Assembly: GCF_024609215.1 (NCBI RefSeq)
Contig: NZ_JANIPD030000001.1
Coordinates: forward strand, 124,001-188,000
Direction of reading: 5' to 3'
DNA: 64,000 bases
From: Curtanaerobium respiraculi
GTDB lineage: Bacteria > Actinomycetota > Coriobacteriia > Coriobacteriales > Eggerthellaceae
Every line of letters starts with the position of its first letter. Within the stretch, counting starts at the first letter, position 1. The position numbers and the translations under genes were made by a program. Of the stretch, positions 1 to 64,000 are shown in pieces. The notes below the pieces were generated by a model, which was given only the letters and a program-made list of their open reading frames with translations, was not told the origin of the DNA and did not search any database.

Positions 1-1889
1 GCCCCGCGCGTATTTCCCTGAAGGTACTTCTGAAAACCCAAAACATAGCAGGCATACCCCAGAGAGAATGACGAGCCGTACTTTTCCCCCAGCAGCGAGA
101 ACTCGTTTACGAAGAACTGCATGAGGTCCTGCCTCGCGGAAAGGAAGCACACGTTGCAGCAGGAAACGAGTCCGATGATGCGCCACTGATCGTTGGCTGC
201 CATGATCGGGTGGGCCAGTATCCTCTCAAGGTTCTTTCGCGATTCCTCCAGGTTGCCGCTCCGGTAATGGAATATCCCCCTGATCATCAGATAGCTGAAT
301 TGCCACATGGCATCGTTGATGGGGCGACGTTCGAGATAGCGGCTGTAGCGTTTCGCGCGAACGAGCTCGTCTTGTCCGGTCAGCGAGATGAACCGGCTGA
401 CGACAAGGTCGGTTCGGCTCGTTCCTCCCTTTAGGACGATGGCAAGGACGGGGAGCCCCTTCGCAGCGCTCTGCAGCACACCGAAATCGTTGGTTTGGAA
501 GGCGATGACCATGATCATGCCGAAGCAGTTCATCAGGAACGCATAGTCCTCCCTTTTCCTGAACTCATCCATGGCGCGAAGGAGGTTCGCCTCCGATTCC
601 GCCCTATCGGTGTTCATGAGGCGCATGGCGTCGATGAAGAGAAGATAGGGGCTGCGTTTGATCTGTTCTTCGGTGAACAGGCCCAGCAGCAAAAAGCACT
701 TCTCGGGCTCTCCCGCCGCAAATGCATCCTTGATGTTGTCGGCGGCAAGTGCGAAGGCATGCCGTTCTTGTTCGGCCTTGAGATAATGGAAGATGGATTT
801 CTCCAAGTTGCGCGTTCGATAGTAATCTGCGGCATGGATATGCAGTCTGCGCTGACTTTGCAGATCGGTGGATCGCCGATACAGGCGGCTCAGGCCATCG
901 CGAAACAGGGAGTGGAACCGATAGCGTACGGGATTGCCCCGAATCCTCTGAAGATATAGGTCGCTTCGTTCTATCCAATGCAGAAACCCCATCGCATCGG
1001 GGTTCTTGAACAGATTCGACAGCTCATCGATGGAGAAATCATCAAGCTGCGAAAGCTCGAGCAGCAGGGTCCTCTGATCATCGGTGATAGAGGAGAGGAA
1101 TTCTTCGAGAAAAGCGAAGAAAAGCGCGTCGACGCTTTCGGGAAGCGCCCCTGGAGCAGCTGCCCTGGAAAGTATTCCCGAATGGCAGATGATGTAGACG
1201 CAGGCTACCCATCCCTCGCTGATGCGAGCAAGAGATTCCAGCTGGTCATCGTCGAGCTTCATACCGTAAACATCCCTTACCAGCGCTCTGATCTCATGCC
1301 TCTGGAACAGGAGGGCCGTCTCATCGAACAGATGGCAACGAGGATGAAGGAGCAGTTTTCCCGTGAGGATGCCGGGGTCTTTGCGCGACGCGATGACCAT
1401 ATGCACGCAAGCGGGCATGTTGCTGGCGAAATACCGCATCGTCGCCTTTATGGCATCGTTGTCCATGACCGTCTGGTAATCGTCAAACACGAGAAAGAGC
1501 TCATCATCGGAATCCTCGACGAGGGAAGCCATGTCCTGACATATCTGGGCGTTGAGGAGCGGGTAATCCTCCTGAAGGTTCCCCAGGCTGCTGAACATGC
1601 GGAAACTATCGATTTGAATACGATTCCGCTCGGAGAAGAGCATGGATAGAAGATGCTGGTAAAAAACGGGGAGAAAGGAGTCCTCCCGTTCGAGCCGATA
1701 CCAGCGGGTGCGGTCACGGTGTTTCTGGAGCGAGAGGAGGATAGCGGTCGTCTTGCCGAATCCGGCAGGGGCCACGAGAATGGCAAGCCGGTATGTTCCC
1801 AACGAGAGCTTCTGGATGCGGTCGCAGAAAAGACTGCGCAGGGGAATCGCGGGGAGTCGCAGCTTTGTCTGAAGGAGAGGAGATTCCAC
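1..1889 (-). CDS. LuxR-family MalT-like ATPase regulator (3' end outside window)
   Basis: The minus-strand frame is open from a GTG at 1889 to the window edge (about 629 codons). AAGGA lies 8 bases upstream of the GTG. The N-terminus holds a Walker A motif, APAGFGKTT at about residues 40-48, followed by a Walker-B-like LFLVFDDY and then a long helical, TPR-like region. This is the layout of STAND-class regulators related to MalT, which bind an inducer and ATP and activate transcription through a C-terminal LuxR helix-turn-helix. That DNA-binding end would lie beyond position 1 and is not seen. The gene stands alone with its own promoter. The plus-strand open frames here are shadows. The inducer cannot be predicted. 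The family call is fairly sure and the start codon moderately so. Confidence 0.8.
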   Translation of the reverse strand, partial: MESPLLQTKLRLPAIPLRSLFCDRIQKLSLGTYRLAILVAPAGFGKTTAILLSLQKHRDRTRWYRLEREDSFLPVFYQHLLSMLFSERNRIQIDSFRMFSSLGNLQEDYPLLNAQICQDMASLVEDSDDELFLVFDDYQTVMDNDAIKATMRYFASNMPACVHMVIASRKDPGILTGKLLLHPRCHLFDETALLFQRHEIRALVRDVYGMKLDDDQLESLARISEGWVACVYIICHSGILSRAAAPGALPESVDALFFAFLEEFLSSITDDQRTLLLELSQLDDFSIDELSNLFKNPDAMGFLHWIERSDLYLQRIRGNPVRYRFHSLFRDGLSRLYRRSTDLQSQRRLHIHAADYYRTRNLEKSIFHYLKAEQERHAFALAADNIKDAFAAGEPEKCFLLLGLFTEEQIKRSPYLLFIDAMRLMNTDRAESEANLLRAMDEFRKREDYAFLMNCFGMIMVIAFQTNDFGVLQSAAKGLPVLAIVLKGGTSRTDLVVSRFISLTGQDELVRAKRYSRYLERRPINDAMWQFSYLMIRGIFHYRSGNLEESRKNLERILAHPIMAANDQWRIIGLVSCCNVCFLSARQDLMQFFVNEFSLLGEKYGSSFSLGYACYVLGFQKYLQGNTRG

Positions 1890-1925
1890 GTTGGCAGTCC
1901 TTCGAGTCCATACTGATTGCGACGA

Positions 1926-1931
1926 AGTATA
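1926..1931 (-). promoter_or_regulatory. -10 box of the MalT-like regulator
   Basis: On the minus strand TATACT stands about 37 bases ahead of the GTG start at 1889. No convincing -35 was found 17 bases upstream. A small inverted repeat, GTTGT-N4-ACAAC, lies just upstream at about 1963-1976 and could be a binding site. Confidence 0.45.
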
Positions 1932-2010
1932 GCAAAATCGGGGGCTCCCTATATCCGATCGTTGTATCGACAACGCTTTTCTTCGTCCAGGGAAGTACTG
2001 ATTAGGTCGT

Positions 2011-2091
2011 ATCGCGCCCCCAAGCGGTGCCCCGACCGCCGCATGGGCCGCGCCATGCGGCGGTCGGGGCACCGCTTGGGATGAGCGCGAT
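2011..2091. repeat. Long perfect hairpin (28-bp stem)
   Basis: Bases 2019-2046 are the exact reverse complement of 2053-2080, leaving a 6-base loop. Outside a short bulge, 2011-2017 (ATCGCGC) pairs again with 2085-2091. The structure sits between two genes of the same strand and has no U tract, so it is not a standard intrinsic terminator. It lies 18 bases from a separate hairpin that does look like one. No copy was seen elsewhere in the window. Confidence 0.8.
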
Positions 2092-2106
2092 CGGTTCGGC
2101 TACTTG

Positions 2107-2129
2107 AAAAACGCCCCTGAGAGGGGTTT
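2107..2129 (-). terminator. queH: Probable intrinsic terminator after queH
   Basis: Read on the minus strand this is a CCCC-TCTCA-GGGG hairpin followed by CG and five Ts. It lies about 160 bases past the queH stop codon. Confidence 0.5.
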
Positions 2130-2170
2130 GGATGGCAAAGCCTGAAAAAAATCTACCGATCGTTTTCTCT

Positions 2171-2310
2171 AAAATGATTCTCCGTAAGGGCTGTGCATGG
2201 CCTTCCAGCCGGCCGTCGCGGGATCCGGACAGGCAATTAATTGCCTCCGAGGCCTCGCTGATCATGCCATCGGATCCTGCGCGGTCGTTTATCGCTCATA
2301 AGGTTGATCA
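2171..2310. repeat. Repeat family A, copy 1
   Basis: This 140-bp stretch aligns over its whole length with 22078-22220, at roughly 75-85% identity by eye. Both copies hold an inverted pair built on GGGATCC/GGATCC flanking a variable centre. Here the centre contains the perfect palindrome AGGCAATTAATTGCCT (2232-2247). The right end overlaps the last codons and stop of queH. Both copies can encode a DQPYxR-stop tail on the minus strand. Confidence 0.7.
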
Positions 2311-3014
2311 GCGGAATTGCGGGATTGCTCGCGGAAGCGTTTGCGGGCATCGTGCTTGGCGCGCTGCCTCGCCTCGTAAGCTTCCCGTTTGCGCTTGCGA
2401 TCCTCGCGCAAGGGGGCTTCTGCCGCCTCGCGCTCCGCCGCCCGGGCGGCACGCTCGCGTTTCCGCTCTTGTCGTTCCGCATCGGCTTCCGCCTTGCTGA
2501 CCAAGCACCCGCAATAATTCTGGCGGTACATGCCCGCCTCGCGGCTCCTCCGCGTGGCCTGGGGGTAATAGGGGCGGAAATCTTCCCATACGCAAACAAG
2601 CCCGTGCGCTTCGGCCGCACGTTCCAGCTCCTCGTGGCATACCTCGGAGAGCTGATAGGGGCTCACCGCGAGCGTGGTGGAAATCCCCTCGAAGCCATGC
2701 CTCGACGCGTAGGCGGCAGCTTCCTCCAATCGCATGCGATAGCAGGCGCGGCAGCGATTTTCGCGCAGGGCTCCGGATCGATGCTCCTCGCCAGGAAGGC
2801 GGCTCCATGCCTTGTCGTCGTAGGGGAAATCGACGACGGGAATGCCCTGCTCCCCCGCCCATTCCAGCAGCGTGTCCAGCCTGCGGTCGTACTCCGCTCG
2901 CGGTTGGATGTTGGAATTCGAGAAGGCGATGGTTATGTCGTGCCCCGCCTGGACGAGCAGCCGGACCGGTTCCAACGAGCACGGCCCGCAACACGCGTGC
3001 AATAGCAGCTTCAT
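2289..3014 (-). CDS. queH: Epoxyqueuosine reductase QueH
   Basis: QueH is the non-cobalamin enzyme that reduces epoxyqueuosine to queuosine in tRNA, the last step of queuosine synthesis. The protein (241 aa) begins with MKLLLHACCGPC, which carries the adjacent-cysteine CCGPC motif. It then shows CRACYRMR and YCGC, so the four-cysteine pattern of the DUF208/QueH family is present. After about residue 165 comes a highly charged Arg/Lys/Glu/Ala helix that extends beyond the conserved core. I chose the ATG at 3014 because AGGAGGT lies 4-5 bases before it. An in-frame ATG 15 bases upstream (3029) lacks a comparable site. The last codons fall inside repeat A, so the C-terminus may have been replaced by repeat sequence. 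No other queuosine gene is nearby. Confidence 0.9.
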   Translation of the reverse strand: MKLLLHACCGPCSLEPVRLLVQAGHDITIAFSNSNIQPRAEYDRRLDTLLEWAGEQGIPVVDFPYDDKAWSRLPGEEHRSGALRENRCRACYRMRLEEAAAYASRHGFEGISTTLAVSPYQLSEVCHEELERAAEAHGLVCVWEDFRPYYPQATRRSREAGMYRQNYCGCLVSKAEADAERQERKRERAARAAEREAAEAPLREDRKRKREAYEARQRAKHDARKRFREQSRNSADQPYER

Positions 3015-3029
3015 CGGACCTCCTCGCAT

Positions 3030-3421
3030 CGCCTCGGAGCCTCGCGCGGCACCCCGTTCGGACTGTTCTATGCTAGCACGCTTTCCGCATCAGGATTCGA
3101 ATCGCCGCGAATACGGCAGAGGCAGTGCGCGCTGCGGACAATGCGCCCGATGGACACTCGATGAATTCTCCCACGTGATTCGCGATACCGCGCTTCGGCG
3201 TTCGAAAAAGCAGATGGATGCGCCATGCTGCAGCATCGAGTCGGAAGCGCATAGCCTTGGCAGCTCAGGGCAATGGGCAACGGGGCGCTGCGTGCAGGGC
3301 AGGCCCCAATCGAATGGATGTGCCATGCTATTCCGGCAGATAGGGTCGCGAACCCTCAACGACGATGTTCGAAAGGCCCACGCCCGGGTAGCCTTTTAGC
3401 CGCCATGCGATCCAGAGGGCC
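3030..3421. other. Intergenic region without a recognised gene
   Basis: About 390 bases separate queH from the CPBP gene. Two similar stretches of about 18 bases around ATGGATGYGCCATGCT occur at 3216-3233 and 3313-3330. The segment GGGTCGCGAACCC near 3345 can fold as a small hairpin. Short open frames on both strands look non-coding. No tRNA or riboswitch fold was found. Confidence 0.4.
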
Positions 3422-4285
3422 TCACGCACCCTGGCAATCTCGCAGACGATGCATGCAGTATGCCGCGACAACCATGCACCCTAAGGCGACCATCACCGTC
3501 GAGACCGCGCCCGCTCCCGCAAGCGCCACACCGCCCATCGACGCCCCGCCCGTGGAAAAAAGCGTCGGCAGCGTATCGATAATATCGAAAACGGCGTGTA
3601 CGGCTATCGGCACCGCCAGGCGCCCGGTCGCGGCATACAGGAAGCCCATCGCCACGGAAAACCCGAATGCGGTTACGGTTTTGGCGAGCACGGCAAACCA
3701 CAGTGCGTTCCGAGGCATGGCATATTGGGCCTCGACCACCCCGGAAGCATGAAGCAGGGCGAATAGCAGGCTCGTCGCGAGAACGCCTTTCAATAGGGCG
3801 TTCCCCGATCCTGCTTGATTTCCCGCGCGCGCGAATCCCGTCTGCACGACGCCCCGAAACAGCGCTTCTTCGAACGCCCCCGTCGCGCATGCGAGCACCG
3901 CAAGCGCTAATATCCCGAAGAAAAGACCCGCCCCCTCGGGTGAGGCCGGGCTTCCGCCCACCGACTCCAGCGCCGAAGCACCGGCCATCCCCCGCACACA
4001 GCTCGCGCATGCCGCGGTTGCGAGAAGAACGCAGACGGTCAGACCTACTGACTTGGGATCTCCGGACTTCCCTCGACCAACTTCAAAAGGCAACGCCCCG
4101 CTCGGCGATGACCCCGGCCGCATCGCCCGCCAAAGACCGGTCGAAACCAGCGCCGCCGCTCCCGTTGCGCCCAGGGATGCCCAGTATCCGTTCGAGGGAA
4201 ACGAGGCGTAGAGGGCCAGCACCGCGACGAGCGCCGTCGTGGTGAATGCAAGGGGATGGGATGTGCTCAAATTCCTCAGCATCAT
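3422..4285 (-). CDS. CPBP-family intramembrane metalloprotease
   Basis: This is an integral membrane protein of 287 aa with several hydrophobic segments. It carries the Abi/CAAX signature EEALFRG, a later helix with FALLHAS, and HAVFD near the C-terminus. These are the conserved Glu/Arg and His residues of CPBP (type II CAAX-like) glutamic-type intramembrane proteases. In bacteria, family members process or protect bacteriocins or act in membrane-protein turnover, and no substrate can be assigned here. The start is one of two consecutive ATGs (4285 or 4282). A minus-strand TATACT ends only 6 bases upstream of 4285, so the mRNA may be leaderless. The gene is divergent from the TraX-like gene and shares its promoter region. 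Confidence 0.8.
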   Translation of the reverse strand: MMLRNLSTSHPLAFTTTALVAVLALYASFPSNGYWASLGATGAAALVSTGLWRAMRPGSSPSGALPFEVGRGKSGDPKSVGLTVCVLLATAACASCVRGMAGASALESVGGSPASPEGAGLFFGILALAVLACATGAFEEALFRGVVQTGFARAGNQAGSGNALLKGVLATSLLFALLHASGVVEAQYAMPRNALWFAVLAKTVTAFGFSVAMGFLYAATGRLAVPIAVHAVFDIIDTLPTLFSTGGASMGGVALAGAGAVSTVMVALGCMVVAAYCMHRLRDCQGA

Positions 4286-4291
4286 GGCGAC

Positions 4292-4299
4292 AGTATAAT
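4292..4299. promoter_or_regulatory. Overlapping divergent -10 boxes
   Basis: The octamer AGTATAAT reads TATAAT on the plus strand (towards the TraX-like gene) and TATACT on the minus strand (towards the CPBP gene). The two -10 elements therefore share the same bases. Matching -35 boxes are weak on both sides. Confidence 0.5.
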
Positions 4300-4330
4300 C
4301 GCAGCCGGCCGGATGAAAGGGAGTGGGCGC

Positions 4331-5038
4331 ATGGCGGAGCGGAGCGGTGGACGCGGCGTGGATTCCTTTTTCCTGAAGATGCTCGCCATCGTCACCATGA
4401 CATGCAACCATGCGGGTTACATCTTCAACGGCCAACTCCCCTTTGAGGCGTACTGCATGCTCATCGGAGTGGGAGGATTCACCTTCCCGATCATGGCCTA
4501 CCTCGTCCTCGTGGGATACCGGCATACGCGCAGCGTGAAGAGCTACGCGCTGCGGCTGCTCGTCTTCGCCCTGATCTCGGAAATCCCCTTCTGGCTCTTC
4601 CTCGGGCACGAGGGCAACGTCATGTTCACATTGCTCGCTGGGCTCCTGGCTTTCCGGCTGGACGATGCGGTGGAAAACCGCTGGCTTCTCACCGGGGCGG
4701 TGGCGCTGCTCGCACTTGCGACGCTCTTCTGCGACTGGGGCGTGATAGGCGTCCTGGCAATGTATCTGTTCAAACGGTTTGAAGGACGGCCTGGAGCCGT
4801 GTACCTGCCCCTTGCCGTCGTTGCCGTCGTCGCGGGGGCATACGGGCTGCAGGAGCTCGCGGAGGAATCGGCCGATGCGATTCCGTCGATCGCCTACGCC
4901 TGCGCGAACATGGCCGCAGCGCCTTTGCTGGCACGTTACAACGGCGAGCGCGGCTATCCGCTCAAGTACTTCTTCTACGCATACTACCCCCTGCACATCG
5001 CCGTATTGGGGATCGCCGCGCGGGCGCTCTCCGCCTAG
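4331..5038 (+). CDS. TraX-family membrane protein
   Basis: The protein has 235 aa with about eight hydrophobic segments. Features typical of the TraX family are the opening DSFFLKMLAIVTMTCNHAGYIF, the middle TLLAGLLAFRL and the end FFYAYYPLHIAVL, which has the conserved tyrosine/histidine helix. The family is named after the F-plasmid pilin acetyltransferase, but chromosomal copies in anaerobes are mostly uncharacterised membrane acyltransferase-like proteins. No conjugation genes are nearby, so the pilin role is doubtful. The ATG at 4331 follows GGGAG by about 8 bases. ATG 4313 is an alternative close to the predicted transcript start. The TAG stop lies within the CTAG end of a repeat element. 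Confidence 0.75.
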   Translation: MAERSGGRGVDSFFLKMLAIVTMTCNHAGYIFNGQLPFEAYCMLIGVGGFTFPIMAYLVLVGYRHTRSVKSYALRLLVFALISEIPFWLFLGHEGNVMFTLLAGLLAFRLDDAVENRWLLTGAVALLALATLFCDWGVIGVLAMYLFKRFEGRPGAVYLPLAVVAVVAGAYGLQELAEESADAIPSIAYACANMAAAPLLARYNGERGYPLKYFFYAYYPLHIAVLGIAARALSA

Positions 5039-5197
5039 GGAGGCACTGATGGATTCCGCCTTGGCCGGGGGCGGCGGGCTGAGTGCCAGGGCGGCGGAAG
5101 GCGAGCGGGCGCGCTGACGTGCGCGAACGGGGATCGAGCCGCTCCGGCACTCAGCATGCCGTCCTCGGGCTGGCGGAATTCATCAGCGGTTCCCTAG
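5035..5197. repeat. CTAG-bounded palindromic element, copy 1
   Basis: This 163-bp element begins CTAGGGAGGCACTGATG and ends with the imperfect complement ATCAGCGGTTCCCTAG, giving terminal inverted repeats of about 26 bp. Internal segments (GGCTGAGTGCC and GGCACTCAGC) also pair, so the whole element folds as one long imperfect hairpin. It matches 22227-22387 in the opposite orientation. It fills the gap between two convergent genes exactly. Its left CTAG gives the TAG stop of the TraX-like gene and its right CTAG gives the stop of the gene at 5194-5610. Confidence 0.85.
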
Positions 5198-5610
5198 ATC
5201 TTCTCCGTCTGACGGGATTCCAGGAAAGCACGCATCGCCGCATCCGGGGCAACGTCCCCTTGAATCTCGAAGCCGTACGAACGGGCGAGGGCATCGGCCT
5301 GCGCCGCCCTCAAATCGGCTTTCCGCGCATCGCCCGCCTCGCGCCAATACTGGGAGGAAAGGTTGAGGGAATGCGCGACGTATTCGATGACCGCAGGGTC
5401 GGTGCCCGAAACCGAGAGGATGTCCGCGATCGAAGCGGGAGCCAGGTTCAGCAGCACTTCCCCGTCGATTTCCGTCGCGGCCCCGATCGCCTCATCCAAA
5501 AGCTCCGCGGCGGCACCGGTGCCCCGCTCGCCCCGCGCACGTTCCATGCTGCGATTGATGGCTTCGATGAGCTGCAGGATCATGCGCATAAGGTAATCTT
5601 GCTCGAACAT
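5194..5610 (-). CDS. Conserved small protein (DUF6483-like)
   Basis: This soluble, mostly helical protein has 138 aa and starts MFEQDYLMRMILQLIEAI. That opening resembles small uncharacterised proteins of anaerobes grouped as DUF6483. I base the name on the N-terminal pattern and length only. No catalytic motif, membrane segment or metal-binding cluster is visible. GGAG lies 7 bases before the ATG. The stop codon lies in the end of the CTAG-bounded element. It is upstream of ruvCAB's 3' end on the same strand, but about 70 bases separate it from ruvB and it is probably transcribed after it. Confidence 0.55.
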   Translation of the reverse strand: MFEQDYLMRMILQLIEAINRSMERARGERGTGAAAELLDEAIGAATEIDGEVLLNLAPASIADILSVSGTDPAVIEYVAHSLNLSSQYWREAGDARKADLRAAQADALARSYGFEIQGDVAPDAAMRAFLESRQTEKI

Positions 5611-5678
5611 ACACGGCTCCTATCCAGTGCGACGCGGGAACGCCCGACCGCATCGCAAACGCATTGAGACGATGCGCC

Positions 5679-6776
5679 TCAATCAGCAGCAGTATACGGG
5701 ATTCCCATATGGTCGAACGCCCGCTCGGTCGCCTGACGGCCCTTGGGCGTGCGTATAAGGAGTCCCTGCTGCATCAGGTACGGCTCGTAGACGTCTTCCA
5801 GGGAATCGGGGTCCTCCGACAAGGCGGACGCCAACGTGGTGAGGCCGACCGGCCTTCCACCGAATTGCTTGCAGAGCAGCCCCAGTATGCGATTGTCCAC
5901 CGCGTCCAACCCGAGCGAATCGACCTCGTAGAACTCAAGCGCCCGGGCAGCCGTATCCTCGTCGATTCGTCCGTCCGCCTTCACCTGCGACCAGTCGCGC
6001 ACGCGCTTCAGCAGGCGGTTCGCCAAACGCGGCGTGCCGCGGCTGCGGCGCGCGATCTCCAACGCGCCGTCGCGTGTCACCGGCACATCTAACAGCGCCG
6101 CCGAACGGTTGACGATATCCGCCAATTCGCCCGGCGTGTAGTAATTCAGGCGGAATGCGACGCCGAACCGGTCACGCAACGGGCCGGTGAGCAATCCGGT
6201 GCGCGTCGTGGCGCCGATGAGGGTGAACTTGGGAAGGTCCAGGCGAATGGAACGGGCAGCGGGGCCCTTGCCCACCACGATATCCAGCACGAAATCCTCG
6301 AGAGCGGGGTACAGCACCTCTTCCACCATGCGGTTCATGCGGTGGATCTCGTCGATGAAGAGCACGTCCCCATCCTCGAGATTGGTGAGGATCGCAGCCA
6401 AATCGCCCGTGCGGGCGATAGCGGGGCCGCTGGTGGTCTTGATGCGAGCGCCCATCTCGTTGGCGACCACCGTCGCCAACGTTGTCTTGCCCAAACCCGG
6501 AGGGCCGCTGAACAGGACATGGTCGACGACGTCGCCCCGTTGCTTGGCGGCCTCGATGATGATGCCCAGCGATTCCTTGACGCGTTCCTGGCCGATGTAG
6601 TCCGCCAATCGCTTGGGGCGCAGGCTGCGATCGAGGGCCAGGTCGTCTTCGGCAAGCTCCGCCTGCGTGAGGCGTTCGCGCGGATTGGCGCCGCCAAAGC
6701 CGCTTTCGCCCAACGCCGTGCCATCCGCCGGCTGCGCCGACGCATCGTACATCATGCCTTCGATTTGAACGCCCAT
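5679..6776 (-). CDS. ruvB: Holliday junction branch migration helicase RuvB
   Basis: RuvB is the AAA+ motor that drives branch migration of Holliday junctions together with RuvA. The protein has 365 aa. After an N-terminal tail it carries [13 protein letters not shown], Walker [10 protein letters not shown] at about residues 91-99, Walker [10 protein letters not shown], the arginine-finger region of GPLRDRFG, and the C-terminal winged helix ([10 protein letters not shown]). It is the last gene of ruvC-ruvA-ruvB, starting 10 bases after ruvA, with AAGGG ahead of the ATG. The N-terminal extension of about 45 residues before the core is longer than in E. coli but common in actinobacteria. Confidence 0.97.
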
Positions 6777-6785
6777 AGCCCGCCC

Positions 6786-7367
6786 TTATGCACCCAGCCG
6801 TTTGAGCGCGTACTGCAGCAGCGCGCGTTCCGTGGCATCGGCGGGGGCGTCCTTGAGGGCGAGCTCCGCTTCGGCCGAAGTGAAGCCCATGGCCAGAAGG
6901 TCCTCGGTCGCCTGCTTGGCAGCAGCGGATTCGCCCGTGCCCGCGGCTTCCATAGGAGCAGCATCCTTGGCAAGGGTGCCTTGGAGCTCCAATATGATGC
7001 GTTGCGCCGTCTTCTTGCCGATTCCCGGAATGCGCGCGACCGCGGTCGCGTCGCCTGCCATGATAGCATGCGACAACGCATCGGGGGTGTACGACGAGAG
7101 CGCGGACAACGCCACCCTCGGACCGACGCCGGACACGCTGATAAGGCGTTCGAACAGCCTTTTCTCTTCCAGTGTGGCGAACCCGTACAGGGTGAGCGCA
7201 TCTTCCCGCACCTGCAAATACGTATGGACTTGCACGTGCTCTCCCGCTTCGGGCAGGGCGGAAAGCGAGCTGGCGGACATCCCCACCTGCATCCCTAAGC
7301 CCCCGACCTCGATGACGGCCGAATCCTCCAACCGAGCGGCGAGCACGCCCTTCACAAACGCGATCAT
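6786..7367 (-). CDS. ruvA: Holliday junction DNA-binding protein RuvA
   Basis: RuvA forms the tetramer that holds the four-way junction and recruits RuvB. The protein has 193 aa. It begins with the OB-fold strand pattern MIAFVKGVLAAR, has two helix-hairpin-helix segments (SVSGVGPRVALSAL and GIGKKTAQRIILEL), and ends in a short helical domain III. The ATG follows the ruvC TAG directly with no spacing, so translation is probably coupled. Confidence 0.97.
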   Translation of the reverse strand: MIAFVKGVLAARLEDSAVIEVGGLGMQVGMSASSLSALPEAGEHVQVHTYLQVREDALTLYGFATLEEKRLFERLISVSGVGPRVALSALSSYTPDALSHAIMAGDATAVARIPGIGKKTAQRIILELQGTLAKDAAPMEAAGTGESAAAKQATEDLLAMGFTSAEAELALKDAPADATERALLQYALKRLGA

Positions 7368-7871
7368 CTAGGCGATGCTCCCTTCCGCGAGAACGCTCTG
7401 GTGCGTGGTGTAGCAAATGGCGGCAGCGAGCGCATCGGCGGCATGGTCCGGCCAAGGGGTGCTTTCCAACCCTAGGATCTGCGTGACCATATAGCCGATC
7501 TGGGCCTTGTCCGCCGTGCCGTTGCCCACGACGGCGGCCTTGATCTCCGTGGGCGTGTATTCCCCCACGTTCAGCCCGCCGCGGGCGCAGGCGACCAACG
7601 CCGCCCCGCGCGCCTGCCCCGTGCCGAAGGCGGCGGTCACGTTCTCGCCGAACCAGACCGTCTCGATGCCCAGGCTTTCGGGTTCGAAGCGCTCGATCAC
7701 GGCGCCGACCTGCTCGAAGATCTTATTCAGCCGATCGGGAAGCGCCTGTCCGGGATTCGTGGTGACGCACCCGTACGCCAGGCACTCCAGTCGAACGCCC
7801 TCTTGGCGGACGATCCCCCAACCGGTATGCGCCAGGCCGGGATCGATGCCCATGATGATATGCTGCGCCAT
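7368..7871 (-). CDS. ruvC: Crossover junction endonuclease RuvC
   Basis: RuvC resolves Holliday junctions by paired nicks. The 167-aa protein has the acidic residues of the RNase-H-like fold: the aspartate in MGIDPGLAHTGWG, the glutamate in SLGIETVWF, and the aspartates of PDHAADALAAAICY. I prefer the ATG at 7871 (MAQHIIMG) because GGTAGG lies 4 bases upstream. The ATG at 7886 would place that site inside the gene. It is the first gene of ruvCAB and has a recognisable promoter. The usual actinobacterial yebC neighbour is absent. Confidence 0.95.
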   Translation of the reverse strand: MAQHIIMGIDPGLAHTGWGIVRQEGVRLECLAYGCVTTNPGQALPDRLNKIFEQVGAVIERFEPESLGIETVWFGENVTAAFGTGQARGAALVACARGGLNVGEYTPTEIKAAVVGNGTADKAQIGYMVTQILGLESTPWPDHAADALAAAICYTTHQSVLAEGSIA

Positions 7872-7903
7872 CGGACCTACCTTCATACACGAACTTTTGT
7901 TCT

Positions 7904-7931
7904 ATTTTATCACATAAGCAGGTCTTGGCAA
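7904..7931 (-). promoter_or_regulatory. ruvCAB promoter
   Basis: On the minus strand TTGCCA (7931-7926) and TAAAAT (7909-7904) are 16 bases apart, about 33 bases ahead of the chosen ruvC start. No LexA-like palindrome was noticed. Confidence 0.55.
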
Positions 7932-7983
7932 CTGGTATGCGGTTTCGAGCGATGATGACAGCGGAAACGCAAACGCAAATCCG

Positions 7984-8245
7984 CTATACCCGGGACGCTA
8001 TCAATCTGTTCGAGGAAACGCCTTGCTCGGCAGCTTCTATCGCGAGGGTGCGATGCTTTTCCGGCGTAAGCCTGACTTGGAATCTTCCGGAAAAAGACCT
8101 CTCGGAAAACGGGACGGGGATCGGTTCGTGCGAGGCTGCCAGATCACCCAAAACCTCGTCCACCAGATCAACTGCGCCATCAAGCGCATGATCCCTGTCG
8201 GCATCCAACCATGAAAGGGAGGGGAACTCGACAACCGTGGCGATC
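7984..8245 (-). pseudogene. N-terminally truncated HicB-type antitoxin
   Basis: The minus frame ending at 7984 reads VVEFPSLSWLDAD, then PIPVPFSERSFSGRFQVRL, then HRTLAIEAAEQGVSSNRLI. This is the C-terminal two-thirds of a HicB antitoxin, with the end of the partial RNase-H-like domain and the ribbon-helix-helix. The expected first 15-20 residues are missing. The frame runs back into the 3' end of sufU, where an ATG at 8277 exists but gives an unrelated lead sequence. No hicA toxin gene is present. It is most simply a remnant left when DNA next to the SUF operon was lost. Expression as a stand-alone repressor cannot be excluded. Confidence 0.65.
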
Positions 8246-8251
8246 GGAATG

Positions 8252-8692
8252 CTACCGCGCGTCCGCCAACTGCTCATCGAGCATGGTAAGGCAGGTGCGC
8301 CAGCCGAGTTCGGCGCACTTCACGCGCGCGGGCATCAGGCTGGTGCTCTTCAGTTGGGCTGCATCGCCCAGCTCGGCGATCTCATCCTCGCCCGCCTCGC
8401 CGCGGATCATACGCAGGAATACCTGGCACAGATAGCGTGCTCGGTCGACCGTCTCATCGGTGACCAAATCAGCCATCAGGTCGGTCGATGCCTGGCTCAC
8501 CGCGCAGCCGTGCCCGGTGAACGCCGCCTCCTCCACCACGCCGTCCTCAACCTTCAACTTCAGCGTGATCGAATCGCCGCAGCTGGGGTTCACTCCCTCG
8601 TGCTCGCAAGTGGCATCGTGCAAATCGTATTTGTAATCGGGATGCGCGTTGTGCTCCATGAGCGCCGCGCTGTAGATATCAGAAAGCGCCAT
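8252..8692 (-). CDS. sufU: SUF iron-sulfur scaffold / sulfurtransferase SufU
   Basis: SufU takes sulfur from SufS by zinc-ligand exchange and passes it into Fe-S assembly. The 146-aa protein has the three cysteines of the family, in NPSCGDSITL, GHGCAVSQAST and ARVKCAELGWRT. The spacing between the second and third cysteine includes the extra segment that separates SufU from IscU. It is the last gene of sufCBDSU and overlaps the end of sufS by 14 bases. Confidence 0.93.
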   Translation of the reverse strand: MALSDIYSAALMEHNAHPDYKYDLHDATCEHEGVNPSCGDSITLKLKVEDGVVEEAAFTGHGCAVSQASTDLMADLVTDETVDRARYLCQVFLRMIRGEAGEDEIAELGDAAQLKSTSLMPARVKCAELGWRTCLTMLDEQLADAR

Positions 8693-9956
8693 TGAAAATC
8701 TCCCATACCTTCTGGAGGCCGTCCACCAGCTTATCGATGTCGTTTTGATCGTTGTACAGGGCCACGCTCGCGCGGCAGCAGCTCTCCACGCCCAGCGACG
8801 TCAGCAGGGGTTGAGCGCAATGATGGCCGGCGCGTATGGCGATATCCTGCGAATCGAGGATGCTCGCCACATCGTGCGGATGGACGCCGCAGATGTTGAA
8901 TGAGACGACCGCCACGTGATCGGCGGGATCGGCCGGGCCGATCAGCCGGATGAAGGGAAGTTCCTGCAGGCGCCGCGCGGTCTCCGCCACCAGCGCCCTC
9001 TCGCGCGCCTCTAACGTCTCATACCCGATTGAGTTGATGTACGTTATTGCCGCGCCCAGGCCCGCGATGCCCGCGGCATCCTGTGTGCCCGCTTCGAATT
9101 TCTGAGGGATGGGGGCGGCGCCGAAATCGGTCTCGGTCACCCAGTCGATCATCTCCCCCCCGGTCAGAAACGAGTCCATACGCTCAAGGACCTGGTGCTT
9201 CGCCCACAGGACGCCCACGCCCATCGGGCCGAACAGCTTATGGCCGCTGAATGCGAAAGCGTCGCACCCCAGCTCCTGCACGTTCACCGCCATATGCGGC
9301 GCGCTCTGAGCGCCGTCCACCACCACGAGCGCGCCGAATTGATGCGCCCAGGCGGCGATCTCCCTCACGGGATTCTCCACGCCCAGGACATTGCTCACCT
9401 GGGCGATCGAGACGATGCGCGTCCGCTGGTTGATCTTGGATTCGTATTCCTCCCGCGTGATCTTGCAATCGTCATCCGGACGCAGGTACACCAGCGTGGC
9501 ACCGGTGCGCTTGCATAGCTGCTGCCAGGGAATCAGATTGCTGTGATGCTCCATGATGGAGATGCAGACCTCGTCCCCCGGGCCGATGAGCTTGCCGCCT
9601 ACCGTCGCCGCCATGATGTTCAGGCTTTCGGTCGCGTTGCGGGTGAAGACGACCTCGTTCGCCATCGGCGCGCCGATGAAGCTGGCCACGCGCCTGCGCA
9701 CGCGGTCGATGGCCTCGGTGGCCTCCACCGACAGCCTGTACAGCCCGCGTAGGGGGTTGCTGTTCAGGTTGATGTAGAAATCGCGCATCGCATCCAGCAC
9801 GACCTGCGGGCGCTGCGCGGTAGCGGCGCTGTCCAGGAAGGTGAGCCCGGGATTCCGAGCGAGCAGCGGGAAGTCCTTTTTGAAGGGATTCGACGATAGG
9901 TTGACGCTGCGGATTTGCTCCGCAGTTGCCTTCACGGCGGTTGGTACGGGTGCCAT
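8679..9956 (-). CDS. sufS: Cysteine desulfurase SufS
   Basis: SufS is a PLP enzyme that removes sulfur from cysteine for Fe-S clusters. The 425-aa protein shows the PLP lysine in FSGHKLFGPMG, EHHSNLIPWQ, the aspartate motif VVVDGAQSAPH, and the active cysteine in RAGHHCAQPLL. This places it in group II (SufS/CsdA) of the family. The chosen start (MAPVPTAVKA) lies 2 bases past the sufD stop. The longer open frame upstream is antisense or shadow sequence within sufD. It partners with SufU, whose gene overlaps its end. Confidence 0.95.
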   Translation of the reverse strand: MAPVPTAVKATAEQIRSVNLSSNPFKKDFPLLARNPGLTFLDSAATAQRPQVVLDAMRDFYINLNSNPLRGLYRLSVEATEAIDRVRRRVASFIGAPMANEVVFTRNATESLNIMAATVGGKLIGPGDEVCISIMEHHSNLIPWQQLCKRTGATLVYLRPDDDCKITREEYESKINQRTRIVSIAQVSNVLGVENPVREIAAWAHQFGALVVVDGAQSAPHMAVNVQELGCDAFAFSGHKLFGPMGVGVLWAKHQVLERMDSFLTGGEMIDWVTETDFGAAPIPQKFEAGTQDAAGIAGLGAAITYINSIGYETLEARERALVAETARRLQELPFIRLIGPADPADHVAVVSFNICGVHPHDVASILDSQDIAIRAGHHCAQPLLTSLGVESCCRASVALYNDQNDIDKLVDGLQKVWEIFNGAF

Positions 9957-9958
9957 GG

Positions 9959-11379
9959 CTATTCTTCTCCTTCTCGGGCGGGGACCATCCCCGCGTGCAC
10001 GTTTTTCAAACGTTCGATGGCGGCGCGGCTGCGGGGGGTGAGGGCATGCGCCAAAGCGTAATCGAACACCGCTCCCACGAACAGGGCCTCCACCTGCTCT
10101 TGGTTCAAGCCCCGTGAATTCAGATAGTGGAGCTGCTCGGGTTCGACATGGCCGATGGTGGCGCCATGGTCGCCCTGGACATCGTCTTCGGTGCAGAGGA
10201 TCACCGGCAGGCTCTTGTTGCGAACGCCGTCGTTGGCGAGCAGGACCGTCTCCTGCTCGCGGCCCTTGGCGCCTTTGCAGCCGCGAATCAGGTCGATGGT
10301 ATCGCGCAGCGTCTTCCTGGAGGAGTCGGTCAGCACGCCTTGGGCATCGAACTCGACCTGCGTCTGAGCACCGCGCTGCCGCATCGCATAGTTGAAATCG
10401 AGCACCGAGGAGCCGAGTCCCGCATAATGCACGTCGATCCCATTCCGAGCGCGGAATCCTTCCAGGTTGCTGGCAAGGCCGACGTAGCTCGCGCCCGCGC
10501 CGAGCACGGTCTGGCGAATCGTCACCCGCGCATCGTCGTCCTCGTCTATGGCGACGCATTCGAGGTAGGTGAACCCTTTTCCCAGGGTCTGCAGAAGCTC
10601 GACCTCCACCTGCGCGTAGGCGGCGGCATGCACGCGAACGAGCACGCCCGCCATACCGGCTCCCCCATCGGGCGAATCGGTGTGTACGACCACATGGGCG
10701 CGCCCACCCTCGCCGGGATCCACATCCACCACCGCAACGACGGTTTTCCCATCCTGAGCGGTGATGTCTACGACGGCATCGCCGGTAGCGATGACGCGCT
10801 GCGAGGCATGCGCCAGCAACCAGTCAGGCCCTTCCCCCAGATCGGCGAGCGCCGATGAAAGCCCGACATTCGAGATCTCCGCCTCCCAAGCAGATTCGGA
10901 TCCCTCAAGGCTCCCCTCCGAGGTCATCTGAACGCCAAATTCATCTGCGGATTCCAAAGGAATCCGCTCCATGGATGCATGAGGCAGCGGAGCGCCCGAG
11001 TCCGGCTTCCCCGAAGCCAGGCGAGCAGCGGAGCGGCGCACGTCGGAGGATGCGGGCGATCCGGGGGCCCCGTCGGGGACCCTCTGAACACCATCCGCCG
11101 GCGCCATCCCCAATGGCGCCGAATTTTCGCTGTTCGCGAAAATTCCCAGTGATTGCATGAAGCAGTGCAGCGCACGAGGTTCGGAGAGTCCGTTGGACTC
11201 TCCGAAGCGAGCAGCGAAACGGGGTGTCCCCGACGGGGCCCCCGGATCGCCCGCAGCTTGCAACTCCGAAATATGCGCCCCCTGCGCCAACGGCAGGTCC
11301 GCGATTTCTACTTCGACCTCGTTGATATTCAGTTTATGCCAGGTGATGGCCGGCGGGCGGTTCAACGCGAGAGTAGCCA

Positions 11380-11380
<1 letters not shown>
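9959..11380 (-). CDS. sufD: Fe-S cluster assembly protein SufD with in-frame insertion
   Basis: SufD joins SufB and SufC in the SufBC2D complex that builds Fe-S clusters. The protein has 473 aa. The C-terminal half is a normal SufD beta-helix ending with the conserved helical region LHYLNSRGLNQEQVEALF. Between about residues 38 and 158 the N-terminal part is interrupted by a low-complexity Gly/Ala/Pro/Ser segment that looks unlike SufD. Its DNA is packed with perfect hairpins (see the repeat at 10905-11270). The frame is intact on both sides, so the gene is probably functional with an extra surface loop. Its ATG overlaps the sufB stop (TAATG). Confidence 0.88.
10905..11270. repeat. Palindrome-rich insertion within sufD
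   Basis: This segment contains a perfect 30-bp inverted repeat (11051-11080 with 11226-11255). It also contains hairpins GCGGATTCC-AAA-GGAATCCGC (10947-10967), GGCGCCAT-N5-ATGGCGCC (11100-11120), GAATTTTCGC-N5-GCGAAAATTC (11121-11145) and a perfect 12-bp stem with a 3-base loop (11180-11206). All lie in frame inside sufD. The limits are estimated from where SufD similarity fades. Confidence 0.75.
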
Positions 11381-12797
<1,417 letters not shown>

Positions 12798-12798
<1 letters not shown>

Positions 12799-13661
12799 TA
12801 CCGCGCCTCCGCGGATGCGAGCGCCGCTTCCGCGCGGGCGAGCACCGCCGACGCATCGAACGAGGACGATTCGCCTTCGCCATTCGCGGCGGGCGCTTCG
12901 GCGGGTTCGTCTTCGAAAACCTCGAACTGCTCGAACCCGTTGGCATCGATGTCGGCGATCATGGAGGCATCGCTCTCTGCCGCCAGATGGCCGCGCACCA
13001 TCACATGGGTGCGGTCGACCGGCAGGTGCTCGAGGATGCGCGTGTTGTGGGTGATCAGCAGTATGGTGCCGTCGCATTCCGCGCGGTAGACGGCGATGGC
13101 GCGCGACACCACGTTGAGCGCATCCACGTCAAGCCCGCTATCCGTTTCGTCGAGGATGGCGAGCTTGGGCTGAAGCAGCAGCAGCTGCAGCATCTCGACC
13201 TTCTTCTTCTCGCCGCCGGAAAACCCCACGTTCAGCTCGCGGCTCAGATACGACGGGTCCATGCTCAGCTGCTCCATGATCTCGGCAACGCGCTTCTTAT
13301 ACCGCTTGCCGCGCAGGTTGAGCCGTTCCTCATGCTGGGCGGCGATGGCGCGCAAGAAGCTGCTCAGCGGCACGCCGGGCACCTCCACAGGCGCCTGGAA
13401 GCTCATGAACAGGCCGGCGCGGGCGCGCTCAGGCACGCTTCTCTCCGTGATGTCCTCGCCGGCGAGCTCTATGCTGCCAGCCGTTCGGGTATAGGCGGGG
13501 TTTCCCATGATCACCTGGCCGAGCGTGCTCTTGCCCGCCCCGTTGGGTCCCATGAGCACATGGGTGGTTCCGGGTTCTACCGCAAGATCGATATCGTGCA
13601 GAATCTTCTTATCGCCTGCACCGGCGCTCAAGCCGGTCACGGATAGCAACGCGTCCTTCAT
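12798..13661 (-). CDS. sufC: SUF ATPase SufC with C-terminal extension
   Basis: SufC is the ABC-type ATPase that drives SufBD conformational changes. Walker A is GPNGAGKST, the signature is NVGFSGGEKKK, Walker B is LAILDETDSGLD, and the H-loop is LITHNTR. At 287 aa it carries about 35-40 residues past the usual end of SufC, an acidic, alanine-rich tail (EDEPAEAPAANGEGESS) of unknown role. It is the first gene of sufCBDSU. AAGGGGGC precedes the ATG. The long leader upstream contains a DtxR-type operator, so the operon is probably iron-controlled. Confidence 0.95.
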
Positions 13662-13818
13662 CGCGTACGCCCCCTTATGTACCCGGGTCGCATGCCCCGG
13701 CGGGCCTCCGGCCCTTCTCGTGTAGTTCACGGAATATCCTAGCATGTAAGTAGGATTTAATGAACTAAACGTCACCATTCCGACATCTGCAAAATCGCAG
13801 GCCAGAGGGCTTCCTATA

Positions 13819-13834
13819 GTTAGGTACATCTAAT
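13819..13834. promoter_or_regulatory. DtxR-type operator of the SUF operon
   Basis: GTTAGGTACATCTAAT matches the GTTAGg-N4-cCTAAC pattern found ahead of other iron genes in this window. It lies about 8 bases downstream of a minus-strand TATAAT (13847-13842), where bound repressor would cover the start of transcription. A weaker inverted repeat, TCCTA-N9-TAGGA, lies at 13737-13755. Confidence 0.65.
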
Positions 13835-13841
13835 TTTTTCT

Positions 13842-13849
13842 ATTATACT
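13842..13849. promoter_or_regulatory. Overlapping divergent -10 boxes, SUF and dtxR
   Basis: ATTATACT gives TATACT on the plus strand (towards the DtxR gene) and TATAAT on the minus strand (towards sufC). This is the same octamer, inverted, that lies between the CPBP and TraX-like genes. The -35 boxes are weak. Confidence 0.4.
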
Positions 13850-13968
13850 TGGGCTATGCAGCTACCGCATGAGCCTGCGGACTTCCGCTTTCGGGCGCTT
13901 TCACTTTTCGGGCAATGAAGTAGAATGGGACACGTGCATTTTCGCTCCTACGCAAAGGATGGCAAAAC

Positions 13969-14340
13969 ATGGCTCTTGTGCTTCATGAATCCGCTGAAAT
14001 GTACCTCGAGACGATCCACGTGCTGCATCTGAAGAACGGGCACGTGCGCGCCGTCGACATCGCCCAGCGCATGGGCTACTCGAAGCCGACCATCAGCGAG
14101 TGGATGGGCAAGTTGCGCGACGCGGGATACGTTACGGTCGAGAATTCGGGCAACATCGTGCTCACCGAGCAGGGTCAGGAGATCGCGGGTCATATCTACG
14201 AGCGGCACCTGCTTCTCACGAGCTTCTTCGAGAAGATCGGCGTCGACCCGGACATCGCCGAGGACGATGCCTGCCGCGTCGAGCACTATATCTCGGACAA
14301 AACCTTCGACGCGCTGAAGAAGCACCTGGAGGAAATGTAG
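13969..14340 (+). CDS. DtxR-family metal-dependent regulator (first copy)
   Basis: This is a 123-aa winged-helix protein. MYLETIHVLH begins the domain and DIAQRMGYSKPTISEWMGKLRDAGYV is the helix-turn-helix. The remainder is the metal-binding/dimerisation helices with HLLLTSFFEKIGVD, AEDDACRVEHYISD and the final KKHLEEM. It lacks an SH3 C-terminal domain, so it resembles MntR/short DtxR proteins. It probably senses Fe(II) or Mn(II) and represses genes through the GTTAG-type operators nearby. It is divergent from SUF and convergent with the importer/reductase operon. AAAGGA precedes the ATG. Most of its sequence is shared with the second copy at 46770-47147. Confidence 0.9.
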   Translation: MALVLHESAEMYLETIHVLHLKNGHVRAVDIAQRMGYSKPTISEWMGKLRDAGYVTVENSGNIVLTEQGQEIAGHIYERHLLLTSFFEKIGVDPDIAEDDACRVEHYISDKTFDALKKHLEEM

Positions 14341-14389
14341 CTCGCCCGGTTAGCCCTCGGACGGCAAGCAGGTTCCCACCGCCCCGCTT

Positions 14390-15181
14390 TCATGCGTATG
14401 CGAGGCGATAGGGGAACACCGTATGCGCGATGTCGGAATCCAGATCGACGGATACGACGCGAGCGCGAACGCGGTAAAAACGTTCGATGTTCTCCTCGGT
14501 GATCACTTCCGACGTCGACCCGAACTCGCGCACGCCGCCTTCGCCGAGAAAGAGCGTGTCATCCGAGATCATAAGGGCATGGTCGGGGAAATGCGTGTTG
14601 ATCACGCATGTTGTCGTCCCTCGCTCCGCTATTCGCTGGATTGCGGACAGCACGCGCAATTGGTTGCACATGTCGAGGTTCGATTCCGGTTCGTCCAGAA
14701 TCAAAACCTCGGGCTCGCTCACAAGCGCTCGGGCGATCAAAACCATCTGCAGCTGGCCTCCGCTGATGCGGTTGCAACTGCAATGCGCTATGCTGCCCAA
14801 ATCCAACCAGTCGAGAGTTGCCTGCGCCCGTTCGTAATCCTCTTTGACGGGACTGGAGAACAGCCTCTTCTCCGCATTCAGGCCCATGACGACGGTATCG
14901 AGGACGCTGAACGCGAAGGGACTCTGTTTCGCCTGCGGCACGTAGCTGATATGGGTCCATACATCGCGATGCCTACAGGTCGAAAGCTCACGTCCGTTCA
15001 AGTAGGTTCCGCCGGTTCGCCATGGCAAGAACCCCATGATGCATTTGAGCAGCGTGGTCTTCCCCACCCCATTCGGACCGAGGATCGTGAGAACCTTGTT
15101 CTCGCGGACCGCCAAATCGAAATGGTCGTACAGCAGGCGGCCGCGGTACCCGAACGAGCCGTTTCGCACTTCAATTCTCAT
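14390..15181 (-). CDS. FecE-type ABC importer ATPase
   Basis: This is the ATPase of a metal-complex (siderophore/heme/cobalamin class) importer. The 263-aa protein has Walker A GPNGVGKTT, the Q-loop YVPQAKQSP, the signature RISGGQLQM, Walker B VLILDEPESNLD, and the H-loop NTHFPDHAL. The start at 15181 overlaps the permease stop as ATGA, which is why I reject the longer frame. It is the last gene of the six-gene operon that also encodes the nitrogenase-like proteins. It ends about 50 bases from the convergent DtxR gene. Confidence 0.9.
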   Translation of the reverse strand: MRIEVRNGSFGYRGRLLYDHFDLAVRENKVLTILGPNGVGKTTLLKCIMGFLPWRTGGTYLNGRELSTCRHRDVWTHISYVPQAKQSPFAFSVLDTVVMGLNAEKRLFSSPVKEDYERAQATLDWLDLGSIAHCSCNRISGGQLQMVLIARALVSEPEVLILDEPESNLDMCNQLRVLSAIQRIAERGTTTCVINTHFPDHALMISDDTLFLGEGGVREFGSTSEVITEENIERFYRVRARVVSVDLDSDIAHTVFPYRLAYA

Positions 15182-16266
15182 TCCGAAGAACCTCCTGTCT
15201 TCCGTAAGATCCAAGCGAAGAACGGCGCCCCGATGATGGCCGTCAGGATGGACAGCGGAATCTCGGCGCCGCTTGCGATGCGGGCGATATCATCGATGAT
15301 CAGCAAGTACGAGCTTCCGAGCAGCACTGAAGCAGGAACCAGCACCCGATGGTCGTTTCCGACCAGCATGCGCCCCACATGGGGGATCACCAGGCCTATC
15401 CAGCCGATCACCCCGCAGAGCGAAACCGTGACCGCCGTCATGAGCGTCGCCAGGACGATAACGACCAGGCGCAGACGCGACACGTCGACCCCGAGGGACG
15501 CCGCCTCCTCTTCATCCAGCGAGAGCAAGTTGAGCTTCCAACGCAACCCCCAAAGCAACGCGCAGCAAGGCAGCACCACCCCGGCAACGACGGCAACGTC
15601 GGAAAACGATGACGAGGCCATAGACCCCATCAGCCAGGTGGTGATTGCAGGCAGCTTGTCGTAGGGATCGCTCACGTATTTGATGAGGGACACCAATGCG
15701 GAAAACAGTGCCGATACGATGACCCCGGCGAGGACGAGCATGTAAATCTGGGTCCTGCGCTGGACGCGTCCGAGCATAATCACCAAAGCGACCGCTGCCA
15801 AGCCGAACCCGAGCGACAATCCCTCGATGGCGAGAGCGCTGCCGAAGAGGAGAATGCCGAGCGCGGCTCCAAAGCTCGCGCCCGACGAAACGCCCAGTAT
15901 ATCCGAGCTGACCAACGGATTGCCGAACACCGCTTGATAAGCGGCGCCTGCAACCGAAAGCGCCGCACCCACCAGCAAGCCCATCAGGATACGCGGCATC
16001 CTCACCGAAAGGACGACGTTTGCAGCGGTCGCGTCGGGCTGCGATGCCCCCGAGAGGGCATTGAGCAGAACGTTCACCACTTCTACGGGCGAGAGCCCGT
16101 ACCTCCCCAGGCAGAGCGAGACGACGAACGATACGGCAAGCGCGGCGACCATGCCGATCAATGCGAAACCGCGTTTCCATGCGGCAGACTCCATGCGGGC
16201 GGCCTTGGAATCGCCTTGGGCGCCGATCGGAGCGGCCCCCGATGCCTTCATCACGGCATTCCTCAT
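15178..16266 (-). CDS. FecCD-type ABC importer permease
   Basis: This 362-aa permease has about ten hydrophobic segments. It carries FecCD/BtuC family marks: VRMPRILMGLLVGAALSVAGAAYQ, NPLVSSDILGVSSGA, and the coupling region CGVIGWIGLVIPHVGRML. It should form a homodimer in the membrane for a periplasm-facing or lipoprotein binding component. The ATG overlaps the stop of the NifK-like gene by ATGA, and its own stop overlaps the ATPase gene the same way. Expression with the reductase genes is thus tightly coupled. Confidence 0.92.
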   Translation of the reverse strand: MRNAVMKASGAAPIGAQGDSKAARMESAAWKRGFALIGMVAALAVSFVVSLCLGRYGLSPVEVVNVLLNALSGASQPDATAANVVLSVRMPRILMGLLVGAALSVAGAAYQAVFGNPLVSSDILGVSSGASFGAALGILLFGSALAIEGLSLGFGLAAVALVIMLGRVQRRTQIYMLVLAGVIVSALFSALVSLIKYVSDPYDKLPAITTWLMGSMASSSFSDVAVVAGVVLPCCALLWGLRWKLNLLSLDEEEAASLGVDVSRLRLVVIVLATLMTAVTVSLCGVIGWIGLVIPHVGRMLVGNDHRVLVPASVLLGSSYLLIIDDIARIASGAEIPLSILTAIIGAPFFAWILRKTGGSSE

Positions 16267-17480
16267 GCCGTCTGCCTTCCAGGTCGGGAGCCATGCAGCG
16301 CGCGAAGGAACCCCCGCCCGTAGGGGCAGGCATCGTCCTCCCAGGAAAGCCGGCTCGAAACCGCAAGATGGGGCATTGGGATGAAGCGGGTATCCGGATG
16401 GGCGAATTCCTCAAGCAATCCGTCGGCGACCACCATATCGTACGCTCCCGAGGACACGAGCTCCAAGGCGCGGAACTCGCTGATGTGCCCAGGATCTCCG
16501 GGAAGAGCGTCAGCGGCATCCCAGCCGAAAAACGTCGCGATATCGACCCGCGCGCACCCCTCGTCGGACATCAGGGACTGGCGCATGCCCTCCGCCATCA
16601 CCTGCTCGCCTATCACGAGCGCTTTTCCTCCACCGTCGGGAGCGGTTTCGAGCGATATGCGAGATGCCTCGGTTTCCCCCTCGATGCGCATTTCCATGAG
16701 GTTGGAGAACGCTTGCACCGGCATCTCGCCTGAAAGCGACGCCCAAGCATACGGTATCCCGAACCTGCGCTCCATCCATCGGGCCAACTTCAGGCCGCTC
16801 GAGGACACCACGACATTACAGCTCGCGCGAAGCGCCTGAGCCAGCTCATCGAGATCAGAACCCATGCACCAGCAAGTCTCCACATCCCAGCCGGCGCTTT
16901 CCAGCAATGACGATGCCGCCTCGATATTCGATTGGCCTTGCAGGTCGAGGGGCGTCGCGCCCAGGAGATTCACGGAACGCGCCGCCCGCGCGGCATCGGC
17001 CTCGAAGCCGCATCCGGCGAACACCACGTCGCGTGCAAGCTGCAGGAGGGCCATCTCCACACCCACATCGTAATAGCGCGTCCCCGTGGTATCGACAGCG
17101 AGAACGGGCACGCCGAGCTTACGTTCCAACTCGCGTCCGATTGCCTGCAAATCGGTTCCCAGAACCATCGGATTCGGAGACCCCACCAGCGCGATGAACC
17201 TTCCGCCGACCGCCTCTTGCGTGCGTTCGACAGCATGGACGAGCAAATCGTCTTTGCCGAACAACGCTTGCATATCATCGAGCGCAGACGTGAAAATGCG
17301 CGCATGGCTGTCGTATGCGCGCGGCTCGTCGTATGCCACGAAATTACCCGTGCATCCCGCCGGATCGTGGAATATCAGCGTCCCGTCCAGTTCGAAGAGA
17401 GCCGAGCATGCGCCTGAGTAGTCTCCCGCAAACGTGGGGAGCACCGCATGGAAACGATCCGACTTCTCGATATCCCGCAT
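16263..17480 (-). CDS. Nitrogenase-like component, beta (NifK-like) subunit
   Basis: This 405-aa protein belongs to the nitrogenase component 1 superfamily. Near the N-terminus are GACSALFE (Cys25) and DPAGCTGNF (Cys43), which align with two P-cluster ligands of NifK. The third expected cysteine is replaced: the site reads LVGSPNPMVLGTDL, with serine 101. The remaining sequence has the repeated Rossmann-like domains of the family. I chose ATG 17480, preceded by GGGAGGGGATAGG. ATG 17507 overlaps the upstream stop (ATGA) and is a possible alternative. It should pair with the neighbouring NifD-like subunit to form the catalytic component. Nothing identifies the substrate. Confidence 0.82.
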   Translation of the reverse strand: MRDIEKSDRFHAVLPTFAGDYSGACSALFELDGTLIFHDPAGCTGNFVAYDEPRAYDSHARIFTSALDDMQALFGKDDLLVHAVERTQEAVGGRFIALVGSPNPMVLGTDLQAIGRELERKLGVPVLAVDTTGTRYYDVGVEMALLQLARDVVFAGCGFEADAARAARSVNLLGATPLDLQGQSNIEAASSLLESAGWDVETCWCMGSDLDELAQALRASCNVVVSSSGLKLARWMERRFGIPYAWASLSGEMPVQAFSNLMEMRIEGETEASRISLETAPDGGGKALVIGEQVMAEGMRQSLMSDEGCARVDIATFFGWDAADALPGDPGHISEFRALELVSSGAYDMVVADGLLEEFAHPDTRFIPMPHLAVSSRLSWEDDACPYGRGFLRALHGSRPGRQTA

Positions 17481-17503
17481 CGTCCTATCCCCTCCCGGAG
17501 CGG

Positions 17504-18916
17504 TCATACGACCAGGCCCTTTGAATACATGAGCTCTTTGGCGTCGCGTTTCGATGAAAGCGCGTCGTGGACGGACCGCAGGAGGTATTCCAATGCCTGG
17601 AAACCGAACGGCTGCCTGTCGACGCCCCATTCGACAACGGCCGCCTCTGGGGCAAGGCGGGCCACGTCGAAGCCGATGGCGACATCGGTGGCACGGGGCG
17701 CGCCGGCGACGAGCGACATGCCCGGATGGGTGCCTGGGTAAACGGGTATAGCGGGATCAACCCGTCCGAGGTAGTCGATGAACGGCGCATCGGACTCCGA
17801 AAGCTCCTCGGCTATCAAGAACGAGATATTCGCCCCCGCGCGGGCGAGGACGGCGGCGATTTCGAATGTCGAGCCGTTTAAGCTGGACCCAACGGCGATG
17901 TCCAAGCCGGCCATCCACGGAGCCGCATCATCAAGCGCCTGGCGGGCGCGCAGTTCGTATTCCTTGCAGTCGATTTCGGCACCCAGCGATTCTCCGAGCC
18001 CCTCGTACATGCGGGCGACATGGTCGGGGTCGATGGGCATTCCCGTGAGAAACCATGGGATGCCGAGCCCCCTCCTCATGTCCTCGCACGCCAAACGCCC
18101 GAACGGCTTTAGAAGGATATTGAATGAAGCCCCTCTCATCAGGCAGAATTCGTCAAATGTTTTGCATGCGGTCATCTGCCGCACCGTATGGTAGCCGGCG
18201 CTCGCAAGCAGGGCGTGCAATTCGCTTCCGCCCATGACGGGGGCAAACCCCCCGATGATGTTCGCCTCGCCCCGCTTCGCGGGGATCTTCCCGGCCTTCT
18301 GCAAGAACCGGTAGATGCTCCGTTGCAGGTTGACCGGCGGGGGCGTGCTGGACGTCATCGAGATCGGATCCATGTGCCCGTCGACGAAGGGGATGCCGTA
18401 TCGTCGTTCCAGCTTGGCGCACACCGACCGATAGTCCGACCCGAGCAAATCGTCCACGCATGTGCTGAACAGATAGAAGGCCCGGGGGGCGGGTTTGCGC
18501 ATCTCCATGATGCGGGCCACAGCCTCTTCGACATGGTCCATATGCGCGCCCATGACCAGATCCTCTTCGGTCGCATCGAGATAGTACATCCTGTCCCTGT
18601 AGCCATGCATATAGGCGGCCATCGACCCATGCCTCCCGCATCCGAGCGGGGATGTGAACAGCATGACCGTCTCGGGGACCTGCATGGCGCCGCGGGCTAT
18701 GCCCCACCCTCCGGCGCAGGGCGCCACGAAACGGGCGAACCCTTTCGGGGTGAGACAGTTTTCGCCAATGGGGAGGCCGACGACCTGCGTCCCATCAGCC
18801 GATGCATCGGCCCCGCCGGAAACAGCGCCCATCGACCGAAGCCTGCCGATGGGGATCGCCACGTCCTCCGCCTCATCTGCGGTATCGACCCGCGTCAAAA
18901 CGCCGGACGCCGTCAC
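17504..18916 (-). CDS. Nitrogenase-like component, alpha (NifD-like) subunit
   Basis: This is a 470-aa component 1 protein. Three cysteines align with the P-cluster ligands of NifD: ENCLTPKGF (Cys54), SPLGCGRHGS (Cys93) and FSTCVDDLLGSD (Cys153). The motif after Cys93 parallels the VGCG motif of NifD. Residues that hold the FeMo cofactor in true NifD could not be recognised. The start is uncertain. I use a GTG at 18916, one base past the nifH-like stop, and internal starts near 18860 are possible. The gene lies between the H-like and K-like genes with minimal gaps. Its length and cysteines fit a reductase that takes electrons from the H-like protein. Confidence 0.8.
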   Translation of the reverse strand: MTASGVLTRVDTADEAEDVAIPIGRLRSMGAVSGGADASADGTQVVGLPIGENCLTPKGFARFVAPCAGGWGIARGAMQVPETVMLFTSPLGCGRHGSMAAYMHGYRDRMYYLDATEEDLVMGAHMDHVEEAVARIMEMRKPAPRAFYLFSTCVDDLLGSDYRSVCAKLERRYGIPFVDGHMDPISMTSSTPPPVNLQRSIYRFLQKAGKIPAKRGEANIIGGFAPVMGGSELHALLASAGYHTVRQMTACKTFDEFCLMRGASFNILLKPFGRLACEDMRRGLGIPWFLTGMPIDPDHVARMYEGLGESLGAEIDCKEYELRARQALDDAAPWMAGLDIAVGSSLNGSTFEIAAVLARAGANISFLIAEELSESDAPFIDYLGRVDPAIPVYPGTHPGMSLVAGAPRATDVAIGFDVARLAPEAAVVEWGVDRQPFGFQALEYLLRSVHDALSSKRDAKELMYSKGLVV

Positions 18917-18917
18917 A

Positions 18918-19694
18918 TCACGCCCGCACCGCATCGGCGGCCTCCACTTCATCGACCAGCTGGCGCGCAATGCCCTTGAAGATATTCGATATCTCGAGAC
19001 CCGAATCAAGCTGCTCGACGGTCATGCCGGCATCCTCCGCTTGCTGGATATGCGCATCGCGGGGAACGATGCCGATGATGGGCGCTTCGATTCTTTTTGA
19101 AAATTCCTCCACGATCTTTATCTCGTCCGGAACGTTGCGACAATTCACAATCATCCCGCGGAGCTTGGCGTATCCTCGTGATGCGAAATTATCGAGGGCG
19201 CGCTTGATATTGGCGGCGGCGTACATCGCCATCTTCTCACCCGAGGTGACGATGATGACCTCATCGGCGTAACCAGCACGGATCGGCGTCGCGAAACCCC
19301 CGCACACAACGTCCCCCAGCACATCGAAGAACACGAAATCCGGATCGTACGTCCCGAACGCGTCGAACTCTTCCAGCGTATCGAACGTTTTCACGATGCC
19401 GCGACCGGCGCATCCGCTTCCCGGGGTCGGGCCGCCCGCCTCGACGCAGGCAATGCCCTTGTATCCCTCCGAGACAATCGAATCGAGGCTGGGGCACACC
19501 CCGTTGTTTTCCAGAAGGACATCCATCACGGGCATGATGCTTCGCCCACCGAGCAGGTTGAACGTCGAATCCGCCTTGGGATCGCATCCGATCTGCATCA
19601 CCCGATACCCCTCATCGGCCAAGCAGGCGGAAAGGGTGGAAGTCACCGTCGATTTGCCGATGCCGCCCTTTCCGTAGATTGCGATTTTCTTCAT
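18918..19694 (-). CDS. NifH-like ATP-dependent reductase
   Basis: This 258-aa Fe protein homologue has Walker A GKGGIGKST (residues 8-16). Both cysteines that bind the bridging 4Fe-4S cluster of a NifH dimer are present: GSGCAGRGI (Cys95) and GDVVCGGF (Cys131). DPKADST and EAGGPTPG are also conserved. It is about 30 residues shorter than true NifH at the C-terminus, as in NflH/CfbC/BchL-like relatives. It should pass electrons to the NifD/NifK-like pair with ATP hydrolysis. It lies 12 bases after the binding-protein gene. No nifE, nifN or nifB is present, so nitrogen fixation is unlikely. Confidence 0.92.
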   Translation of the reverse strand: MKKIAIYGKGGIGKSTVTSTLSACLADEGYRVMQIGCDPKADSTFNLLGGRSIMPVMDVLLENNGVCPSLDSIVSEGYKGIACVEAGGPTPGSGCAGRGIVKTFDTLEEFDAFGTYDPDFVFFDVLGDVVCGGFATPIRAGYADEVIIVTSGEKMAMYAAANIKRALDNFASRGYAKLRGMIVNCRNVPDEIKIVEEFSKRIEAPIIGIVPRDAHIQQAEDAGMTVEQLDSGLEISNIFKGIARQLVDEVEAADAVRA

Positions 19695-19706
19695 TGCTCC
19701 GCTTCT

Positions 19707-20855
19707 TTAGTCCTGAGTATGATCGAGCATGCGTGAGAGCTCATCGTCGGAAAGGCCGTATCCGTAGACATCGCTGTAGAATGTGCTTACCTCCGCTTTC
19801 ATGTCCATATCCTCGAACAAATCGGCATGCTGCACTTTCGCCAGCCACTTGATCATGAGCGGGGTCTCCACGCAAGGCGGATCCCAACGGTAACCGCCTA
19901 TCGGGATTTTGTACACGTTGTTATTTTGGACGGCTTTGATCTGCGACCAGTCTTGCCCGTCCAACTTGTTCTGAAGCACGTCCGACGCTTTGATCCCCGT
20001 GAAATTCCCCACGAACACATAATCGGGATTCCAGGAGATGATCTGCTCCATATCGACTTTCACGCTCTGCTGCTGCATATCGGCAGCAGGATCGTTCGCG
20101 CCGCTCTTGTCCATCCAATAGGGGGTGAAGCCGGAACCGTTCACCGTCAGATTTTCGGAAAGATGGATGGAAGTCGGACGTTGCTCGGGACCCAGACCGC
20201 TTGTACGCGAAGACACCTCGTCAACCTGCTTGAAGAAATAGTCGACGATGAAATCGGCACGGTCGTCCTTGTCGAACAGCCGGCCCAGCAGGCGGATCCA
20301 CGTCTCCAAATCGTCTACCGTGCCATATTTCAGGGCAACCACCTTAAGACCGGCATCTTCCATGGCTTTGATGCTGTCCGGCTGGCTCGTCCATTGGAAC
20401 ACGACATCCGGCTTGAGCGAGAGGAGCTGCTCGACGTTGACGGTGAAATCACGTGCGCACCAATCCGTATTCACGCCTGCCAATGTCGGATACATGGACT
20501 TCAACACGCTGTTCTCGTATGCGGGCATCGAAGCGGGGTTCGCGCCGATAAGCGTATCGGTATCCCCCATGATGGCGTAGTAGATGGAGGGGAACGGGAT
20601 GATGGTTGTGGCGACGCGAGTCGGAATCGTGTCGAACGCTATGGTCTTCCCCAACTGGTCGGTGATTTCGACCGATTTTTTCGCCTCGGATGACGACGCA
20701 TTGGAACCGGAGTCGCTTTTCGACCCCCCGCTGCAACCGGAAAGCATGGCGGCACCCGTTGCAAGCGCGATTCCCGCACCGGCCACGAACGCCCTCCTGC
20801 CAAGCAGTCGTCCGGCCTGCATAGAGGACCCTGCCTTTTTGACATTGTATTGCAT
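19707..20855 (-). CDS. Substrate-binding lipoprotein of metal-complex importer
   Basis: This 382-aa protein is a class III (FhuD/BtuF-like) binding protein. The signal has a twin arginine (LLGRRAFVAGAG, residues 18-29) and a lipobox LSGC (Cys41), so it is probably a Tat-exported lipoprotein. The mature part opens with DQLGKTIAFDTIPTRVATTI and contains LLSLKPDVVFQW, typical of the TroA/FecB fold. A tryptophan-rich YRWDPPCVETPL near the end may contact the ligand. It is the first gene of the importer/nitrogenase-like operon. AAAGG precedes the ATG. Two DtxR-type palindromes lie just upstream. Confidence 0.9.
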   Translation of the reverse strand: MQYNVKKAGSSMQAGRLLGRRAFVAGAGIALATGAAMLSGCSGGSKSDSGSNASSSEAKKSVEITDQLGKTIAFDTIPTRVATTIIPFPSIYYAIMGDTDTLIGANPASMPAYENSVLKSMYPTLAGVNTDWCARDFTVNVEQLLSLKPDVVFQWTSQPDSIKAMEDAGLKVVALKYGTVDDLETWIRLLGRLFDKDDRADFIVDYFFKQVDEVSSRTSGLGPEQRPTSIHLSENLTVNGSGFTPYWMDKSGANDPAADMQQQSVKVDMEQIISWNPDYVFVGNFTGIKASDVLQNKLDGQDWSQIKAVQNNNVYKIPIGGYRWDPPCVETPLMIKWLAKVQHADLFEDMDMKAEVSTFYSDVYGYGLSDDELSRMLDHTQD

Positions 20856-20867
20856 GTGTAACCTTTC

Positions 20868-20939
20868 GTTAGGTATCCCTTACCCATTCGAAAGTATAGC
20901 AATTTCCTTGGGAATTGGTGATTAGGTTATCCTAATCAC
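20868..20939 (-). promoter_or_regulatory. Promoter and two DtxR-type operators of importer/reductase operon
   Basis: The minus-strand -10 TATACT (20898-20893) lies between operator GTTAGGTATCCCTTAC (20868-20883) and the stronger palindrome GTGATTAGG-N4-CCTAATCAC (20918-20939), which has perfect 9-bp arms. No clear -35 is seen. The arrangement fits iron-dependent repression. Confidence 0.7.
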
Positions 20940-21200
20940 AAAAAAAGTGGTTCTTGAGCCCGATCGGAGGTGACTTTTCATCTCTAGCCTCACGGGAGTA
21001 CGGCATGAACACGATGCGGCACATGCAATCCTGCTTCGCATGAGCCAAACCCTCGTTGTTGTTCATCTCCCCGCTTTGCCGGAGATGCTCAGGCTGGTCT
21101 CTGCAGCATTCCCTATTGCAAAGCGGGGATTCCGTCACATTAAGAACCTGGTAAACCCGCTATCGCACCCCAAGCAAAGCTTGGGGATTTCTTCAATCGT
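20940..21200. other. Intergenic region with two inverted repeats
   Basis: There is no gene here. CCCCGCTTTGC (21069-21079) pairs perfectly with GCAAAGCGGGG (21118-21128). CCCCAAGC-AAA-GCTTGGGG (21168-21186) is a compact hairpin followed on the plus strand by ATTTCTT. It could be a weak terminator or insulator in front of the toxin-antitoxin promoter. Confidence 0.5.
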
Positions 21201-21207
21201 TAAGTTT

Positions 21208-21245
21208 GTTTACATGTTTACATTATTGCTGCGTTCGGCTATGAT
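21208..21245 (+). promoter_or_regulatory. Toxin-antitoxin promoter with tandem repeat operator
   Basis: TTTACA (21217-21222) and TATGAT (21240-21245) are separated by 17 bases. Two tandem copies of GTTTACAT (21208-21223) overlap the -35. They are a plausible autoregulatory site for the ribbon-helix-helix antitoxin. Confidence 0.6.
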
Positions 21246-21268
21246 AGTTTCGATGGAAGGGAGAAACC

Positions 21269-21574
21269 ATGCCGACGAAGACATTCTCGGGAAGAGCCGA
21301 TGCAGAGAAGCTGAAGTTGGCGAATGCTGCAACCAAGCGTGACGCTCAAATGACCTTCGGACAGTTTTGCAGTACCGCTCTGGTTGATTACATCTGCGAG
21401 CACAACGCGCTTCCCGATCTCCAGCCAACCCGCAAGAATCCTTCCGCCTTTGCTGTATTGCGAAATCTTGCAGGCAAACATGGGTCAAGCGCTCTTTCAG
21501 GTCGGGGAGACCCCGCTATCGGATCGATGTCGGACGAGCAAATTGAAGAGTTGATTGCGAGCCGCTATGCATAA
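21269..21574 (+). CDS. Antitoxin, RelB/DinJ-like ribbon-helix-helix
   Basis: This is a 101-aa acidic-to-neutral protein. The N-terminal half (TFSGRADAEKLKLANAATKR, then MTFGQFCSTALVDYI) looks like a ribbon-helix-helix DNA-binding domain. The C-terminal part is probably the flexible toxin-neutralising tail, ending EQIEELIASRYA. It overlaps the downstream PIN toxin gene by 8 bases, which is standard for antitoxin-first modules. GGGAG precedes the ATG. It probably represses the operon through the GTTTACAT repeats. Similarity to the second antitoxin in this window is only in layout. Confidence 0.65.
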   Translation: MPTKTFSGRADAEKLKLANAATKRDAQMTFGQFCSTALVDYICEHNALPDLQPTRKNPSAFAVLRNLAGKHGSSALSGRGDPAIGSMSDEQIEELIASRYA

Positions 21575-22013
21575 GCGCGTACTCGTCGACACCAATATCA
21601 TTCTCGATATGGCAATGCAGAACCGTCCGGATCACATCGCGGCGCTGCAGCTGCTCGACGAGGTTGAGGCCGGAGATACTCAGGCGATAATGGCTGCGAC
21701 ATCCTGCAAGGACGTCTATTATGTGCTGTCGAAATACATGGGCGAAATTGATGCTCGCGCCTATATCCTTGCGCTGATGGAAGTGTTCGACATCTGCGCG
21801 ATCGACAGGGCGATCTGCCTGCAATCGGCGCTTTCGAACGAACCTGACTTCGAGGACGGCCTCATTCGAGCGTGTGCAGAAAACGACAGAGTCTCCTACA
21901 TCATTTCCCGCGACGAGAAAGCGTTCAGAAAATCACCTACTAAACGTCTGAGTGCGGCAGGCTATATCGAGCTTCTGGATTCCTGGAACGAAATCGGTGA
22001 CAGGCAACCGTAG
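21567..22013 (+). CDS. PIN-domain toxin (VapC-like)
   Basis: This 148-aa protein begins MHKRVLVDTNIILDMAMQN, the first acidic strand of a PIN ribonuclease. Later acidic positions occur in NEPDFEDGLIRACAEND and the final strand YIISRDEKAF. PIN toxins cleave tRNA or rRNA when the antitoxin is degraded. The ATG lies within the last codons of the antitoxin gene. A second PIN toxin of similar type is at 31229-31717. Confidence 0.8.
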   Translation: MHKRVLVDTNIILDMAMQNRPDHIAALQLLDEVEAGDTQAIMAATSCKDVYYVLSKYMGEIDARAYILALMEVFDICAIDRAICLQSALSNEPDFEDGLIRACAENDRVSYIISRDEKAFRKSPTKRLSAAGYIELLDSWNEIGDRQP

Positions 22014-22077
22014 ACTTTGTCACATTATTTAAATTGGGCAGAGGGTTGAACGTTCGTATAAATTGATGGTTCCCCCT

Positions 22078-22220
22078 GAAATGCTCCTCCGAGAGGGCTG
22101 CGCATGGCCTCCCAGCTGGCCGTCGCGGGATCCGGGCACCGGCTCTAATCAATCGCCTTCAAGGCCTCTGATCATGCCACCGGATCCCGCGCGGTCGTTT
22201 ATCGCCCATAAGGTTGATCA
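22078..22220. repeat. Repeat family A, copy 2
   Basis: This is the homologue of 2171-2310 in the same orientation. Here the flanking arms CGCGGGATCCGG and CCGGATCCCGCG pair perfectly over 12 bp around a loop of about 50 bases. It follows the PIN toxin gene and stops 6 bases before the CTAG-bounded element. Confidence 0.7.
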
Positions 22221-22226
22221 GTACGT

Positions 22227-22387
22227 CTAGGGGAACCGCTGATGAATTCCGCCAGCCCGAGAACGACATGCTGGCGCCGGAGCGGCTCGATCCCCGTTCG
22301 CGTACGCCTGCGCTCGCTCGGCTTTTGCCGCTCCGGCACCCAGCCCGCCGTCCCCAGCCAAGGCGGAGGTAATCAGTGCTTCCCTAG
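22227..22387. repeat. CTAG-bounded palindromic element, copy 2
   Basis: This 161-bp element is the inverted copy of 5035-5197 and is likewise bounded by CTAG at both ends. Its right CTAG supplies the TAG stop of the fatty acid isomerase gene. The left end follows repeat A. It contains no open frame that looks coding. Confidence 0.85.
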
Positions 22388-23742
22388 AAGAAGCGCTCCA
22401 CGAGTTCGCGCGAGTACTCGGCGGTCTCATCCATGTCGCCAAAGCTCATGACCTCGCCGGCGTAGAAGGTGTTCAGGCTGCCCTGTATTGCCTCCACCTC
22501 GTCGTACCAACCGGAAGCGTAGGTTTCGGAATCGACATGCGGGAAGTAGTACCAATCCTTCTCCAGGTGAACCTTTTCCGCCGGGTTCCCCATGACCTTC
22601 AGGTCGCCCAGAACCATTTCCCTGCAGGTGCCGTAGTCGATTTCCGGGTCCCCGGTATGGGTGCGCAACGCGTAAGTCGTGAGCATCTGCGCGTCATCGT
22701 CACGCCACCTGTTGTAGTACACCATCAGATGGCCGTAACGCTTCTCGTCCATATTGTCGAAGATGTAATAGGAGATTTCGGGATGCTCTTCGGGCTTGGT
22801 GGTGAAGGCGAGGACATCGTAGCGCTCGTATTCGATCTTGGAGAAGTGATCCTTCTCCTCCGGGGTTGCGTCGAAATAATCAGCCATATACTGCAGCGGC
22901 GACGTGATGATGACCTTGTCGAATTCCTCGACTTCTCCGTTCACGGTGATGAGCACCTTGCCGTTTCGGCGCTCCACCTTGGTGATATCGGAATTCAGGC
23001 GCGCGCCGTGCTCCAATTTACTGTTCAGATGCTCCCATATCGACTGCGTGCCGTCTTTCCATGTCCACAGGTTCACATTCACGAAGTTCATCGTGGTTTG
23101 GAAATCCAGGTACTTGAGCACGTAGGCGGCGGGGATCTCATCGAAATAACCGTACCCGAACGCCGTGAAGGGCCCAATCCAGACGTCTTCCACCAGCTCG
23201 ACGCCGTTCTTCTTGCAGAATTCCCGGAACGGGAGCGCCAGGTCCTTCAGATTGGGATTCTCGCCCTCCACATGCTCGCGCTCCGGCGTGACGGCATCGC
23301 CCTCGTAGCGGCCCTGCGCAACGCCGCGGTGCCCGTTCACATCGTACCCCTTATATTTCGTCGAGAGGATTTCGCCGAACTCCTTCATCTGATTGCGCAT
23401 CTTCAGCAGGCGCGGGACCTTCAGCGGGTTCTTCTTGGGGTCGAAGGGATCGATGACCTTGCCCTTGCCATCCTTGTAGTTGCGGTTCAGCTTCGGGCCA
23501 TCGTGGGTGATGCCGCAGAATTCTTCCACGTCGTGGACGGCATAGTAGGACGGAACGCCCATGATGGCGCCCATCTCGTAGCGGCGGCCCTTGAATTCGG
23601 GCGAATGGCATTTTCCGCCCACATGATCTTCCCTTTCGAAGATCGTATAGTCGTGATAGCCCTTCTGCTCCAGGTACATACCTGCAGACAAGCCAGCCGG
23701 GCCACCGCCAAGGATTGCAATGCGCTCATTCATGTCCGCCAT
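22384..23742 (-). CDS. FAD-dependent polyunsaturated fatty acid (linoleate) isomerase homologue
   Basis: This 452-aa flavoprotein starts with the dinucleotide-binding motif AILGGGPAGLSAGMYLEQ, then FEREDHVGGKCHSP and GRRYEMGAIMGVPSYYAV. It later shows PFTAFGYGYFDEIPAAYVLKYLDF and, near the end, NTFYAGEVMSFGDMDE. These blocks closely match my memory of the Cutibacterium acnes isomerase that converts linoleate to trans-10,cis-12 conjugated linoleic acid. An extra stretch of about 25 residues near GRYEGDAVTPE is not in that enzyme. The start at 23742 follows GGAGAGGAG with good spacing. A TGGTAATACCA operator lies in the promoter, and a GntR/FadR gene is divergent. The same reaction on linoleate is likely but unproven. 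Confidence 0.85.
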   Translation of the reverse strand: MADMNERIAILGGGPAGLSAGMYLEQKGYHDYTIFEREDHVGGKCHSPEFKGRRYEMGAIMGVPSYYAVHDVEEFCGITHDGPKLNRNYKDGKGKVIDPFDPKKNPLKVPRLLKMRNQMKEFGEILSTKYKGYDVNGHRGVAQGRYEGDAVTPEREHVEGENPNLKDLALPFREFCKKNGVELVEDVWIGPFTAFGYGYFDEIPAAYVLKYLDFQTTMNFVNVNLWTWKDGTQSIWEHLNSKLEHGARLNSDITKVERRNGKVLITVNGEVEEFDKVIITSPLQYMADYFDATPEEKDHFSKIEYERYDVLAFTTKPEEHPEISYYIFDNMDEKRYGHLMVYYNRWRDDDAQMLTTYALRTHTGDPEIDYGTCREMVLGDLKVMGNPAEKVHLEKDWYYFPHVDSETYASGWYDEVEAIQGSLNTFYAGEVMSFGDMDETAEYSRELVERFF

Positions 23743-23785
23743 TTCATTCTCCTCTCCGAGAAAGCGGTTCCAGATATTCACAATC

Positions 23786-23827
23786 TGGTAATACCAAGAT
23801 ATTAACCGTTTATGTACGTGAAATCAA
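23786..23827 (-). promoter_or_regulatory. Isomerase promoter with GntR-type operator
   Basis: The minus strand has TTGATT (23827-23822), 17 bases, then TAATAT (23804-23799). The palindrome TGGTAATACCA (23786-23796) lies just downstream at the expected transcript start, so binding would block initiation. Confidence 0.7.
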
Positions 23828-23871
23828 CAGAATTTTATCATTATTTATCTCGTATTTCTTCGTATAAATGG

Positions 23872-23895
23872 TATACTGATTAAGTGGTAATACCA
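23872..23895 (+). promoter_or_regulatory. Regulator promoter with second GntR-type operator
   Basis: A plus-strand TATACT (23872-23877) is followed by a second identical TGGTAATACCA (23885-23895). The regulator gene starts at 23927. The two operators suggest one regulator controls both divergent promoters. Confidence 0.7.
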
Positions 23896-23926
23896 ATGAC
23901 ATTTAATTTGTTCTTTGGAAGTGGCA

Positions 23927-24631
23927 ATGGGTTTTCAGAAAATCAAGAGCGACTCGCTCACCGATAAATTCATCGAGCAAATCGAAGGGATGATCCTATC
24001 GGGCGAGCTTGCGACGGGCGAAAAGCTCCCTTCGAGCCGCAGCCTGTGCGAGATGATGGGCATAAGCCGTCCGGTGGTTTCGGCAGGTATCGGCAAGCTC
24101 GAATCGATGGGCTTCGTTGAGGTCAAACCCCGCCAGGGGACGTTCGTGAGCGATTATCGGCGCAAAGGATCGGTCGAAACCCTTGACGCCATCATGCGCT
24201 ACAACGGCTGCCTGATGCGGCGCGAAGAGGTGGAATCGCTTTTCCAAGTGCGTTGGGCATTGGACGAACTCGCGGTTCGCCTCGTCATCGAACGTGCGAA
24301 GGATGCCGAGATCACCTCTCTTCGCACCTACCTCGAACAGGCGCTCGAAGCTGCCACGGCGGAAGAGGAGGCGCAGGCCGTCTTCCTTTTCTATCACGAG
24401 CTCACGGTCATCTCGCAGAACATGATCATGCCGCTCGTCTATCACTCGTTCAAGTCGGCAAGCGAATTCTTGTGGGAACGCTATATCGGACTCACGCATG
24501 TGGGGCAGCTCGCCGAGGACGTGCGCGGGGTGATGGATGCGCTCGAAGCGCGTGACGAAGGGTCCGCGCTGGAAGCGGTGCGCAGCAATTGGCGCAAGGG
24601 CATGGAGCTGCTCGACGAGATCGCCCAGTAG
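23927..24631 (+). CDS. GntR-family regulator, FadR subfamily
   Basis: This 234-aa protein has an N-terminal winged helix (LPSSRSLCEMMGISRPVVSAGIGKLESMGFVEVKPRQGTFV) joined to an all-helical FCD-type effector domain. FCD proteins bind small acids, often with a metal held by Asp/His residues. Candidates here are in FYHELTVISQN. Two identical palindromes, TGGTAATACCA, flank the divergent promoters of this gene and the isomerase. Autorepression and control of the isomerase by a fatty acid or related ligand are likely. The ATG at 23927 is preceded by GGAAG. A TTG at 23915 is less likely. Confidence 0.85.
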   Translation: MGFQKIKSDSLTDKFIEQIEGMILSGELATGEKLPSSRSLCEMMGISRPVVSAGIGKLESMGFVEVKPRQGTFVSDYRRKGSVETLDAIMRYNGCLMRREEVESLFQVRWALDELAVRLVIERAKDAEITSLRTYLEQALEAATAEEEAQAVFLFYHELTVISQNMIMPLVYHSFKSASEFLWERYIGLTHVGQLAEDVRGVMDALEARDEGSALEAVRSNWRKGMELLDEIAQ

Positions 24632-24706
24632 GTGGCCGCCCGGCATCGGCGGCCTCATAAGACACGGCGGAAACGGGCCGCGAGGCCCGGGATACAAGGA
24701 GGAAAC

Positions 24707-25747
24707 ATGGATATCTTGATGGGAATTCTCAACGTCATCGGCATCATCCTGCTGGTGATCGTCATCATCGCCATCGTCGCGATGGTCGGCGTGCATTGTT
24801 TCTACGTGTGGGGCAAGGGGTGCTATTCCCCCGAAGAGGAGCAGAAACTCGCATTCCCCGGCGACGAGCTGATGGAACGCTTCGACCCTGAGCTGGTGGA
24901 AACGGTCACCGCTGGCATCACGATCGATGCGCCGGTAGAGAAGGTGTACCCCTGGATCTATCAATGGGGCGGCACGAAATCCGGCAGCCTTTCCAGCGAA
25001 TTACTGGAGCGTTGGTTCGGCCATATGAGCATTTACAACCGCTATGAGCTGTGCGAGGAATGGCAGCAGCCCGACAGCTTCATGCCCGGCGACTTCATGG
25101 AATGGGACCGATCCGGTATGGGCAACGAAGCAGCCGACGTGGTCGCTGACAAGTACATCCTGGGCTTTTCCGACATCAAGCATCCCCCACATTCACGTGG
25201 CGCGTATGCCATTGCCGGCGGCGCGGTAGATGACATGAACTTCATCTGGGGTTGGTACTTCGTTCCCCTGGAAGGCGGCAAGACGCGTTTTCTGTGCCAC
25301 TGGAAGTACTACGGCACCACCAACGCGCCCACGCGCTTCCTGCTGAAAAACACCATCCTGAAATGCGGAACCGCCATGCAGCGCTGGCAGATGGAGTACA
25401 CCAAGAAATGCGCTGAGGGCACCATGCCCGTGCACCGTCACGTGAAGACGTATCGCAAGATCTTCGGCATGTACCACTACGAGCCCGACGAGGTTCAGGA
25501 CAAGATCGACTCCACGCATGTGCGCGACGGGCGCTACAACCCCGCGGTGAACGAGGTGCGCCCCGCCAAGATGGCCGATCCCGCCTGGCCGCCCAAAGAC
25601 GGTCCATGGAGCATCGACAGGGATTACTACCGCGATCGCATCCCGCGCGCCATCGAGGAGATCAAGGAGAAGGCAGCCAAGCAGCAGGCTGCGGCCGATG
25701 CTAAGATCGCCGCGCTGGAAGAGGAGCTGGCGGCACTGGAAGGATAG
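24707..25747 (+). CDS. Membrane-anchored SRPBCC-like protein
   Basis: This 346-aa protein has one strong N-terminal membrane helix (about residues 5-30). After it comes a region beginning TAGITIDAPVEKVYPWIYQWGG, which resembles the first strands of START/SRPBCC ligand-binding folds. TRFLCHWKYY and ending basic/coiled segments follow (EEIKEKAAKQQAAADAKIAALEEELAAL). AAGGAGG is ideally spaced before the ATG. It follows the GntR regulator by 75 bases and may be in the same transcript. A role in binding or presenting a hydrophobic ligand such as a fatty acid is an inference from fold and neighbours. Confidence 0.6.
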   Translation: MDILMGILNVIGIILLVIVIIAIVAMVGVHCFYVWGKGCYSPEEEQKLAFPGDELMERFDPELVETVTAGITIDAPVEKVYPWIYQWGGTKSGSLSSELLERWFGHMSIYNRYELCEEWQQPDSFMPGDFMEWDRSGMGNEAADVVADKYILGFSDIKHPPHSRGAYAIAGGAVDDMNFIWGWYFVPLEGGKTRFLCHWKYYGTTNAPTRFLLKNTILKCGTAMQRWQMEYTKKCAEGTMPVHRHVKTYRKIFGMYHYEPDEVQDKIDSTHVRDGRYNPAVNEVRPAKMADPAWPPKDGPWSIDRDYYRDRIPRAIEEIKEKAAKQQAAADAKIAALEEELAALEG

Positions 25748-25777
25748 ACACCCGATCGGCTCGCGGAATGGCCGCGC

Positions 25778-25816
25778 AATCGCCCTCTGGATCAAATCCG
25801 TCCAGGGGGCGATTTC
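25778..25816. terminator. Hairpin between convergent genes
   Basis: A 14-bp stem with one T-G pair (25778-25791 with 25801-25814) has a 9-base loop and is followed by TTCC on the plus strand. It sits between the SRPBCC-like gene and the thioesterase gene, so it may terminate both. Confidence 0.55.
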
Positions 25817-25823
25817 CGTTCCG

Positions 25824-26594
25824 TCACGATGCCTCGCAGGATTCGCGCAGGTACGCGATGCGGAAAGCGATGGGATCTTCTTCGCCCCGGGCCAAGTCGC
25901 CTTCGAAGTAGACATCTCCCCCGTCGCGGATGCAGACGACGTCCAAGGGCGTCCCCGGCGCCACTTCCTGCAGGTACTCGACGCGCACACCGCCAAACGG
26001 CATGTCCCGGTATTCGTCTTCGGTCAGAAACTCCTCAACCAGGTCGAAATACCCCGCGTTCCCCATATGCCCGTTGATATCCGCAAGATGCCGGGGCACG
26101 GTAACGCGGCAAGTCCGCATGCGATCCTCCCGCGCTTTCCGATCGGATTCGCGCTTCGGCATGGAGACGGGTCGCGGGAGCATGAGGCCCCGTGTTCCCG
26201 AGCTCTCTTGAAGCTGGATGCCCCGATCGCGCGGATAAACCGGCTTGCGCGTGGCCTCGTCGATCAGGAGCCACAGAGCAGATCCAGAGACTTCCGCACC
26301 GCAGTCGCCGGTCAGACGGTAGTGCCGGGGGAAGAAGACATCCAGGGTCTTCGCCGCCTTGCAGCGCAGCGTCAGCTTCTCCCCGTACGCCGGCAGCTGT
26401 CGCATGGAAAGCTCCTGGCGTGAGATCACCCAGAGCAACCCCCTATCGAGCGTTTCCCTACGCGTGACCCCGGCCGATTCGGTGAATGCGATGGTCAGCT
26501 CTTGGAACAGGCGCAGGATTCCGGAGATCGGGACCTTGCGCCTGCCGTCAACGTCCGAGCTCAGAACGGTGTGCGTCTGCTCGAAATACTCCAT
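25824..26594 (-). CDS. Acyl-ACP thioesterase
   Basis: This 256-aa double hot-dog protein is of the FatA/FatB-like bacterial family. The N-terminal repeat contains GILRLFQELTIAFTES and WVISRQELSM. The second contains TVPRHLADINGHMGNAGYFDLVEEFL, with the Asn/His catalytic pattern typical of the family. It would release fatty acids from an acyl carrier protein. The start at 26594 lies 2 bases past the ACP gene stop, so ligase, ACP and thioesterase form one operon. This pairing suggests the ACP next door is the acyl carrier it acts on. Confidence 0.82.
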   Translation of the reverse strand: MEYFEQTHTVLSSDVDGRRKVPISGILRLFQELTIAFTESAGVTRRETLDRGLLWVISRQELSMRQLPAYGEKLTLRCKAAKTLDVFFPRHYRLTGDCGAEVSGSALWLLIDEATRKPVYPRDRGIQLQESSGTRGLMLPRPVSMPKRESDRKAREDRMRTCRVTVPRHLADINGHMGNAGYFDLVEEFLTEDEYRDMPFGGVRVEYLQEVAPGTPLDVVCIRDGGDVYFEGDLARGEEDPIAFRIAYLRESCEAS

Positions 26595-26596
26595 GC

Positions 26597-26863
26597 CTAG
26601 CCTTCTGCCTCCGCACCCGTGCCCTCGTAGCGGATCACGGCATCCACAAGTTCGCCCAGAGTCTTGAACGTATCCCATTCCTCATGCGGAATACGGACGT
26701 TGAAATGCTCCTCCAGCTGGCAAACGACCAATATGAAGTTCATCGAATCGATGCCCATGTCTTTGTTGACCACCGAATCCTCGGTAAGCTCCATGTCTTG
26801 CAGCTCGGGAACGTACATCTTCACAAGGCGTATCGTCTCCTCCTTGACGGCTTCTCTGTCCAT
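26597..26863 (-). CDS. Acyl carrier protein (dedicated)
   Basis: This 88-aa acidic protein has the phosphopantetheine attachment motif GIDSMNF. The serine carries the acyl chain once modified. It differs from housekeeping AcpP (usually DSLDTVE), so it is probably specific to the flanking ligase and thioesterase. It begins 8 bases after the ligase stop and ends 2 bases before the thioesterase start. Confidence 0.88.
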   Translation of the reverse strand: MDREAVKEETIRLVKMYVPELQDMELTEDSVVNKDMGIDSMNFILVVCQLEEHFNVRIPHEEWDTFKTLGELVDAVIRYEGTGAEAEG

Positions 26864-26871
26864 ATCGGCTC

Positions 26872-28197
26872 CTATCTTGCCTCATTTCCAAGCAGATACC
26901 TTTTGATCTTCCCCGTTTCGGTGCGGGGCAGCGGGCCGTGGTGGAACATGACGTCGGTGATCTGCTCGTCCCTCCGCCTTCCCCCGTTTATCTCCTCCAC
27001 CAGAGCCTTTATGCCAGCTTCGATAAGCTGGCCGGGAAGGGGCGTTCCGAGTACGATCGACAACCTTCCGCCGCGCAGCACCATCGCTAAATCCGGAGTG
27101 CCGCATGCCTGGGCGAGCTCTTCCTCCTCTTCGGGAAGGAACACCTTCGTGCCATTCCCGAGCACCAATACCTCTTTCTTCCTGCCGGTCACGTGCAAAT
27201 CGCCGTTTCCGTCCAGATAGCCCAGGTCGCCGGTATGCAACCTTCCTGCGCGAATATCCCCGGCGACTATCTCCCCCGCTTCGCAATACCCTTCCATCAG
27301 GCTGCCGCAGGAAACGGAAATCTCCCCATCGGGCTCGATGCGAATATCGCAACCCGGGCAGGGCGTGTAGGCGACGGGGTCCGGCGACTTCGTATGCAGG
27401 GCGATGCCGCTGGCGGTTTCCGTCAGGCCGTATCCCGCATGCACCTCGATCCCCCGCGATTCGATCGATTCCAGAAGAGTCGGGGGACATGGCGCCGCGC
27501 CGACGACGATCAGGCGCATGTCGGAACCCAGCGCGTTCGCCCGGGCCATGACCTCCAGCATGCGCGGAACCGCGGAAAGAACCGTGGCGTGGAAGAAATC
27601 GGCGTCTTTGAACATCTCGTGCACTCCCCTGCTCAAGGCGACGGCGCTTCCATACGCGAGACCCCAGAGGAGCGAGCACACGAATCCGAACACATGCGAG
27701 AAGGGCAGCAGCGAAAGAAGAACATCCTCGGGGCCCAAACCAGCCAGGGATTGCCCGGCGAAGCACGCGGAGAGCAGCGCCTTGGAGGACAAGACCACTC
27801 CCTTGGAAGCGGAAGTCGTGCCCGATGTGAAGAAAACCGCCCGTCCTTCCGCCTCTGCATCGCCGGAATGCGCATGCGGAATGGCGTGCGGCGACAACTT
27901 GCCTGCGGGCAACGGCCTGTCTTCCGGAATGAGAACGATATCGCTGCCGGCATGCAGGCGGGCGATCGCTTCGACCGCGAATCCAACCGTCTTCGATTCG
28001 CGAAGCGCAACCGGTGCGCTCGGCGAGCCCTCCGCTCGTTCGATCTCAGATGACCGGGCCAGGATCCTCTCTCGATATTCGCGCCTTGAGAGCTGGGATA
28101 CCCGGCCGCCCTCTGCATATAAGAATGCGGGGTCGCAGGCTCGGTCGGTTGCAAAAGAATCCACCAGTTCATGGATGTTTTCGAAGCGTTTCTGCAT
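26872..28197 (-). CDS. AMP-dependent acyl ligase (acyl-ACP/CoA synthetase)
   Basis: This 441-aa ANL-superfamily enzyme is shorter than average but has the core motifs: FFTSGTTSASKG (P-loop), GYGLTETASG, LHTGDLGYLD, TGRKKEVLVLGNG, and the C-terminal PRTETGKIKRYLL with its catalytic lysine. It would activate a carboxylic acid as an adenylate and load it on the pantetheine of the adjacent ACP. The missing length is in the N-terminal domain. It is the first gene of a three-gene acyl operon, and nearby lies the fatty acid isomerase. The acid substrate is unknown. Confidence 0.85.
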   Translation of the reverse strand: MQKRFENIHELVDSFATDRACDPAFLYAEGGRVSQLSRREYRERILARSSEIERAEGSPSAPVALRESKTVGFAVEAIARLHAGSDIVLIPEDRPLPAGKLSPHAIPHAHSGDAEAEGRAVFFTSGTTSASKGVVLSSKALLSACFAGQSLAGLGPEDVLLSLLPFSHVFGFVCSLLWGLAYGSAVALSRGVHEMFKDADFFHATVLSAVPRMLEVMARANALGSDMRLIVVGAAPCPPTLLESIESRGIEVHAGYGLTETASGIALHTKSPDPVAYTPCPGCDIRIEPDGEISVSCGSLMEGYCEAGEIVAGDIRAGRLHTGDLGYLDGNGDLHVTGRKKEVLVLGNGTKVFLPEEEEELAQACGTPDLAMVLRGGRLSIVLGTPLPGQLIEAGIKALVEEINGGRRRDEQITDVMFHHGPLPRTETGKIKRYLLGNEAR

Positions 28198-28476
28198 GCT
28201 TCGATTCTAACACTGCACGGATCGGGCCCGCAGGCTTTCGGAGGCCCGCAGGCTTTCGAGAAGCCGGCAATCCGCGAAGCCGGCGCACCGAGGGTAGGAT
28301 CCCGCCCTCCGATGCGGGAAACGCCCGATAAGCCGGAGCATTCCGGCGGCATATTTGGACACGTGCATCGAATCGTTGCTCTCGTGCGATGATGATATCG
28401 AGATCATCATCGTGCCTATTCGAGCATCCGCGCACCCGCATCCGGCTTCGCGAACCGCCCCAACCACAACCGAACC
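28198..28476. other. Intergenic region with short repeats
   Basis: GGCCCGCAGGCTTTCG occurs twice in tandem (28226-28241 and 28243-28258), followed by two AAGCCGGC repeats. A near-palindrome, ATGATGATATC/GAGATCATCAT, lies at about 28389-28411. No gene is apparent. The promoter of the acyl ligase operon should lie here. Confidence 0.45.
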
Positions 28477-29607
28477 CTAGTCGGTGATATCGGAATCGAG
28501 GGCAGCGTAGAAGGCATACCCGGGAAACGCCCGCCTCATCTGATCCACAGCCGATTCGAGCACGGCATGGCGGTCATCCGCATCGAATCCCACCACCGCA
28601 TCGAACGTTGCGATCCGGGCGCCCTCGTCCACGTACAGGCCGTGCACCTGCAGGATGTTCTCGTCCGCCCGGGCGATCTCGTCCAGGCGCGCACGCATGG
28701 CACCCGCCACCTGCGTCTTGTCGGCGTTGACGGAATACACGCCCACCGTGTGCAGCAAAACGTCGGTCTTCTCGTGGACATCTTTCTGGATACGCCTGGT
28801 CAGCTGATCGATCGCACTCGCAGCCATGCCTTCGGCAACCTCGATGTGCACGCTGCCCATCAGCCTGTCGGGCCCATAATCGTTCAGGATCAGGTCGTAC
28901 GCCCCCAGCACGCCGGGTTCGGATTCCACGACCTCGCGCACCGCACGGGATGTTTCCGCGCTCACGCGTTCCCCCAGGACCTTCCCAATCGCCTCACGCA
29001 GGATATCGACGCCCGCTTTAATGATGAAGATCGAGATGACGGCGCCGAGCCACGCTTCCAGGCTGATGCCGGAGAATATGAAGATGAACGCCGCGGCCAA
29101 CGTGGAGGCGGAGATGACGGAATCCATCGTGGCGTCGGTGCCGCTGGCGACGAGCGAATCGCTTGCATACTCCTCCCCCTTCGACTTGGTGTATCTGCCG
29201 AGGATGATTTTCGCCACGACGGCGACCGCGACAATGGCGAGCGTGATCGCATCGTAGTTGGCGACTTCGGGATCGAGGATGCGGTTCACCGACTCCTGCA
29301 GGCTTTCGAAGCCGGCGAAGAGCACGATCACGCCGATGATGATCGTGGTCATGTACTCGACCCGGCCGAATCCGAACGGATACTTCTTCGTCGGGCGCCG
29401 TCCCGCAAGCTTCGTGCTGACGATGGTGATCACCGAGGAGAACGCATCGGAAAGGTTGTTGACGGCATCGAGTACGATGGCGATAGAGTTGGAAAGCGCG
29501 CCGACCGCCGCCTTGAACGCCGCGAGCAGCACGTTCGCCACGATGCCGACGATGCTGGTGCGGATGATCCCCGTATCGCGCGATCCGATCTGGGCCTTTT
29601 CTTCCAT
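28477..29607 (-). CDS. Cation diffusion facilitator efflux transporter
   Basis: This 376-aa CDF protein has six predicted membrane helices and metal-site motifs LDAVNNLSDAFSS (helix 2) and ASGTDATMDS (helix 5). A C-terminal domain of about 150 residues is longer than in short CDF proteins. CDF proteins exchange protons for Zn, Fe or Mn. The asparagine/aspartate pattern does not settle which metal. Its ATG is 4 bases past the ohrR stop, so it is co-transcribed with the peroxide/thiol regulator and the peroxidase. Metal efflux under oxidative stress would fit. Confidence 0.88.
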   Translation of the reverse strand: MEEKAQIGSRDTGIIRTSIVGIVANVLLAAFKAAVGALSNSIAIVLDAVNNLSDAFSSVITIVSTKLAGRRPTKKYPFGFGRVEYMTTIIIGVIVLFAGFESLQESVNRILDPEVANYDAITLAIVAVAVVAKIILGRYTKSKGEEYASDSLVASGTDATMDSVISASTLAAAFIFIFSGISLEAWLGAVISIFIIKAGVDILREAIGKVLGERVSAETSRAVREVVESEPGVLGAYDLILNDYGPDRLMGSVHIEVAEGMAASAIDQLTRRIQKDVHEKTDVLLHTVGVYSVNADKTQVAGAMRARLDEIARADENILQVHGLYVDEGARIATFDAVVGFDADDRHAVLESAVDQMRRAFPGYAFYAALDSDITD

Positions 29608-29610
29608 GGG

Positions 29611-30048
29611 CTATTCCTCTTCCATGTTGCGCAAAAGCTTGTTCAGCAGGTCCCGCAAGGCAAGCGCGTCCTCCATTTCCAGCGGGACGCATTTCGCCAT
29701 GCTCCCCGGCACCGATAGCGCCCGGCTCCGAAGATCTTTCCCCTCCTGCGTGAGCGAGATGTCCACCCGGCGCTCATCTTCGGTGCTGCGCGTACGCGTC
29801 ACCAGGCCTTTCGCCTCAAGCTTCTTCAGCAGCGGGGTCAGCGTGCCCGAATCGAGATGCAAGCGCTCTCCGAGCTGCTTCACCGATACGTTCTTGTCCT
29901 CCCACAGCACCATCATCGCGATGTACTGCGTATACGTGAGCCCGATCTTATCCAGCAGCGGCCCGTAACGACGCACGATCTCCTTCGATGCCGCGTAGAG
30001 GGGAAAGCAGAGCTGGTTGTCGAGGGCCAGTGGGTTCAGCTGTTGCAT
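29611..30048 (-). CDS. OhrR-type MarR regulator
   Basis: This is a 145-aa MarR winged-helix protein. The N-terminal LDNQLCFPLYAASKEI has the reactive cysteine (Cys14) that senses organic hydroperoxides in OhrR proteins. The helix-turn-helix lies at VSVKQLGERLHLDSGTLTPLLKKLEAKG. It should release DNA on oxidation and derepress its operon. TTGGAGG precedes the ATG. It lies between the peroxidase and the cation exporter. A likely operator is the palindrome at 30700-30711. Confidence 0.85.
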   Translation of the reverse strand: MQQLNPLALDNQLCFPLYAASKEIVRRYGPLLDKIGLTYTQYIAMMVLWEDKNVSVKQLGERLHLDSGTLTPLLKKLEAKGLVTRTRSTEDERRVDISLTQEGKDLRSRALSVPGSMAKCVPLEMEDALALRDLLNKLLRNMEEE

Positions 30049-30101
30049 GGGATCCTCCAAACGTCAGCGGGGCACGAAGTCGCGACCCGCCCGATCGCTT
30101 C

Positions 30102-30644
30102 CTAGAGCAGCGCCTTCACGGCAGCTGCGACGTCTTCCATCTTGGCGGTGGGCTCGAAACGTGCGACGACTTCGCCCTCGCGGTTGATCAGGAATTTGGT
30201 GGAATTCCACTTGATGTACGCCTTGTCCCCGTACTCCTTGTCGACCGACTTCGCGACCTTGTTCATCGCCATCGCCTTCACGCCCTTGCCGAAGCCCTCG
30301 AACAGGAACTTGGTGGCGAGGTCGGCGAACAGGGGCGACGCGGCAGGGCCGTTCACCTCGATCTTCTTGAATTGGGGGAACTCCGTGCCGAATTTCAGCG
30401 TGCAGAATTGGTGGATCTCCTCATCGGTTCCGGGTGCCTGGTTGGCAAACTGGTTGCAGGGGAAGTCGAGGATCTCGAAGCCGTTGGCGCGCTCATCCGC
30501 ATACAGCTTCTCGAGGTCCTCGTATTGGGGGGTGAACCCGCAACCCGTCGCGGTGTTCACGATGAGCAGGACCTTGCCCTCGTATTCCCCCAGGGAAACC
30601 GTGCTGCCGTCCTGCTTTTCAACGTCGAAATCGTAGATGCTCAT
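30102..30644 (-). CDS. Glutathione peroxidase-family peroxidase
   Basis: This 180-aa thioredoxin-fold peroxidase has the catalytic cysteine in TATGCGFTPQYE (Cys35), the glutamine in FPCNQF, and the tryptophan/asparagine in KWNSTKFL. Cysteine rather than selenocysteine is used, and the in-frame TGC is clear. Family members of this type usually take electrons from thioredoxin. The start at 30644 follows GGAG by 6 bases. It is the first gene of the peroxidase-ohrR-cation exporter operon. Confidence 0.93.
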   Translation of the reverse strand: MSIYDFDVEKQDGSTVSLGEYEGKVLLIVNTATGCGFTPQYEDLEKLYADERANGFEILDFPCNQFANQAPGTDEEIHQFCTLKFGTEFPQFKKIEVNGPAASPLFADLATKFLFEGFGKGVKAMAMNKVAKSVDKEYGDKAYIKWNSTKFLINREGEVVARFEPTAKMEDVAAAVKALL

Positions 30645-30694
30645 GTAATTCTCCAATCGGTCTCAAAAATGCGATGGATTTAATATAACACACT

Positions 30695-30711
30695 ATTATA
30701 TTGCATGCAAT
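30695..30711 (-). promoter_or_regulatory. Promoter with OhrR-like operator
   Basis: The minus-strand -10 TATAAT (30700-30695) abuts the perfect palindrome ATTGCATGCAAT (30700-30711), which occupies the spacer. It is the best candidate for the OhrR site. Confidence 0.55.
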
Positions 30712-30842
30712 TTTTTTATTGAAAGAAAGAACTATATGGACAGCGGGTTTTGCAGCTCTCATGCCTTCGTGAATTGAGTTGTGCGAATCGAGTCGTCTCA
30801 AATTGATGCTATACTGTATATCAGCAGAAGGAGAGATCGATT

Positions 30843-31232
30843 ATGCTAGAAGCGAGAACCGAAAAACCACGCTCGACCCAAATGAACGTGCGCATCGACA
30901 TCGAAACCAAGCGCAAAGGCGACGAGGCCCTTGCGGCCATCGGATACTCCCCTTCTGCCGCCGTGCGTGCCATCTGGGAAAAAGCCGCCGCCCACCGCAC
31001 GGATACCGCCTTCCTCCGCCAGCTGTTGGAAGACGAGGCGGCGGAAACCCCCAAGGAGCTCGAAGACCAGCTGCGTCGGCGAGCCGTGGTCGAAAAGGGC
31101 CTTCGAATCATTCCGGAAGCATATGAGCGATTGGGGATCACACCCGCCCTGGATCCGTTCTTCGCGACCGCCGATTGGAAGGACATTCGCGACCGCCTCT
31201 ATGATGAAGAGTTCGAAGAGGAGCGGCAATGA
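30843..31232 (+). CDS. Antitoxin, RelB/DinJ family
   Basis: This is a 129-aa protein. The segment TQMNVRIDIETKRKGDEALAAIGYSPSAAVRAIWEKA is a typical DinJ/RelB ribbon-helix-helix. The long acidic C-terminus (DWKDIRDRLYDEEFEEERQ) would wrap the toxin. AGGAG precedes the ATG, and a TATACT -10 lies at 30820-30825 with a small ATACTGTAT palindrome. It overlaps the toxin start by ATGA. Confidence 0.8.
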   Translation: MLEARTEKPRSTQMNVRIDIETKRKGDEALAAIGYSPSAAVRAIWEKAAAHRTDTAFLRQLLEDEAAETPKELEDQLRRRAVVEKGLRIIPEAYERLGITPALDPFFATADWKDIRDRLYDEEFEEERQ

Positions 31233-31717
31233 GACGATCGGGCCTGTCGTTCCTTATCGACACCAATGTCTGGCTCGACCATTTCTTCGACAACCGTCGT
31301 GATCATGAAGTCGCCACGGCCGCTCTCACGCGCGCCTACGAATTGCAGGTTCCGCTCTTCTACGCCAGTCCAAGCACCAAGGATGTGTTCTACCAGGCGG
31401 CATGGGCGCTGAAACGGGACGCGCGCAACGCGCACGGAACATTGACGGAAGAAGACGCACGCAACGCGACCGAAACCGCATGGAGCGTGGTGGAGAACAT
31501 GGACGAGCTTGCAACCGCGGTCGGATGCGATAGTAGCGATGTGTGGCTCGCGCAGAAATACCGCTGCCTGCACAACGACCTGGAAGACAATCTGATCTTC
31601 GCAGCTGCGAATCGGGCACATGTCACGCAGCTGGTCACCAGCGATGAAAGGCTCATCGAGCACGCGCCCGTCGCGACCCTTACGCCGAAAGACGCGCTCG
31701 CACTGCTCGAACTGTGA
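31229..31717 (+). CDS. PIN-domain toxin
   Basis: This 162-aa protein opens FLIDTNVWLDHFFDN (first PIN acid). CLHNDLEDNLIFAAANRA and LVTSDERLIEHAP carry the remaining acidic residues. It should be an RNA-cleaving toxin neutralised by the preceding antitoxin. It starts with ATGA overlap. DinJ/RelB antitoxins normally pair with YafQ/RelE toxins, so a PIN partner is a mixed module. Confidence 0.8.
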   Translation: MRRSGLSFLIDTNVWLDHFFDNRRDHEVATAALTRAYELQVPLFYASPSTKDVFYQAAWALKRDARNAHGTLTEEDARNATETAWSVVENMDELATAVGCDSSDVWLAQKYRCLHNDLEDNLIFAAANRAHVTQLVTSDERLIEHAPVATLTPKDALALLEL

Positions 31718-32437
31718 GGGGCGATCGGCCCGGAACCTTCGGCATATTCCCTCGTTGCGGTTGCGCCCATTGCGGGGCGGATCGCCTTTGGGCTTCTGTT
31801 CGCGGGAACGTTCGTCATCGCCGCTCCCCTAGTGGGGCTGTTCGGCATGAGCGGGCACGTGGCTCCGCTCCCAGGCGGTCCCCTCGTTGCCGCGCCTTCG
31901 GTGTCCGGCCTCGGCGATGCGGCTACCGCCGGGCTCTTCGGATCAGGAACGGTCCTCGCCGCCGCGGGGTGCGCACTGTTCGCCATCCTCTGGTGCGAAT
32001 ACCTCTCGCGCGTCTCGCTCAGCCGCGCGATGTTCTATCTTGCCATGGATGCGGCGCTCGTCCTGCCCGTCAACGCGCTCATGCTCTGCATGGACGAATT
32101 CGGCTATGCGGTCACGCTGCTGACATGCGTCGCGCTCTCATGGATGGGGCTGCGTCGATGCAACGAGACCCTCCGCGGGCACGACCCCTTCGAACGCCCC
32201 GCCAAACCGGCAGTCGACACCCCCTCGAGGAAAACGATCGTCGCCCTGATGTCTGCCGTGCTCATCTACACGGCATGCACGGTGGTCGTGAAAACGATTC
32301 CCTACGGGCGCCCGATTTACCTGTACGCGACATACATTCTCCTTCCCATGTCCCGCCGTGCAGGGAAAGAGTACGCGCGTCCTTCCGCGCGCTGGAAGGG
32401 GTTAGCACGGTTAAAACCCCCTGTAACCCCGGGTTAA
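31718..32437 (+). pseudogene. Fragment of a multi-helix membrane protein (possible LuxR membrane sensor)
   Basis: The frame that continues directly past the toxin TGA stays open for 239 codons. It encodes several hydrophobic helices (IAFGLLFAGTFVIAAPLVGLFG, then AGCALFAILWCEYLSRVSLS, then MFYLAMDAALVLPVNALMLC). No ATG with a ribosome site is present, and the first usable start is a GTG at 31832. The pattern recalls the N-terminal membrane half of the many Eggerthellaceae LuxR sensors, but the DNA-binding end is absent. It is probably a decayed piece. A genuine small membrane protein from 31832 cannot be excluded. Confidence 0.45.
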
Positions 32438-32471
32438 ACCCCCTCAACGGATGCAGTGCGCCAACAAACGG

Positions 32472-32503
32472 GAAGCGCCGGGGCACAATCGCCTCGGCGC
32501 TTC
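32472..32503 (-). terminator. Hairpin after the P-type ATPase operon
   Basis: GAAGCGCCG (32472-32480) pairs with CGGCGCTTC (32495-32503), and on the minus strand is followed by CCGTTTGTTGG. It is a plausible end for the operon that finishes at 32554. Confidence 0.45.
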
Positions 32504-32553
32504 GAGCTGGGCATCGGCCTCTCCTTCACGATGCCCCGGAAATGTTCAGACCC

Positions 32554-32658
32554 TCAGTTGCGATTGTACCCCGTGTACATGCACAGCACCATGCACACGA
32601 CGGAGGCGTACGCGAAGAAGCGGTGCAGCTTCATGGGCTTGCTGAATTTGTTCCTCAT
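32554..32658 (-). CDS. 34-residue membrane peptide next to P-type ATPase
   Basis: This short gene codes for a 34-aa peptide that starts MRNKFSKPMKLHRFFAY and has one hydrophobic segment (ASVVCMVLCMYTGY). AAGGAA lies 9 bases before the ATG, and the gene begins 16 bases after the ATPase stop. Small proteins of similar pattern, loosely like DUF6219, occur beside heavy-metal ATPases in gut anaerobes. Its place in the operon suggests a regulatory or assembly partner for the pump. Evidence is the site, the codon pattern and the context. Function is unknown. Confidence 0.6.
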   Translation of the reverse strand: MRNKFSKPMKLHRFFAYASVVCMVLCMYTGYNRN

Positions 32659-32674
32659 GGTCGATCGTTCCTTC

Positions 32675-34786
32675 CTATGCTCGGGAATCTTCGGGGAGCA
32701 GCGGGACCGTGTTCGCCGCCGTGATGCCCACCGTGCTGATGTTGTGGGCGAACGCGCCCACCGTCGGGGCGATTACCCCCGCCACGCCCAGCACGATGAG
32801 GGCCGTGTTGAAACCGACGATCAGGCGGTAATCGGCGTTGATCCGCGCCATGAGCGCCGTCGCCAGCCGCCTCATGGTGATCAGCGAATCCAGATGCGCG
32901 TTCTGCACGCTCACATCCGCGACGGCGCGCGCGATATCGCTGGCATCGTTGAGGGCGACGCTCACGTCGGCAGCAGCCAGCGCCGGGGAATCGTTGATGC
33001 CGTCCCCCACCATGATGACCTTGCGGCCGGCGCGCTTCAGCCCCTCGACGTACACCGCCTTGTCTTCCGGCAGGACCTGGGAGCGGTATTCGTCGATGCC
33101 CACCTGCGCGGCGATGGTGCGCGCGCAGATCTCGGAGTCGCCCGTCAGCATGACGACCTTGCCGATGCCCAGCTCGTGCAGGCGCCGTATGGTGCGCGTC
33201 GCCGAGCTGCGGACGGGGTCGGCGATGCACAGCACGCAGCGCAGCGTTTCGTCCACCGCCATGAAGATGGTGCTCGCCGTGGGCGCCTCGCGCTCCAAAC
33301 GCTCGGAAATGCCCTCGGGCTTCTCGATGCCGTTATCGTCGAAGATGAAGTGGGCGCTTCCCAAGAGCACGCGCTTGCCGTCCACCTTGCTGGCGATGCC
33401 GTGCGCCACGATGTACTCGACCTCTTCGTGGTTCTCCTCCGCATGGCGGATGCCGCGATCGATCGCCTCCTGGACCACGGCGCGCGCCAGGCTGTGCGGA
33501 TAGTGCTCTTCCAGGCATGCCGCCGTGCGGAGCAGATCGGCTTCGTCGTCCCCGGCATCGCATACGATGATCTTCTCCACCTTCGGAGCGGCTTCGGTGA
33601 GCGTCCCCGTCTTGTCGAACACGACCACGTCGGCATCGGCCAGCGCCTCGAGGTATTTCCCGCCCTTGATGATGATGCCCCGGTTGCTCGCCTCGCGCAT
33701 GGCGCTCATGACGGCAACCGGCATGGAAAGCTTGATGGCGCAGCTGTAATCGACCATCAGCACGCTCGTCGCCTTCATGATGTTGCGCGTGAGGGCGAGC
33801 ACGGCGAAGAATCCGAGGAAGCTGAACGGCACCAGGCTGTCCGCCAGATGCTCCGCGCGGCTTTGGACCCCCGCTTTCAGCTCCTGGCTCTCCTCCACCA
33901 TGCGCACGATATGGTCGATGCGGCTTGCCCCGGGAAGGGCCTCGGTGCGGATGACCATGTCGCCGTCCTCCGCGACCGTCCCCGCGAACACGGTGCTCCC
34001 TGGGCGCTTGTGGACCAGGGCGCTCTCCCCGGTCATGCTGGCCTCGTTGACCTCGCCTTCGCCTTCCACCACGGTACCGTCGACCGGAAGGCTCGCGCCC
34101 ATGCGCACGCGCAGCAGCTGACCGATCTCCACATCGTCCATGTTCATGGCGAAATCGTTGCCCTCATCGTCGACACCCCAAACGGTCTCGGCGCGCACGA
34201 GCAGGCTCTCCTGCAGGGCGATGCGCGTGCGGGCGTTCACATGCTCTTCCATCAGCTCGGAAATCCTCAGCAGCAGCATCACGGTGGCGGCGCTCTTGAA
34301 ATCGCGCTGGAGCATTGCCGCGGCGATGGCCGTGGCATCGAGGACCTCGATGGTCAGACGCCCGCGCAATAGCTGCGCGAGGCCCTTGGCGATGAAGCGC
34401 GCCGATTGCGCGACCACCCAGGCGACCTGCAGCGGGTAGGGAAGGAACATGCGCCGCGCGTAGCGGCCGGCGAGCATGATCAGCAGGCGGCGGACGAAGC
34501 GGGCGTTTTCCCGCGGCATGTCAAGTTCCGCGCTCCCTTCGGAGCGCGGAAGATCCAGGACCCTGAGTCCATCCATCGTCTGCAGCACGCGGGCTCGCGC
34601 TTCCCCATCGCCCGCCTTGTACATCACCAGGACGCTACCGTTCGTCGAACGGGCTTGCACTTGGAGGACCTGCGGAACTTGGCGCAGCTGCTCGGCGATG
34701 CCGTTCGCCTCCGCGACATCCATGATGCCGCCCCCGCAGCGCAGCCGCAGACGGCCCGGGATATCCTGCTTGATGGTGTAGCGCAT
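32675..34786 (-). CDS. P1B-type metal-transporting ATPase with unusual SCA motif
   Basis: This 703-aa heavy-metal pump has TGES (actuator), DKTGTLTE (phosphorylation site), the HP dipeptide region YPHSLA, and GDGINDSPALAAADVSVAL. The transmembrane metal site is not CPC but DYSCAIKLSMP, as in a subgroup that includes the mycobacterial CtpC class, linked to Mn or Zn rather than Cu. The N-terminal region (about residues 1-90) resembles a degenerate HMA domain without CxxC. The ATG at 34786 follows GGAGGC. Small genes on either side (DUF6110-like and the 34-aa peptide) form one operon with it. The metal is not settled by sequence. Confidence 0.85.
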   Translation of the reverse strand: MRYTIKQDIPGRLRLRCGGGIMDVAEANGIAEQLRQVPQVLQVQARSTNGSVLVMYKAGDGEARARVLQTMDGLRVLDLPRSEGSAELDMPRENARFVRRLLIMLAGRYARRMFLPYPLQVAWVVAQSARFIAKGLAQLLRGRLTIEVLDATAIAAAMLQRDFKSAATVMLLLRISELMEEHVNARTRIALQESLLVRAETVWGVDDEGNDFAMNMDDVEIGQLLRVRMGASLPVDGTVVEGEGEVNEASMTGESALVHKRPGSTVFAGTVAEDGDMVIRTEALPGASRIDHIVRMVEESQELKAGVQSRAEHLADSLVPFSFLGFFAVLALTRNIMKATSVLMVDYSCAIKLSMPVAVMSAMREASNRGIIIKGGKYLEALADADVVVFDKTGTLTEAAPKVEKIIVCDAGDDEADLLRTAACLEEHYPHSLARAVVQEAIDRGIRHAEENHEEVEYIVAHGIASKVDGKRVLLGSAHFIFDDNGIEKPEGISERLEREAPTASTIFMAVDETLRCVLCIADPVRSSATRTIRRLHELGIGKVVMLTGDSEICARTIAAQVGIDEYRSQVLPEDKAVYVEGLKRAGRKVIMVGDGINDSPALAAADVSVALNDASDIARAVADVSVQNAHLDSLITMRRLATALMARINADYRLIVGFNTALIVLGVAGVIAPTVGAFAHNISTVGITAANTVPLLPEDSRA

Positions 34787-34867
34787 CTTGAACTGCCTCC
34801 TAAACGGAGCAGGACGGCACGCCAAGCGCGCACCGTCCCGCTCGATGCCCCTCGAAAACGCGGTGTC

Positions 34868-35188
34868 CTACTCCGCCTTGGCGTCCTTCGCGACGCCGTC
34901 GACCTCGGCGGTGACCTCCGCGCGGATGTCATCCTCCATCGCCGCGAGCCGCTCTTCGACGCCCGCCTGGATGCGGCGCTCGCGCGCACCTTCGGCGCGC
35001 AGGTCCTCCGCATCGTCCATGACGCTCTGGGTGTACTCCTGCACGCGGTCGTTCGCCTTGAGCACGCCGGCCACGCCCTTGACGGCGGTATCGCGGACGC
35101 CCTCCGACTTCGAAGCCGCCTTCAGCACGCACGTTGCCGCCATGCCTCCCACGAACAGGCCCACTCGACCCCAAATATGCAAACCCAT
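34868..35188 (-). CDS. DUF6110-like small protein, ATPase partner
   Basis: This 106-aa protein has an N-terminal hydrophobic helix (GRVGLFVGGMAATCVLKAA) followed by an amphipathic, charged helix rich in Glu/Asp/Ala. Such proteins commonly precede P1B ATPase genes in anaerobes and are listed as DUF6110. I rely on length, helix pattern and position. The ATG at 35188 follows GAGGG. It is the first gene of the pump operon and lies about 80 bases before the ATPase. Confidence 0.6.
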   Translation of the reverse strand: MGLHIWGRVGLFVGGMAATCVLKAASKSEGVRDTAVKGVAGVLKANDRVQEYTQSVMDDAEDLRAEGARERRIQAGVEERLAAMEDDIRAEVTAEVDGVAKDAKAE

Positions 35189-35266
35189 GCCAACCCTCTC
35201 TCTCACACGGCCGAAGCCGCTCTTCGATCTTCACCCATCGAACCTGCCGGGTTCTCCGTTGCATCG

Positions 35267-35296
35267 AGTATTGCATGCCGCCCAAAAACGCTTCAA
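35267..35296 (-). promoter_or_regulatory. Promoter of the P-type ATPase operon
   Basis: The minus strand has TTGAAG (35296-35291), an 18-base spacer and AATACT (35272-35267), about 80 bases ahead of the DUF6110-like gene. No iron operator is seen here, in contrast to neighbouring units. Confidence 0.5.
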
Positions 35297-35389
35297 CTCC
35301 AAAAGGGCGGGCAATAGCCCATTCAGCTGTTTTAGCCTCTCATCTGGGCAAAGATTAGTTCACCCTTCCGAACGGCAACCCCTTCGCGC

Positions 35390-37756
35390 CTACTCCTGCG
35401 CCTTGAGCGCCAACGCGAGCGGCACCCGGCGCAGGTGGATCCGGTTGAGCAGCGCGACGACCGCATACGATGCCAACCCGAGCGCCCAATATTCCACGAA
35501 CACCCGGAAGGGGACCGCGAGGCCGAAGGTGATGTCGTAGCTCATGAGCGCGTATTGGAACACGATGTCCAAAAGCACCCAGATCACGGGAACCGAGACC
35601 GCCAACGAGATAACGACCGCGATGGTGAGCGAGCGGACGTACAGGAGCGACAGCTCGGAGTCCCGGTAGCCGAACACCTTCAGCTGGGACGCCGCGCGGC
35701 TGCTCCGCTCCATGATGGTCTTCGAGAGGAGGTAGATGACCACGACGAATATGAGGATGGCGGCAACGATCATCATCTTCGCGACGTCGCCCATGGATAC
35801 TTCCAGCTGGTCGGCGATCTTCTTCATCTCGGCCGGAGTGAGGACGCTGGCCACGTCCTTCGCATCGAAATGAAGTTCCGCGTCGCTGGCCCAGCCGTTG
35901 AATGCATCCGCATCGTTTTTCACCAGCGTGTTGAGGTATGCGCGGTTCGCATACACGTTCGCATCGGCCTGCGTTCCGTACACGGACTCCACCCGCGTTT
36001 TGTATGATTCGCCCTCGTAGGGATCATCGAACATGATGGTGTCACCGGGGTGCGCCCCTATCTTGTCGGCAAGGCCGGCCCCCAGGACGACGCCCTCGCC
36101 CGGCACGTTCACATCACCCCAGTACAGGCTGTTCGGCTCGACGCCGTACACCGTCACCTTCATGGGTCCGAAACCCCATTTCTTCTCCGTCTCCAGCGAG
36201 ACGAGCTCCACCTTCTCCGCCTGGCTTGCGACGCCGGAATCCTGGTCCGCCAACTCCACCTGGCTCTTCAGCGTATACACATGGCCGGCGGGAAGCGAGT
36301 CCGCCATATCCCCGGCGATGGAGTCGACGAGGGGGAGCAGGCCCACTCCGAACAGCAGTATCGTGCCCGATATGACGATGCCCAGGAAGATCGTGATGAC
36401 GCTCCCCAGATTGCTCAGCAGGATGCGCAGGCGGAACCGGGTTTTGAAAGGCCACGCCGCCGGAAGCGAGACGCCGCGCCCCCGCCGCGCACGGCCCGTC
36501 TCGTGGCGGAGGAAGGCGAGCGGCGTGCAGCGCATCTTCCGCGCCAAGCCGATGGATGTGATCGCGAAAAGCATGATCAGCGGGACGATCGTGACGGCAG
36601 CGAAATCAGCTGGATTGACATGCAGCTCGAACAGCGGAAGGCTGTATGATTTGTAGTACATGGATCGCGTCCAGTCGACGAAAACCCGCTGTATGCCCAG
36701 GTTGCCCACGATGGCCGCGGCGATGGCCACGATCATCGGCAGTATCAGGTAATGGCGCAGCAGCTCGCCCTTCCGGTATCCGCTGGCAAGCAGCGTGCCG
36801 ATGGTGGACGATTCCTCCTCGATGGTCGCATTGGTGATGACCACGAAGATGAACGCCATGATGACGATGATCAGATAGTAGAACACGCGGTACATGAGGG
36901 CGTCGCCTTCGACGTCATCGATGGCGAAGGAGATGCCCTGGTTGTCCTTCATGTCGATCAGGTCCGTGACCGTCGCCCCGCCCAGCACCAGGACGCGGGC
37001 GAGGCTCTTCTCTGCGGCGATGCGGTCGGAAAGCTCCAAATCGGCGGATTGGAATCGGAAACCGTACGTGTAGACCTGCGGCACGTCCGCGAACGAATCG
37101 TACCCCTCCGGCGTGAGGATGCCCACGCAGAACGTGAGGTCGTCCATCACGAAATCGGTGTTCCGCTGGAACAGCGCGGTGTAATCGGGAAGGGTGGCGA
37201 GGCCCGTGATGGAAAGCTCCTTGCCCGACACCTCGATGCCATCGCCCACGCGAAGTCCGTGGTTGGCCGCGAACGTCGGATCGATCGCGATCTCGTCGGC
37301 GGCCTCGGGAAAGCGGCCCTCGCGCAGGGAGGGGAGGTCGATCTGGGTCCTGTTCTTGTACAGGCGCATCGTTATGCCATGGTCGGACGCGACCGGGTCA
37401 TCTTCCACGACGGCGACCGCATCACGGCAGAACAGCTCGTACAGCTGCAGAGGCTCGTATCCGTCGAAGTCGACGTTGTCATCGGCCATCGACAGCATCA
37501 GGCGGTCGATCCAGCTGAACTCGCCGTCTTGCGCGGCGGCGATCTGGGAATCGTCGAGCTTGTGCGATACCGTGATGCGACCGTGCTCCACGTTGTATTT
37601 CGAGAACATCTCACCGGTGATCGTCGTAATCGAATTGGTCGCGGTCAGATATCCGCCGATGAAAGCGATGGCGAAGGCGATGAGGACGAATATCCCCAGG
37701 TATTTGCCTGCATTCCATCGAAGCTGGCGGGGGATGCGCTTGAGAAGGGAACCCAT
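35390..37756 (-). CDS. FtsX/MacB-type ABC permease
   Basis: This 788-aa protein has an N-terminal helix, a large extracellular domain, then groups of FtsX-type helices (about residues 285-430, 450-480 and 660-788). It is a two-repeat FtsX permease such as those that export peptides, lipids or drugs by a mechanotransmission cycle. It has no ATPase domain; that is the adjacent gene, which ends 11 bases upstream of its ATG. DtxR-type operators lie ahead of the pair, so the exported or remodelled molecule may relate to metal supply. The substrate is unknown. Confidence 0.85.
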   Translation of the reverse strand: MGSLLKRIPRQLRWNAGKYLGIFVLIAFAIAFIGGYLTATNSITTITGEMFSKYNVEHGRITVSHKLDDSQIAAAQDGEFSWIDRLMLSMADDNVDFDGYEPLQLYELFCRDAVAVVEDDPVASDHGITMRLYKNRTQIDLPSLREGRFPEAADEIAIDPTFAANHGLRVGDGIEVSGKELSITGLATLPDYTALFQRNTDFVMDDLTFCVGILTPEGYDSFADVPQVYTYGFRFQSADLELSDRIAAEKSLARVLVLGGATVTDLIDMKDNQGISFAIDDVEGDALMYRVFYYLIIVIMAFIFVVITNATIEEESSTIGTLLASGYRKGELLRHYLILPMIVAIAAAIVGNLGIQRVFVDWTRSMYYKSYSLPLFELHVNPADFAAVTIVPLIMLFAITSIGLARKMRCTPLAFLRHETGRARRGRGVSLPAAWPFKTRFRLRILLSNLGSVITIFLGIVISGTILLFGVGLLPLVDSIAGDMADSLPAGHVYTLKSQVELADQDSGVASQAEKVELVSLETEKKWGFGPMKVTVYGVEPNSLYWGDVNVPGEGVVLGAGLADKIGAHPGDTIMFDDPYEGESYKTRVESVYGTQADANVYANRAYLNTLVKNDADAFNGWASDAELHFDAKDVASVLTPAEMKKIADQLEVSMGDVAKMMIVAAILIFVVVIYLLSKTIMERSSRAASQLKVFGYRDSELSLLYVRSLTIAVVISLAVSVPVIWVLLDIVFQYALMSYDITFGLAVPFRVFVEYWALGLASYAVVALLNRIHLRRVPLALALKAQE

Positions 37757-37767
37757 GGCGCGCCCGC

Positions 37768-38490
37768 CTACCAGACCAGGTCGCGCGCGAGGGTGCGGTG
37801 ATCGTTCACGGTGTTCTGGGAGATGCGCCCCTCATGCAGGCGCAGCACGCGATGCGACATCTTCGCAATCGCGTCATTGTGGGTGACGATGACCATCGTG
37901 CACCCGAAGCGGTCGTTCACCCGCTCGAGCACGTCGAGCACCTCGAGGGAGGTCTCGTAGTCGAGCGCGCCCGTCGGCTCGTCGCATAGCAGCAGATCCG
38001 GCCGTTTCACCAGGGCACGGGCGATGGCGCATCGTTGTTGCTGGCCGCCCGACACCTGCCGCGGGAACTTCTTCGCCTGCCCGAGGATGCCCAGGCTGTC
38101 CAGAAGCTCATCCACAGGGAGGGGATTCTTCGACAGATGCCCGCAGACCTCCACGTTCTCTCGAATGGTGAGATCGGGCAGCAGGTTGTAGAACTGGAAG
38201 ACGAACCCCAGCTCGCGACGACGGTACTCCACCAGATCCTTCCCCTGTAACCGACTGACATCGGTCCCGTTCAGCACGATGCTGCCATGGTCGGCGGCCT
38301 CGAGGCCGCCGAGGAGGTTGAGAAACGTCGATTTGCCCGAGCCGGACGGTCCCAGCAGCACGCACATCTCGCCACGCATCAGGTCCACCTCGATGCCGTC
38401 GAGCACATCTATCCGGGCATCTCCCGTGCCATAGCTTTTGAACAACCGCGTGATGTGGACGAACGGCTGAACGGTGGTCTCGGTATCCAT
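37768..38490 (-). CDS. ABC transporter ATPase (LolD/MacB type)
   Basis: This 240-aa ATPase has Walker [10 protein letters not shown], the Q-loop [13 protein letters not shown], the signature [17 protein letters not shown], Walker [13 protein letters not shown], and the H-loop IVTHNDAIA. The LolD-like GQQQR signature is typical of FtsX-permease partners. The start at 38490 follows AAAGG. It is the first gene of the two-gene operon. Two DtxR-type sites lie within 65 bases upstream. Confidence 0.92.
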
Positions 38491-38505
38491 ACGGTTGCCT
38501 TTCGC

Positions 38506-38554
38506 GTTAGATTTTCCTAACCCGTAGAATATCACTACTGATTAGGCTATCCTA
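38506..38554. promoter_or_regulatory. Two DtxR-type operators before the ABC operon
   Basis: GTTAGATTTTCCTAAC (38506-38521) is a near-perfect copy of the shared palindrome. ATTAGGCTATCCTA (38541-38554) is a second, weaker copy that overlaps the region between the ABC operon and the HMA gene stop. Confidence 0.7.
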
Positions 38555-38558
38555 CTTT

Positions 38559-38825
38559 TTACCCGCTCCGGCGTCCGAAAAGCCCCCGGCGCTTTTTCTC
38601 CGCTCCTTCGGAAATCGCGAACGAGACGACGCGGTACCCCGTCGGGGCGAGCGCCTTCTCCACCTGCTTCTCGGTGATCGGAAGCTGCGAGGAAATCACC
38701 GTCTCGCCTTTGGAATGGGAGGATGTCACATTCTCCACCTGCAGGCTCCCCCGAATGGCATCGTTCACGTGGGCCTCGCACATGCCGCACATCATTCCAT
38801 CTATCTTCGCCGTTGCGATATACAT
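38559..38825 (-). CDS. HMA-domain metal-binding protein
   Basis: This 88-aa protein has an HMA fold with the metal-binding pair GMMCGMCEAHV (Cys13 and Cys16). A basic tail (EKKRRGLFGRR) follows. It may be a soluble metallochaperone. No copper pump is adjacent, and the nearby P1B ATPase has no copper motif. A DtxR-type site lies about 20 bases before the ATG. It may be in one unit with the ABC operon, which starts 70 bases downstream. Confidence 0.8.
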   Translation of the reverse strand: MYIATAKIDGMMCGMCEAHVNDAIRGSLQVENVTSSHSKGETVISSQLPITEKQVEKALAPTGYRVVSFAISEGAEKKRRGLFGRRSG

Positions 38826-38846
38826 TCCATCTTCCTTACTGTTTGC

Positions 38847-38862
38847 ATTAGCTTTACCTAAC
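38847..38862. promoter_or_regulatory. DtxR-type operator before the HMA gene
   Basis: ATTAGCTTTACCTAAC differs from the shared consensus by one or two bases. It sits 22-37 bases upstream of the HMA gene start. Confidence 0.65.
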
Positions 38863-38943
38863 GAAAAGTACCACTATGGGATCGGCTTGCCTACCCTTTT
38901 TTGGAAGAGTCGGCCGATGCGCTTCCCGTCAACCCTCCTCTAT

Positions 38944-38959
38944 GTTAGATTTGCCTAAC
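38944..38959. promoter_or_regulatory. DtxR-type operator in the HMA-hemH interval
   Basis: GTTAGATTTGCCTAAC lies midway between the divergent HMA and ferrochelatase genes. A plus-strand TATAAT is at 39063-39068. The remaining 240 bases hold no gene that I recognise. It may serve either promoter. Confidence 0.65.
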
Positions 38960-39193
38960 TTCTATCGGACCGATCGAGACGAGATGAGATATGACAGCGC
39001 ATGCCCGACACGGCGGGGCGCCCGCTCGGCCTTTGGGCATCCCTCCGGGCGGCGCTTTGGCTTATAATCCATCCGGGCGACAACCCGCGCCGAAACGAAT
39101 CCTTTGGGAGGACGCGCTGCGCCCGTTCCCATTGATTGCATACCCGACCGAAAGCCGCCGGGAGACGGCGATTGCACAGATACGAGGTTGAGA

Positions 39194-40231
39194 ATGGCCC
39201 AAACCGGCATTCTGCTCATCAACACCGGCACTCCGGACGCGCCGACCGAAGACGCCATACGGCGCTACCTGGGGGAGATGCTTTCCGACCCCGCTTTGGT
39301 GAACGTGCCGCGCTTCATCTGGAAACGCGTGCTGAAATACGCCATCCTCCCGAAACGCCCGGCGAGGACGAAGCCCGCCTACGAGCGCGTTTGGACCCCG
39401 GAGGGCTCCTCGTTCATGCGCATCTCCCTCGCTCAGCGCGACAGCATCGCCGCCGCGTTCGGCGGGCGATACCGCGTTGAGCTCGCTATGCGCTACGGTA
39501 ACCCCTCGATCATGGCGGGGTTGAAGGCGCTGGCGGACGCCGGATGCGACCATGCGGTGCTCGTCCCCCTGTATCCGCAATACGTGCGGGTGTGCGCGGG
39601 CACGTCGCTGGGAGAGGCGCGCCGGTGTTTGGGAGAGCTCGCCCGCACAGGCTGGAACCCTCGCGTGACCGAAGTGCCCCAGTTCTTCGATCAGCCCGCC
39701 TACGTGCGCGGCATCGCGGATTCGATTCGGTCGACCTGGCTCGATGGCAGGGCATTCGCCGACGCGGAGCGGGAAACCGGCGCGAAGCCGAAGTCCAAGC
39801 TCATCTTCAGCTGGCACTCCACGCTGATGGCCGATATCGAGGCGGGCGATCCCTACCGAGACCAGGATGAAGCGACCGCGGCTGCCGTGGCGGCAGAACT
39901 CGGCCTGGAGGATGACGAGTGGACGATCTCCTACCAGTCGCGTTTCGACAACCGCAAATGGCTGCAGCCTTTCACCACCGATGTGCTCGCGAAACTCGCG
40001 GCCGAAGGCGTGGGGGACGTTGCCATCGTGTGCCCGGGATTCGTGGCGGACAACATCGAGACGCTGGTGGAAGTGTCCGAGGAGCTGCGCGACGGTTTCC
40101 TTGCCGCAACCGACTGGCGGGCGCGTTTCACCTACGTGCCCGCCCTGAATGATTCGCCTGCGCTCGCGCAGGCGGTTTCCGACGCGATCCGCCAGGCCCT
40201 CGCGGAAGACGCAGGGAGCCCGTCCCGTTAG
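39194..40231 (+). CDS. hemH: Ferrochelatase HemH/CpfC
   Basis: Ferrochelatase inserts Fe(II) into protoporphyrin or coproporphyrin to make heme. The 345-aa protein has the N-terminal [24 protein letters not shown], the substrate-side LVPLYPQY, the catalytic histidine in IFSWHSTLM, and [13 protein letters not shown]. The usual FSxHGxP motif is altered (FSWHSTLM), but the histidine is kept. GAGGTTGAGA precedes the ATG. No other heme genes are near. It ends overlapping the convergent flavoprotein gene by three bases, and an iron operator lies upstream. Confidence 0.9.
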
Positions 40232-40890
40232 AGTTCGACGCGCTCGAACAGGCTCTTGCCCGCCCCGCAGATCGGGCACATGAAATCGTCGGGGAGCTCG
40301 TCGGCGTATTCGACATGGCCGCAAATGGTGCAACGCCATGCGGTGCGTTTGGAAGCGTCCCCCGCCGGGATGGCGGCTTCCTCATCGGGCTGGTATGAAG
40401 AGGCCTTCGGCGGCGTTTTCCCACCTTTCACCTGGTGGTAGAACGCATAGGTCATCGGCGTCTCGGAGGAGAGCACCTCAGCTTCTTCCACCGTGCCGAT
40501 GAACAGGATGTGGGTCCCCACGTCGAGCGTGTTGCTCACCTTGACCGAGAACCGGGAGCAGGCATGCTCGCTGACATAGGGTGTGCCTTCCCCGTCCACG
40601 CCGGATTCGCAGGCAGCGAACTTGTCGGTGTCTGTGGACGTATGGAACCCGAACGTGCCGATGAGATCCATCGTGGCCGTCTCGTCGAGCACCGCAACGG
40701 TGAAGCGGCCTGACTCGCGCACCGCCGCGCACGTGGCGTTCTCCTTGTTGATTGCGACGCTCGCCTGGGTGGGTATCGATGTGACCTGCGCGAACGTATT
40801 CACCACGCAGCCCGCTCGATTCCCGTCCGCACCTTTCGCGCCCACGATGTACAACCCGTACGACACCGACCTAAACGCCTTGGTATCCAT
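40228..40890 (-). CDS. Flavin reductase-rubredoxin fusion (high-molecular-weight rubredoxin)
   Basis: This 220-aa protein joins an FMN-binding flavin reductase domain (residues 1 to about 160) to a C-terminal rubredoxin (about 178-220) with CTICG and CPICGAG. Proteins of this design pass electrons from NAD(P)H to flavodiiron oxygen or NO reductases in anaerobes. No flavodiiron gene is in this window. The stop codon overlaps that of hemH (convergent). It could serve in oxygen defence. The domain order is clear and the partner is inferred. Confidence 0.9.
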
Positions 40891-40991
40891 GCCAACCCCT
40901 CCCCGCGGAATCTCTCCAGTTGTCCCCTATTGTACTCTCTCATGGAAATTGCATGATAGGATTTGACCCAGCATCCAATTGAACGCAAACT

Positions 40992-41007
40992 GTTAGGAAT
41001 CCCTAAC
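40992..41007. promoter_or_regulatory. DtxR-type operator before DUF3793 gene
   Basis: GTTAGGAATCCCTAAC is a perfect copy of the consensus palindrome, 25-40 bases ahead of the ATG at 41032. Confidence 0.75.
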
Positions 41008-41031
41008 TTCTGTCAACGAAAGGATGTGGCC

Positions 41032-41739
41032 ATGGCGGATCGTCGAATACCCATCGAAGAGATCACGCGCGCCGTCGAAGCCGATGCCTTGCTCGAACGG
41101 GACATCGTGCGCTACGCCGCCCCAACCCTTGCCGGAATGAAGCCGGCATGCATGTTCAGCTGCCCTTACACTGCCGACCCCGACGATGGGGTGCGGGAGT
41201 TCGTGCCTGAAGTCCTGCTCCTCGGCGAGTTCAAGCAAGCATTGGACGGTCTAGGCGCGCGTCTCTCGCCTTACGGGGTGGACATCGAGGTGATTGCATG
41301 GCGCGACACGAGCGCCCTGCTGTACGTCTGCCGCAGAGAACTGGCGGCGCAAGCCGTTTCGACGGGAGCCGCCGCATCCCGATTGGCGGCATTGGGATAC
41401 CAGATCGACGACTTCGAAGCCTGCATGGATTTCCTGCGCGGCCGCATAAAGGAGTTCGACAACCTGGATCGTCAATGCGATTTCTGGGATTTCCCGCACG
41501 AGATCGGGCATTTCCTCGGCTACCCCGCCATCGATGTCGCGGCTTACACGCGCAATCGGGGCTGGAACTTCACGGCGGACGGGCATTGGCGCGTGTACGG
41601 ATGCCAGCATCGCGCGCGAGGCGTGCTGAGGCATTTTGCCAAACTGGATGAGTGCGAGCGCAGCTATTGGCGGCTCTACACGGAAGGCGCGCGCGTGGAG
41701 CATCTCGCCGAATTAGGCAACCTGGCGTGTAGCGGATAG
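41032..41739 (+). CDS. DUF3793 family protein
   Basis: This is a 235-aa soluble protein. The C-terminal half carries the family pattern FWDFPHEIGHFLGYPAIDV and GHWRVYGCQHRA, with conserved His and Cys residues. Earlier, LLYVCRRELA fits the family strand. Members occur near flavodoxins and Feo genes in anaerobes, and their role is unknown. AAAGGATG precedes the ATG. The perfect iron operator upstream suggests iron-dependent expression. Confidence 0.85.
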   Translation: MADRRIPIEEITRAVEADALLERDIVRYAAPTLAGMKPACMFSCPYTADPDDGVREFVPEVLLLGEFKQALDGLGARLSPYGVDIEVIAWRDTSALLYVCRRELAAQAVSTGAAASRLAALGYQIDDFEACMDFLRGRIKEFDNLDRQCDFWDFPHEIGHFLGYPAIDVAAYTRNRGWNFTADGHWRVYGCQHRARGVLRHFAKLDECERSYWRLYTEGARVEHLAELGNLACSG

Positions 41740-42087
41740 CAACGCATGCGTTGAATACCGTGGAATCCACGGTGTATCGACCTCATATCGCGGAAAGCCG
41801 CCAAATCGACACGCAGGCAAGGCGCGATGCATGGGAGCTCGTGGTATCCGCGCCTCTTCAACCATGCTGCAACCTTGCGCCATGGTCTTCGCCGCCCGCG
41901 TCGAAGCGGGCCGGGAGCATCCCATGCCATGCGAAGCGGAAGGCTTCCCCTCCACCTGCATCCCTCCTGCAATCGGGGTCCCTAGTTAGGCAAGCCTTGC
42001 TATTTGTGATAGCATGTCTCATTGCACGCTGGCGGGCATGGCTCCGACGGCATGCATCGTCTCTTGACAACTTCGAGAAGAGGAAGT
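41740..42087. other. Intergenic region with palindromes and an iron operator
   Basis: CAACGCATGCGTTG (41749-41762) and ACCGTGGA-A-TCCACGGT (about 41768-41784) are perfect palindromes just past the DUF3793 stop. They are possible terminators without a U tract. GTTAGGCAAGCCTTGC (41985-42000) is a weaker DtxR-type site ahead of the DUF454 gene. No gene is seen. Confidence 0.5.
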
Positions 42088-42525
42088 ATGCCCGCAGCCG
42101 ATATCGAAAAACCTTCTTCAAGACGCTTGCCCCGCGTGCTCTGGGCGGCGGCGGGTTTCATCAGCTTCGGTCTGGGAATGCTGGGCGTGGCCTTGCCCTT
42201 CTTGCCCACCACCCCCTTCATATTGATCGCCGCCTTCTGCTTCGCGCGCAGCTCCAAGCGCGTGAATGATTGGTTCAAGGGAACGAAGGTGTACCATCGG
42301 GTGCTCGAAGGATACGTGACCAAGCGCTCCATGACGCCGAAGGCCAAGCTTTCCGTCCTCGTACCCGTAACGGTGCTCATGGCTATCGGGTTCGTGCTTA
42401 TGATGCGCGTGCCGGCCGCTCAAATCGTGCTGGCGATCGTATGGGTTGCCCATGTGGTCTATTTCGGCTTCGTGGTGAAAACCGATCGCAGCCCCGAAAA
42501 ATCGGCCTCTATCGAGGGCAGATAG
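42088..42525 (+). CDS. DUF454 (YbaN-like) membrane protein
   Basis: This 145-aa inner-membrane protein carries the family block GLGMLGVALPFLPTTPFILIAAFCFARSSKRV and a second hydrophobic pair (about residues 85-130). DUF454 proteins are widespread and often lie beside iron, heme or siderophore genes; E. coli YbaN is one. The role is not established. The ATG at 42088 follows GAGGA. A DtxR-type site lies about 90 bases upstream. Confidence 0.82.
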   Translation: MPAADIEKPSSRRLPRVLWAAAGFISFGLGMLGVALPFLPTTPFILIAAFCFARSSKRVNDWFKGTKVYHRVLEGYVTKRSMTPKAKLSVLVPVTVLMAIGFVLMMRVPAAQIVLAIVWVAHVVYFGFVVKTDRSPEKSASIEGR

Positions 42526-42560
42526 CCCCCGGCGAACGCGACCGCGGAGAAAACCCTCAT

Positions 42561-42742
42561 TTTTGTGAGCGGAATTCGGACTTAGGAGCCAAGGAGGAGC
42601 GCTCACATAGCCCCGCCTTGCCGCTAGCTCTCTTTTAGGCAGCCACGACCTGGGTTTTTTCTAAGCACGGGGAGTACCAAGACTGTTAGATGGCGCCAAG
42701 CGGCCCCCTTTCGGCTCCTAAGTCCGAATTCCGCTCACAAAA
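42561..42742. mobile_element. MITE-like element with perfect 30-bp terminal inverted repeats
   Basis: Bases 42561-42590 (TTTTGTGAGCGG...) are the exact reverse complement of 42713-42742. The 122-bp centre is partly pyrimidine-rich with no open frame. No target duplication is obvious. It fills most of the gap between two convergent genes and could also act as a bidirectional terminator. No other copy was seen here. Confidence 0.75.
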
Positions 42743-42905
42743 TGGGAGATTTTCCACGAATTGACGAAAACGGCGGAACGCTTACGCGTGCAAAGCGGCA
42801 AAGCGCCGAATCGCCGGAGACGTACGGCATGGTCAAGCTCATCCCCATGCACTCCATTCGAGCCGGAAGGCCGATTGGAATCCTCCCGCCCAGCCGCGCC
42901 GGCAC

Positions 42906-45900
42906 TTAGCTCGTACGATCGGGAAGAACGTAACGGACGTCGGCAAACCCCACGGTGCTCGCCCGGTGGCTGACGATGACGACGGTCTTCCCGGCGCGCC
43001 CCTGGTCGAGGGCATCGATGACCGCTGCCTCGTTCAGGGCATCGAGGTTGCTGGTGGGCTCGTCGAGCAGGATGATGGGGGCATCCTGCAGGAAGATGCG
43101 TGCCAAGCCGACGCGCTGGCGCTCGCCGCCGCTCATCGTGTCGCCCAGTTCGCCAACGGGCGTCTCGAATCCGCGCGGCAAGCGGTCGACGAAATCCATG
43201 ATGCGGGCCTTCTCGCAGGCACGCCGCAGCTGGTCGGGCGTGGCGTCGGGCCGGGCGAGCAATATGTTGTCGCCCAACGTCCCCGAGAACAGATGCGTGT
43301 CCTGCGTCATGTAGCCCAGGCTCTCGCGCAGACGGCGCGTGGGAATGCCCCGGACGTCCGCTCCGTTGTACGTGATCGAGCCGGATCCGACATCCCAGAA
43401 GCGCATAAGGAGCTTCAGCAGCGTCGACTTGCCCGACCCGCTTGCGCCCTCGAGCGCCAGCACCCTTCCCCGCTCGAGGGCGAAGTCGATATCCCGCAGC
43501 ACCTCTTCTCCCTCATAGGAGAAGGATACATGGCTCACCCGCACCGGGGCGCCCGCCTCCTCATCGCCTCCATCATCGGGCACATCGGGCGTTTCGGGCT
43601 CCTCGTCGAGCAGATCGAGCACGCGATCGCCGGAGGCGAGCGTCCCAGCGAGGCCGCCGCCAAGCCGCATGACGGCTATGACCGGGCCGAACGACGACAT
43701 GAACGCCGCAACGCCTCCCAAAGCCTCGGAGAACACGATGGACCCTTGCCCCATGAGAGCGATCGCCGCGACGATCATCGCGATGTCGAATCCGATGATG
43801 ACCACGTCCGCGCACGCGGCGACCACGCCGTCGCGCCGTTTGTAGGCGAGTTCGACCGTGCCGAGCTCCTCTGTGCGACGGCCCAGATTGAGCCCGCGTC
43901 GCCGTGCCGCTCCGAACTGGATGAGCTCGCGCAGGCCGCGAAGGCTCTCCAAGACGTAGGCGTTCAGCCTGCCCGTTCCATCGCGCAGCGTGCGCCCGGC
44001 CGTCCCCGAGACACGGTTCCCCGCCATCGGGAGGGCGACACCGACCGTCAGGTACGCCGCCAGCGCGATGAGGGCCATCCAGGGGCTCGTCGCGGCAAGC
44101 CAGCAGACCATCGCGAGGCTCACGATGAACGCGATGGCGACCGGGGAGATCGTGTGCGCGTAGAACACCTCCAGCAATTCGATGTCCGCGGTCGCAAGAG
44201 ACACCAGATCGCCCTTGCTCCGCCCCTCGAGCTTGGCGGGGGCCAAGCGCCGCAGCGCCGCGTACACCTTGTCGCGAATGACGGCGAGGATGCTGAACGC
44301 GATGAAATGGTTGGCCATCTGCTCGCCGTAGCGCAGAGGACCCCGCACCACCCCGAAGAACGCGACGGCAAGGCACAGGGCGAACAACGACATCCCCCCG
44401 AACCGGGCGACGGTGCGGCAGAGCGCGTACGCCCCCGCCGTCATCAGCGCGATGGCGGCAAGATGGCCCAAGGCGCCCAACGTGATGGCGAGCGACATAT
44501 GCGGCTTCAGTCCCCCGAGCAGGGAGATGAGCCTGCCCATGATGCGCAAGGGGGAGCGATGGCGCGGCGGCTCCGACGCAGAGCGGCCCTTCGGGCGCGC
44601 GGTGCGGAATGCGGGCTCGGCAGGCATGCCCCCGTCCGGCTCCTCCTGCGAGAAGTCGCGGGCAAGTTTCTCCAGGTGCTGCTGGCTTTGCCACAGATGC
44701 GCGTACACGCCCCCGCCCAGCAGCAGTTCCTCATGCGTCCCGCTCTCTGCGACGACGCCATCCGCCAAGGCGTATATGCGGTTGGCGTGCTCAACCGCGC
44801 TCAGGCGGTGGCTGATGACGATGACCGTCTTGTCCTCGGCGAGCTGGGCGATGACGCGTCCGATGGCCTCCTCGCTTTCCGCGTCGATATTGCTCGTCGC
44901 CTCGTCGAACAGGTAGATGGGCGAATCGTGCAGCAGGGCGCGTGCGAGCACCAAACGCTGGCGCTGCCCTCCGCTGAAATTGGAGGACGCCTCCGCCACC
45001 GGGGTATCCAGGCCGGATGCGGAGCGCAGGTAGTCCGCGATGCGGCATTGCGCGAGAACCTCCCACATACGGTCATCGTCGGCTTCGGGATTCCCCAGGG
45101 CAAGGTTCTCGCGCACCGTGCCGGCGAACAGCATGCCGTTGGTCGGAACCGATGTGATGGATCGCGCGAGAAGCTCTGGCGAGAACTCGTGCAAATCGAC
45201 GCCCCCCAGCGTCACCGATCCGGCGTATCCGGCAAGCCTACCGCTCAGGATGCCCGCAAGCGTGCTCTTTCCGCAACCGCTCTCGCCGACGATGCCGCAA
45301 AACCCTCCCTGCGGGAACACGGCGTCCACTCCCCGCAGGATCTGGCGGCTCCTATCATAGCTGTAGCTCACCCCGTCGCAGGCCATCGTGATATCCTCCG
45401 GCAGCTCGTTGCGCCCTCCGGCAGCCGGTTCGGGCATCGCGAGCAGCTCGTGCATGCGGTCGGCGGCCGCGACGCCGTTCATGGCGCTGTGAAACAGGCT
45501 GCCCAATGTGCGCACGGGCAGGAAGAACTCCTGCGCGAGGAACACGATCGTGAACGCCCCGGCGAACCAGAGCGCCCCGGCCGAGAGCTGCGTGGCAGCG
45601 ACGATGATGCCCGCCGCCGCGCCCACGAACACGACGAGGTCCATCGCGACGATACTGCGCAGCTGAACGGAAAGCAGGCCCATGGTGGCGCTGCGGAATT
45701 TCTGCGCCTCATCGTTCATGCGGGCGTGGCGATCCTCGTCCGCTTGGAAGATCTTGAGCGTGGTAAGGCCCTCGATGTCCTCGAGGAACGAGGTGCCGAG
45801 GTCGCCGTAGCTTCCCCAATACACGTCCGCAGCGTTGTGGGCCGCCTTGCGCACACCCATGATCAGGCCGGGAACCAACGGCACGCCGAGCGCGAGCACG

Positions 45901-46370
45901 AACGCCGCCGGCAGGTTGATGGGCGCGAGCGCCACGAACAGCGTGAGGGGGGCAATCAGCGCGAACACGAGCTGCGGCAGATATGCCCCGAAATACACCT
46001 CCAATTGCTGCGCTCCGTCGATCGCCAACTGCACCGCCTCGGCCGTGCCCACCTTCTCCTGGTAGGAGGGCCCCAGGCGCAGCAGCTTGTCGAACACCTT
46101 CTGGCGCACCTGCCTTTTCGCGGCGAGGGCGGCCTTGTCCCCCGCTCCCTGGGCGAGGACGCCCGAGAGCGCACGCACGCACGCCGCCGCCCCGACGAGC
46201 GCGAGCGCGGCCCAGGGCACCGTGCGCACGCCGACGAGCAGGTCCTGGAACACCCAGCCCAGACGCATCATGATGAAGATGGTGGCGAGCAGGCCGACCC
46301 ATTTCCACAGGACGCTCAACGCGATGTACTTCTTCGCCTCGGGAGCCAATGCGAGAAGTTTCTTGTCCAT
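42906..46370 (-). CDS. Fused CydDC-like ABC exporter
   Basis: This 1154-aa protein joins two complete exporter halves. The first half has Walker A GESGCGKST, signature NFSGGQRQR and Walker B IYLFDEATS. The second half has GASGSGKST, TMSGGERQR and IILLDEPTS. Each follows six membrane helices. The first half resembles CydD and the second CydC, which together export cysteine/glutathione or bind heme for cytochrome bd assembly. No cydAB is nearby. The start at 46370 follows AGAGGCG. A DtxR-type operator lies about 90 bases upstream, and a divergent DtxR gene follows. Iron control could point to export of a heme precursor, thiol or siderophore-like molecule. Confidence 0.85.
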   Translation of the reverse strand: MDKKLLALAPEAKKYIALSVLWKWVGLLATIFIMMRLGWVFQDLLVGVRTVPWAALALVGAAACVRALSGVLAQGAGDKAALAAKRQVRQKVFDKLLRLGPSYQEKVGTAEAVQLAIDGAQQLEVYFGAYLPQLVFALIAPLTLFVALAPINLPAAFVLALGVPLVPGLIMGVRKAAHNAADVYWGSYGDLGTSFLEDIEGLTTLKIFQADEDRHARMNDEAQKFRSATMGLLSVQLRSIVAMDLVVFVGAAAGIIVAATQLSAGALWFAGAFTIVFLAQEFFLPVRTLGSLFHSAMNGVAAADRMHELLAMPEPAAGGRNELPEDITMACDGVSYSYDRSRQILRGVDAVFPQGGFCGIVGESGCGKSTLAGILSGRLAGYAGSVTLGGVDLHEFSPELLARSITSVPTNGMLFAGTVRENLALGNPEADDDRMWEVLAQCRIADYLRSASGLDTPVAEASSNFSGGQRQRLVLARALLHDSPIYLFDEATSNIDAESEEAIGRVIAQLAEDKTVIVISHRLSAVEHANRIYALADGVVAESGTHEELLLGGGVYAHLWQSQQHLEKLARDFSQEEPDGGMPAEPAFRTARPKGRSASEPPRHRSPLRIMGRLISLLGGLKPHMSLAITLGALGHLAAIALMTAGAYALCRTVARFGGMSLFALCLAVAFFGVVRGPLRYGEQMANHFIAFSILAVIRDKVYAALRRLAPAKLEGRSKGDLVSLATADIELLEVFYAHTISPVAIAFIVSLAMVCWLAATSPWMALIALAAYLTVGVALPMAGNRVSGTAGRTLRDGTGRLNAYVLESLRGLRELIQFGAARRRGLNLGRRTEELGTVELAYKRRDGVVAACADVVIIGFDIAMIVAAIALMGQGSIVFSEALGGVAAFMSSFGPVIAVMRLGGGLAGTLASGDRVLDLLDEEPETPDVPDDGGDEEAGAPVRVSHVSFSYEGEEVLRDIDFALERGRVLALEGASGSGKSTLLKLLMRFWDVGSGSITYNGADVRGIPTRRLRESLGYMTQDTHLFSGTLGDNILLARPDATPDQLRRACEKARIMDFVDRLPRGFETPVGELGDTMSGGERQRVGLARIFLQDAPIILLDEPTSNLDALNEAAVIDALDQGRAGKTVVIVSHRASTVGFADVRYVLPDRTS

Positions 46371-46769
46371 GTTCGCCTCTTCGTTCGACGCAGCCAAGAC
46401 GGCGCAGAGGCTCGCATCATTGCAATGGCGAAATCACTCAGGTGGATGCGCTCAAGCTGTTGTTAGCAAATCCTAACCATTGTAGAGCCCGAATGGAGCA
46501 CACGTCAACCTGCCAGAAACGCTCCGCCAATTCCCCAAGTATCACGTGCGTCCCCGCCAGCAGCCAGCCCGGCCAGCGAACCCCGCATGCTCGGCTCGCC
46601 CGACGGCGTCCGCAAAACCCGTCGTCGCGGAAGGGCGTGTGTACGAAAGCGCCCTCCTTCCCCTCGGCAATGCGGCCCAAGGTTCCGTTGCCATTTCGAC
46701 ATGAGAAAATGGGCCCTGTTCAAGTACAATGTTAGGCATGCATAACCCATTCGTTCGAAGGCGGTTGCC
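46371..46769. promoter_or_regulatory. Divergent control region with two DtxR-type operators
   Basis: GTTAGCAAATCCTAAC (46462-46477) lies ahead of the exporter. GTTAGGCATGCATAAC (46731-46746) lies 24 bases ahead of the DtxR gene, which suggests autoregulation. The 250 bases between them hold no gene that I recognise. Confidence 0.65.
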
Positions 46770-47147
46770 ATGCCACTGGTCCTACACGAATCTGCCGAGA
46801 TGTACCTTGAGACGATCCATGTGCTCAGCAAGGAGAAGGAGCATGTGCGAGGGGTGGACATCGCCCAAAGGATGGGCTACTCCAAGCCGACGATCAGCGA
46901 ATGGATGGGCAAGCTCGGCGACGCCGGCTACGTCCACATCGACGAGAAGGGAAACATCTCCCTCACCGAGATGGGGAATGACGTCGCCACCCGCACGTAC
47001 GAGCGGCACGAGGCGTTGACCGAGTTCTTCACGAAGATAGGCGTGCAGCCGGAAAGGGCCGAAAGCGATGCCTGCCGCGTGGAGCACTACATCTCGGACG
47101 AGACGTTCGATGCGCTGAAGAGGCACCTCACACGCATCGAGGCGTAG
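46770..47147 (+). CDS. DtxR-family metal-dependent regulator (second copy)
   Basis: This 125-aa paralogue of the protein at 13969-14340 shares LHESAEMYLETIHVL and DIAQRMGYSKPTISEWMGKL. It has the same metal-binding helices (HEALTEFFTKIGVQ, AESDACRVEHYISDE). The recognition helices are identical, so both regulators may read the same operators. They differ mainly in the wing and C-terminal residues. GAAGGCGG precedes the ATG. An operator of the shared type lies in its promoter, which the first copy lacks nearby. Metal preference (Fe versus Mn) may separate the two. Confidence 0.9.
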   Translation: MPLVLHESAEMYLETIHVLSKEKEHVRGVDIAQRMGYSKPTISEWMGKLGDAGYVHIDEKGNISLTEMGNDVATRTYERHEALTEFFTKIGVQPERAESDACRVEHYISDETFDALKRHLTRIEA

Positions 47148-47163
47148 GAGCCGAAACGGGCTC

Positions 47164-47730
47164 TCAGCCGACGTGCATGCTGCGCCATTCGCGCGGGAGC
47201 ATCCCTATGGTGTCGGCGAAGGCTTTGCTGAACTTGCTGGGGTTGGCGTAGCCGACCTCGGCGGCCACCTGCGCGATGGGCAGGTTTGGCTGATCGCGCA
47301 GCTTCTCGCAGGCGCAGTGGATGCGGTACGTGCGGTACCAGGTGTACACAGGCGCGCCGAACGCCTCCTTGAAGCACGACTTCATCATGGTCGTCGAAAC
47401 CCCGCAAGTCCTCGCAAGGTCCTCGATGGTATGCGCATGCGAGAGGTCCCCCGTCATCAAATCGCGCGCGCGGCAGGCGACGTCGAGCCTCCGCCGCTCG
47501 CGTGCGGTGAGGGAGGACCGGTCCTTTCCGCAGGCGTCGTCCACCAGGCGCGAAAGCTCGGGGGTCGCATCGACCATCATGACCCCGCCTTCGCGCCCCA
47601 AGCGGTCGAGCAGCTCGTCCACCCGGCTGCCGTCCGCCACACGCGCTCGGTCGACCAGGATGTATCTGGCGACATCGGCCGGCATCGTCAGATGCTGCGG
47701 CTGCGAGGCATGCGCAACGACCATCGCCAT
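47164..47730 (-). CDS. AraC-family regulator at the end of the feo operon
   Basis: This 188-aa protein has a C-terminal AraC DNA-binding domain (about residues 85-185). It contains HTIEDLARTCGVSTTMMKSCFKEAFGAPVYTWYR and AQVAAEVGYANPSKFSKAF, both helix-turn-helix units. The N-terminal part is short and has no cupin motif. It lies 6 bases after the Cys-rich Feo protein, so it is probably translated from the feo transcript. YbtA/PchR-like AraC proteins sense siderophores or iron states. A similar role is possible. Confidence 0.82.
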   Translation of the reverse strand: MAMVVAHASQPQHLTMPADVARYILVDRARVADGSRVDELLDRLGREGGVMMVDATPELSRLVDDACGKDRSSLTARERRRLDVACRARDLMTGDLSHAHTIEDLARTCGVSTTMMKSCFKEAFGAPVYTWYRTYRIHCACEKLRDQPNLPIAQVAAEVGYANPSKFSKAFADTIGMLPREWRSMHVG

Positions 47731-47736
47731 CGCCGG

Positions 47737-47982
47737 CTATGCGCCCATCTTGTGCGTCGCGTGCGTGCGCCCGCGGCCGTTGGCGGAAGCCTCCATATCC
47801 TTCACCATCAAATCGGCAACCGAGCAGCTTCCGCCATGGCAGGTGCCATCCTTGCACGAGCTGCATCCGTCGCAGCTGCCGCTCTTGCCGCTGATGTAGT
47901 TCCACGTCGCGCGTGCTCCGATGAATACGAGCGCGATGACGAGGGTAAGCGTAACTATCGTTCCCACGGTCATATCGACCAT
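47737..47982 (-). CDS. FeoB-associated Cys-rich membrane protein
   Basis: This 81-aa protein has one N-terminal membrane helix (GTIVTLTLVIALVFIGARATW) and then a cysteine cluster CDGCSSCKDGTCHGGSC. This matches the FeoB-associated small proteins (PF12669-like) that follow FeoB in many anaerobes and may take the place of FeoC. It is in the feo operon between feoB and the AraC gene. AAGGA lies 7 bases before the ATG at 47982. The ATG at 47973 is an alternative. Confidence 0.85.
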   Translation of the reverse strand: MVDMTVGTIVTLTLVIALVFIGARATWNYISGKSGSCDGCSSCKDGTCHGGSCSVADLMVKDMEASANGRGRTHATHKMGA

Positions 47983-48012
47983 CTCCTGTTCCTTCGTAGG
48001 GGAATCCGTTTT

Positions 48013-48052
48013 CGTTTCCCCCAAGGCATCCGCGAATGCGCTGGGGGAAACG
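48013..48052 (-). other. Intercistronic hairpin after feoB
   Basis: CGTTTCCCCC (48013-48022) pairs perfectly with GGGGGAAACG (48043-48052), with a GCAT/ATGC inner stem. There is no U tract on the minus strand, so it more likely affects stability or partial termination between feoB and the small Cys-rich gene. Confidence 0.55.
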
Positions 48053-48089
48053 GGGCCGCGCCAGTAGCCCCGGTTCCGATGAAAAGCCC

Positions 48090-50621
48090 TTACGCGGCCG
48101 CGCCTTCAGCGGCGGCGACGCTCGTCATGCCCTTCTTGTCCTTGTACTTATTGGGACGGAAGAGCAGGTACAGGCCAGCTGCCACGACGGCGATGGCGAC
48201 CAGGGTCCAAACCCCGAAGGTTGCTTCGCCGGTTGCCAGACCGCCGAGCTGGAAGACCACGAGGGCGACCAGGTAGGCGAACCCGCACTCGTAGCCGATG
48301 GCCGCCCAGAACCACTTGCCGCCGTTCATCTCCTTGCGGATGGCGCCCATCGCCGCGAAGCAGGGGGCGCACAGCAGGTTGAACGCCAGGAAGCTGTAGG
48401 CCATGGCGGTGGTGTAGCTGAGCTGCACGTTCGCATACCAGCCGAGATCGGGGATCGGGGCGCCGTTGTACAGGACGCCGAACGTTCCGACGACGTTCTC
48501 CTTCGCGATCAGGCCGGTGACCGTTGCGGCAGCAGCCTGCCAGTTGCCCCAGCCGAGCGGGCTGAAGATCCATGCCACCGCGTTGCCGAGGGCGGCGAGC
48601 AGGCTGACCGACTGGTCGTCGACCATCTCGAGGCCGCTTTCGGTCATGCCGAAGCTGGAGAGGAACCAGACCAGGATCGTGGCGAACAGGATGATCGTCG
48701 CGGCCTTCTTCAAGAAGGACCAGCAACGCTCGCCCATGCTGCGGACGACGCTGCCGAAGGTGGGGATATGGTACGCCGGCAGCTCCATGACGAACGGGGC
48801 GGCCTGGCCGCTAAACGGCTTGGTTTTCTTCAGTATGACGCCGGACACCAGGATGGAGCCGATGCCCAGGAAGTACGCGCTCGGCGCGACCCACCACACG
48901 CCGCCGAACACCGCACCCGCGAACAGGGCGATGATGGGCAGCTTGGCGCTGCAGGGCATGAACGTGGTCGTGGTGACCGTCATGCGACGGTCGTTCTCGT
49001 TCTCGATGGTGCGGCTGGCCATGACGCCGGGGACGCCGCAGCCGGTGCCGATGAGCATGGGAATGAAGCTCTTGCCCGACAGGCCGAAGCGGCGGAAGAT
49101 GCGGTCGAGGATGAACGCGATGCGGCTCATGTATCCGCAGCCTTCCAGAAGCGCCAGGAAGAAGAAGAGGACGAGCATCTGGGGCAGGAAGCCCAGCGGC
49201 GCGCCGACGCCGGCGATGATGCCGTCGAGCACGAGCGCCTGCACGACCTCGTCCACATCGGCGGCCTCCATGGCGTCGCCGACCAGCGTGGGGATGCCGG
49301 GGATCCAGAGGCCGAAGTCCTCATGGGCGACCTCGGGGACCTCGAGGGATTCGGCGTACGTAGCCGCATCGACCTCGACGACCTCGTCCTCGCCGGATTC
49401 GTCATCGTAGGAATCGTAGGACGCCACGACGTTGGCCGCCTCGGCATCCTCGATGAATGCGGCCATGGCGGCATCGTACTCCGCCTGCTCTGCCTCGGTC
49501 GCATCCTCGGGGAGTGCTTCGGGGACCTCGAGCCCCGCTTCCTCGGCGGCGGCGTTGAACGCCTCGATGTTGGCGGCCGCCTCCTCGTACGGAGCGGCGG
49601 CTTCGTCGTAGTTGGCCTGGGCGGTGCCCTCCTGGGTAACGATGGCCATGGGATCCAGGTACCAGCCTTCGCCGAAGATGCCGTCGTTGACGCAGTCGGT
49701 CGCCCACGTGCCCACGGTGGTGATCGAGAAGTAGTAGACGAGGAACATGATGACCACGAAGATCGGCAGCGCCAGGAAGCGATTCGTCACGACTTTGTCG
49801 ATCTTGTCGGAGATGGACTCGGTGGCGGCGGAATTGCGCGTCAGGCAGCTGTCGATGATCTTGTTGATGTAGTCGTAGCGCTCGTTGACGATGATGCTCT
49901 CGGAGTCGTCGTCGTGCGCCTTCTCCGACGCGGCGACGATACCCTCGACGTCGGGGATCGAGCTCATGTGCGAGGCGATCTTGCTGTCGCGCTCGAACAG
50001 CTTGACGGCGAAGAAGCGCTTGGCGTGCGCGGGCACGTCGGCGGGGAGCTTCTCCTCGATCTGCCGCAGGGAATCCTCCACATCCTGCGCGAACGCGTGC
50101 TGGCGGTGCGGCTCGATGTTGCCCTGGGCGAGCTCCAGCACCTTCGCGACCACATCGTCGATGCCGGTCTTCTTCAGGGCGCTCATCTCCACCACGGGGC
50201 AGCCCATCTTGGCGGACAGCTCTTCAAGGTTGATGACATCGCCGTTGCTCTTGACGATGTCTATCATGTTGACGGCGATGACCGTGGGGATGCCCAGCTC
50301 GATGGCCTGGGTGCTCAGGTACAGGTTGCGCTCCAGATTGCTGCCGTCGACGATGTTGATGATGGCGGACGGCTTGCCGTCCTTGTCGCCATCGATCAGG
50401 TAATCGCGCGCGACGGTTTCCTCCAGCGTGTAGGGCGACAGGCTGTAGATGCCGGGCAGGTCGACGATGCGCACGTCCGTGTGCCCCTTGAGCTTGCCCT
50501 TCTTCTGTTCGACGGTCACGCCGGGCCAGTTGCCAACGTATTGGTTGGCCCCGGTGAGGGCGTTGAACAAGGTGGTCTTCCCGCAGTTGGGATTGCCCAC
50601 CAACGCCACATTGAATTCCAT
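48090..50621 (-). CDS. feoB: Ferrous iron transporter FeoB with acidic insertion
   Basis: FeoB is the GTP-dependent Fe(II) transporter. The 843-aa protein has the N-terminal G domain with GNPNCGKTT (9-17), DLPG (54-57) and NMID (118-121), the helical GDI-like spacer, and Gate motifs (TFMPCSAKLPI and FNLLCAPCFAAM). Between the first and second membrane segments, residues about 324-438, there is an Ala/Glu/Asp-rich stretch absent from typical FeoB. It would face outside the cell. The rest of the length matches the family. feoA, feoA and this gene form one operon with iron operators ahead. The insertion may bind cations near the pore. Confidence 0.95.
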   Translation of the reverse strand: MEFNVALVGNPNCGKTTLFNALTGANQYVGNWPGVTVEQKKGKLKGHTDVRIVDLPGIYSLSPYTLEETVARDYLIDGDKDGKPSAIINIVDGSNLERNLYLSTQAIELGIPTVIAVNMIDIVKSNGDVINLEELSAKMGCPVVEMSALKKTGIDDVVAKVLELAQGNIEPHRQHAFAQDVEDSLRQIEEKLPADVPAHAKRFFAVKLFERDSKIASHMSSIPDVEGIVAASEKAHDDDSESIIVNERYDYINKIIDSCLTRNSAATESISDKIDKVVTNRFLALPIFVVIMFLVYYFSITTVGTWATDCVNDGIFGEGWYLDPMAIVTQEGTAQANYDEAAAPYEEAAANIEAFNAAAEEAGLEVPEALPEDATEAEQAEYDAAMAAFIEDAEAANVVASYDSYDDESGEDEVVEVDAATYAESLEVPEVAHEDFGLWIPGIPTLVGDAMEAADVDEVVQALVLDGIIAGVGAPLGFLPQMLVLFFFLALLEGCGYMSRIAFILDRIFRRFGLSGKSFIPMLIGTGCGVPGVMASRTIENENDRRMTVTTTTFMPCSAKLPIIALFAGAVFGGVWWVAPSAYFLGIGSILVSGVILKKTKPFSGQAAPFVMELPAYHIPTFGSVVRSMGERCWSFLKKAATIILFATILVWFLSSFGMTESGLEMVDDQSVSLLAALGNAVAWIFSPLGWGNWQAAAATVTGLIAKENVVGTFGVLYNGAPIPDLGWYANVQLSYTTAMAYSFLAFNLLCAPCFAAMGAIRKEMNGGKWFWAAIGYECGFAYLVALVVFQLGGLATGEATFGVWTLVAIAVVAAGLYLLFRPNKYKDKKGMTSVAAAEGAAA

Positions 50622-50706
50622 GTGTTCCTCCAGTTTGACTTCGAGTCTTTCGTCCCGGTCGCCTGACTCCCAAGCTTTCTCCGGGGTGTGCGGGCCGCTT
50701 GCGAGC

Positions 50707-50928
50707 TTAAGCGACTTCCACGTGCTGCGCCTCTTCTTTGCGCAGCGACAGTTCGTATCCGCGAATGGTGACTTCCACCGGGTCGCCTAACGGAGCGACT
50801 TTTCGGACGTACACCTTCGTGCCCTTGGTGATGCCCATATCCATGATGCGGCGCTTGGTGGCACCTTGGCCGACCAGCTTCGCCACGGTCACGGTCTCAC
50901 CGGGCTTGACGGTATCGAGCGTTGCCAT
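50707..50928 (-). CDS. feoA: FeoA-family protein (second in operon)
   Basis: This 73-aa SH3-like protein has VAKLVGQGATKRRIMDMGITKGTKVYVRKVAPLGDPVEVTIRGYELSLRKEEA. The LxxMGI.xGxxV pattern and the PLGDPVEV/RGYELSLR end are typical of FeoA domains. It should bind FeoB or the channel at the cytoplasmic side. It lies about 85 bases before feoB. A hairpin with a CCTCGCG/CGCGAGG stem lies between the two feoA genes (about 50990-51018). Confidence 0.93.
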   Translation of the reverse strand: MATLDTVKPGETVTVAKLVGQGATKRRIMDMGITKGTKVYVRKVAPLGDPVEVTIRGYELSLRKEEAQHVEVA

Positions 50929-51038
50929 AGTTCTTCCTTTCTGTGATGAAAATCGAAAATCTGCCATATCGCAACGCAACCATTTCGCCTCGCGACCGCG
51001 AGGAAGGCGAACGCGAGGTGAAGCGGGTGCTGAATTGC

Positions 51039-51257
51039 CTAAACGATGACGCAGCGTGCCAGTCGGCCGTCCACCGCGATGCGCGAGCCTTTGACGCCCA
51101 CGATCAGGTTCTCGCCATTGCGGGCGATCACCTTGAGCTTGGTGCCGGGGACGAAGCCCAGGCCCTCCAGGTGCAAGCGCGATTCGCCCTCGCCGGTGAC
51201 GGCATGGATGATGTAGTCGCGTCCGGGTTGAACCGTCGTCAAAACCATGCGAGCCAT
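51039..51257 (-). CDS. feoA: FeoA-family protein (first in operon)
   Basis: This 72-aa FeoA domain has LHLEGLGFVPGTKLKVIARNGENLIVGVKGSRIAVDGRLARCV. It is a second, divergent FeoA in the operon. Paired FeoA proteins are common in anaerobes with separate FeoB. The ATG at 51257 has AAGGA 7 bases upstream. The promoter with two DtxR-type operators lies about 80-130 bases further upstream. Confidence 0.92.
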   Translation of the reverse strand: MARMVLTTVQPGRDYIIHAVTGEGESRLHLEGLGFVPGTKLKVIARNGENLIVGVKGSRIAVDGRLARCVIV

Positions 51258-51333
51258 CCTTTCATCCTTCTCTTTCTCAGTGCCTCTCCTTGAAGCGGCC
51301 CCGAACGCCCGGTCCTTCTCTCAACGAGCATCC

Positions 51334-51384
51334 GTTAGGACCCGCTAATCGTATAAATAGTAGTTCGGGATATCTAACTGTCAA
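51334..51384 (-). promoter_or_regulatory. feo promoter with two DtxR-type operators
   Basis: The minus strand has TTGACA (51384-51379) and an AT-rich -10 region near 51355. Operators GTTAGGACCCGCTAAT (51334-51349) and GTTCGGGATATCTAAC (51363-51378) lie downstream of and between the promoter boxes. Repression by iron-loaded DtxR is expected. Confidence 0.65.
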
Positions 51385-51574
51385 GACTCTGGTTTCATCT
51401 TTTTCGCGAATGGAACCCATATCCGCCATATCCGCCGTGCAGCCCGAGGGCCGATTCGCTTCGTGCGTGGATCCGCACCGCGTGAGCTGCGGAAGCGTCC
51501 TTTCTGCCGGAGAGGAAACCCCTTCCCCGCCCTTCGCCGCGCATCGGCGCGGAAGACGGCACCGCCTTCCCCAC

Positions 51575-51762
51575 AACAAGAAAAGGCTGCCCCGGAAGAC
51601 AGCCTTTCGATAGACAAGAGGACGGGCATTTGGAGAAGCTGAATGCCCGTCCTGACCCTCATACAATGGTTGCAGACGAGAAGGAGGTTCGTATGGGGTC
51701 TACGTGTTAACTTGTCAAGTGGAAGGTTAGCTTTGAGGTTGTTAGGAATAGCTAACTTCCGT
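51575..51762 (-). ncRNA. Putative iron-regulated small RNA
   Basis: A strong minus-strand promoter (51799-51769) with DtxR-type operators points into a region of about 190 bases that lacks a convincing gene. It contains a perfect 12-bp stem (51619-51630 with 51642-51653) and ends with AAAGGCTG-N10-CAGCCTTT plus TTCTTGTT, an intrinsic terminator (51574-51607). This is the design of an iron-starvation small RNA, such as RyhB-like regulators. A long leader for feo, with read-through, is the alternative. It has no obvious ribosome site and start pair on this strand. Confidence 0.5.
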
Positions 51763-51799
51763 GTGATATGTATATTAGGGAATCCTAACTAAGTGTCAA
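51741..51799 (-). promoter_or_regulatory. Strong promoter with two DtxR-type operators
   Basis: The minus strand has TTGACA (51799-51794) and TATACA (51774-51769). The operator GTTAGGATTCCCTAAT (51789-51774) fills the spacer, and a second, GTTAGCTATTCCTAAC (51756-51741), covers the predicted start. It is the best iron-controlled promoter in the window by sequence. Confidence 0.7.
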
Positions 51800-52175
51800 C
51801 ACCTTTTTTGAAAAATTTCGAAAAAATTTTTCGAGCGGCGGCGGGGCGGGGACGGTAGAGGATGGCGGGGCGAGCACCCCGGTCCCGTCTGCGCGCCCTC
51901 CGGCGAAGGGGATGCCCGATCCGCGGCAACCGCGAAGGCGGGCCGGAAGCCTTGAGGCCCCGACCGCCGGGGCGCGAGGACGTTCCAACCCGCTCGAATA
52001 CGCGAGACTTTCCCTTTGCCCCCGCCCGAGGTGCGGGGCGTTCACGGCATGCCTTCGCAGACGACTCCGCAAGGCAATCTGCCAGGTGGTTCGCGCATGC
52101 CGGCGCCGCTTTGCAGGGCGGGCATGCTAGAATAATCGTCCGAGAGAATACTGCCTGCATCGAGGAGCTATCCCT
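51800..52175. other. GC-rich intergenic region before thrC
   Basis: GAAAAATTTCG/AAAAAATTTTTC near 51809-51832 is a self-complementary A/T block. The rest is GC-rich with no gene recognised. thrC transcription may start near TAGAATAAT at 52127-52135. No T-box or riboswitch was found. Confidence 0.4.
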
Positions 52176-53726
52176 ATGGCAAACGCATATATCGACACCC
52201 GGGGGCGCATGCCGCGCAGCGTCCCCTTCACCCAGGCAGTCGTCAGGGGGCTTGCCGACGGGGGCGGGCTCTTCGTGCCCGAGCGAATCCCCCGGCTCCC
52301 CCTGGACGAAATCTGCGGGCTGGCGAAGTTCCCCTACTGGCAGAGGGCGGCGGCCATCTACAGGAAATTCGAGGTCGACTTGCCCGGCGAGCGCATCGAC
52401 GAGCTCATGCAGGCGGCCTACGGGGAAAACTTCGACACCGAGGATATCTGCCCCATCGCCTCGTTCGACGATGGAATCCACGTGCTGGAGCTCTGGCACG
52501 GCCCGACGAGCGCCTTCAAAGACATGGCGCTGCAGTGCCTTCCCCTATTCTTCAGCGCGAGCGCGGTGAAAATGCGCGATGAGGGGGAAATCGACCACAC
52601 TTTTTTAATCCTCGTCGCCACATCGGGGGATACGGGCAAGGCCGCCCTCGAGGGCTTCGCGCGCAAGGAGGGGGTGCGGATCGCCGTGCTCTATCCGGAT
52701 GGCGGCGTAAGCGACATCCAGCACAAGCAGATGGCAACGCAAACGGGCGGCAACGTGATGGTCTGGGGCGTACGCGGGAACTTCGATGACTGCCAGGCCA
52801 GCGTGAAGCAGGCATTCAACGACAAGGAATTCGCCCAACGGCTGATGGACGAGCACAAGGTGGCGCTTTCGAGCGCGAACAGCATCAACTGGGGACGCCT
52901 GCTCCCCCAGGTCGTGTACTACGTGTCAAGCTACGCCGAATTGGCGGCGGCCGGCAAGCTCGCCGCGGGCGATCCCCTCGACGTGTGCGTCCCCACGGGC
53001 AACTTCGGCAACATCCTCGCCGCCTGGTACGCCAAGCAGATGGGAACCCCCATCGAACGACTGCTGTGCGCGAGCAACGAGAACCGCGTGCTCGCCGATT
53101 TCATCAACACCGGCACCTACGATATCTCCGACAGGCCGTTCGTGCTCACGCCGAGCCCCAGCATGGACATCCTGGTCTCCAGCAACTTGGAGCGGCAGTT
53201 GTTCGAGCTCACCGGGCGCGACTCGTCTGCCATCGCCGGATGGATGGACGATCTGTCCTCGCACCGCAAATTCCGCATCGATCCGGCTACCTTCGCCAAG
53301 CTGCGCGCCGATTTCGCAAGCGATTCGGTGGACAGCGCCACGTGCCTGCGCACGATCAAGCAGGTCCACGAAGAGCGCGGATACCTGCTCGATCCCCATA
53401 CGGCGGTCGCCTGGGAGGTCGCGCAGCGCCTGCGGGGCGAGAACCCCGTGCTGATCGCGGGCACGGCCCATTGGGCGAAGTTCGCGAACAACGTCTACCG
53501 CGCGCTGCAGGGCATCGACCCGGGCGCACCCCTCCCGGAAGACGCGGCGCGTCTGACGGGATGTCAGCTCAACCGCCGCATCGCCGAAGCCGCGCAAGCG
53601 TCCCCCATCCCCCTGGGATTGGCGGAACTCGACGACAAGCCGCTGCGCTTCACCTCGGTCATCGACCCCGGGAAGACGAGCGTCGAGGCCTCGACATTGA
53701 ACTTCTTATCCGAAAACCACGCCTAG
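52176..53726 (+). CDS. thrC: Threonine synthase
   Basis: This PLP enzyme converts O-phosphohomoserine to threonine. The 516-aa protein is of the longer (class II, yeast/E. coli-like) form. It opens YIDTRGRMPRSVPFTQAVVRGLADGGGLFVP, and the PLP lysine is in GPTSAFKDMALQ. ATSGDTGKAALEGF, SSANSINWGRLLPQ and CVPTGNFGNILAA bind the cofactor and phosphate. GGAG lies 10 bases before the ATG. The adjacent ModE-like regulator follows by 27 bases. Confidence 0.95.
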   Translation: MANAYIDTRGRMPRSVPFTQAVVRGLADGGGLFVPERIPRLPLDEICGLAKFPYWQRAAAIYRKFEVDLPGERIDELMQAAYGENFDTEDICPIASFDDGIHVLELWHGPTSAFKDMALQCLPLFFSASAVKMRDEGEIDHTFLILVATSGDTGKAALEGFARKEGVRIAVLYPDGGVSDIQHKQMATQTGGNVMVWGVRGNFDDCQASVKQAFNDKEFAQRLMDEHKVALSSANSINWGRLLPQVVYYVSSYAELAAAGKLAAGDPLDVCVPTGNFGNILAAWYAKQMGTPIERLLCASNENRVLADFINTGTYDISDRPFVLTPSPSMDILVSSNLERQLFELTGRDSSAIAGWMDDLSSHRKFRIDPATFAKLRADFASDSVDSATCLRTIKQVHEERGYLLDPHTAVAWEVAQRLRGENPVLIAGTAHWAKFANNVYRALQGIDPGAPLPEDAARLTGCQLNRRIAEAAQASPIPLGLAELDDKPLRFTSVIDPGKTSVEASTLNFLSENHA

Positions 53727-53753
53727 ACCGCCCCCTATCCGAAAGGAAGCCCC

Positions 53754-54095
53754 ATGCAATTAGACAAGCTGACGCCGTCCGTCAAGATATCCATCCACAA
53801 CCCCGAAGACAGCAGGAACGCCGCCTTCGGCCCTGGCGTCGCCGCGCTCTGCCGCGGAGTGCGCGACAAGGGGTCCCTCAACGCCGCCGCAAAGGGAATG
53901 CACATGGCCTACAGCAAGGCATGGCGGATCATCAAGGACACCGAAGCTGCCCTGGGATTCCAGATGCTGAACCGCGACGGCGCGCATGGCAGCACCCTCA
54001 CCGTCGAGGCGGATCGGCTGCTGACGGCATACGACAAGCTGTGCGTATCGCTTTCCCTTGCCGCGAAGACGGATTTCTCCGAGCTCCTCAGGTAA
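53754..54095 (+). CDS. ModE-like winged helix regulator
   Basis: This 113-aa protein is a LysR/ModE-type N-terminal winged helix alone. FGPGVAALCRGVRDKGSLNAAAKGMHMAYSKAWRIIKDTEAALGF matches the ModE helix-turn-helix. There is no molybdate-binding domain, so it may respond to another signal or act in a complex. AAAGGAAG precedes the ATG. Molybdenum genes are not nearby. It ends 8 bases into the convergent zinc-ribbon gene. Confidence 0.82.
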   Translation: MQLDKLTPSVKISIHNPEDSRNAAFGPGVAALCRGVRDKGSLNAAAKGMHMAYSKAWRIIKDTEAALGFQMLNRDGAHGSTLTVEADRLLTAYDKLCVSLSLAAKTDFSELLR

Positions 54096-54312
54096 CGGCG
54101 CTGCCGAGGGGCGCAACCCTGATCTTCACTTCGAAACCGCCGACCTCGCACACGAGGTCGGCGTTCGCGTTGCCGTCCTCCGATGACGGAACGCCCGGAC
54201 CGGTCGGCTCGCCTTGGCCCGTCTCCTCATCATCGTCGAATCGATGCATGCACCCGAAGCAGACGTCCATATCATCGAAGCACCGCGCTTTGCATACCGG
54301 GCAGATTTTCAT
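54088..54312 (-). CDS. Small zinc-ribbon protein
   Basis: This 74-aa acidic protein has an N-terminal zinc ribbon (CPVCKARC, then CFGCMHRF) and an acidic, low-complexity middle. The C-terminal end (CEVGGFEVKIRVAPLG) could form a small strand domain. AAGGAAGG precedes the ATG. It lies 12 bases after the DUF192 gene on the same strand and may be the last gene of the Tad operon. The 3' end overlaps the ModE-like gene. Confidence 0.65.
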   Translation of the reverse strand: MKICPVCKARCFDDMDVCFGCMHRFDDDEETGQGEPTGPGVPSSEDGNANADLVCEVGGFEVKIRVAPLGSAVT

Positions 54313-54324
54313 GGGACCTTCCTT

Positions 54325-54639
54325 TCATCCTAGGCTCAAGCCTACGCGCTCCCCCACCTGGGGCCATCTCCTGCTTTCATCGGCCGCGCGCTCGATCGCA
54401 ACCGCTGCGCCCTTGCATCGAAGCACCCTCCCCGGCACGACGGACCGCTCCGCCTTCAGGACCCGGCCCGCGCCGTCGATGAACGCGACGTCGATCGGGC
54501 AGCCCATGCCATAGGTATGGATACCCCGGCACGGGGCAAGGACCAGCGCCCCCTCCGCAGCAGGGCGGCGTAGCAACCCCCGCAATCGGGACCGCCACGT
54601 GACGGCCCACCGGGCGGGCGTGCAATACGGTTCTTCCAT
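54325..54639 (-). CDS. DUF192 family protein
   Basis: This 104-aa protein has RLRGLLRRPAAEGALVLAPCRGIHTYGMGCPIDVAFIDGAGRVLKAE, the DUF192 core with its GxxxR start and the PCxxIHTxxMxxPIDVxF pattern. Such proteins often follow Tad genes. The biochemical role is unknown. It sits directly after the gene at 54640-55197 with no gap. AGGAGG before its ATG is part of the previous gene's end. Confidence 0.85.
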   Translation of the reverse strand: MEEPYCTPARWAVTWRSRLRGLLRRPAAEGALVLAPCRGIHTYGMGCPIDVAFIDGAGRVLKAERSVVPGRVLRCKGAAVAIERAADESRRWPQVGERVGLSLG

Positions 54640-55197
54640 TCAACCCTCCTCCGCGATAACGACGAGCGATGTTTCCCCGAGGACGGGCTGGCAAAGGAGG
54701 GTGACCCACCGGTACCTGCCCTCGCGCTTCGAGAACGCCGCGCATCTCACCTCATGCGATACGGAGGAGGACACCGGCGTCCATCCCCTCTCGCGGAGGA
54801 GATCGGCAGCTCGGCGCATCACCGCATCCCCGTCCAAGGGGCAGACGATCCCCACCACGCCGTTTGCTGAGGCAACGAGGCTTGGCTCGAACAGGGAGGG
54901 ATCGAGCAGCTCGGCGGCGAACGGAGCGGAAACTTCCCCGCCATCCACCCGAACGCCTCCGGCCGCCTCGAACAGACGTTGAATGGCATCATCTCCCACG
55001 CCATCGAGCGCCCCGGCCTCCCGTCGCATCCCATGCTGCCCAATGGCCCCCTGAGAGGATGCGGCGTTTTCCGCCGCGATTGGATCGGAGGCGCTCCGAT
55101 GACCTTCGGGTGGGATCGCCGGCAGGATCGCCAGGAAAGCAGCTGCGACGGCGAGGGCGGCGGCCGCGGCGGCGAGGCGCCTCATCTGCGCTCTCAT
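54640..55197 (-). CDS. Tad-locus membrane-anchored protein of unknown role
   Basis: This 185-aa protein has an N-terminal signal or anchor (RLAAAAAALAVAAAFLAILPAI). The exported part contains a compact domain with VVGIVCPLDGDAVMRRAADLLRERGW and a beta-rich end. The start at 55197 overlaps the preceding stop as ATGA. I recognise no family. Position between a TadE-like gene and DUF192 places it with the pilus machinery. Confidence 0.6.
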   Translation of the reverse strand: MRAQMRRLAAAAAALAVAAAFLAILPAIPPEGHRSASDPIAAENAASSQGAIGQHGMRREAGALDGVGDDAIQRLFEAAGGVRVDGGEVSAPFAAELLDPSLFEPSLVASANGVVGIVCPLDGDAVMRRAADLLRERGWTPVSSSVSHEVRCAAFSKREGRYRWVTLLCQPVLGETSLVVIAEEG

Positions 55198-55634
55198 ACG
55201 ACCGCCCCCGGTCGGTAGGGATCGACCGTCATCGAGGCGGTGTGCACGATGGGAGGGAGCGGCACGCCGAAGACCGATCCCGATAGCGAGCGCCCGAGCA
55301 GCGTGGGAGTGAATCGAAGCTCGCCCGTATACGTGACCCATCCCGGCGCATGGCCGCTCATCGTCACGCTCGATTCGAGGAAATCCCCTTCGAGAGACTC
55401 CTTCACCGCCGCATCGACGCTCCCCAGGCAGGCGCCCGGTCCCTCCCCATGGGACGGAGACGTCCCGTAGGTGGTCACCGCCAAACGAAACTGGCGATCG
55501 AACGCGGAGCAGGCATCGAAGAACAGCAATGCGTTCAGCATGATGATTGCGATGGCGATCAGAGCCGGGAACGCCACGGCGGCTTCGACCGTCATCTGCC
55601 CCCGATGCGACGATATCTTCCCTGCTATTCCCAT
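55194..55634 (-). CDS. TadE-like pseudopilin
   Basis: This 146-aa protein has the TadE N-terminus: a basic start, then GQMTVEAAVAFPALIAIAIIML, a membrane helix with the conserved glutamate. The rest is a strand-rich exported domain. TadE-like proteins are processed by a prepilin peptidase and support Flp pilus assembly. The ATG at 55634 overlaps the TadG-like stop by 10 bases. A second, different TadE is at 57789. Confidence 0.82.
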   Translation of the reverse strand: MGIAGKISSHRGQMTVEAAVAFPALIAIAIIMLNALLFFDACSAFDRQFRLAVTTYGTSPSHGEGPGACLGSVDAAVKESLEGDFLESSVTMSGHAPGWVTYTGELRFTPTLLGRSLSGSVFGVPLPPIVHTASMTVDPYRPGAVV

Positions 55635-57781
55635 ACGGATCCCCCGTCCCCCGAACCCGTCATCTCCTTGATCGCATCGCGCGCCCGGCCGACCATATCG
55701 AGCGAGCCCTCCTTCACCGCAGGAGGCAGGGGCACTTCGATCGGGATGGGGGAATCGCCGTCCCCCCAAAGATCGATGGAGGCCACTTCGATCTTATCGG
55801 GCGATCCGTCGATGGACTCGACGGAATACGACGCGAGAACATCGATAGCCGCGCCGAGCGGATTCACCGACGAAGCGGGGATATGGGCGGCAACGCTTTT
55901 CACGTCCATCAACGCCTGCGCGAACGCGCCCCCATCTTGTGCGGCAACCCGGTACGTGTTGGCGAGGATGGGCTTGTACGAGACCAGATCCATCGGCTGC
56001 AGCCCGATGCCGGCGATGGCAGCCTCGAGCCTTCCGCGCGCCCATGTCCCCAATCCGGAATGGCTGATCAACGGCAGGGCGTTGAGGGCGCCCTCCACCC
56101 CCTCCTCGAGCGACGTCGCTCCGCGCGCATGGGCGGAGAGCATCGCCGACCATATGCCGAGCACCAGGGCAGGAGCTTGAGAAGCGCCGCCGTCCGCGTC
56201 GGCTATCACGCCATCGAGCAATGACGAGATCACGCTCCCGGCCTCATCGGGATCGTCCTGCCCCAATTCAGCGGCGGAAATCGCAGCGCGCGGGCCGAGG
56301 GCGCCGCTGGCCTGCACGAACGTATTGGGAAAGAATGACGAGACGGGCAGGGACGACGTCGCCGCCACAAGCGCGACCGCCCCGTATCTGCCGGGGGGAT
56401 TTACTTGAATGCGGGCTTTCGCCGCCCGCTTCGCCACGTCGGCGAGCGATTCGAGCGCCTTGCCCACCGGGATCTGGACAGCCTTCTGGGCGGGGATCTG
56501 GTTCTGCCTCTCGCGTTCGTACTGCGCCGCCTCTTCCGCGACGATGCGGTAGTAATGCTCGAAGCCGTTGTCCGTGGAAGTCGATGCCGCCGCCACCCGG
56601 GCCAAGCTGACGGCGGAGAATTCGCAGTGTGGACATGGGGAAAAGCCGGAGGGGTCATCCACCAGCATGCGAATCGACCCGTACCCCTCGAAAGAACCCC
56701 CCGCGCACCCCGGGCATCCTTCGAAAGCATGCATCGTGCTCGTGCCATCGGGATTGGCGGATATCGGATAGACCGCCTCGTCGTACAGCTCCGTCTGCTT
56801 CAATTCCTCGAGGTTGCAGGGAACGAGGGGGAACGACGCCTCGAACGTCCCATCCGCCCCTTCCCTGACGTAACCGCGGTCCACCTGTTCTGCGGCGAAC
56901 GCGTACATGCGCGCCCGAAGCGATGAGTTCGCACGCTCCTTCGCCGTGCCGTCAAGCGGGCATTCGCATGCAAGCCGAACCGGGTAGTACGCTTGCGCCC
57001 GCGCGAGGGCGACGGAGAACGACCATGTGGACGGGCTTCCGTAATGGGGGTTGTCCGCGCCTGAGAGGCCCGCGAGCGACTCCGCCCGCTCCTCCATGCA
57101 GTAAGAGGGCGCGGCGCCGCAATCTGCCTCGAATGCGCGCTGCCTATGCTCATCGGCGCGCTTGGCGGCCTCTTCCGCCTGCTCGGCCGCCTCCTCTATC
57201 TCCTTCTGCTGCTCCTGCAGCTCCCGGACCGCCTCCTCGCCCCCCGTTTCAGGATCCATGGCAAGAAGCTCCCCCTCGGTGGGCAGGAGCACCGCGATTG
57301 CGAAGTACCCCTCCTCGCCTCCGTTCGCCGAAGCCACGCCGCACGCCTCGGCTGCGGCGAAGAACGGGAGGAGCTTCTGAAGCCCGTTCAACCCCTCGAT
57401 CGCCCTCGAGGCGAACGCGGTGCGCGCCTGCATGATCCGATACGCCGCATCGAGCAATGCCTCCCCCACGGCCGCACCCCCGGGCACGCAGAGCGCCACG
57501 GCACCGACACCGGCCGTGGTGACACCTGCGAGCGAAAGCGTCAGGCAGACGGCATCGCAGGTCTGAGCGACTACGTAAAAGCTCGCCACCTGGTTATCAG
57601 CCGCGAGGACGCTCGCATCGGCAACGTTCTGCACATCGGCCGAGTGCGATTGGATCTTGTGCACTTGGGCCGCGCTGAAAAGCAGCGAGAGGGAGATGAG
57701 CAGGGCAAGGACCATGCCCACGGTGGTGAATCCCCCGTCATCCTCGTGGAAGGCGCGCACCCTTCGACCCAACCCAACCAT
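55625..57781 (-). CDS. Large TadG-like pilus-associated protein
   Basis: This 718-aa protein has an N-terminal membrane helix (GMVLALLISLSLLFSAAQVHKI) with the TadG-type N-terminal pattern before it (DDGGFTTV). A coiled-coil stretch occurs near residues 190-230 (ELQEQQKEIEEAAEQAEEAAKR). Then come cysteine pairs GCPGCAGG and PCPHCEFS, which could bind metal or form disulfides. No von Willebrand domain is recognisable, so the tip or pore role of TadG is uncertain. It lies between two TadE genes in the Tad operon. Confidence 0.72.
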   Translation of the reverse strand: MVGLGRRVRAFHEDDGGFTTVGMVLALLISLSLLFSAAQVHKIQSHSADVQNVADASVLAADNQVASFYVVAQTCDAVCLTLSLAGVTTAGVGAVALCVPGGAAVGEALLDAAYRIMQARTAFASRAIEGLNGLQKLLPFFAAAEACGVASANGGEEGYFAIAVLLPTEGELLAMDPETGGEEAVRELQEQQKEIEEAAEQAEEAAKRADEHRQRAFEADCGAAPSYCMEERAESLAGLSGADNPHYGSPSTWSFSVALARAQAYYPVRLACECPLDGTAKERANSSLRARMYAFAAEQVDRGYVREGADGTFEASFPLVPCNLEELKQTELYDEAVYPISANPDGTSTMHAFEGCPGCAGGSFEGYGSIRMLVDDPSGFSPCPHCEFSAVSLARVAAASTSTDNGFEHYYRIVAEEAAQYERERQNQIPAQKAVQIPVGKALESLADVAKRAAKARIQVNPPGRYGAVALVAATSSLPVSSFFPNTFVQASGALGPRAAISAAELGQDDPDEAGSVISSLLDGVIADADGGASQAPALVLGIWSAMLSAHARGATSLEEGVEGALNALPLISHSGLGTWARGRLEAAIAGIGLQPMDLVSYKPILANTYRVAAQDGGAFAQALMDVKSVAAHIPASSVNPLGAAIDVLASYSVESIDGSPDKIEVASIDLWGDGDSPIPIEVPLPPAVKEGSLDMVGRARDAIKEMTGSGDGGSVWE

Positions 57782-57788
57782 GATTCTC

Positions 57789-58244
57789 CTATCCCGTGTA
57801 CCAAGGAGGCTTCGTGGCCGCCTCCTGGTGCACGACGATTCGATACCGTCCATCCGGAGCCAAACCGGTCAACGCCCCCGCCGCATCGAACAGAGGAAGC
57901 AGCCTCACCTCGTTTTCGATGTCGACCGAAACCCGTGCGGCGTGCTCGTCACCGTGGAGACGAATCCGGTACGAGCAGCCCCCCTCATGGATATGGAAGA
58001 GCTCCTGCTGGGGAATGGAGCCGAGATGGCGTTTGACCACCGCGACGCACGCGTCCTCGTCGAAGTGCCCTTCGGAACATCGGGTCGCGGCGAGCCGGCA
58101 ACCTTCCGCTGCCGCACCGTCCATGACCATGCGGTCGTAGAGGATGATGCCGGGTTGCACGAGCATGAGCATGATCACGAACAGCACGGGGATCAGAAGC
58201 GCCGCCTCCACGGTTGCCTGCCCCGCGTCAGTATGCGAAGACAT
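57789..58244 (-). CDS. TadE-family pseudopilin
   Basis: This 151-aa protein starts with a short basic leader, then GQATVEAALLIPVLFVIMLMLV, the TadE helix with the conserved Glu. The exported domain has three cysteines (GCRLAATRCSEG, DACVAVV). It overlaps the end of the upstream small Tad gene by 17 bases. It is likely processed by a TadV-type peptidase, which is not in this window. Confidence 0.88.
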   Translation of the reverse strand: MSSHTDAGQATVEAALLIPVLFVIMLMLVQPGIILYDRMVMDGAAAEGCRLAATRCSEGHFDEDACVAVVKRHLGSIPQQELFHIHEGGCSYRIRLHGDEHAARVSVDIENEVRLLPLFDAAGALTGLAPDGRYRIVVHQEAATKPPWYTG

Positions 58245-58464
58245 CGGCCCACGCTCCCGTCGCGCCGGCGATATGATGGGAAGCGCTCAGCAGCGCGTGC
58301 TCGACCAGCTTCCCATCTCCCGCCATGCGCCATAACGCCGCCAAACCGGCGAGCAGAGCAACGAATGCGAACAGGACGAGAGCGGTTTCCACCGTGCCCT
58401 GCCCTGCGCGGCCCGTAAGCGCCGCCCGGACCCTACAGGCTGTTGATGCCGTTTGCAATCGCAT
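58228..58464 (-). CDS. Short TadE-like protein
   Basis: This 78-aa protein has GQGTVETALVLFAFVALLAGLAALW, the same glutamate-bearing helix as in TadE and Flp. It has only a short tail. AGGAG lies 7 bases before the ATG at 58464, inside the end of the flp gene. Overlaps on both sides tie it to flp and tadE. It is probably a minor pseudopilin. Confidence 0.72.
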   Translation of the reverse strand: MRLQTASTACRVRAALTGRAGQGTVETALVLFAFVALLAGLAALWRMAGDGKLVEHALLSASHHIAGATGAWADVFAY

Positions 58465-58636
58465 CCCACAGCTCCTGTATCTTCGGTCTGAAAACGGTGA
58501 TCGCGAGTATGGCGATCACCACGAGCACCCCCACCAGGATCGCGTACTCGGTCGTTCCCTGACCGCGCGTGTCGCGTAGCAGATCCCCTATCTTCACCTG
58601 GACTCCTGCAATCATGTTCCGTACCATCGCTCCCAT
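58433..58636 (-). CDS. flp: Flp-type major pilin
   Basis: This 67-aa pilin has the cleavage/helix pattern GQGTTEYAILVGVLVVIAIL with the conserved Glu-Tyr of Flp/Fap pilins. The leader before it is long (about 26 residues). The mature pilin would be about 40 residues, which is normal. It would polymerise into the Tad pilus. AAAGGATGGGG precedes the ATG. Confidence 0.9.
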   Translation of the reverse strand: MGAMVRNMIAGVQVKIGDLLRDTRGQGTTEYAILVGVLVVIAILAITVFRPKIQELWDAIANGINSL

Positions 58637-58651
58637 TTCCCCATCCTTTCC

Positions 58652-59569
58652 TCAAACCAACAGCTCGAGCAGCACCGGCCCCATGACCAGCAACAGCATC
58701 GAGGGCAATATGAGCGTCCCCACGGGGACCATCATCTTCACAGGAGCCTTCGCCACCTGCTCCTTCACCGATGCCTCGTGATGCTCCCGCGCTTCGACGG
58801 CCAAATCCCCCAGCGTGTCGGCAAGGGGCGACCCGAACCGCAGCGAGCGCACGATTCCGTCGACCATCCGCCTCAACAGGCGGGAGTCGTAACTTGCCTG
58901 GACCGTCCTCAGCGCCTCCTCGCGCGTGCGCAATCCGCTCGCCCATTCCCCGGCAGCCATGGCGAGCTGCCGTGCGAGGGCGGTGTCGAAGCAGTCGCAG
59001 TACAGGAAAAGCGACCGATCGAACGAAAGCCCGCTCCGCAGCCCCAGGCAGATCACCTCGATTGCCTGGGAGAGGTGCTTTTCCAGATAGCGCCGCCTCG
59101 CATCGCGCTCAGCCCTCAAAGCCCGCGCCATGCCCGACCATCCCCAGAGAAAGCCCGCGCCCGAACCGAGCACGGCAAGCTCTCCCGAGAAAAGCGATCC
59201 CGCCAGGCATCCGCATGCGCCTCCCGCGGCCGCCAGCAGCAACCTCGTCCGAACGAGGCCCTCGCGCGTGGTCGCACGCGCGAGCCCCGCGGGGATCGCA
59301 GCGCGCTCCAGTCTTGCGGCTCCGGCATACGCCCACGGCGGAAGCGATCCCGCATCCGCACGCGATACCCTGACCGCCTCTTCAAGGAAAGCCTCGTGCA
59401 ATCCGCCGCACAGGAAGCCGGAACCGCCCCGGCGGTTCCCCGTCGATATTTCGAGCAGCCTCCTCCTTCCCCGCCTGCTCTGCCAGGCGCCTCCGATAGC
59501 TCCGCATCCAACACCGCCGGCAATCGAAGCGAGCAGGCCCGCCGCCAACGCCTCCGCAGCAAGGCCCAT
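58652..59569 (-). CDS. tadC: Tad pilus inner-membrane protein TadC
   Basis: This 305-aa type II secretion F-domain protein has the core ICLGLRSGLSFDRSLFLYCDCF and the C-terminal GDLAVEAREHHEASVKEQVAKAPVKMMVPV, typical of TadC. It forms the platform with TadB for the TadA ATPase. Its ATG overlaps the tadB stop (TGATG). Confidence 0.9.
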   Translation of the reverse strand: MGLAAEALAAGLLASIAGGVGCGAIGGAWQSRRGRRRLLEISTGNRRGGSGFLCGGLHEAFLEEAVRVSRADAGSLPPWAYAGAARLERAAIPAGLARATTREGLVRTRLLLAAAGGACGCLAGSLFSGELAVLGSGAGFLWGWSGMARALRAERDARRRYLEKHLSQAIEVICLGLRSGLSFDRSLFLYCDCFDTALARQLAMAAGEWASGLRTREEALRTVQASYDSRLLRRMVDGIVRSLRFGSPLADTLGDLAVEAREHHEASVKEQVAKAPVKMMVPVGTLILPSMLLLVMGPVLLELLV

Positions 59570-60537
59570 CAGCCCACCTCCACATGGAGCAGCTTCCGCA
59601 CCGCCACGATCCCCGCCGCCTGCATGGCCAATGCCGAAGCGAACAGGCAGAACCCCAAAGGAGACGCGAAGAATGGCGCCAGAAAGTCCTCGGTGAGAAG
59701 GGACAGCACGGCAACCAGGACGATGGTGACCCCCATCACCACGCGGGCGGACAGCCGCGCTTGGGCGGTGTGCACGCGCAGGGAGCGCCGGAGCTTCAAC
59801 TCGCCTTCCATCGACTCCCTCGCGGCATCGAGCATATGCTGCATGCTGCCACCCGCTTGGTGCTGGACCTCGAACGCAACCGAGAGGAACGCGAGCTCGG
59901 GCACATCCTCCGCACGGCGAAACCCGTCCAACGCCTCCCGCGCCGAAGCCCCGGTCTCAAGCCGATGCGACGCGCCTGAGAAAAGCCGGCCCAACGGACC
60001 GGAAAGCTCCCCTCCCACCTGCTGGAACGTTTGCTGGAGGGAATAGCCTGCGCGGAAGCAGACACCCATCATGCGCAGGGCATCGGGCAGGGCCTCGCGC
60101 ATCGCCTCGATGCGCATCTCGGTAGCCTTCCCCGCTGCGGCACCTGCAGACGCCAACCCCAGGATCGCGAGCGCCATCCCGGCGACAGGGGACCCCGCAA
60201 GGCATCCGACCGCCAGTGCGACCGCGATCCAGCAGATGCCGATCGAACCGCATGCCTCGGAAGAGCTCGCATACCCCCTCGATCGGAGGGCATGCGCCGC
60301 CTTTCCGCTCCATGAGGCCCAAAGGGGCACGCCCGCCAGCTTCCGGGCGACGGGAAGGAAGAGCGGGATGCCGTTGCGAGCCGCCCGCTCGAGGCGCGAG
60401 CCGGCACCTGCGCTGCGCTGCATGCGATTCTCCGCCATATGCGCGGCAATCGCTCTCCCGCACGCGAGGACGAAGAGGCACGCGGAGGCGAATGCGAGGA
60501 TCGCCGCCCCTAGCAGCATTCGGTGAGCTGCATCCAC
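59569..60537 (-). CDS. tadB: Tad pilus inner-membrane protein TadB
   Basis: This 322-aa type II secretion F-domain protein has LPDALRMMGVCFRAGYSLQQTFQQV, and AFEVQHQAGGSMQHMLD repeats the platform pattern. I use the GTG at 60537 because AGGAGG lies 7 bases before it. An ATG at 60519 has no good site. It overlaps tadA by 28 bases. Confidence 0.88.
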   Translation of the reverse strand: MDAAHRMLLGAAILAFASACLFVLACGRAIAAHMAENRMQRSAGAGSRLERAARNGIPLFLPVARKLAGVPLWASWSGKAAHALRSRGYASSSEACGSIGICWIAVALAVGCLAGSPVAGMALAILGLASAGAAAGKATEMRIEAMREALPDALRMMGVCFRAGYSLQQTFQQVGGELSGPLGRLFSGASHRLETGASAREALDGFRRAEDVPELAFLSVAFEVQHQAGGSMQHMLDAARESMEGELKLRRSLRVHTAQARLSARVVMGVTIVLVAVLSLLTEDFLAPFFASPLGFCLFASALAMQAAGIVAVRKLLHVEVG

Positions 60538-61832
60538 GATGCCACCTCCTCGGGTCGTGCCCATCCCCGGCACGTATCAAAGGACAGCCACGAGGGGGCT
60601 TTCGCCCACGCCCCCCGGTCCTCGAAATCGTCGCGGGCATACAGCGGGATGACCGCGCAGGCGTTCCGGCCGCGGTCGTATTCGACCTCATCGATATGGC
60701 TGACGAAACGCCGGCCGTCCGATGACCGGGCGGTCTGCACGATCATGTCGAACGCGGTGCCGATTTGCGCCTCGATCACATCGACGGGCAAATCGGCGGC
60801 GTAGCGCGCCATCGTCGTGAGGCGGAGCGCGCAATCCGCCGGGGAATTCGCATGCAGCGTGGTCAGGCTCCCCGCATGCCCGGTGTTCATGGCCGTGAGC
60901 ATCTCGAGCGCCTCCCCTCCGCGCACCTCCCCTACGATGATGCGATCGGGACGCATGCGCAGAGCATTGATCACCAGATCGCGTATCCCGACTTTCCCCG
61001 TCCCCTCGATGCTCGCAGGACGCGCCTCGAGACGGATGACATGGGGATGGTCCAAGAACCGCAATTCCGCCGAATCCTCGATGGTGAGAACCCGCTCCCC
61101 GAAATCGATCTCGCACGACAGGGCGTTGAGCAGCGTTGTTTTCCCGCTGCTCGTTCCCCCGGAAACCGCGATGTTCTTCCGCGCGCGAACGCTCCAGACG
61201 AGCACATGGCGCACGCCTTCGTCGATCGAACCGCTTCGGCTCATCTCGTCAAGCGTGATAACCCGTTGGGTGAATTTGCGAATCGTGAGCATGGGGCCGT
61301 CGAGCGCGATGGGAGGGATGACGGCGTTCACGCGGTGTCCCTCCGGCAAGCGGGCATCCACCATCGGAGAGGCCTCGTCGATGCGCCGCCCCAGGGGTCC
61401 GATGATGCGGTCTATCACGCTTCTGACTTCTTCGTCCTCGGCAAAGGGGGTCGGCAGCAGCTCCAATACGCCGTCGCGCTCCACATACAGCGAGCGCGAA
61501 CCGTTGACCATGATCTCCGTGACGGACTCGTCTGCGACCATCCCTTCGAGCGGTCCCAGGCCGAAGAGGACGTCGATCAGCGCATCGGCCGCGTTCCGGC
61601 GCATATCCTCGCCCTCGATGAACCAGGGGTCGTCGGCGAAAACCTGAGCGCAGGCCGCTCGGACCTCGTTCTCGGCACGGGAGGGGTTCTCCGCTTTCAT
61701 GCGGACGATTTCATGGGCGGGCAGAATCGACTCCACCCGCGTTTTCAACTCGTGCGCCCTCTGCGATGCCGCAGGCACCGCGATGCCCGGGGATCCGCTG
61801 CTCGCGATCCTCACGCGTTCCGTCAGAGACAT
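60510..61832 (-). CDS. tadA: Tad pilus ATPase TadA (CpaF)
   Basis: This 440-aa type II/IV secretion ATPase has Walker A SGGTSSGKTT, the Asp box RVLTIEDSAELR, Walker B RPDRIIVGEVRGGEALEML, and the His box LTTLHANSP. It energises pilin polymerisation. The N-terminal domain is complete. It overlaps tadZ by 10 bases at its start. Confidence 0.96.
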   Translation of the reverse strand: MSLTERVRIASSGSPGIAVPAASQRAHELKTRVESILPAHEIVRMKAENPSRAENEVRAACAQVFADDPWFIEGEDMRRNAADALIDVLFGLGPLEGMVADESVTEIMVNGSRSLYVERDGVLELLPTPFAEDEEVRSVIDRIIGPLGRRIDEASPMVDARLPEGHRVNAVIPPIALDGPMLTIRKFTQRVITLDEMSRSGSIDEGVRHVLVWSVRARKNIAVSGGTSSGKTTLLNALSCEIDFGERVLTIEDSAELRFLDHPHVIRLEARPASIEGTGKVGIRDLVINALRMRPDRIIVGEVRGGEALEMLTAMNTGHAGSLTTLHANSPADCALRLTTMARYAADLPVDVIEAQIGTAFDMIVQTARSSDGRRFVSHIDEVEYDRGRNACAVIPLYARDDFEDRGAWAKAPSWLSFDTCRGWARPEEVASWMQLTECC

Positions 61833-63154
61833 GCCGCCTCCCTATTCCGGGGGATGAACGCGCGTAAGCGCTTCTTCGTGCGCGGAACGGGCTTGAATCC
61901 CGATTCCGGACCGCCGATCAGGGGAAGGATGCCCTTCCGCACGCTCATCCACAGGGCATTGCGCGATGAGGCAAGGTCGAGCGGCTGCCCGCACCCCAAG
62001 ATCTCTTCCACCGCTTTCCCGCCATCGAGGACCTCAACCGATTTCGCACCCGAAAGCGCGCATGATACGTCGATGGACGAGAACAGGGCACCGCGTCCGC
62101 AGCGGTTGAGCGCGAACACGAACGACTGCGTCGGGACGCTGCAACGCGCGCACAGGTCGAGGACGTGCCGGCAGAGCCGGATGCCCGTCGGTCGCTGATC
62201 GAGTACGAACAGCACGGAATTCGAGAGGGCGAGCACTTCCATATGAAGATCGTCCCATGCGGGGGCGGTATTCACCACCACGCAATCGAATCGGGCCCTC
62301 AGGGCTTCGATTACGGTGGGGACGGCCGTCGCGGAGGCCTCGCTCCGTTCGAGCGCCTGCGGGGACGCGACGATTGCCGGATGCCCCCCTTCCGCTTCGA
62401 GGGACTCTATGCGATGGGGCGTGGATAGGAGCTCGTCGATGCGCAGCGCCTTGTCGCACCCCATCAGGTAATGGATATCCCCGCACTGCAGGTCCGCATC
62501 GAGGATGACCGTGCGCCTCCCGGATGCGACCGCCGCATAGGCGGTTGCGACGGCGATCGTGCTTTTCCCCACGCCGCCCGCCGCTCCGACGACGCTGAGA
62601 ACGAAGCCTTTGGACGGAGGGCCGCCCGAGCTGGAAACCGCCGGACAAGGAGGGAACAAAATCGCCGGCGCCTCCTCCACCGGCGGATCTTCATGCTGCA
62701 AATGGCTCCAGGCCGCAGGAGCATGCTTCGGCGCGCCTGCGCGAACCGGAGCGAGCACCGCCGTGGCAGGCGAGGCGCTCCCCGCGGGTGTCGCGGCAGC
62801 GGACTGCTTGACGCGGGCGTACTCCTTCGCGAACGCACCCCGGTCGAGCACCCGGGATATGCCGGCGGCCTTCGCCCGGCTGTACAGCGAACCCGAGCCC
62901 TGGGATACCACGAGCGACACGCGGTCGCACCCGTCATGCGCGACCGCCGCCGCCAGGTTGATCGCATCGACCGTGTCGCTGCCCGCAACCCAGAGGTGCG
63001 CGGCTCCTGTCGCGGATGCCGCCGCACGGGCGCGGGCAGCATCGCATATGACGTCCAGCCACGCATGGGCGCCCAGATTCTCTCCATCCAGTCCCAAGAT
63101 TTCCGGATGCTGCGCCGCAACCGAATCGACGCACAAGACCGCTGCCTGTTCCAT
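61823..63154 (-). CDS. tadZ: Tad localisation ATPase TadZ/CpaE
   Basis: This 443-aa protein has an N-terminal receiver-like part, a proline/alanine linker, then a MinD/ParA ATPase with VVGAAGGVGKST and VILDADLQCGDIHYLMG. TadZ positions the pilus machine at the pole. The ATG at 63154 follows AAGGGGG. The ATG at 63172 overlaps the previous stop (ATGA) and is possible. Confidence 0.86.
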   Translation of the reverse strand: MEQAAVLCVDSVAAQHPEILGLDGENLGAHAWLDVICDAARARAAASATGAAHLWVAGSDTVDAINLAAAVAHDGCDRVSLVVSQGSGSLYSRAKAAGISRVLDRGAFAKEYARVKQSAAATPAGSASPATAVLAPVRAGAPKHAPAAWSHLQHEDPPVEEAPAILFPPCPAVSSSGGPPSKGFVLSVVGAAGGVGKSTIAVATAYAAVASGRRTVILDADLQCGDIHYLMGCDKALRIDELLSTPHRIESLEAEGGHPAIVASPQALERSEASATAVPTVIEALRARFDCVVVNTAPAWDDLHMEVLALSNSVLFVLDQRPTGIRLCRHVLDLCARCSVPTQSFVFALNRCGRGALFSSIDVSCALSGAKSVEVLDGGKAVEEILGCGQPLDLASSRNALWMSVRKGILPLIGGPESGFKPVPRTKKRLRAFIPRNREAACL

Positions 63155-63168
63155 AACCGCATCCCCCT

Positions 63169-63789
63169 TCATTCCGTTGCCGGCAAGGCAAGGTACACCT
63201 CGCCCGCCTGGGCGGCCGCTATCAGTTCTTGAACATGGGGAGGTTCGACGGAGAGCGTCACCCACGAGCGAGCTCCGCCGCTCGACCCGCAGGCGAGCAC
63301 CTGGCAGCCGCGGGCCACCTCCGCCACGCCGCTTGCAAGTGCGGAGTACACGTCGACCTTCGATCCGGCGGCAAGCGCCCCGCCGACTGCCTGGGCGCTC
63401 GGCACCTCGATCGTCACCGCCTGCGTCCCCGGGGGCACCGACAAGCCGGCGGCCCGCCCCTCGAACCTCTGCAGCGAGAGGACCTCCCCCTGCACGACCG
63501 ATGAGGTGAGCTCGCGCCCCGCAACCGCATCCGGAGATTCCACGGCGCCCTTGGGCAGCAGGTCGACCAGCCATGGCCGCTGCTCGGTATTCGATGCGTC
63601 AACCGCCTCGCCCGGCGAGAGGTTCCGCCGCGCCACGCACACCTCGACGGTCTCCCCGCCGTAGCGTGCCAGCGCCTCGGTCCGAGCCGTATCGACCTCT
63701 GCTCGAACGGAGCCCGTATATGCGAAGACGGCTAACGCGCACGCCAACCCCGCCAGCACGGCGACCGCTCCGAGGACCCTGCCTTTCAT
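63169..63789 (-). CDS. cpaB: Tad pilus protein CpaB/RcpC
   Basis: This 206-aa protein has one N-terminal helix (GAVAVLAGLACALAVFAYTG) and a SAF-like domain (VEVCVARRNLSPGEAVDASN, GRELTSSVVQGEVLSLQRFEG). It is the first gene of the Tad operon here. GGAAGGAG precedes the ATG. CpaB acts in the cell wall or periplasmic part of the pilus system. Outer-membrane secretin (cpaC) is absent, as expected for a Gram-positive cell. Confidence 0.85.
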   Translation of the reverse strand: MKGRVLGAVAVLAGLACALAVFAYTGSVRAEVDTARTEALARYGGETVEVCVARRNLSPGEAVDASNTEQRPWLVDLLPKGAVESPDAVAGRELTSSVVQGEVLSLQRFEGRAAGLSVPPGTQAVTIEVPSAQAVGGALAAGSKVDVYSALASGVAEVARGCQVLACGSSGGARSWVTLSVEPPHVQELIAAAQAGEVYLALPATE

Positions 63790-64000
63790 GCTTCTCCTTC
63801 CGAATGGGCACGTCCCTATGCTGCCTGCAGGCCATCGCCGAGCTATCCGCGCGCGCATCGGCGACAGCGCCCCCGCCCCGTCACCGGCCCGATATCGCGC
63901 ATCCCCCGCGGACGCAGGCGGGGCATCCTCCCGCGAAGCGAGCGCGGGCGAATCGCGTGCTTCGGCTCCGATTGGATGCATTCCGAAAGCAAAAAATCCC
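63790..64000. other. Intergenic region upstream of the Tad operon
   Basis: The sequence is GC-rich with short direct repeats (GCGAGCGCGGGCGAATCGCG). No gene or clear promoter is seen. The Tad promoter should lie here or beyond the window. Confidence 0.4.

Follow-up and report, generated by a model that had tools for sequence, protein, structure and literature searches.

Nitrogenase-like genes that adjoin ABC transporters are a kind of locus that is already known. Passages of Dos Santos et al. 2012 (PMC3464626) describe relatives of the D and K subunits that have two D cysteines and one K cysteine, and give no function for them there. Some of these genes adjoin ABC transporters, hydrogenase-maturation neighbours are recorded too, and one sentence suggests that metal transport is coupled to cofactor assembly. 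Excerpts of a paper on Desulfitobacterium hafniense (PMC3306737) describe three extra nifHDK-type operons, all with transporter genes, of which one is oxygen-induced and one nitrate-induced; its authors suggested roles other than nitrogen fixation. Our searches of open-licence papers found, among the matches listed, no functional study of this nitrogenase-like family, then or later. The initial annotation of the DNA described here knew of no characterised example, which stands as regards function, although the linkage itself had been in print since 2012, as those excerpts attest (PMC3464626, PMC3306737).

Other nitrogenase-like systems have known substrates. Relatives that act on tetrapyrroles are described in sections of PMC11423573. 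Mar and Isr, both nitrogenase-like HDK enzymes, serve sulphur nutrition, and importers are found among the isethionate genes (sections of PMC11423573 and PMC12552129). On the transport side, the molybdate importer MolBC-A (HI1470-72) is a type II importer according to parts of PMC4031551.

Here we describe an operon that combines both kinds of component in Curtanaerobium respiraculi, a member of the Eggerthellaceae (Coriobacteriia) with a genome of 2.5 Mb. The window, which is the whole stretch of DNA analysed, comprises 64,000 nucleotides (positions 124,001 to 188,000 of NZ_JANIPD030000001.1, assembly GCF_024609215.1). The operon runs unbroken on the minus strand from 14390 to 20855 in the order lipoprotein, H, D, K, FecCD permease and ATPase. 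The first two junctions are gaps of 12 and 1 bases and the other three are 4-base ATGA overlaps. The features are, in window coordinates:

20922-20935: DtxR-type operator TTAGGTTATCCTAA, a perfect palindrome, upstream of the lipoprotein gene
20869-20882: second DtxR-type operator TTAGGTATCCCTTA, one mismatch to the palindrome, upstream of the lipoprotein gene
19707-20855, minus strand: substrate-binding lipoprotein of the 'YRW' type (Peripla_BP_2 above the Pfam cut-off)
18918-19694, minus strand: H protein, NifH-like ATP-dependent [4Fe-4S] reductase component (Fer4_NifH, PF00142, 284 bits)
17504-18916, minus strand: D protein, nitrogenase component 1-type subunit (GTG start; Oxidored_nitro above the Pfam cut-off)
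16263-17507, minus strand: K protein, nitrogenase component 1-type subunit (Oxidored_nitro above the Pfam cut-off; own clade in the tree)
15178-16266, minus strand: FecCD-family permease (FecCD 288 bits, above the Pfam cut-off)
14390-15181, minus strand: ABC importer ATPase (first ATG at 15181, open frame to 15214; ABC_tran above the Pfam cut-off)
13969-14340, plus strand: DtxR/MntR-family regulator gene, downstream of and convergent with the operon; candidate regulator
46770-47147: paralogue of the DtxR/MntR-family regulator gene

The coordinates, Pfam matches and operator sites agree with the original description of six genes in a single operon behind two DtxR-type operators. The permease, ATPase and Peripla_BP_2 lipoprotein, each above its Pfam cut-off, constitute a FecBCD-type (type II) metal-chelate importer. 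MolBC-A differs in that it has no reductase and binds oxyanions. The host genome contains a second H-D-K cluster, and both sets adjoin one of its nine FecCD permeases above cut-off. Genes past the DtxR/MntR-family gene at 13969-14340 resemble a suf set, as judged by eye.

The H protein has both cluster cysteines, Cys95 and Cys131, as had been noted, and scores 311 bits against the NCBIfam nifH model, under the cut-off of 394. Three P-cluster-type cysteines had been claimed for D. In the alignment Cys93 and Cys153 are each invariant (78/78 rows), but Cys67, which lies 26 residues ahead of Cys93 as in NifD, is matched by a cysteine in at most 4 of the 78 rows. K had been said to keep two cysteines, with serine in place of the third. 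Cys52 is the sole K cysteine that aligns with a nitrogenase ligand (71/71 rows); Cys34 is offset from the first NifK cysteine and is found in 42/71 rows; that first P-cluster position is glycine in the window protein. The third position is proline in 71/71 rows, and the serine of the window K is adjacent to it. Only three cluster cysteines, D Cys93, D Cys153 and K Cys52, are thus conserved across the family.

This is the pattern of the Group IV sequences of Dos Santos et al. that have two plus one cysteines, with equivalents of D Cys88 and Cys154 in 78/78 rows each, an equivalent of K Cys95 in 71/71 rows, and no FeMo-co ligands. The ABC-transporter or hydrogenase-maturation neighbours are also shared with that group. 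Iron or molybdenum/tungsten control, the types of binding protein, the TonB receptor and the MoeA link, all described below, are seen here only, relative to the passages of that paper cited above. The D. hafniense operons likewise pair nifHDK homologues with transporters, in a different organism, going by the excerpts of PMC3306737.

The operon does not encode a molybdenum, vanadium or iron nitrogenase. In the alignment the FeMo-co ligands Cys275 and His442 of D are absent (Lys and Asp in the window, most commonly Arg and Asp in the family), and D and K lack the full set of six P-cluster cysteines. The absence of nifB, nifE and nifN, claimed from the window, extends to the host genome, where nifB has no match (assembly 99.5% complete) and PF00148 genes are confined to D and K of the two clusters. 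DPOR (BchLNB), COR (BchXYZ) and CfbCD likewise join an H component to a component 1-type core without FeMo-co, and DPOR has the same fold. These enzymes were rejected on curated model scores far under the cut-offs and on the tree, in which D and K form separate clades; moreover, no substrate genes lie in the operon. In this quick tree, whose reference branches are long, the D clade (SH-aLRT 99) and the K clade (SH-aLRT 100) stand apart from Nif, NifEN, Bch and CfbD. No placement within a known functional clade contradicts the original proposal, for a tree without Mar sequences. Mar, which has the same fold, was absent from the alignment too and was compared by PDB profile only. It has six P-cluster cysteines and the cluster ligands Cys270 and His429, according to sections of PMC12552129. 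The ligands of its P-cluster and [Fe8S9C] cluster are missing from D and K, as judged at the equivalent NifD/NifK columns, and Mar was rejected on these grounds.

Among solved structures the D profile matches NifE best (87 bits), ahead of Mar (63), nitrogenase alpha chains (at most 61) and BchB (26). This match favours an alternative in which H-DK is a NifEN-like scaffold for cofactor assembly and the imported metal is used to build or load a metal cofactor. NifEN has the same fold. With the curated nifE model D reaches 45 bits and K 60, against a cut-off of 505, and a NifEN maturase was rejected by that model. The cofactor-binding cysteine of NifD and NifE (the Cys275 equivalent) is missing here, nifB is without a match in the genome, and no client enzyme gene is present in the window operon, all of which speak against a scaffold.

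The D protein was used to search 296 Coriobacteriia genomes, of which 37 matched at E 1e-5. We examined 31 loci from 30 of these 37 genomes: the window, the second cluster of the host, and a single locus in each of the 29 others. In 13 of the 31, H, D and K are accompanied by the full set of three importer genes, in at least five gene orders. Another 13 hold H-D-K sisters, often in two sets, without a FecCD permease; HypF is the one neighbour of these sisters that was tested. D and K stand alone in one locus, and four have an H protein that falls with NifH. A scan whose sole pattern was the peptide around D Cys153, and which for that reason favours this family, gave at least 75 distinct loci. 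Among the matches listed, H and K are both present in 68/75, and D has a FecCD permease within 8 kb in 63/75, or in 35 of the 37 loci whose flanks reach 7 kb or more on each side. Among the hosts of these listed matches are Clostridia, spirochaetes, Chloroflexi, Eisenbacteria, Accumulibacter, Sulfuritalea, Rhodoplanes and the archaeon Methanospirillum. Gene orders include SHDKPA, SPAHDK, SPADKH, HDKSPA and PASHDK (S lipoprotein, P permease, A ATPase). With the order shuffled in this way, the linkage has not simply been inherited as a single block. That reductase and importer are coupled, as had been proposed, is well supported; linkage in relatives is not absent, and the feature of the window is real and conserved.

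Two of the listed loci, both from Chloroflexi (L071, L074), lack FecCD despite ample flanks. They share a permease cluster with five spirochaete loci (L091, L096, L105, L111, L113), of which L105 has FecCD too. The one permease tested matches BPD_transp_1, and its N-terminal domain is of the peptide/nickel type. These seven loci favour an alternative in which the reductase acts on the organic ligand or on some unrelated source of carbon, sulphur or nitrogen taken up as a metal chelate, with metal supply as a side effect. The sulphur nutrition of Mar and Isr, with importers among the isethionate genes, provides a precedent in the cited sections of PMC11423573 and PMC12552129. The readable gene families that recur in at least five loci are MoeA-like, a CRP-type regulator, DUF364, and the permease just described, with a binding protein; no catabolic gene is prominent among them. 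Given also the DtxR-like sites and the molybdenum/tungsten riboswitches described below, which point to metal supply, we consider this alternative very improbable.

The nearest solved structures to the lipoprotein are 4ovk, 4hn9, MolA (3psa), Helicobacter CeuE (Ni-His) and YiuA. MolA (molybdate), the Ni-His binder and YiuA (Fe-catecholate) all score closer to it than binders of heme or B12 do. By profile and fold, the closest relative for which we can name a ligand is MolA, a molybdate binder. A heme uptake lipoprotein was rejected, the IsdE model giving 37 bits against a cut-off of 299.

The window contains 13 sites with at most one mismatch to TTAGGNNNNCCTAA, compared with a mean of 0.82 and a maximum of 3 in 50 block shuffles. 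The sequence TTAGGNNANCCTAA showed no enrichment, either genome-wide at up to two mismatches over the reversed control (77/73 vs 179/187) or within the window at up to three (52 vs a mean of 46.7). The nearest relative (L036) has two perfect sites upstream of its lipoprotein gene. Elsewhere in the host genome a perfect DtxR-type site precedes feoB, and two one-mismatch sites precede a DUF3793-flavodoxin gene pair. Upstream of the operon, DtxR-like sites occur in 9/78 loci, amounting to 12 in 30.5 kb, where the remaining sequence of these loci predicts 0.56. The loci come from Coriobacteriia (the window, L036), Clostridia (three MAGs, L068-L070) and spirochaetes (L116 of the Spirochaetaceae; L092, L111 and L113 of Treponema/Spirochaetaceae). 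With its upstream palindromic operator and a DtxR-family regulator encoded elsewhere on the genome, the operon belongs to a putative DtxR/IdeR regulon, an assignment that fits iron and manganese alike. Iron regulation of the window operon, which the initial annotation had asserted, is well supported as a prediction from operator sites rather than from expression.

The 78 loci were sorted by binding-protein motif. Of these, 37 have YRW proteins only (YRWxPP or near), 23 have other types only (HVWGNR, FWWDRP; eight of them unclassified only), 3 are mixed and 15 have no typed protein. DtxR-like sites were found in 7/37 YRW-only loci and 0/23 non-YRW loci, the other two being in loci without a typed protein. 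A MoeA-like gene is present in 18/23 non-YRW loci and in 0/37 YRW-only loci. Both types meet in L066 (D 48% identical to the window D), where YRW and FWWDRP binding proteins, a MoeA-like gene and a cysteine desulfurase occur together.

The Rfam riboswitch RF01055 was found in 8/48 sources searched (L118, L123, L124 twice, L126, L127, L130, L134, L135). This type of riboswitch is described, in parts of PMC2408646, as a sensor of molybdenum or tungsten cofactor. It ends 44 and 48 bases ahead of the first gene in L130 and L134, overlaps the called permease start in L126, ends 128 bases before the MoeA-like gene in L123, and lies about 1 kb before H in L127 and in one L124 copy. L118 and L135 have it ahead of a divergent set that opens with a methyltransferase-type gene, followed by permease, ATPase and lipoprotein. 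By type, it is found in 7/23 non-YRW loci (L139 counted by its MoeA-like gene) and 0/20 YRW-only loci (Fisher p 0.01), counts that are not independent since the D tree shows three changes of binding-protein type and independent pairs are too few for a test. Searches of Coriobacteriia loci that carry a MoeA-like gene (L052-L056, L058, L059, L066, L139) turned up no RF01055.

The split into a branch with DtxR sites (YRW) and a branch under molybdenum/tungsten-cofactor control is new here. If the system did not handle metals, the presence of distinct kinds of metal control on its two branches would be difficult to account for. The metal link is well supported. The riboswitches of the sister type, the MoeA-like gene, the desulfurase in the L066 cluster and the hydrogenase-maturation genes beside sister genes (HypF in the one case tested) also suit a cofactor-assembly scaffold. 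The control sites of the window, however, are of the iron type and not a cofactor riboswitch, and on balance we regard the scaffold as unlikely.

Most likely, the system acts reductively on an imported metal complex, with iron as the metal in the window and molybdenum or tungsten in the sister type. A TonB receptor lies upstream in all four proteobacterial YRW-type loci whose contig extends that far, and this, together with the resemblance of the binding protein to MolA, the Ni-His binder and YiuA, suggests a chelate as substrate. Some of the clusters contain DUF364, for which parts of PMC2954201 propose heavy-metal chelation. The import of a "metal complex or tetrapyrrole" had been proposed at the outset; the first half is strengthened, and the second is weakened by the molybdenum/tungsten-tied sister type, the affinities of the binding protein and the lack of any tetrapyrrole gene in the window operon. 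In the tetrapyrrole alternative, imported heme or another tetrapyrrole would have its ring reduced by H-DK as in BchLNB/CfbCD, with the metal freed or reused. Known relatives act on tetrapyrroles (sections of PMC11423573), heme use is compatible with iron-type control sites, and the two TonB receptors scored against NCBIfam match hemin/hemoglobin receptor models best (L086 235 bits, L082 211), above the siderophore receptor model (153 and 171). We judge tetrapyrrole reduction less likely than reduction of a metal complex, and rather improbable overall.

For the metal-complex reading we envisage the following sequence of events. At low iron a DtxR-type repressor would leave the operators. The lipoprotein and the permease/ATPase would then import a small complex that holds its iron tightly, such as a catecholate-type chelate. 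H would bind ATP in the cytosol and dock on a (DK)2 core, and low-potential electrons would reach the complex by way of a putative [4Fe-4S] cluster between D and K; the complex would sit in the cavity equivalent to the FeMo-co site of nitrogenase. Reduction, probably of the metal centre rather than the ligand, would loosen the metal and make it usable; in the sister type the metal would be molybdenum or tungsten. The genes, their linkage, the operator sites, the lack of FeMo-co ligands and the two sets of control elements are observed, whereas repression, the protein complex, the type of cluster, the substrate and reduction at the metal centre are what we infer. We give an even chance to the view that the operon serves to acquire iron and includes its own ATP-driven reductase, which acts on the imported metal complex, with molybdenum or tungsten in the sister type. 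More tentative is the broader idea that a widespread nitrogenase-like family serves metal acquisition and, as an ATP-driven reductase of very low potential, strips iron, or molybdenum/tungsten in the sister branch, from chelates closed to ordinary reductases, under DtxR or riboswitch control.

The division between an iron-site branch and a molybdenum/tungsten-cofactor branch provides concrete, testable substrates and conditions. If the proposal is correct, nitrogenase chemistry would have a role in metal supply. It would also bear on a joint origin of metal import and nitrogenase cofactors, and on the use of iron by anaerobes of the Eggerthellaceae.

The genome that holds the window carries a second H-D-K cluster with an importer (L035, on C3 at about 29.9-36.2 kb), in which the genes run in the order lipoprotein, permease, ATPase, H, D and K. 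Its D and K proteins group with the MoeA-type branch, although no MoeA-like gene adjoins this H-D-K cluster. Near two of the other H-D-K and importer clusters compared are HmdB/HydE-like radical SAM genes, whose HmdB scores (119 and 149 bits, respectively) fall below the cut-off:

L118 1547-2605, HmdB/HydE-like radical SAM gene
L120 13478-14509, HmdB/HydE-like radical SAM gene

Further DtxR-like sites and a second regulator gene are present in the window, together with a gene pair that reads like a toxin-antitoxin system:

13820-13833, DtxR-like site that separates the DtxR-family gene from the suf-like genes diverging from it
21269-22013, small gene, then one for a PIN-domain protein (the toxin-antitoxin-like pair)
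Within 42906-47147, minus strand, gene for a 1163 aa protein with two ABC-exporter halves
46770-47147, plus strand, second DtxR-family gene

The last two genes are divergent, with DtxR-like sites between them at 46463 and 46732. DtxR-like palindromes also lie at or just before the starts of two DUF3793 genes:

Window 40963-41739, first DUF3793 gene
L206 (another stretch of the same genome) 2497-3162, second DUF3793 gene

The palindromes at both genes, and the flavodoxin gene adjoining the second, suggest that DUF3793 is part of the iron-starvation response.

A related Coriobacteriia family (L037-L047, L050 and L060) has one or two H-D-K sets without the FecCD permease. The single neighbour tested there, hypF, adjoins H-D-K, and a link of these sets to hydrogenase maturation is possible. 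Dos Santos 2012 (PMC3464626) remarked on such a link in Firmicutes.

In a different nitrogenase-like clade, a Methanospirillum locus (L198 4164-10001) encodes the H and D parts in one frame, followed by K, beside a CobN/Mg-chelatase gene and genes that appear importer-like by eye. A Desulfosporosinus MAG (L199 13648-19899) contains a second, more Nif-like H-K-D set adjacent to a methyltransferase gene and importer-like genes, again read by eye. Because this Nif-like set also lies beside importer-like genes, more than one nitrogenase-like clade may be coupled to importers.
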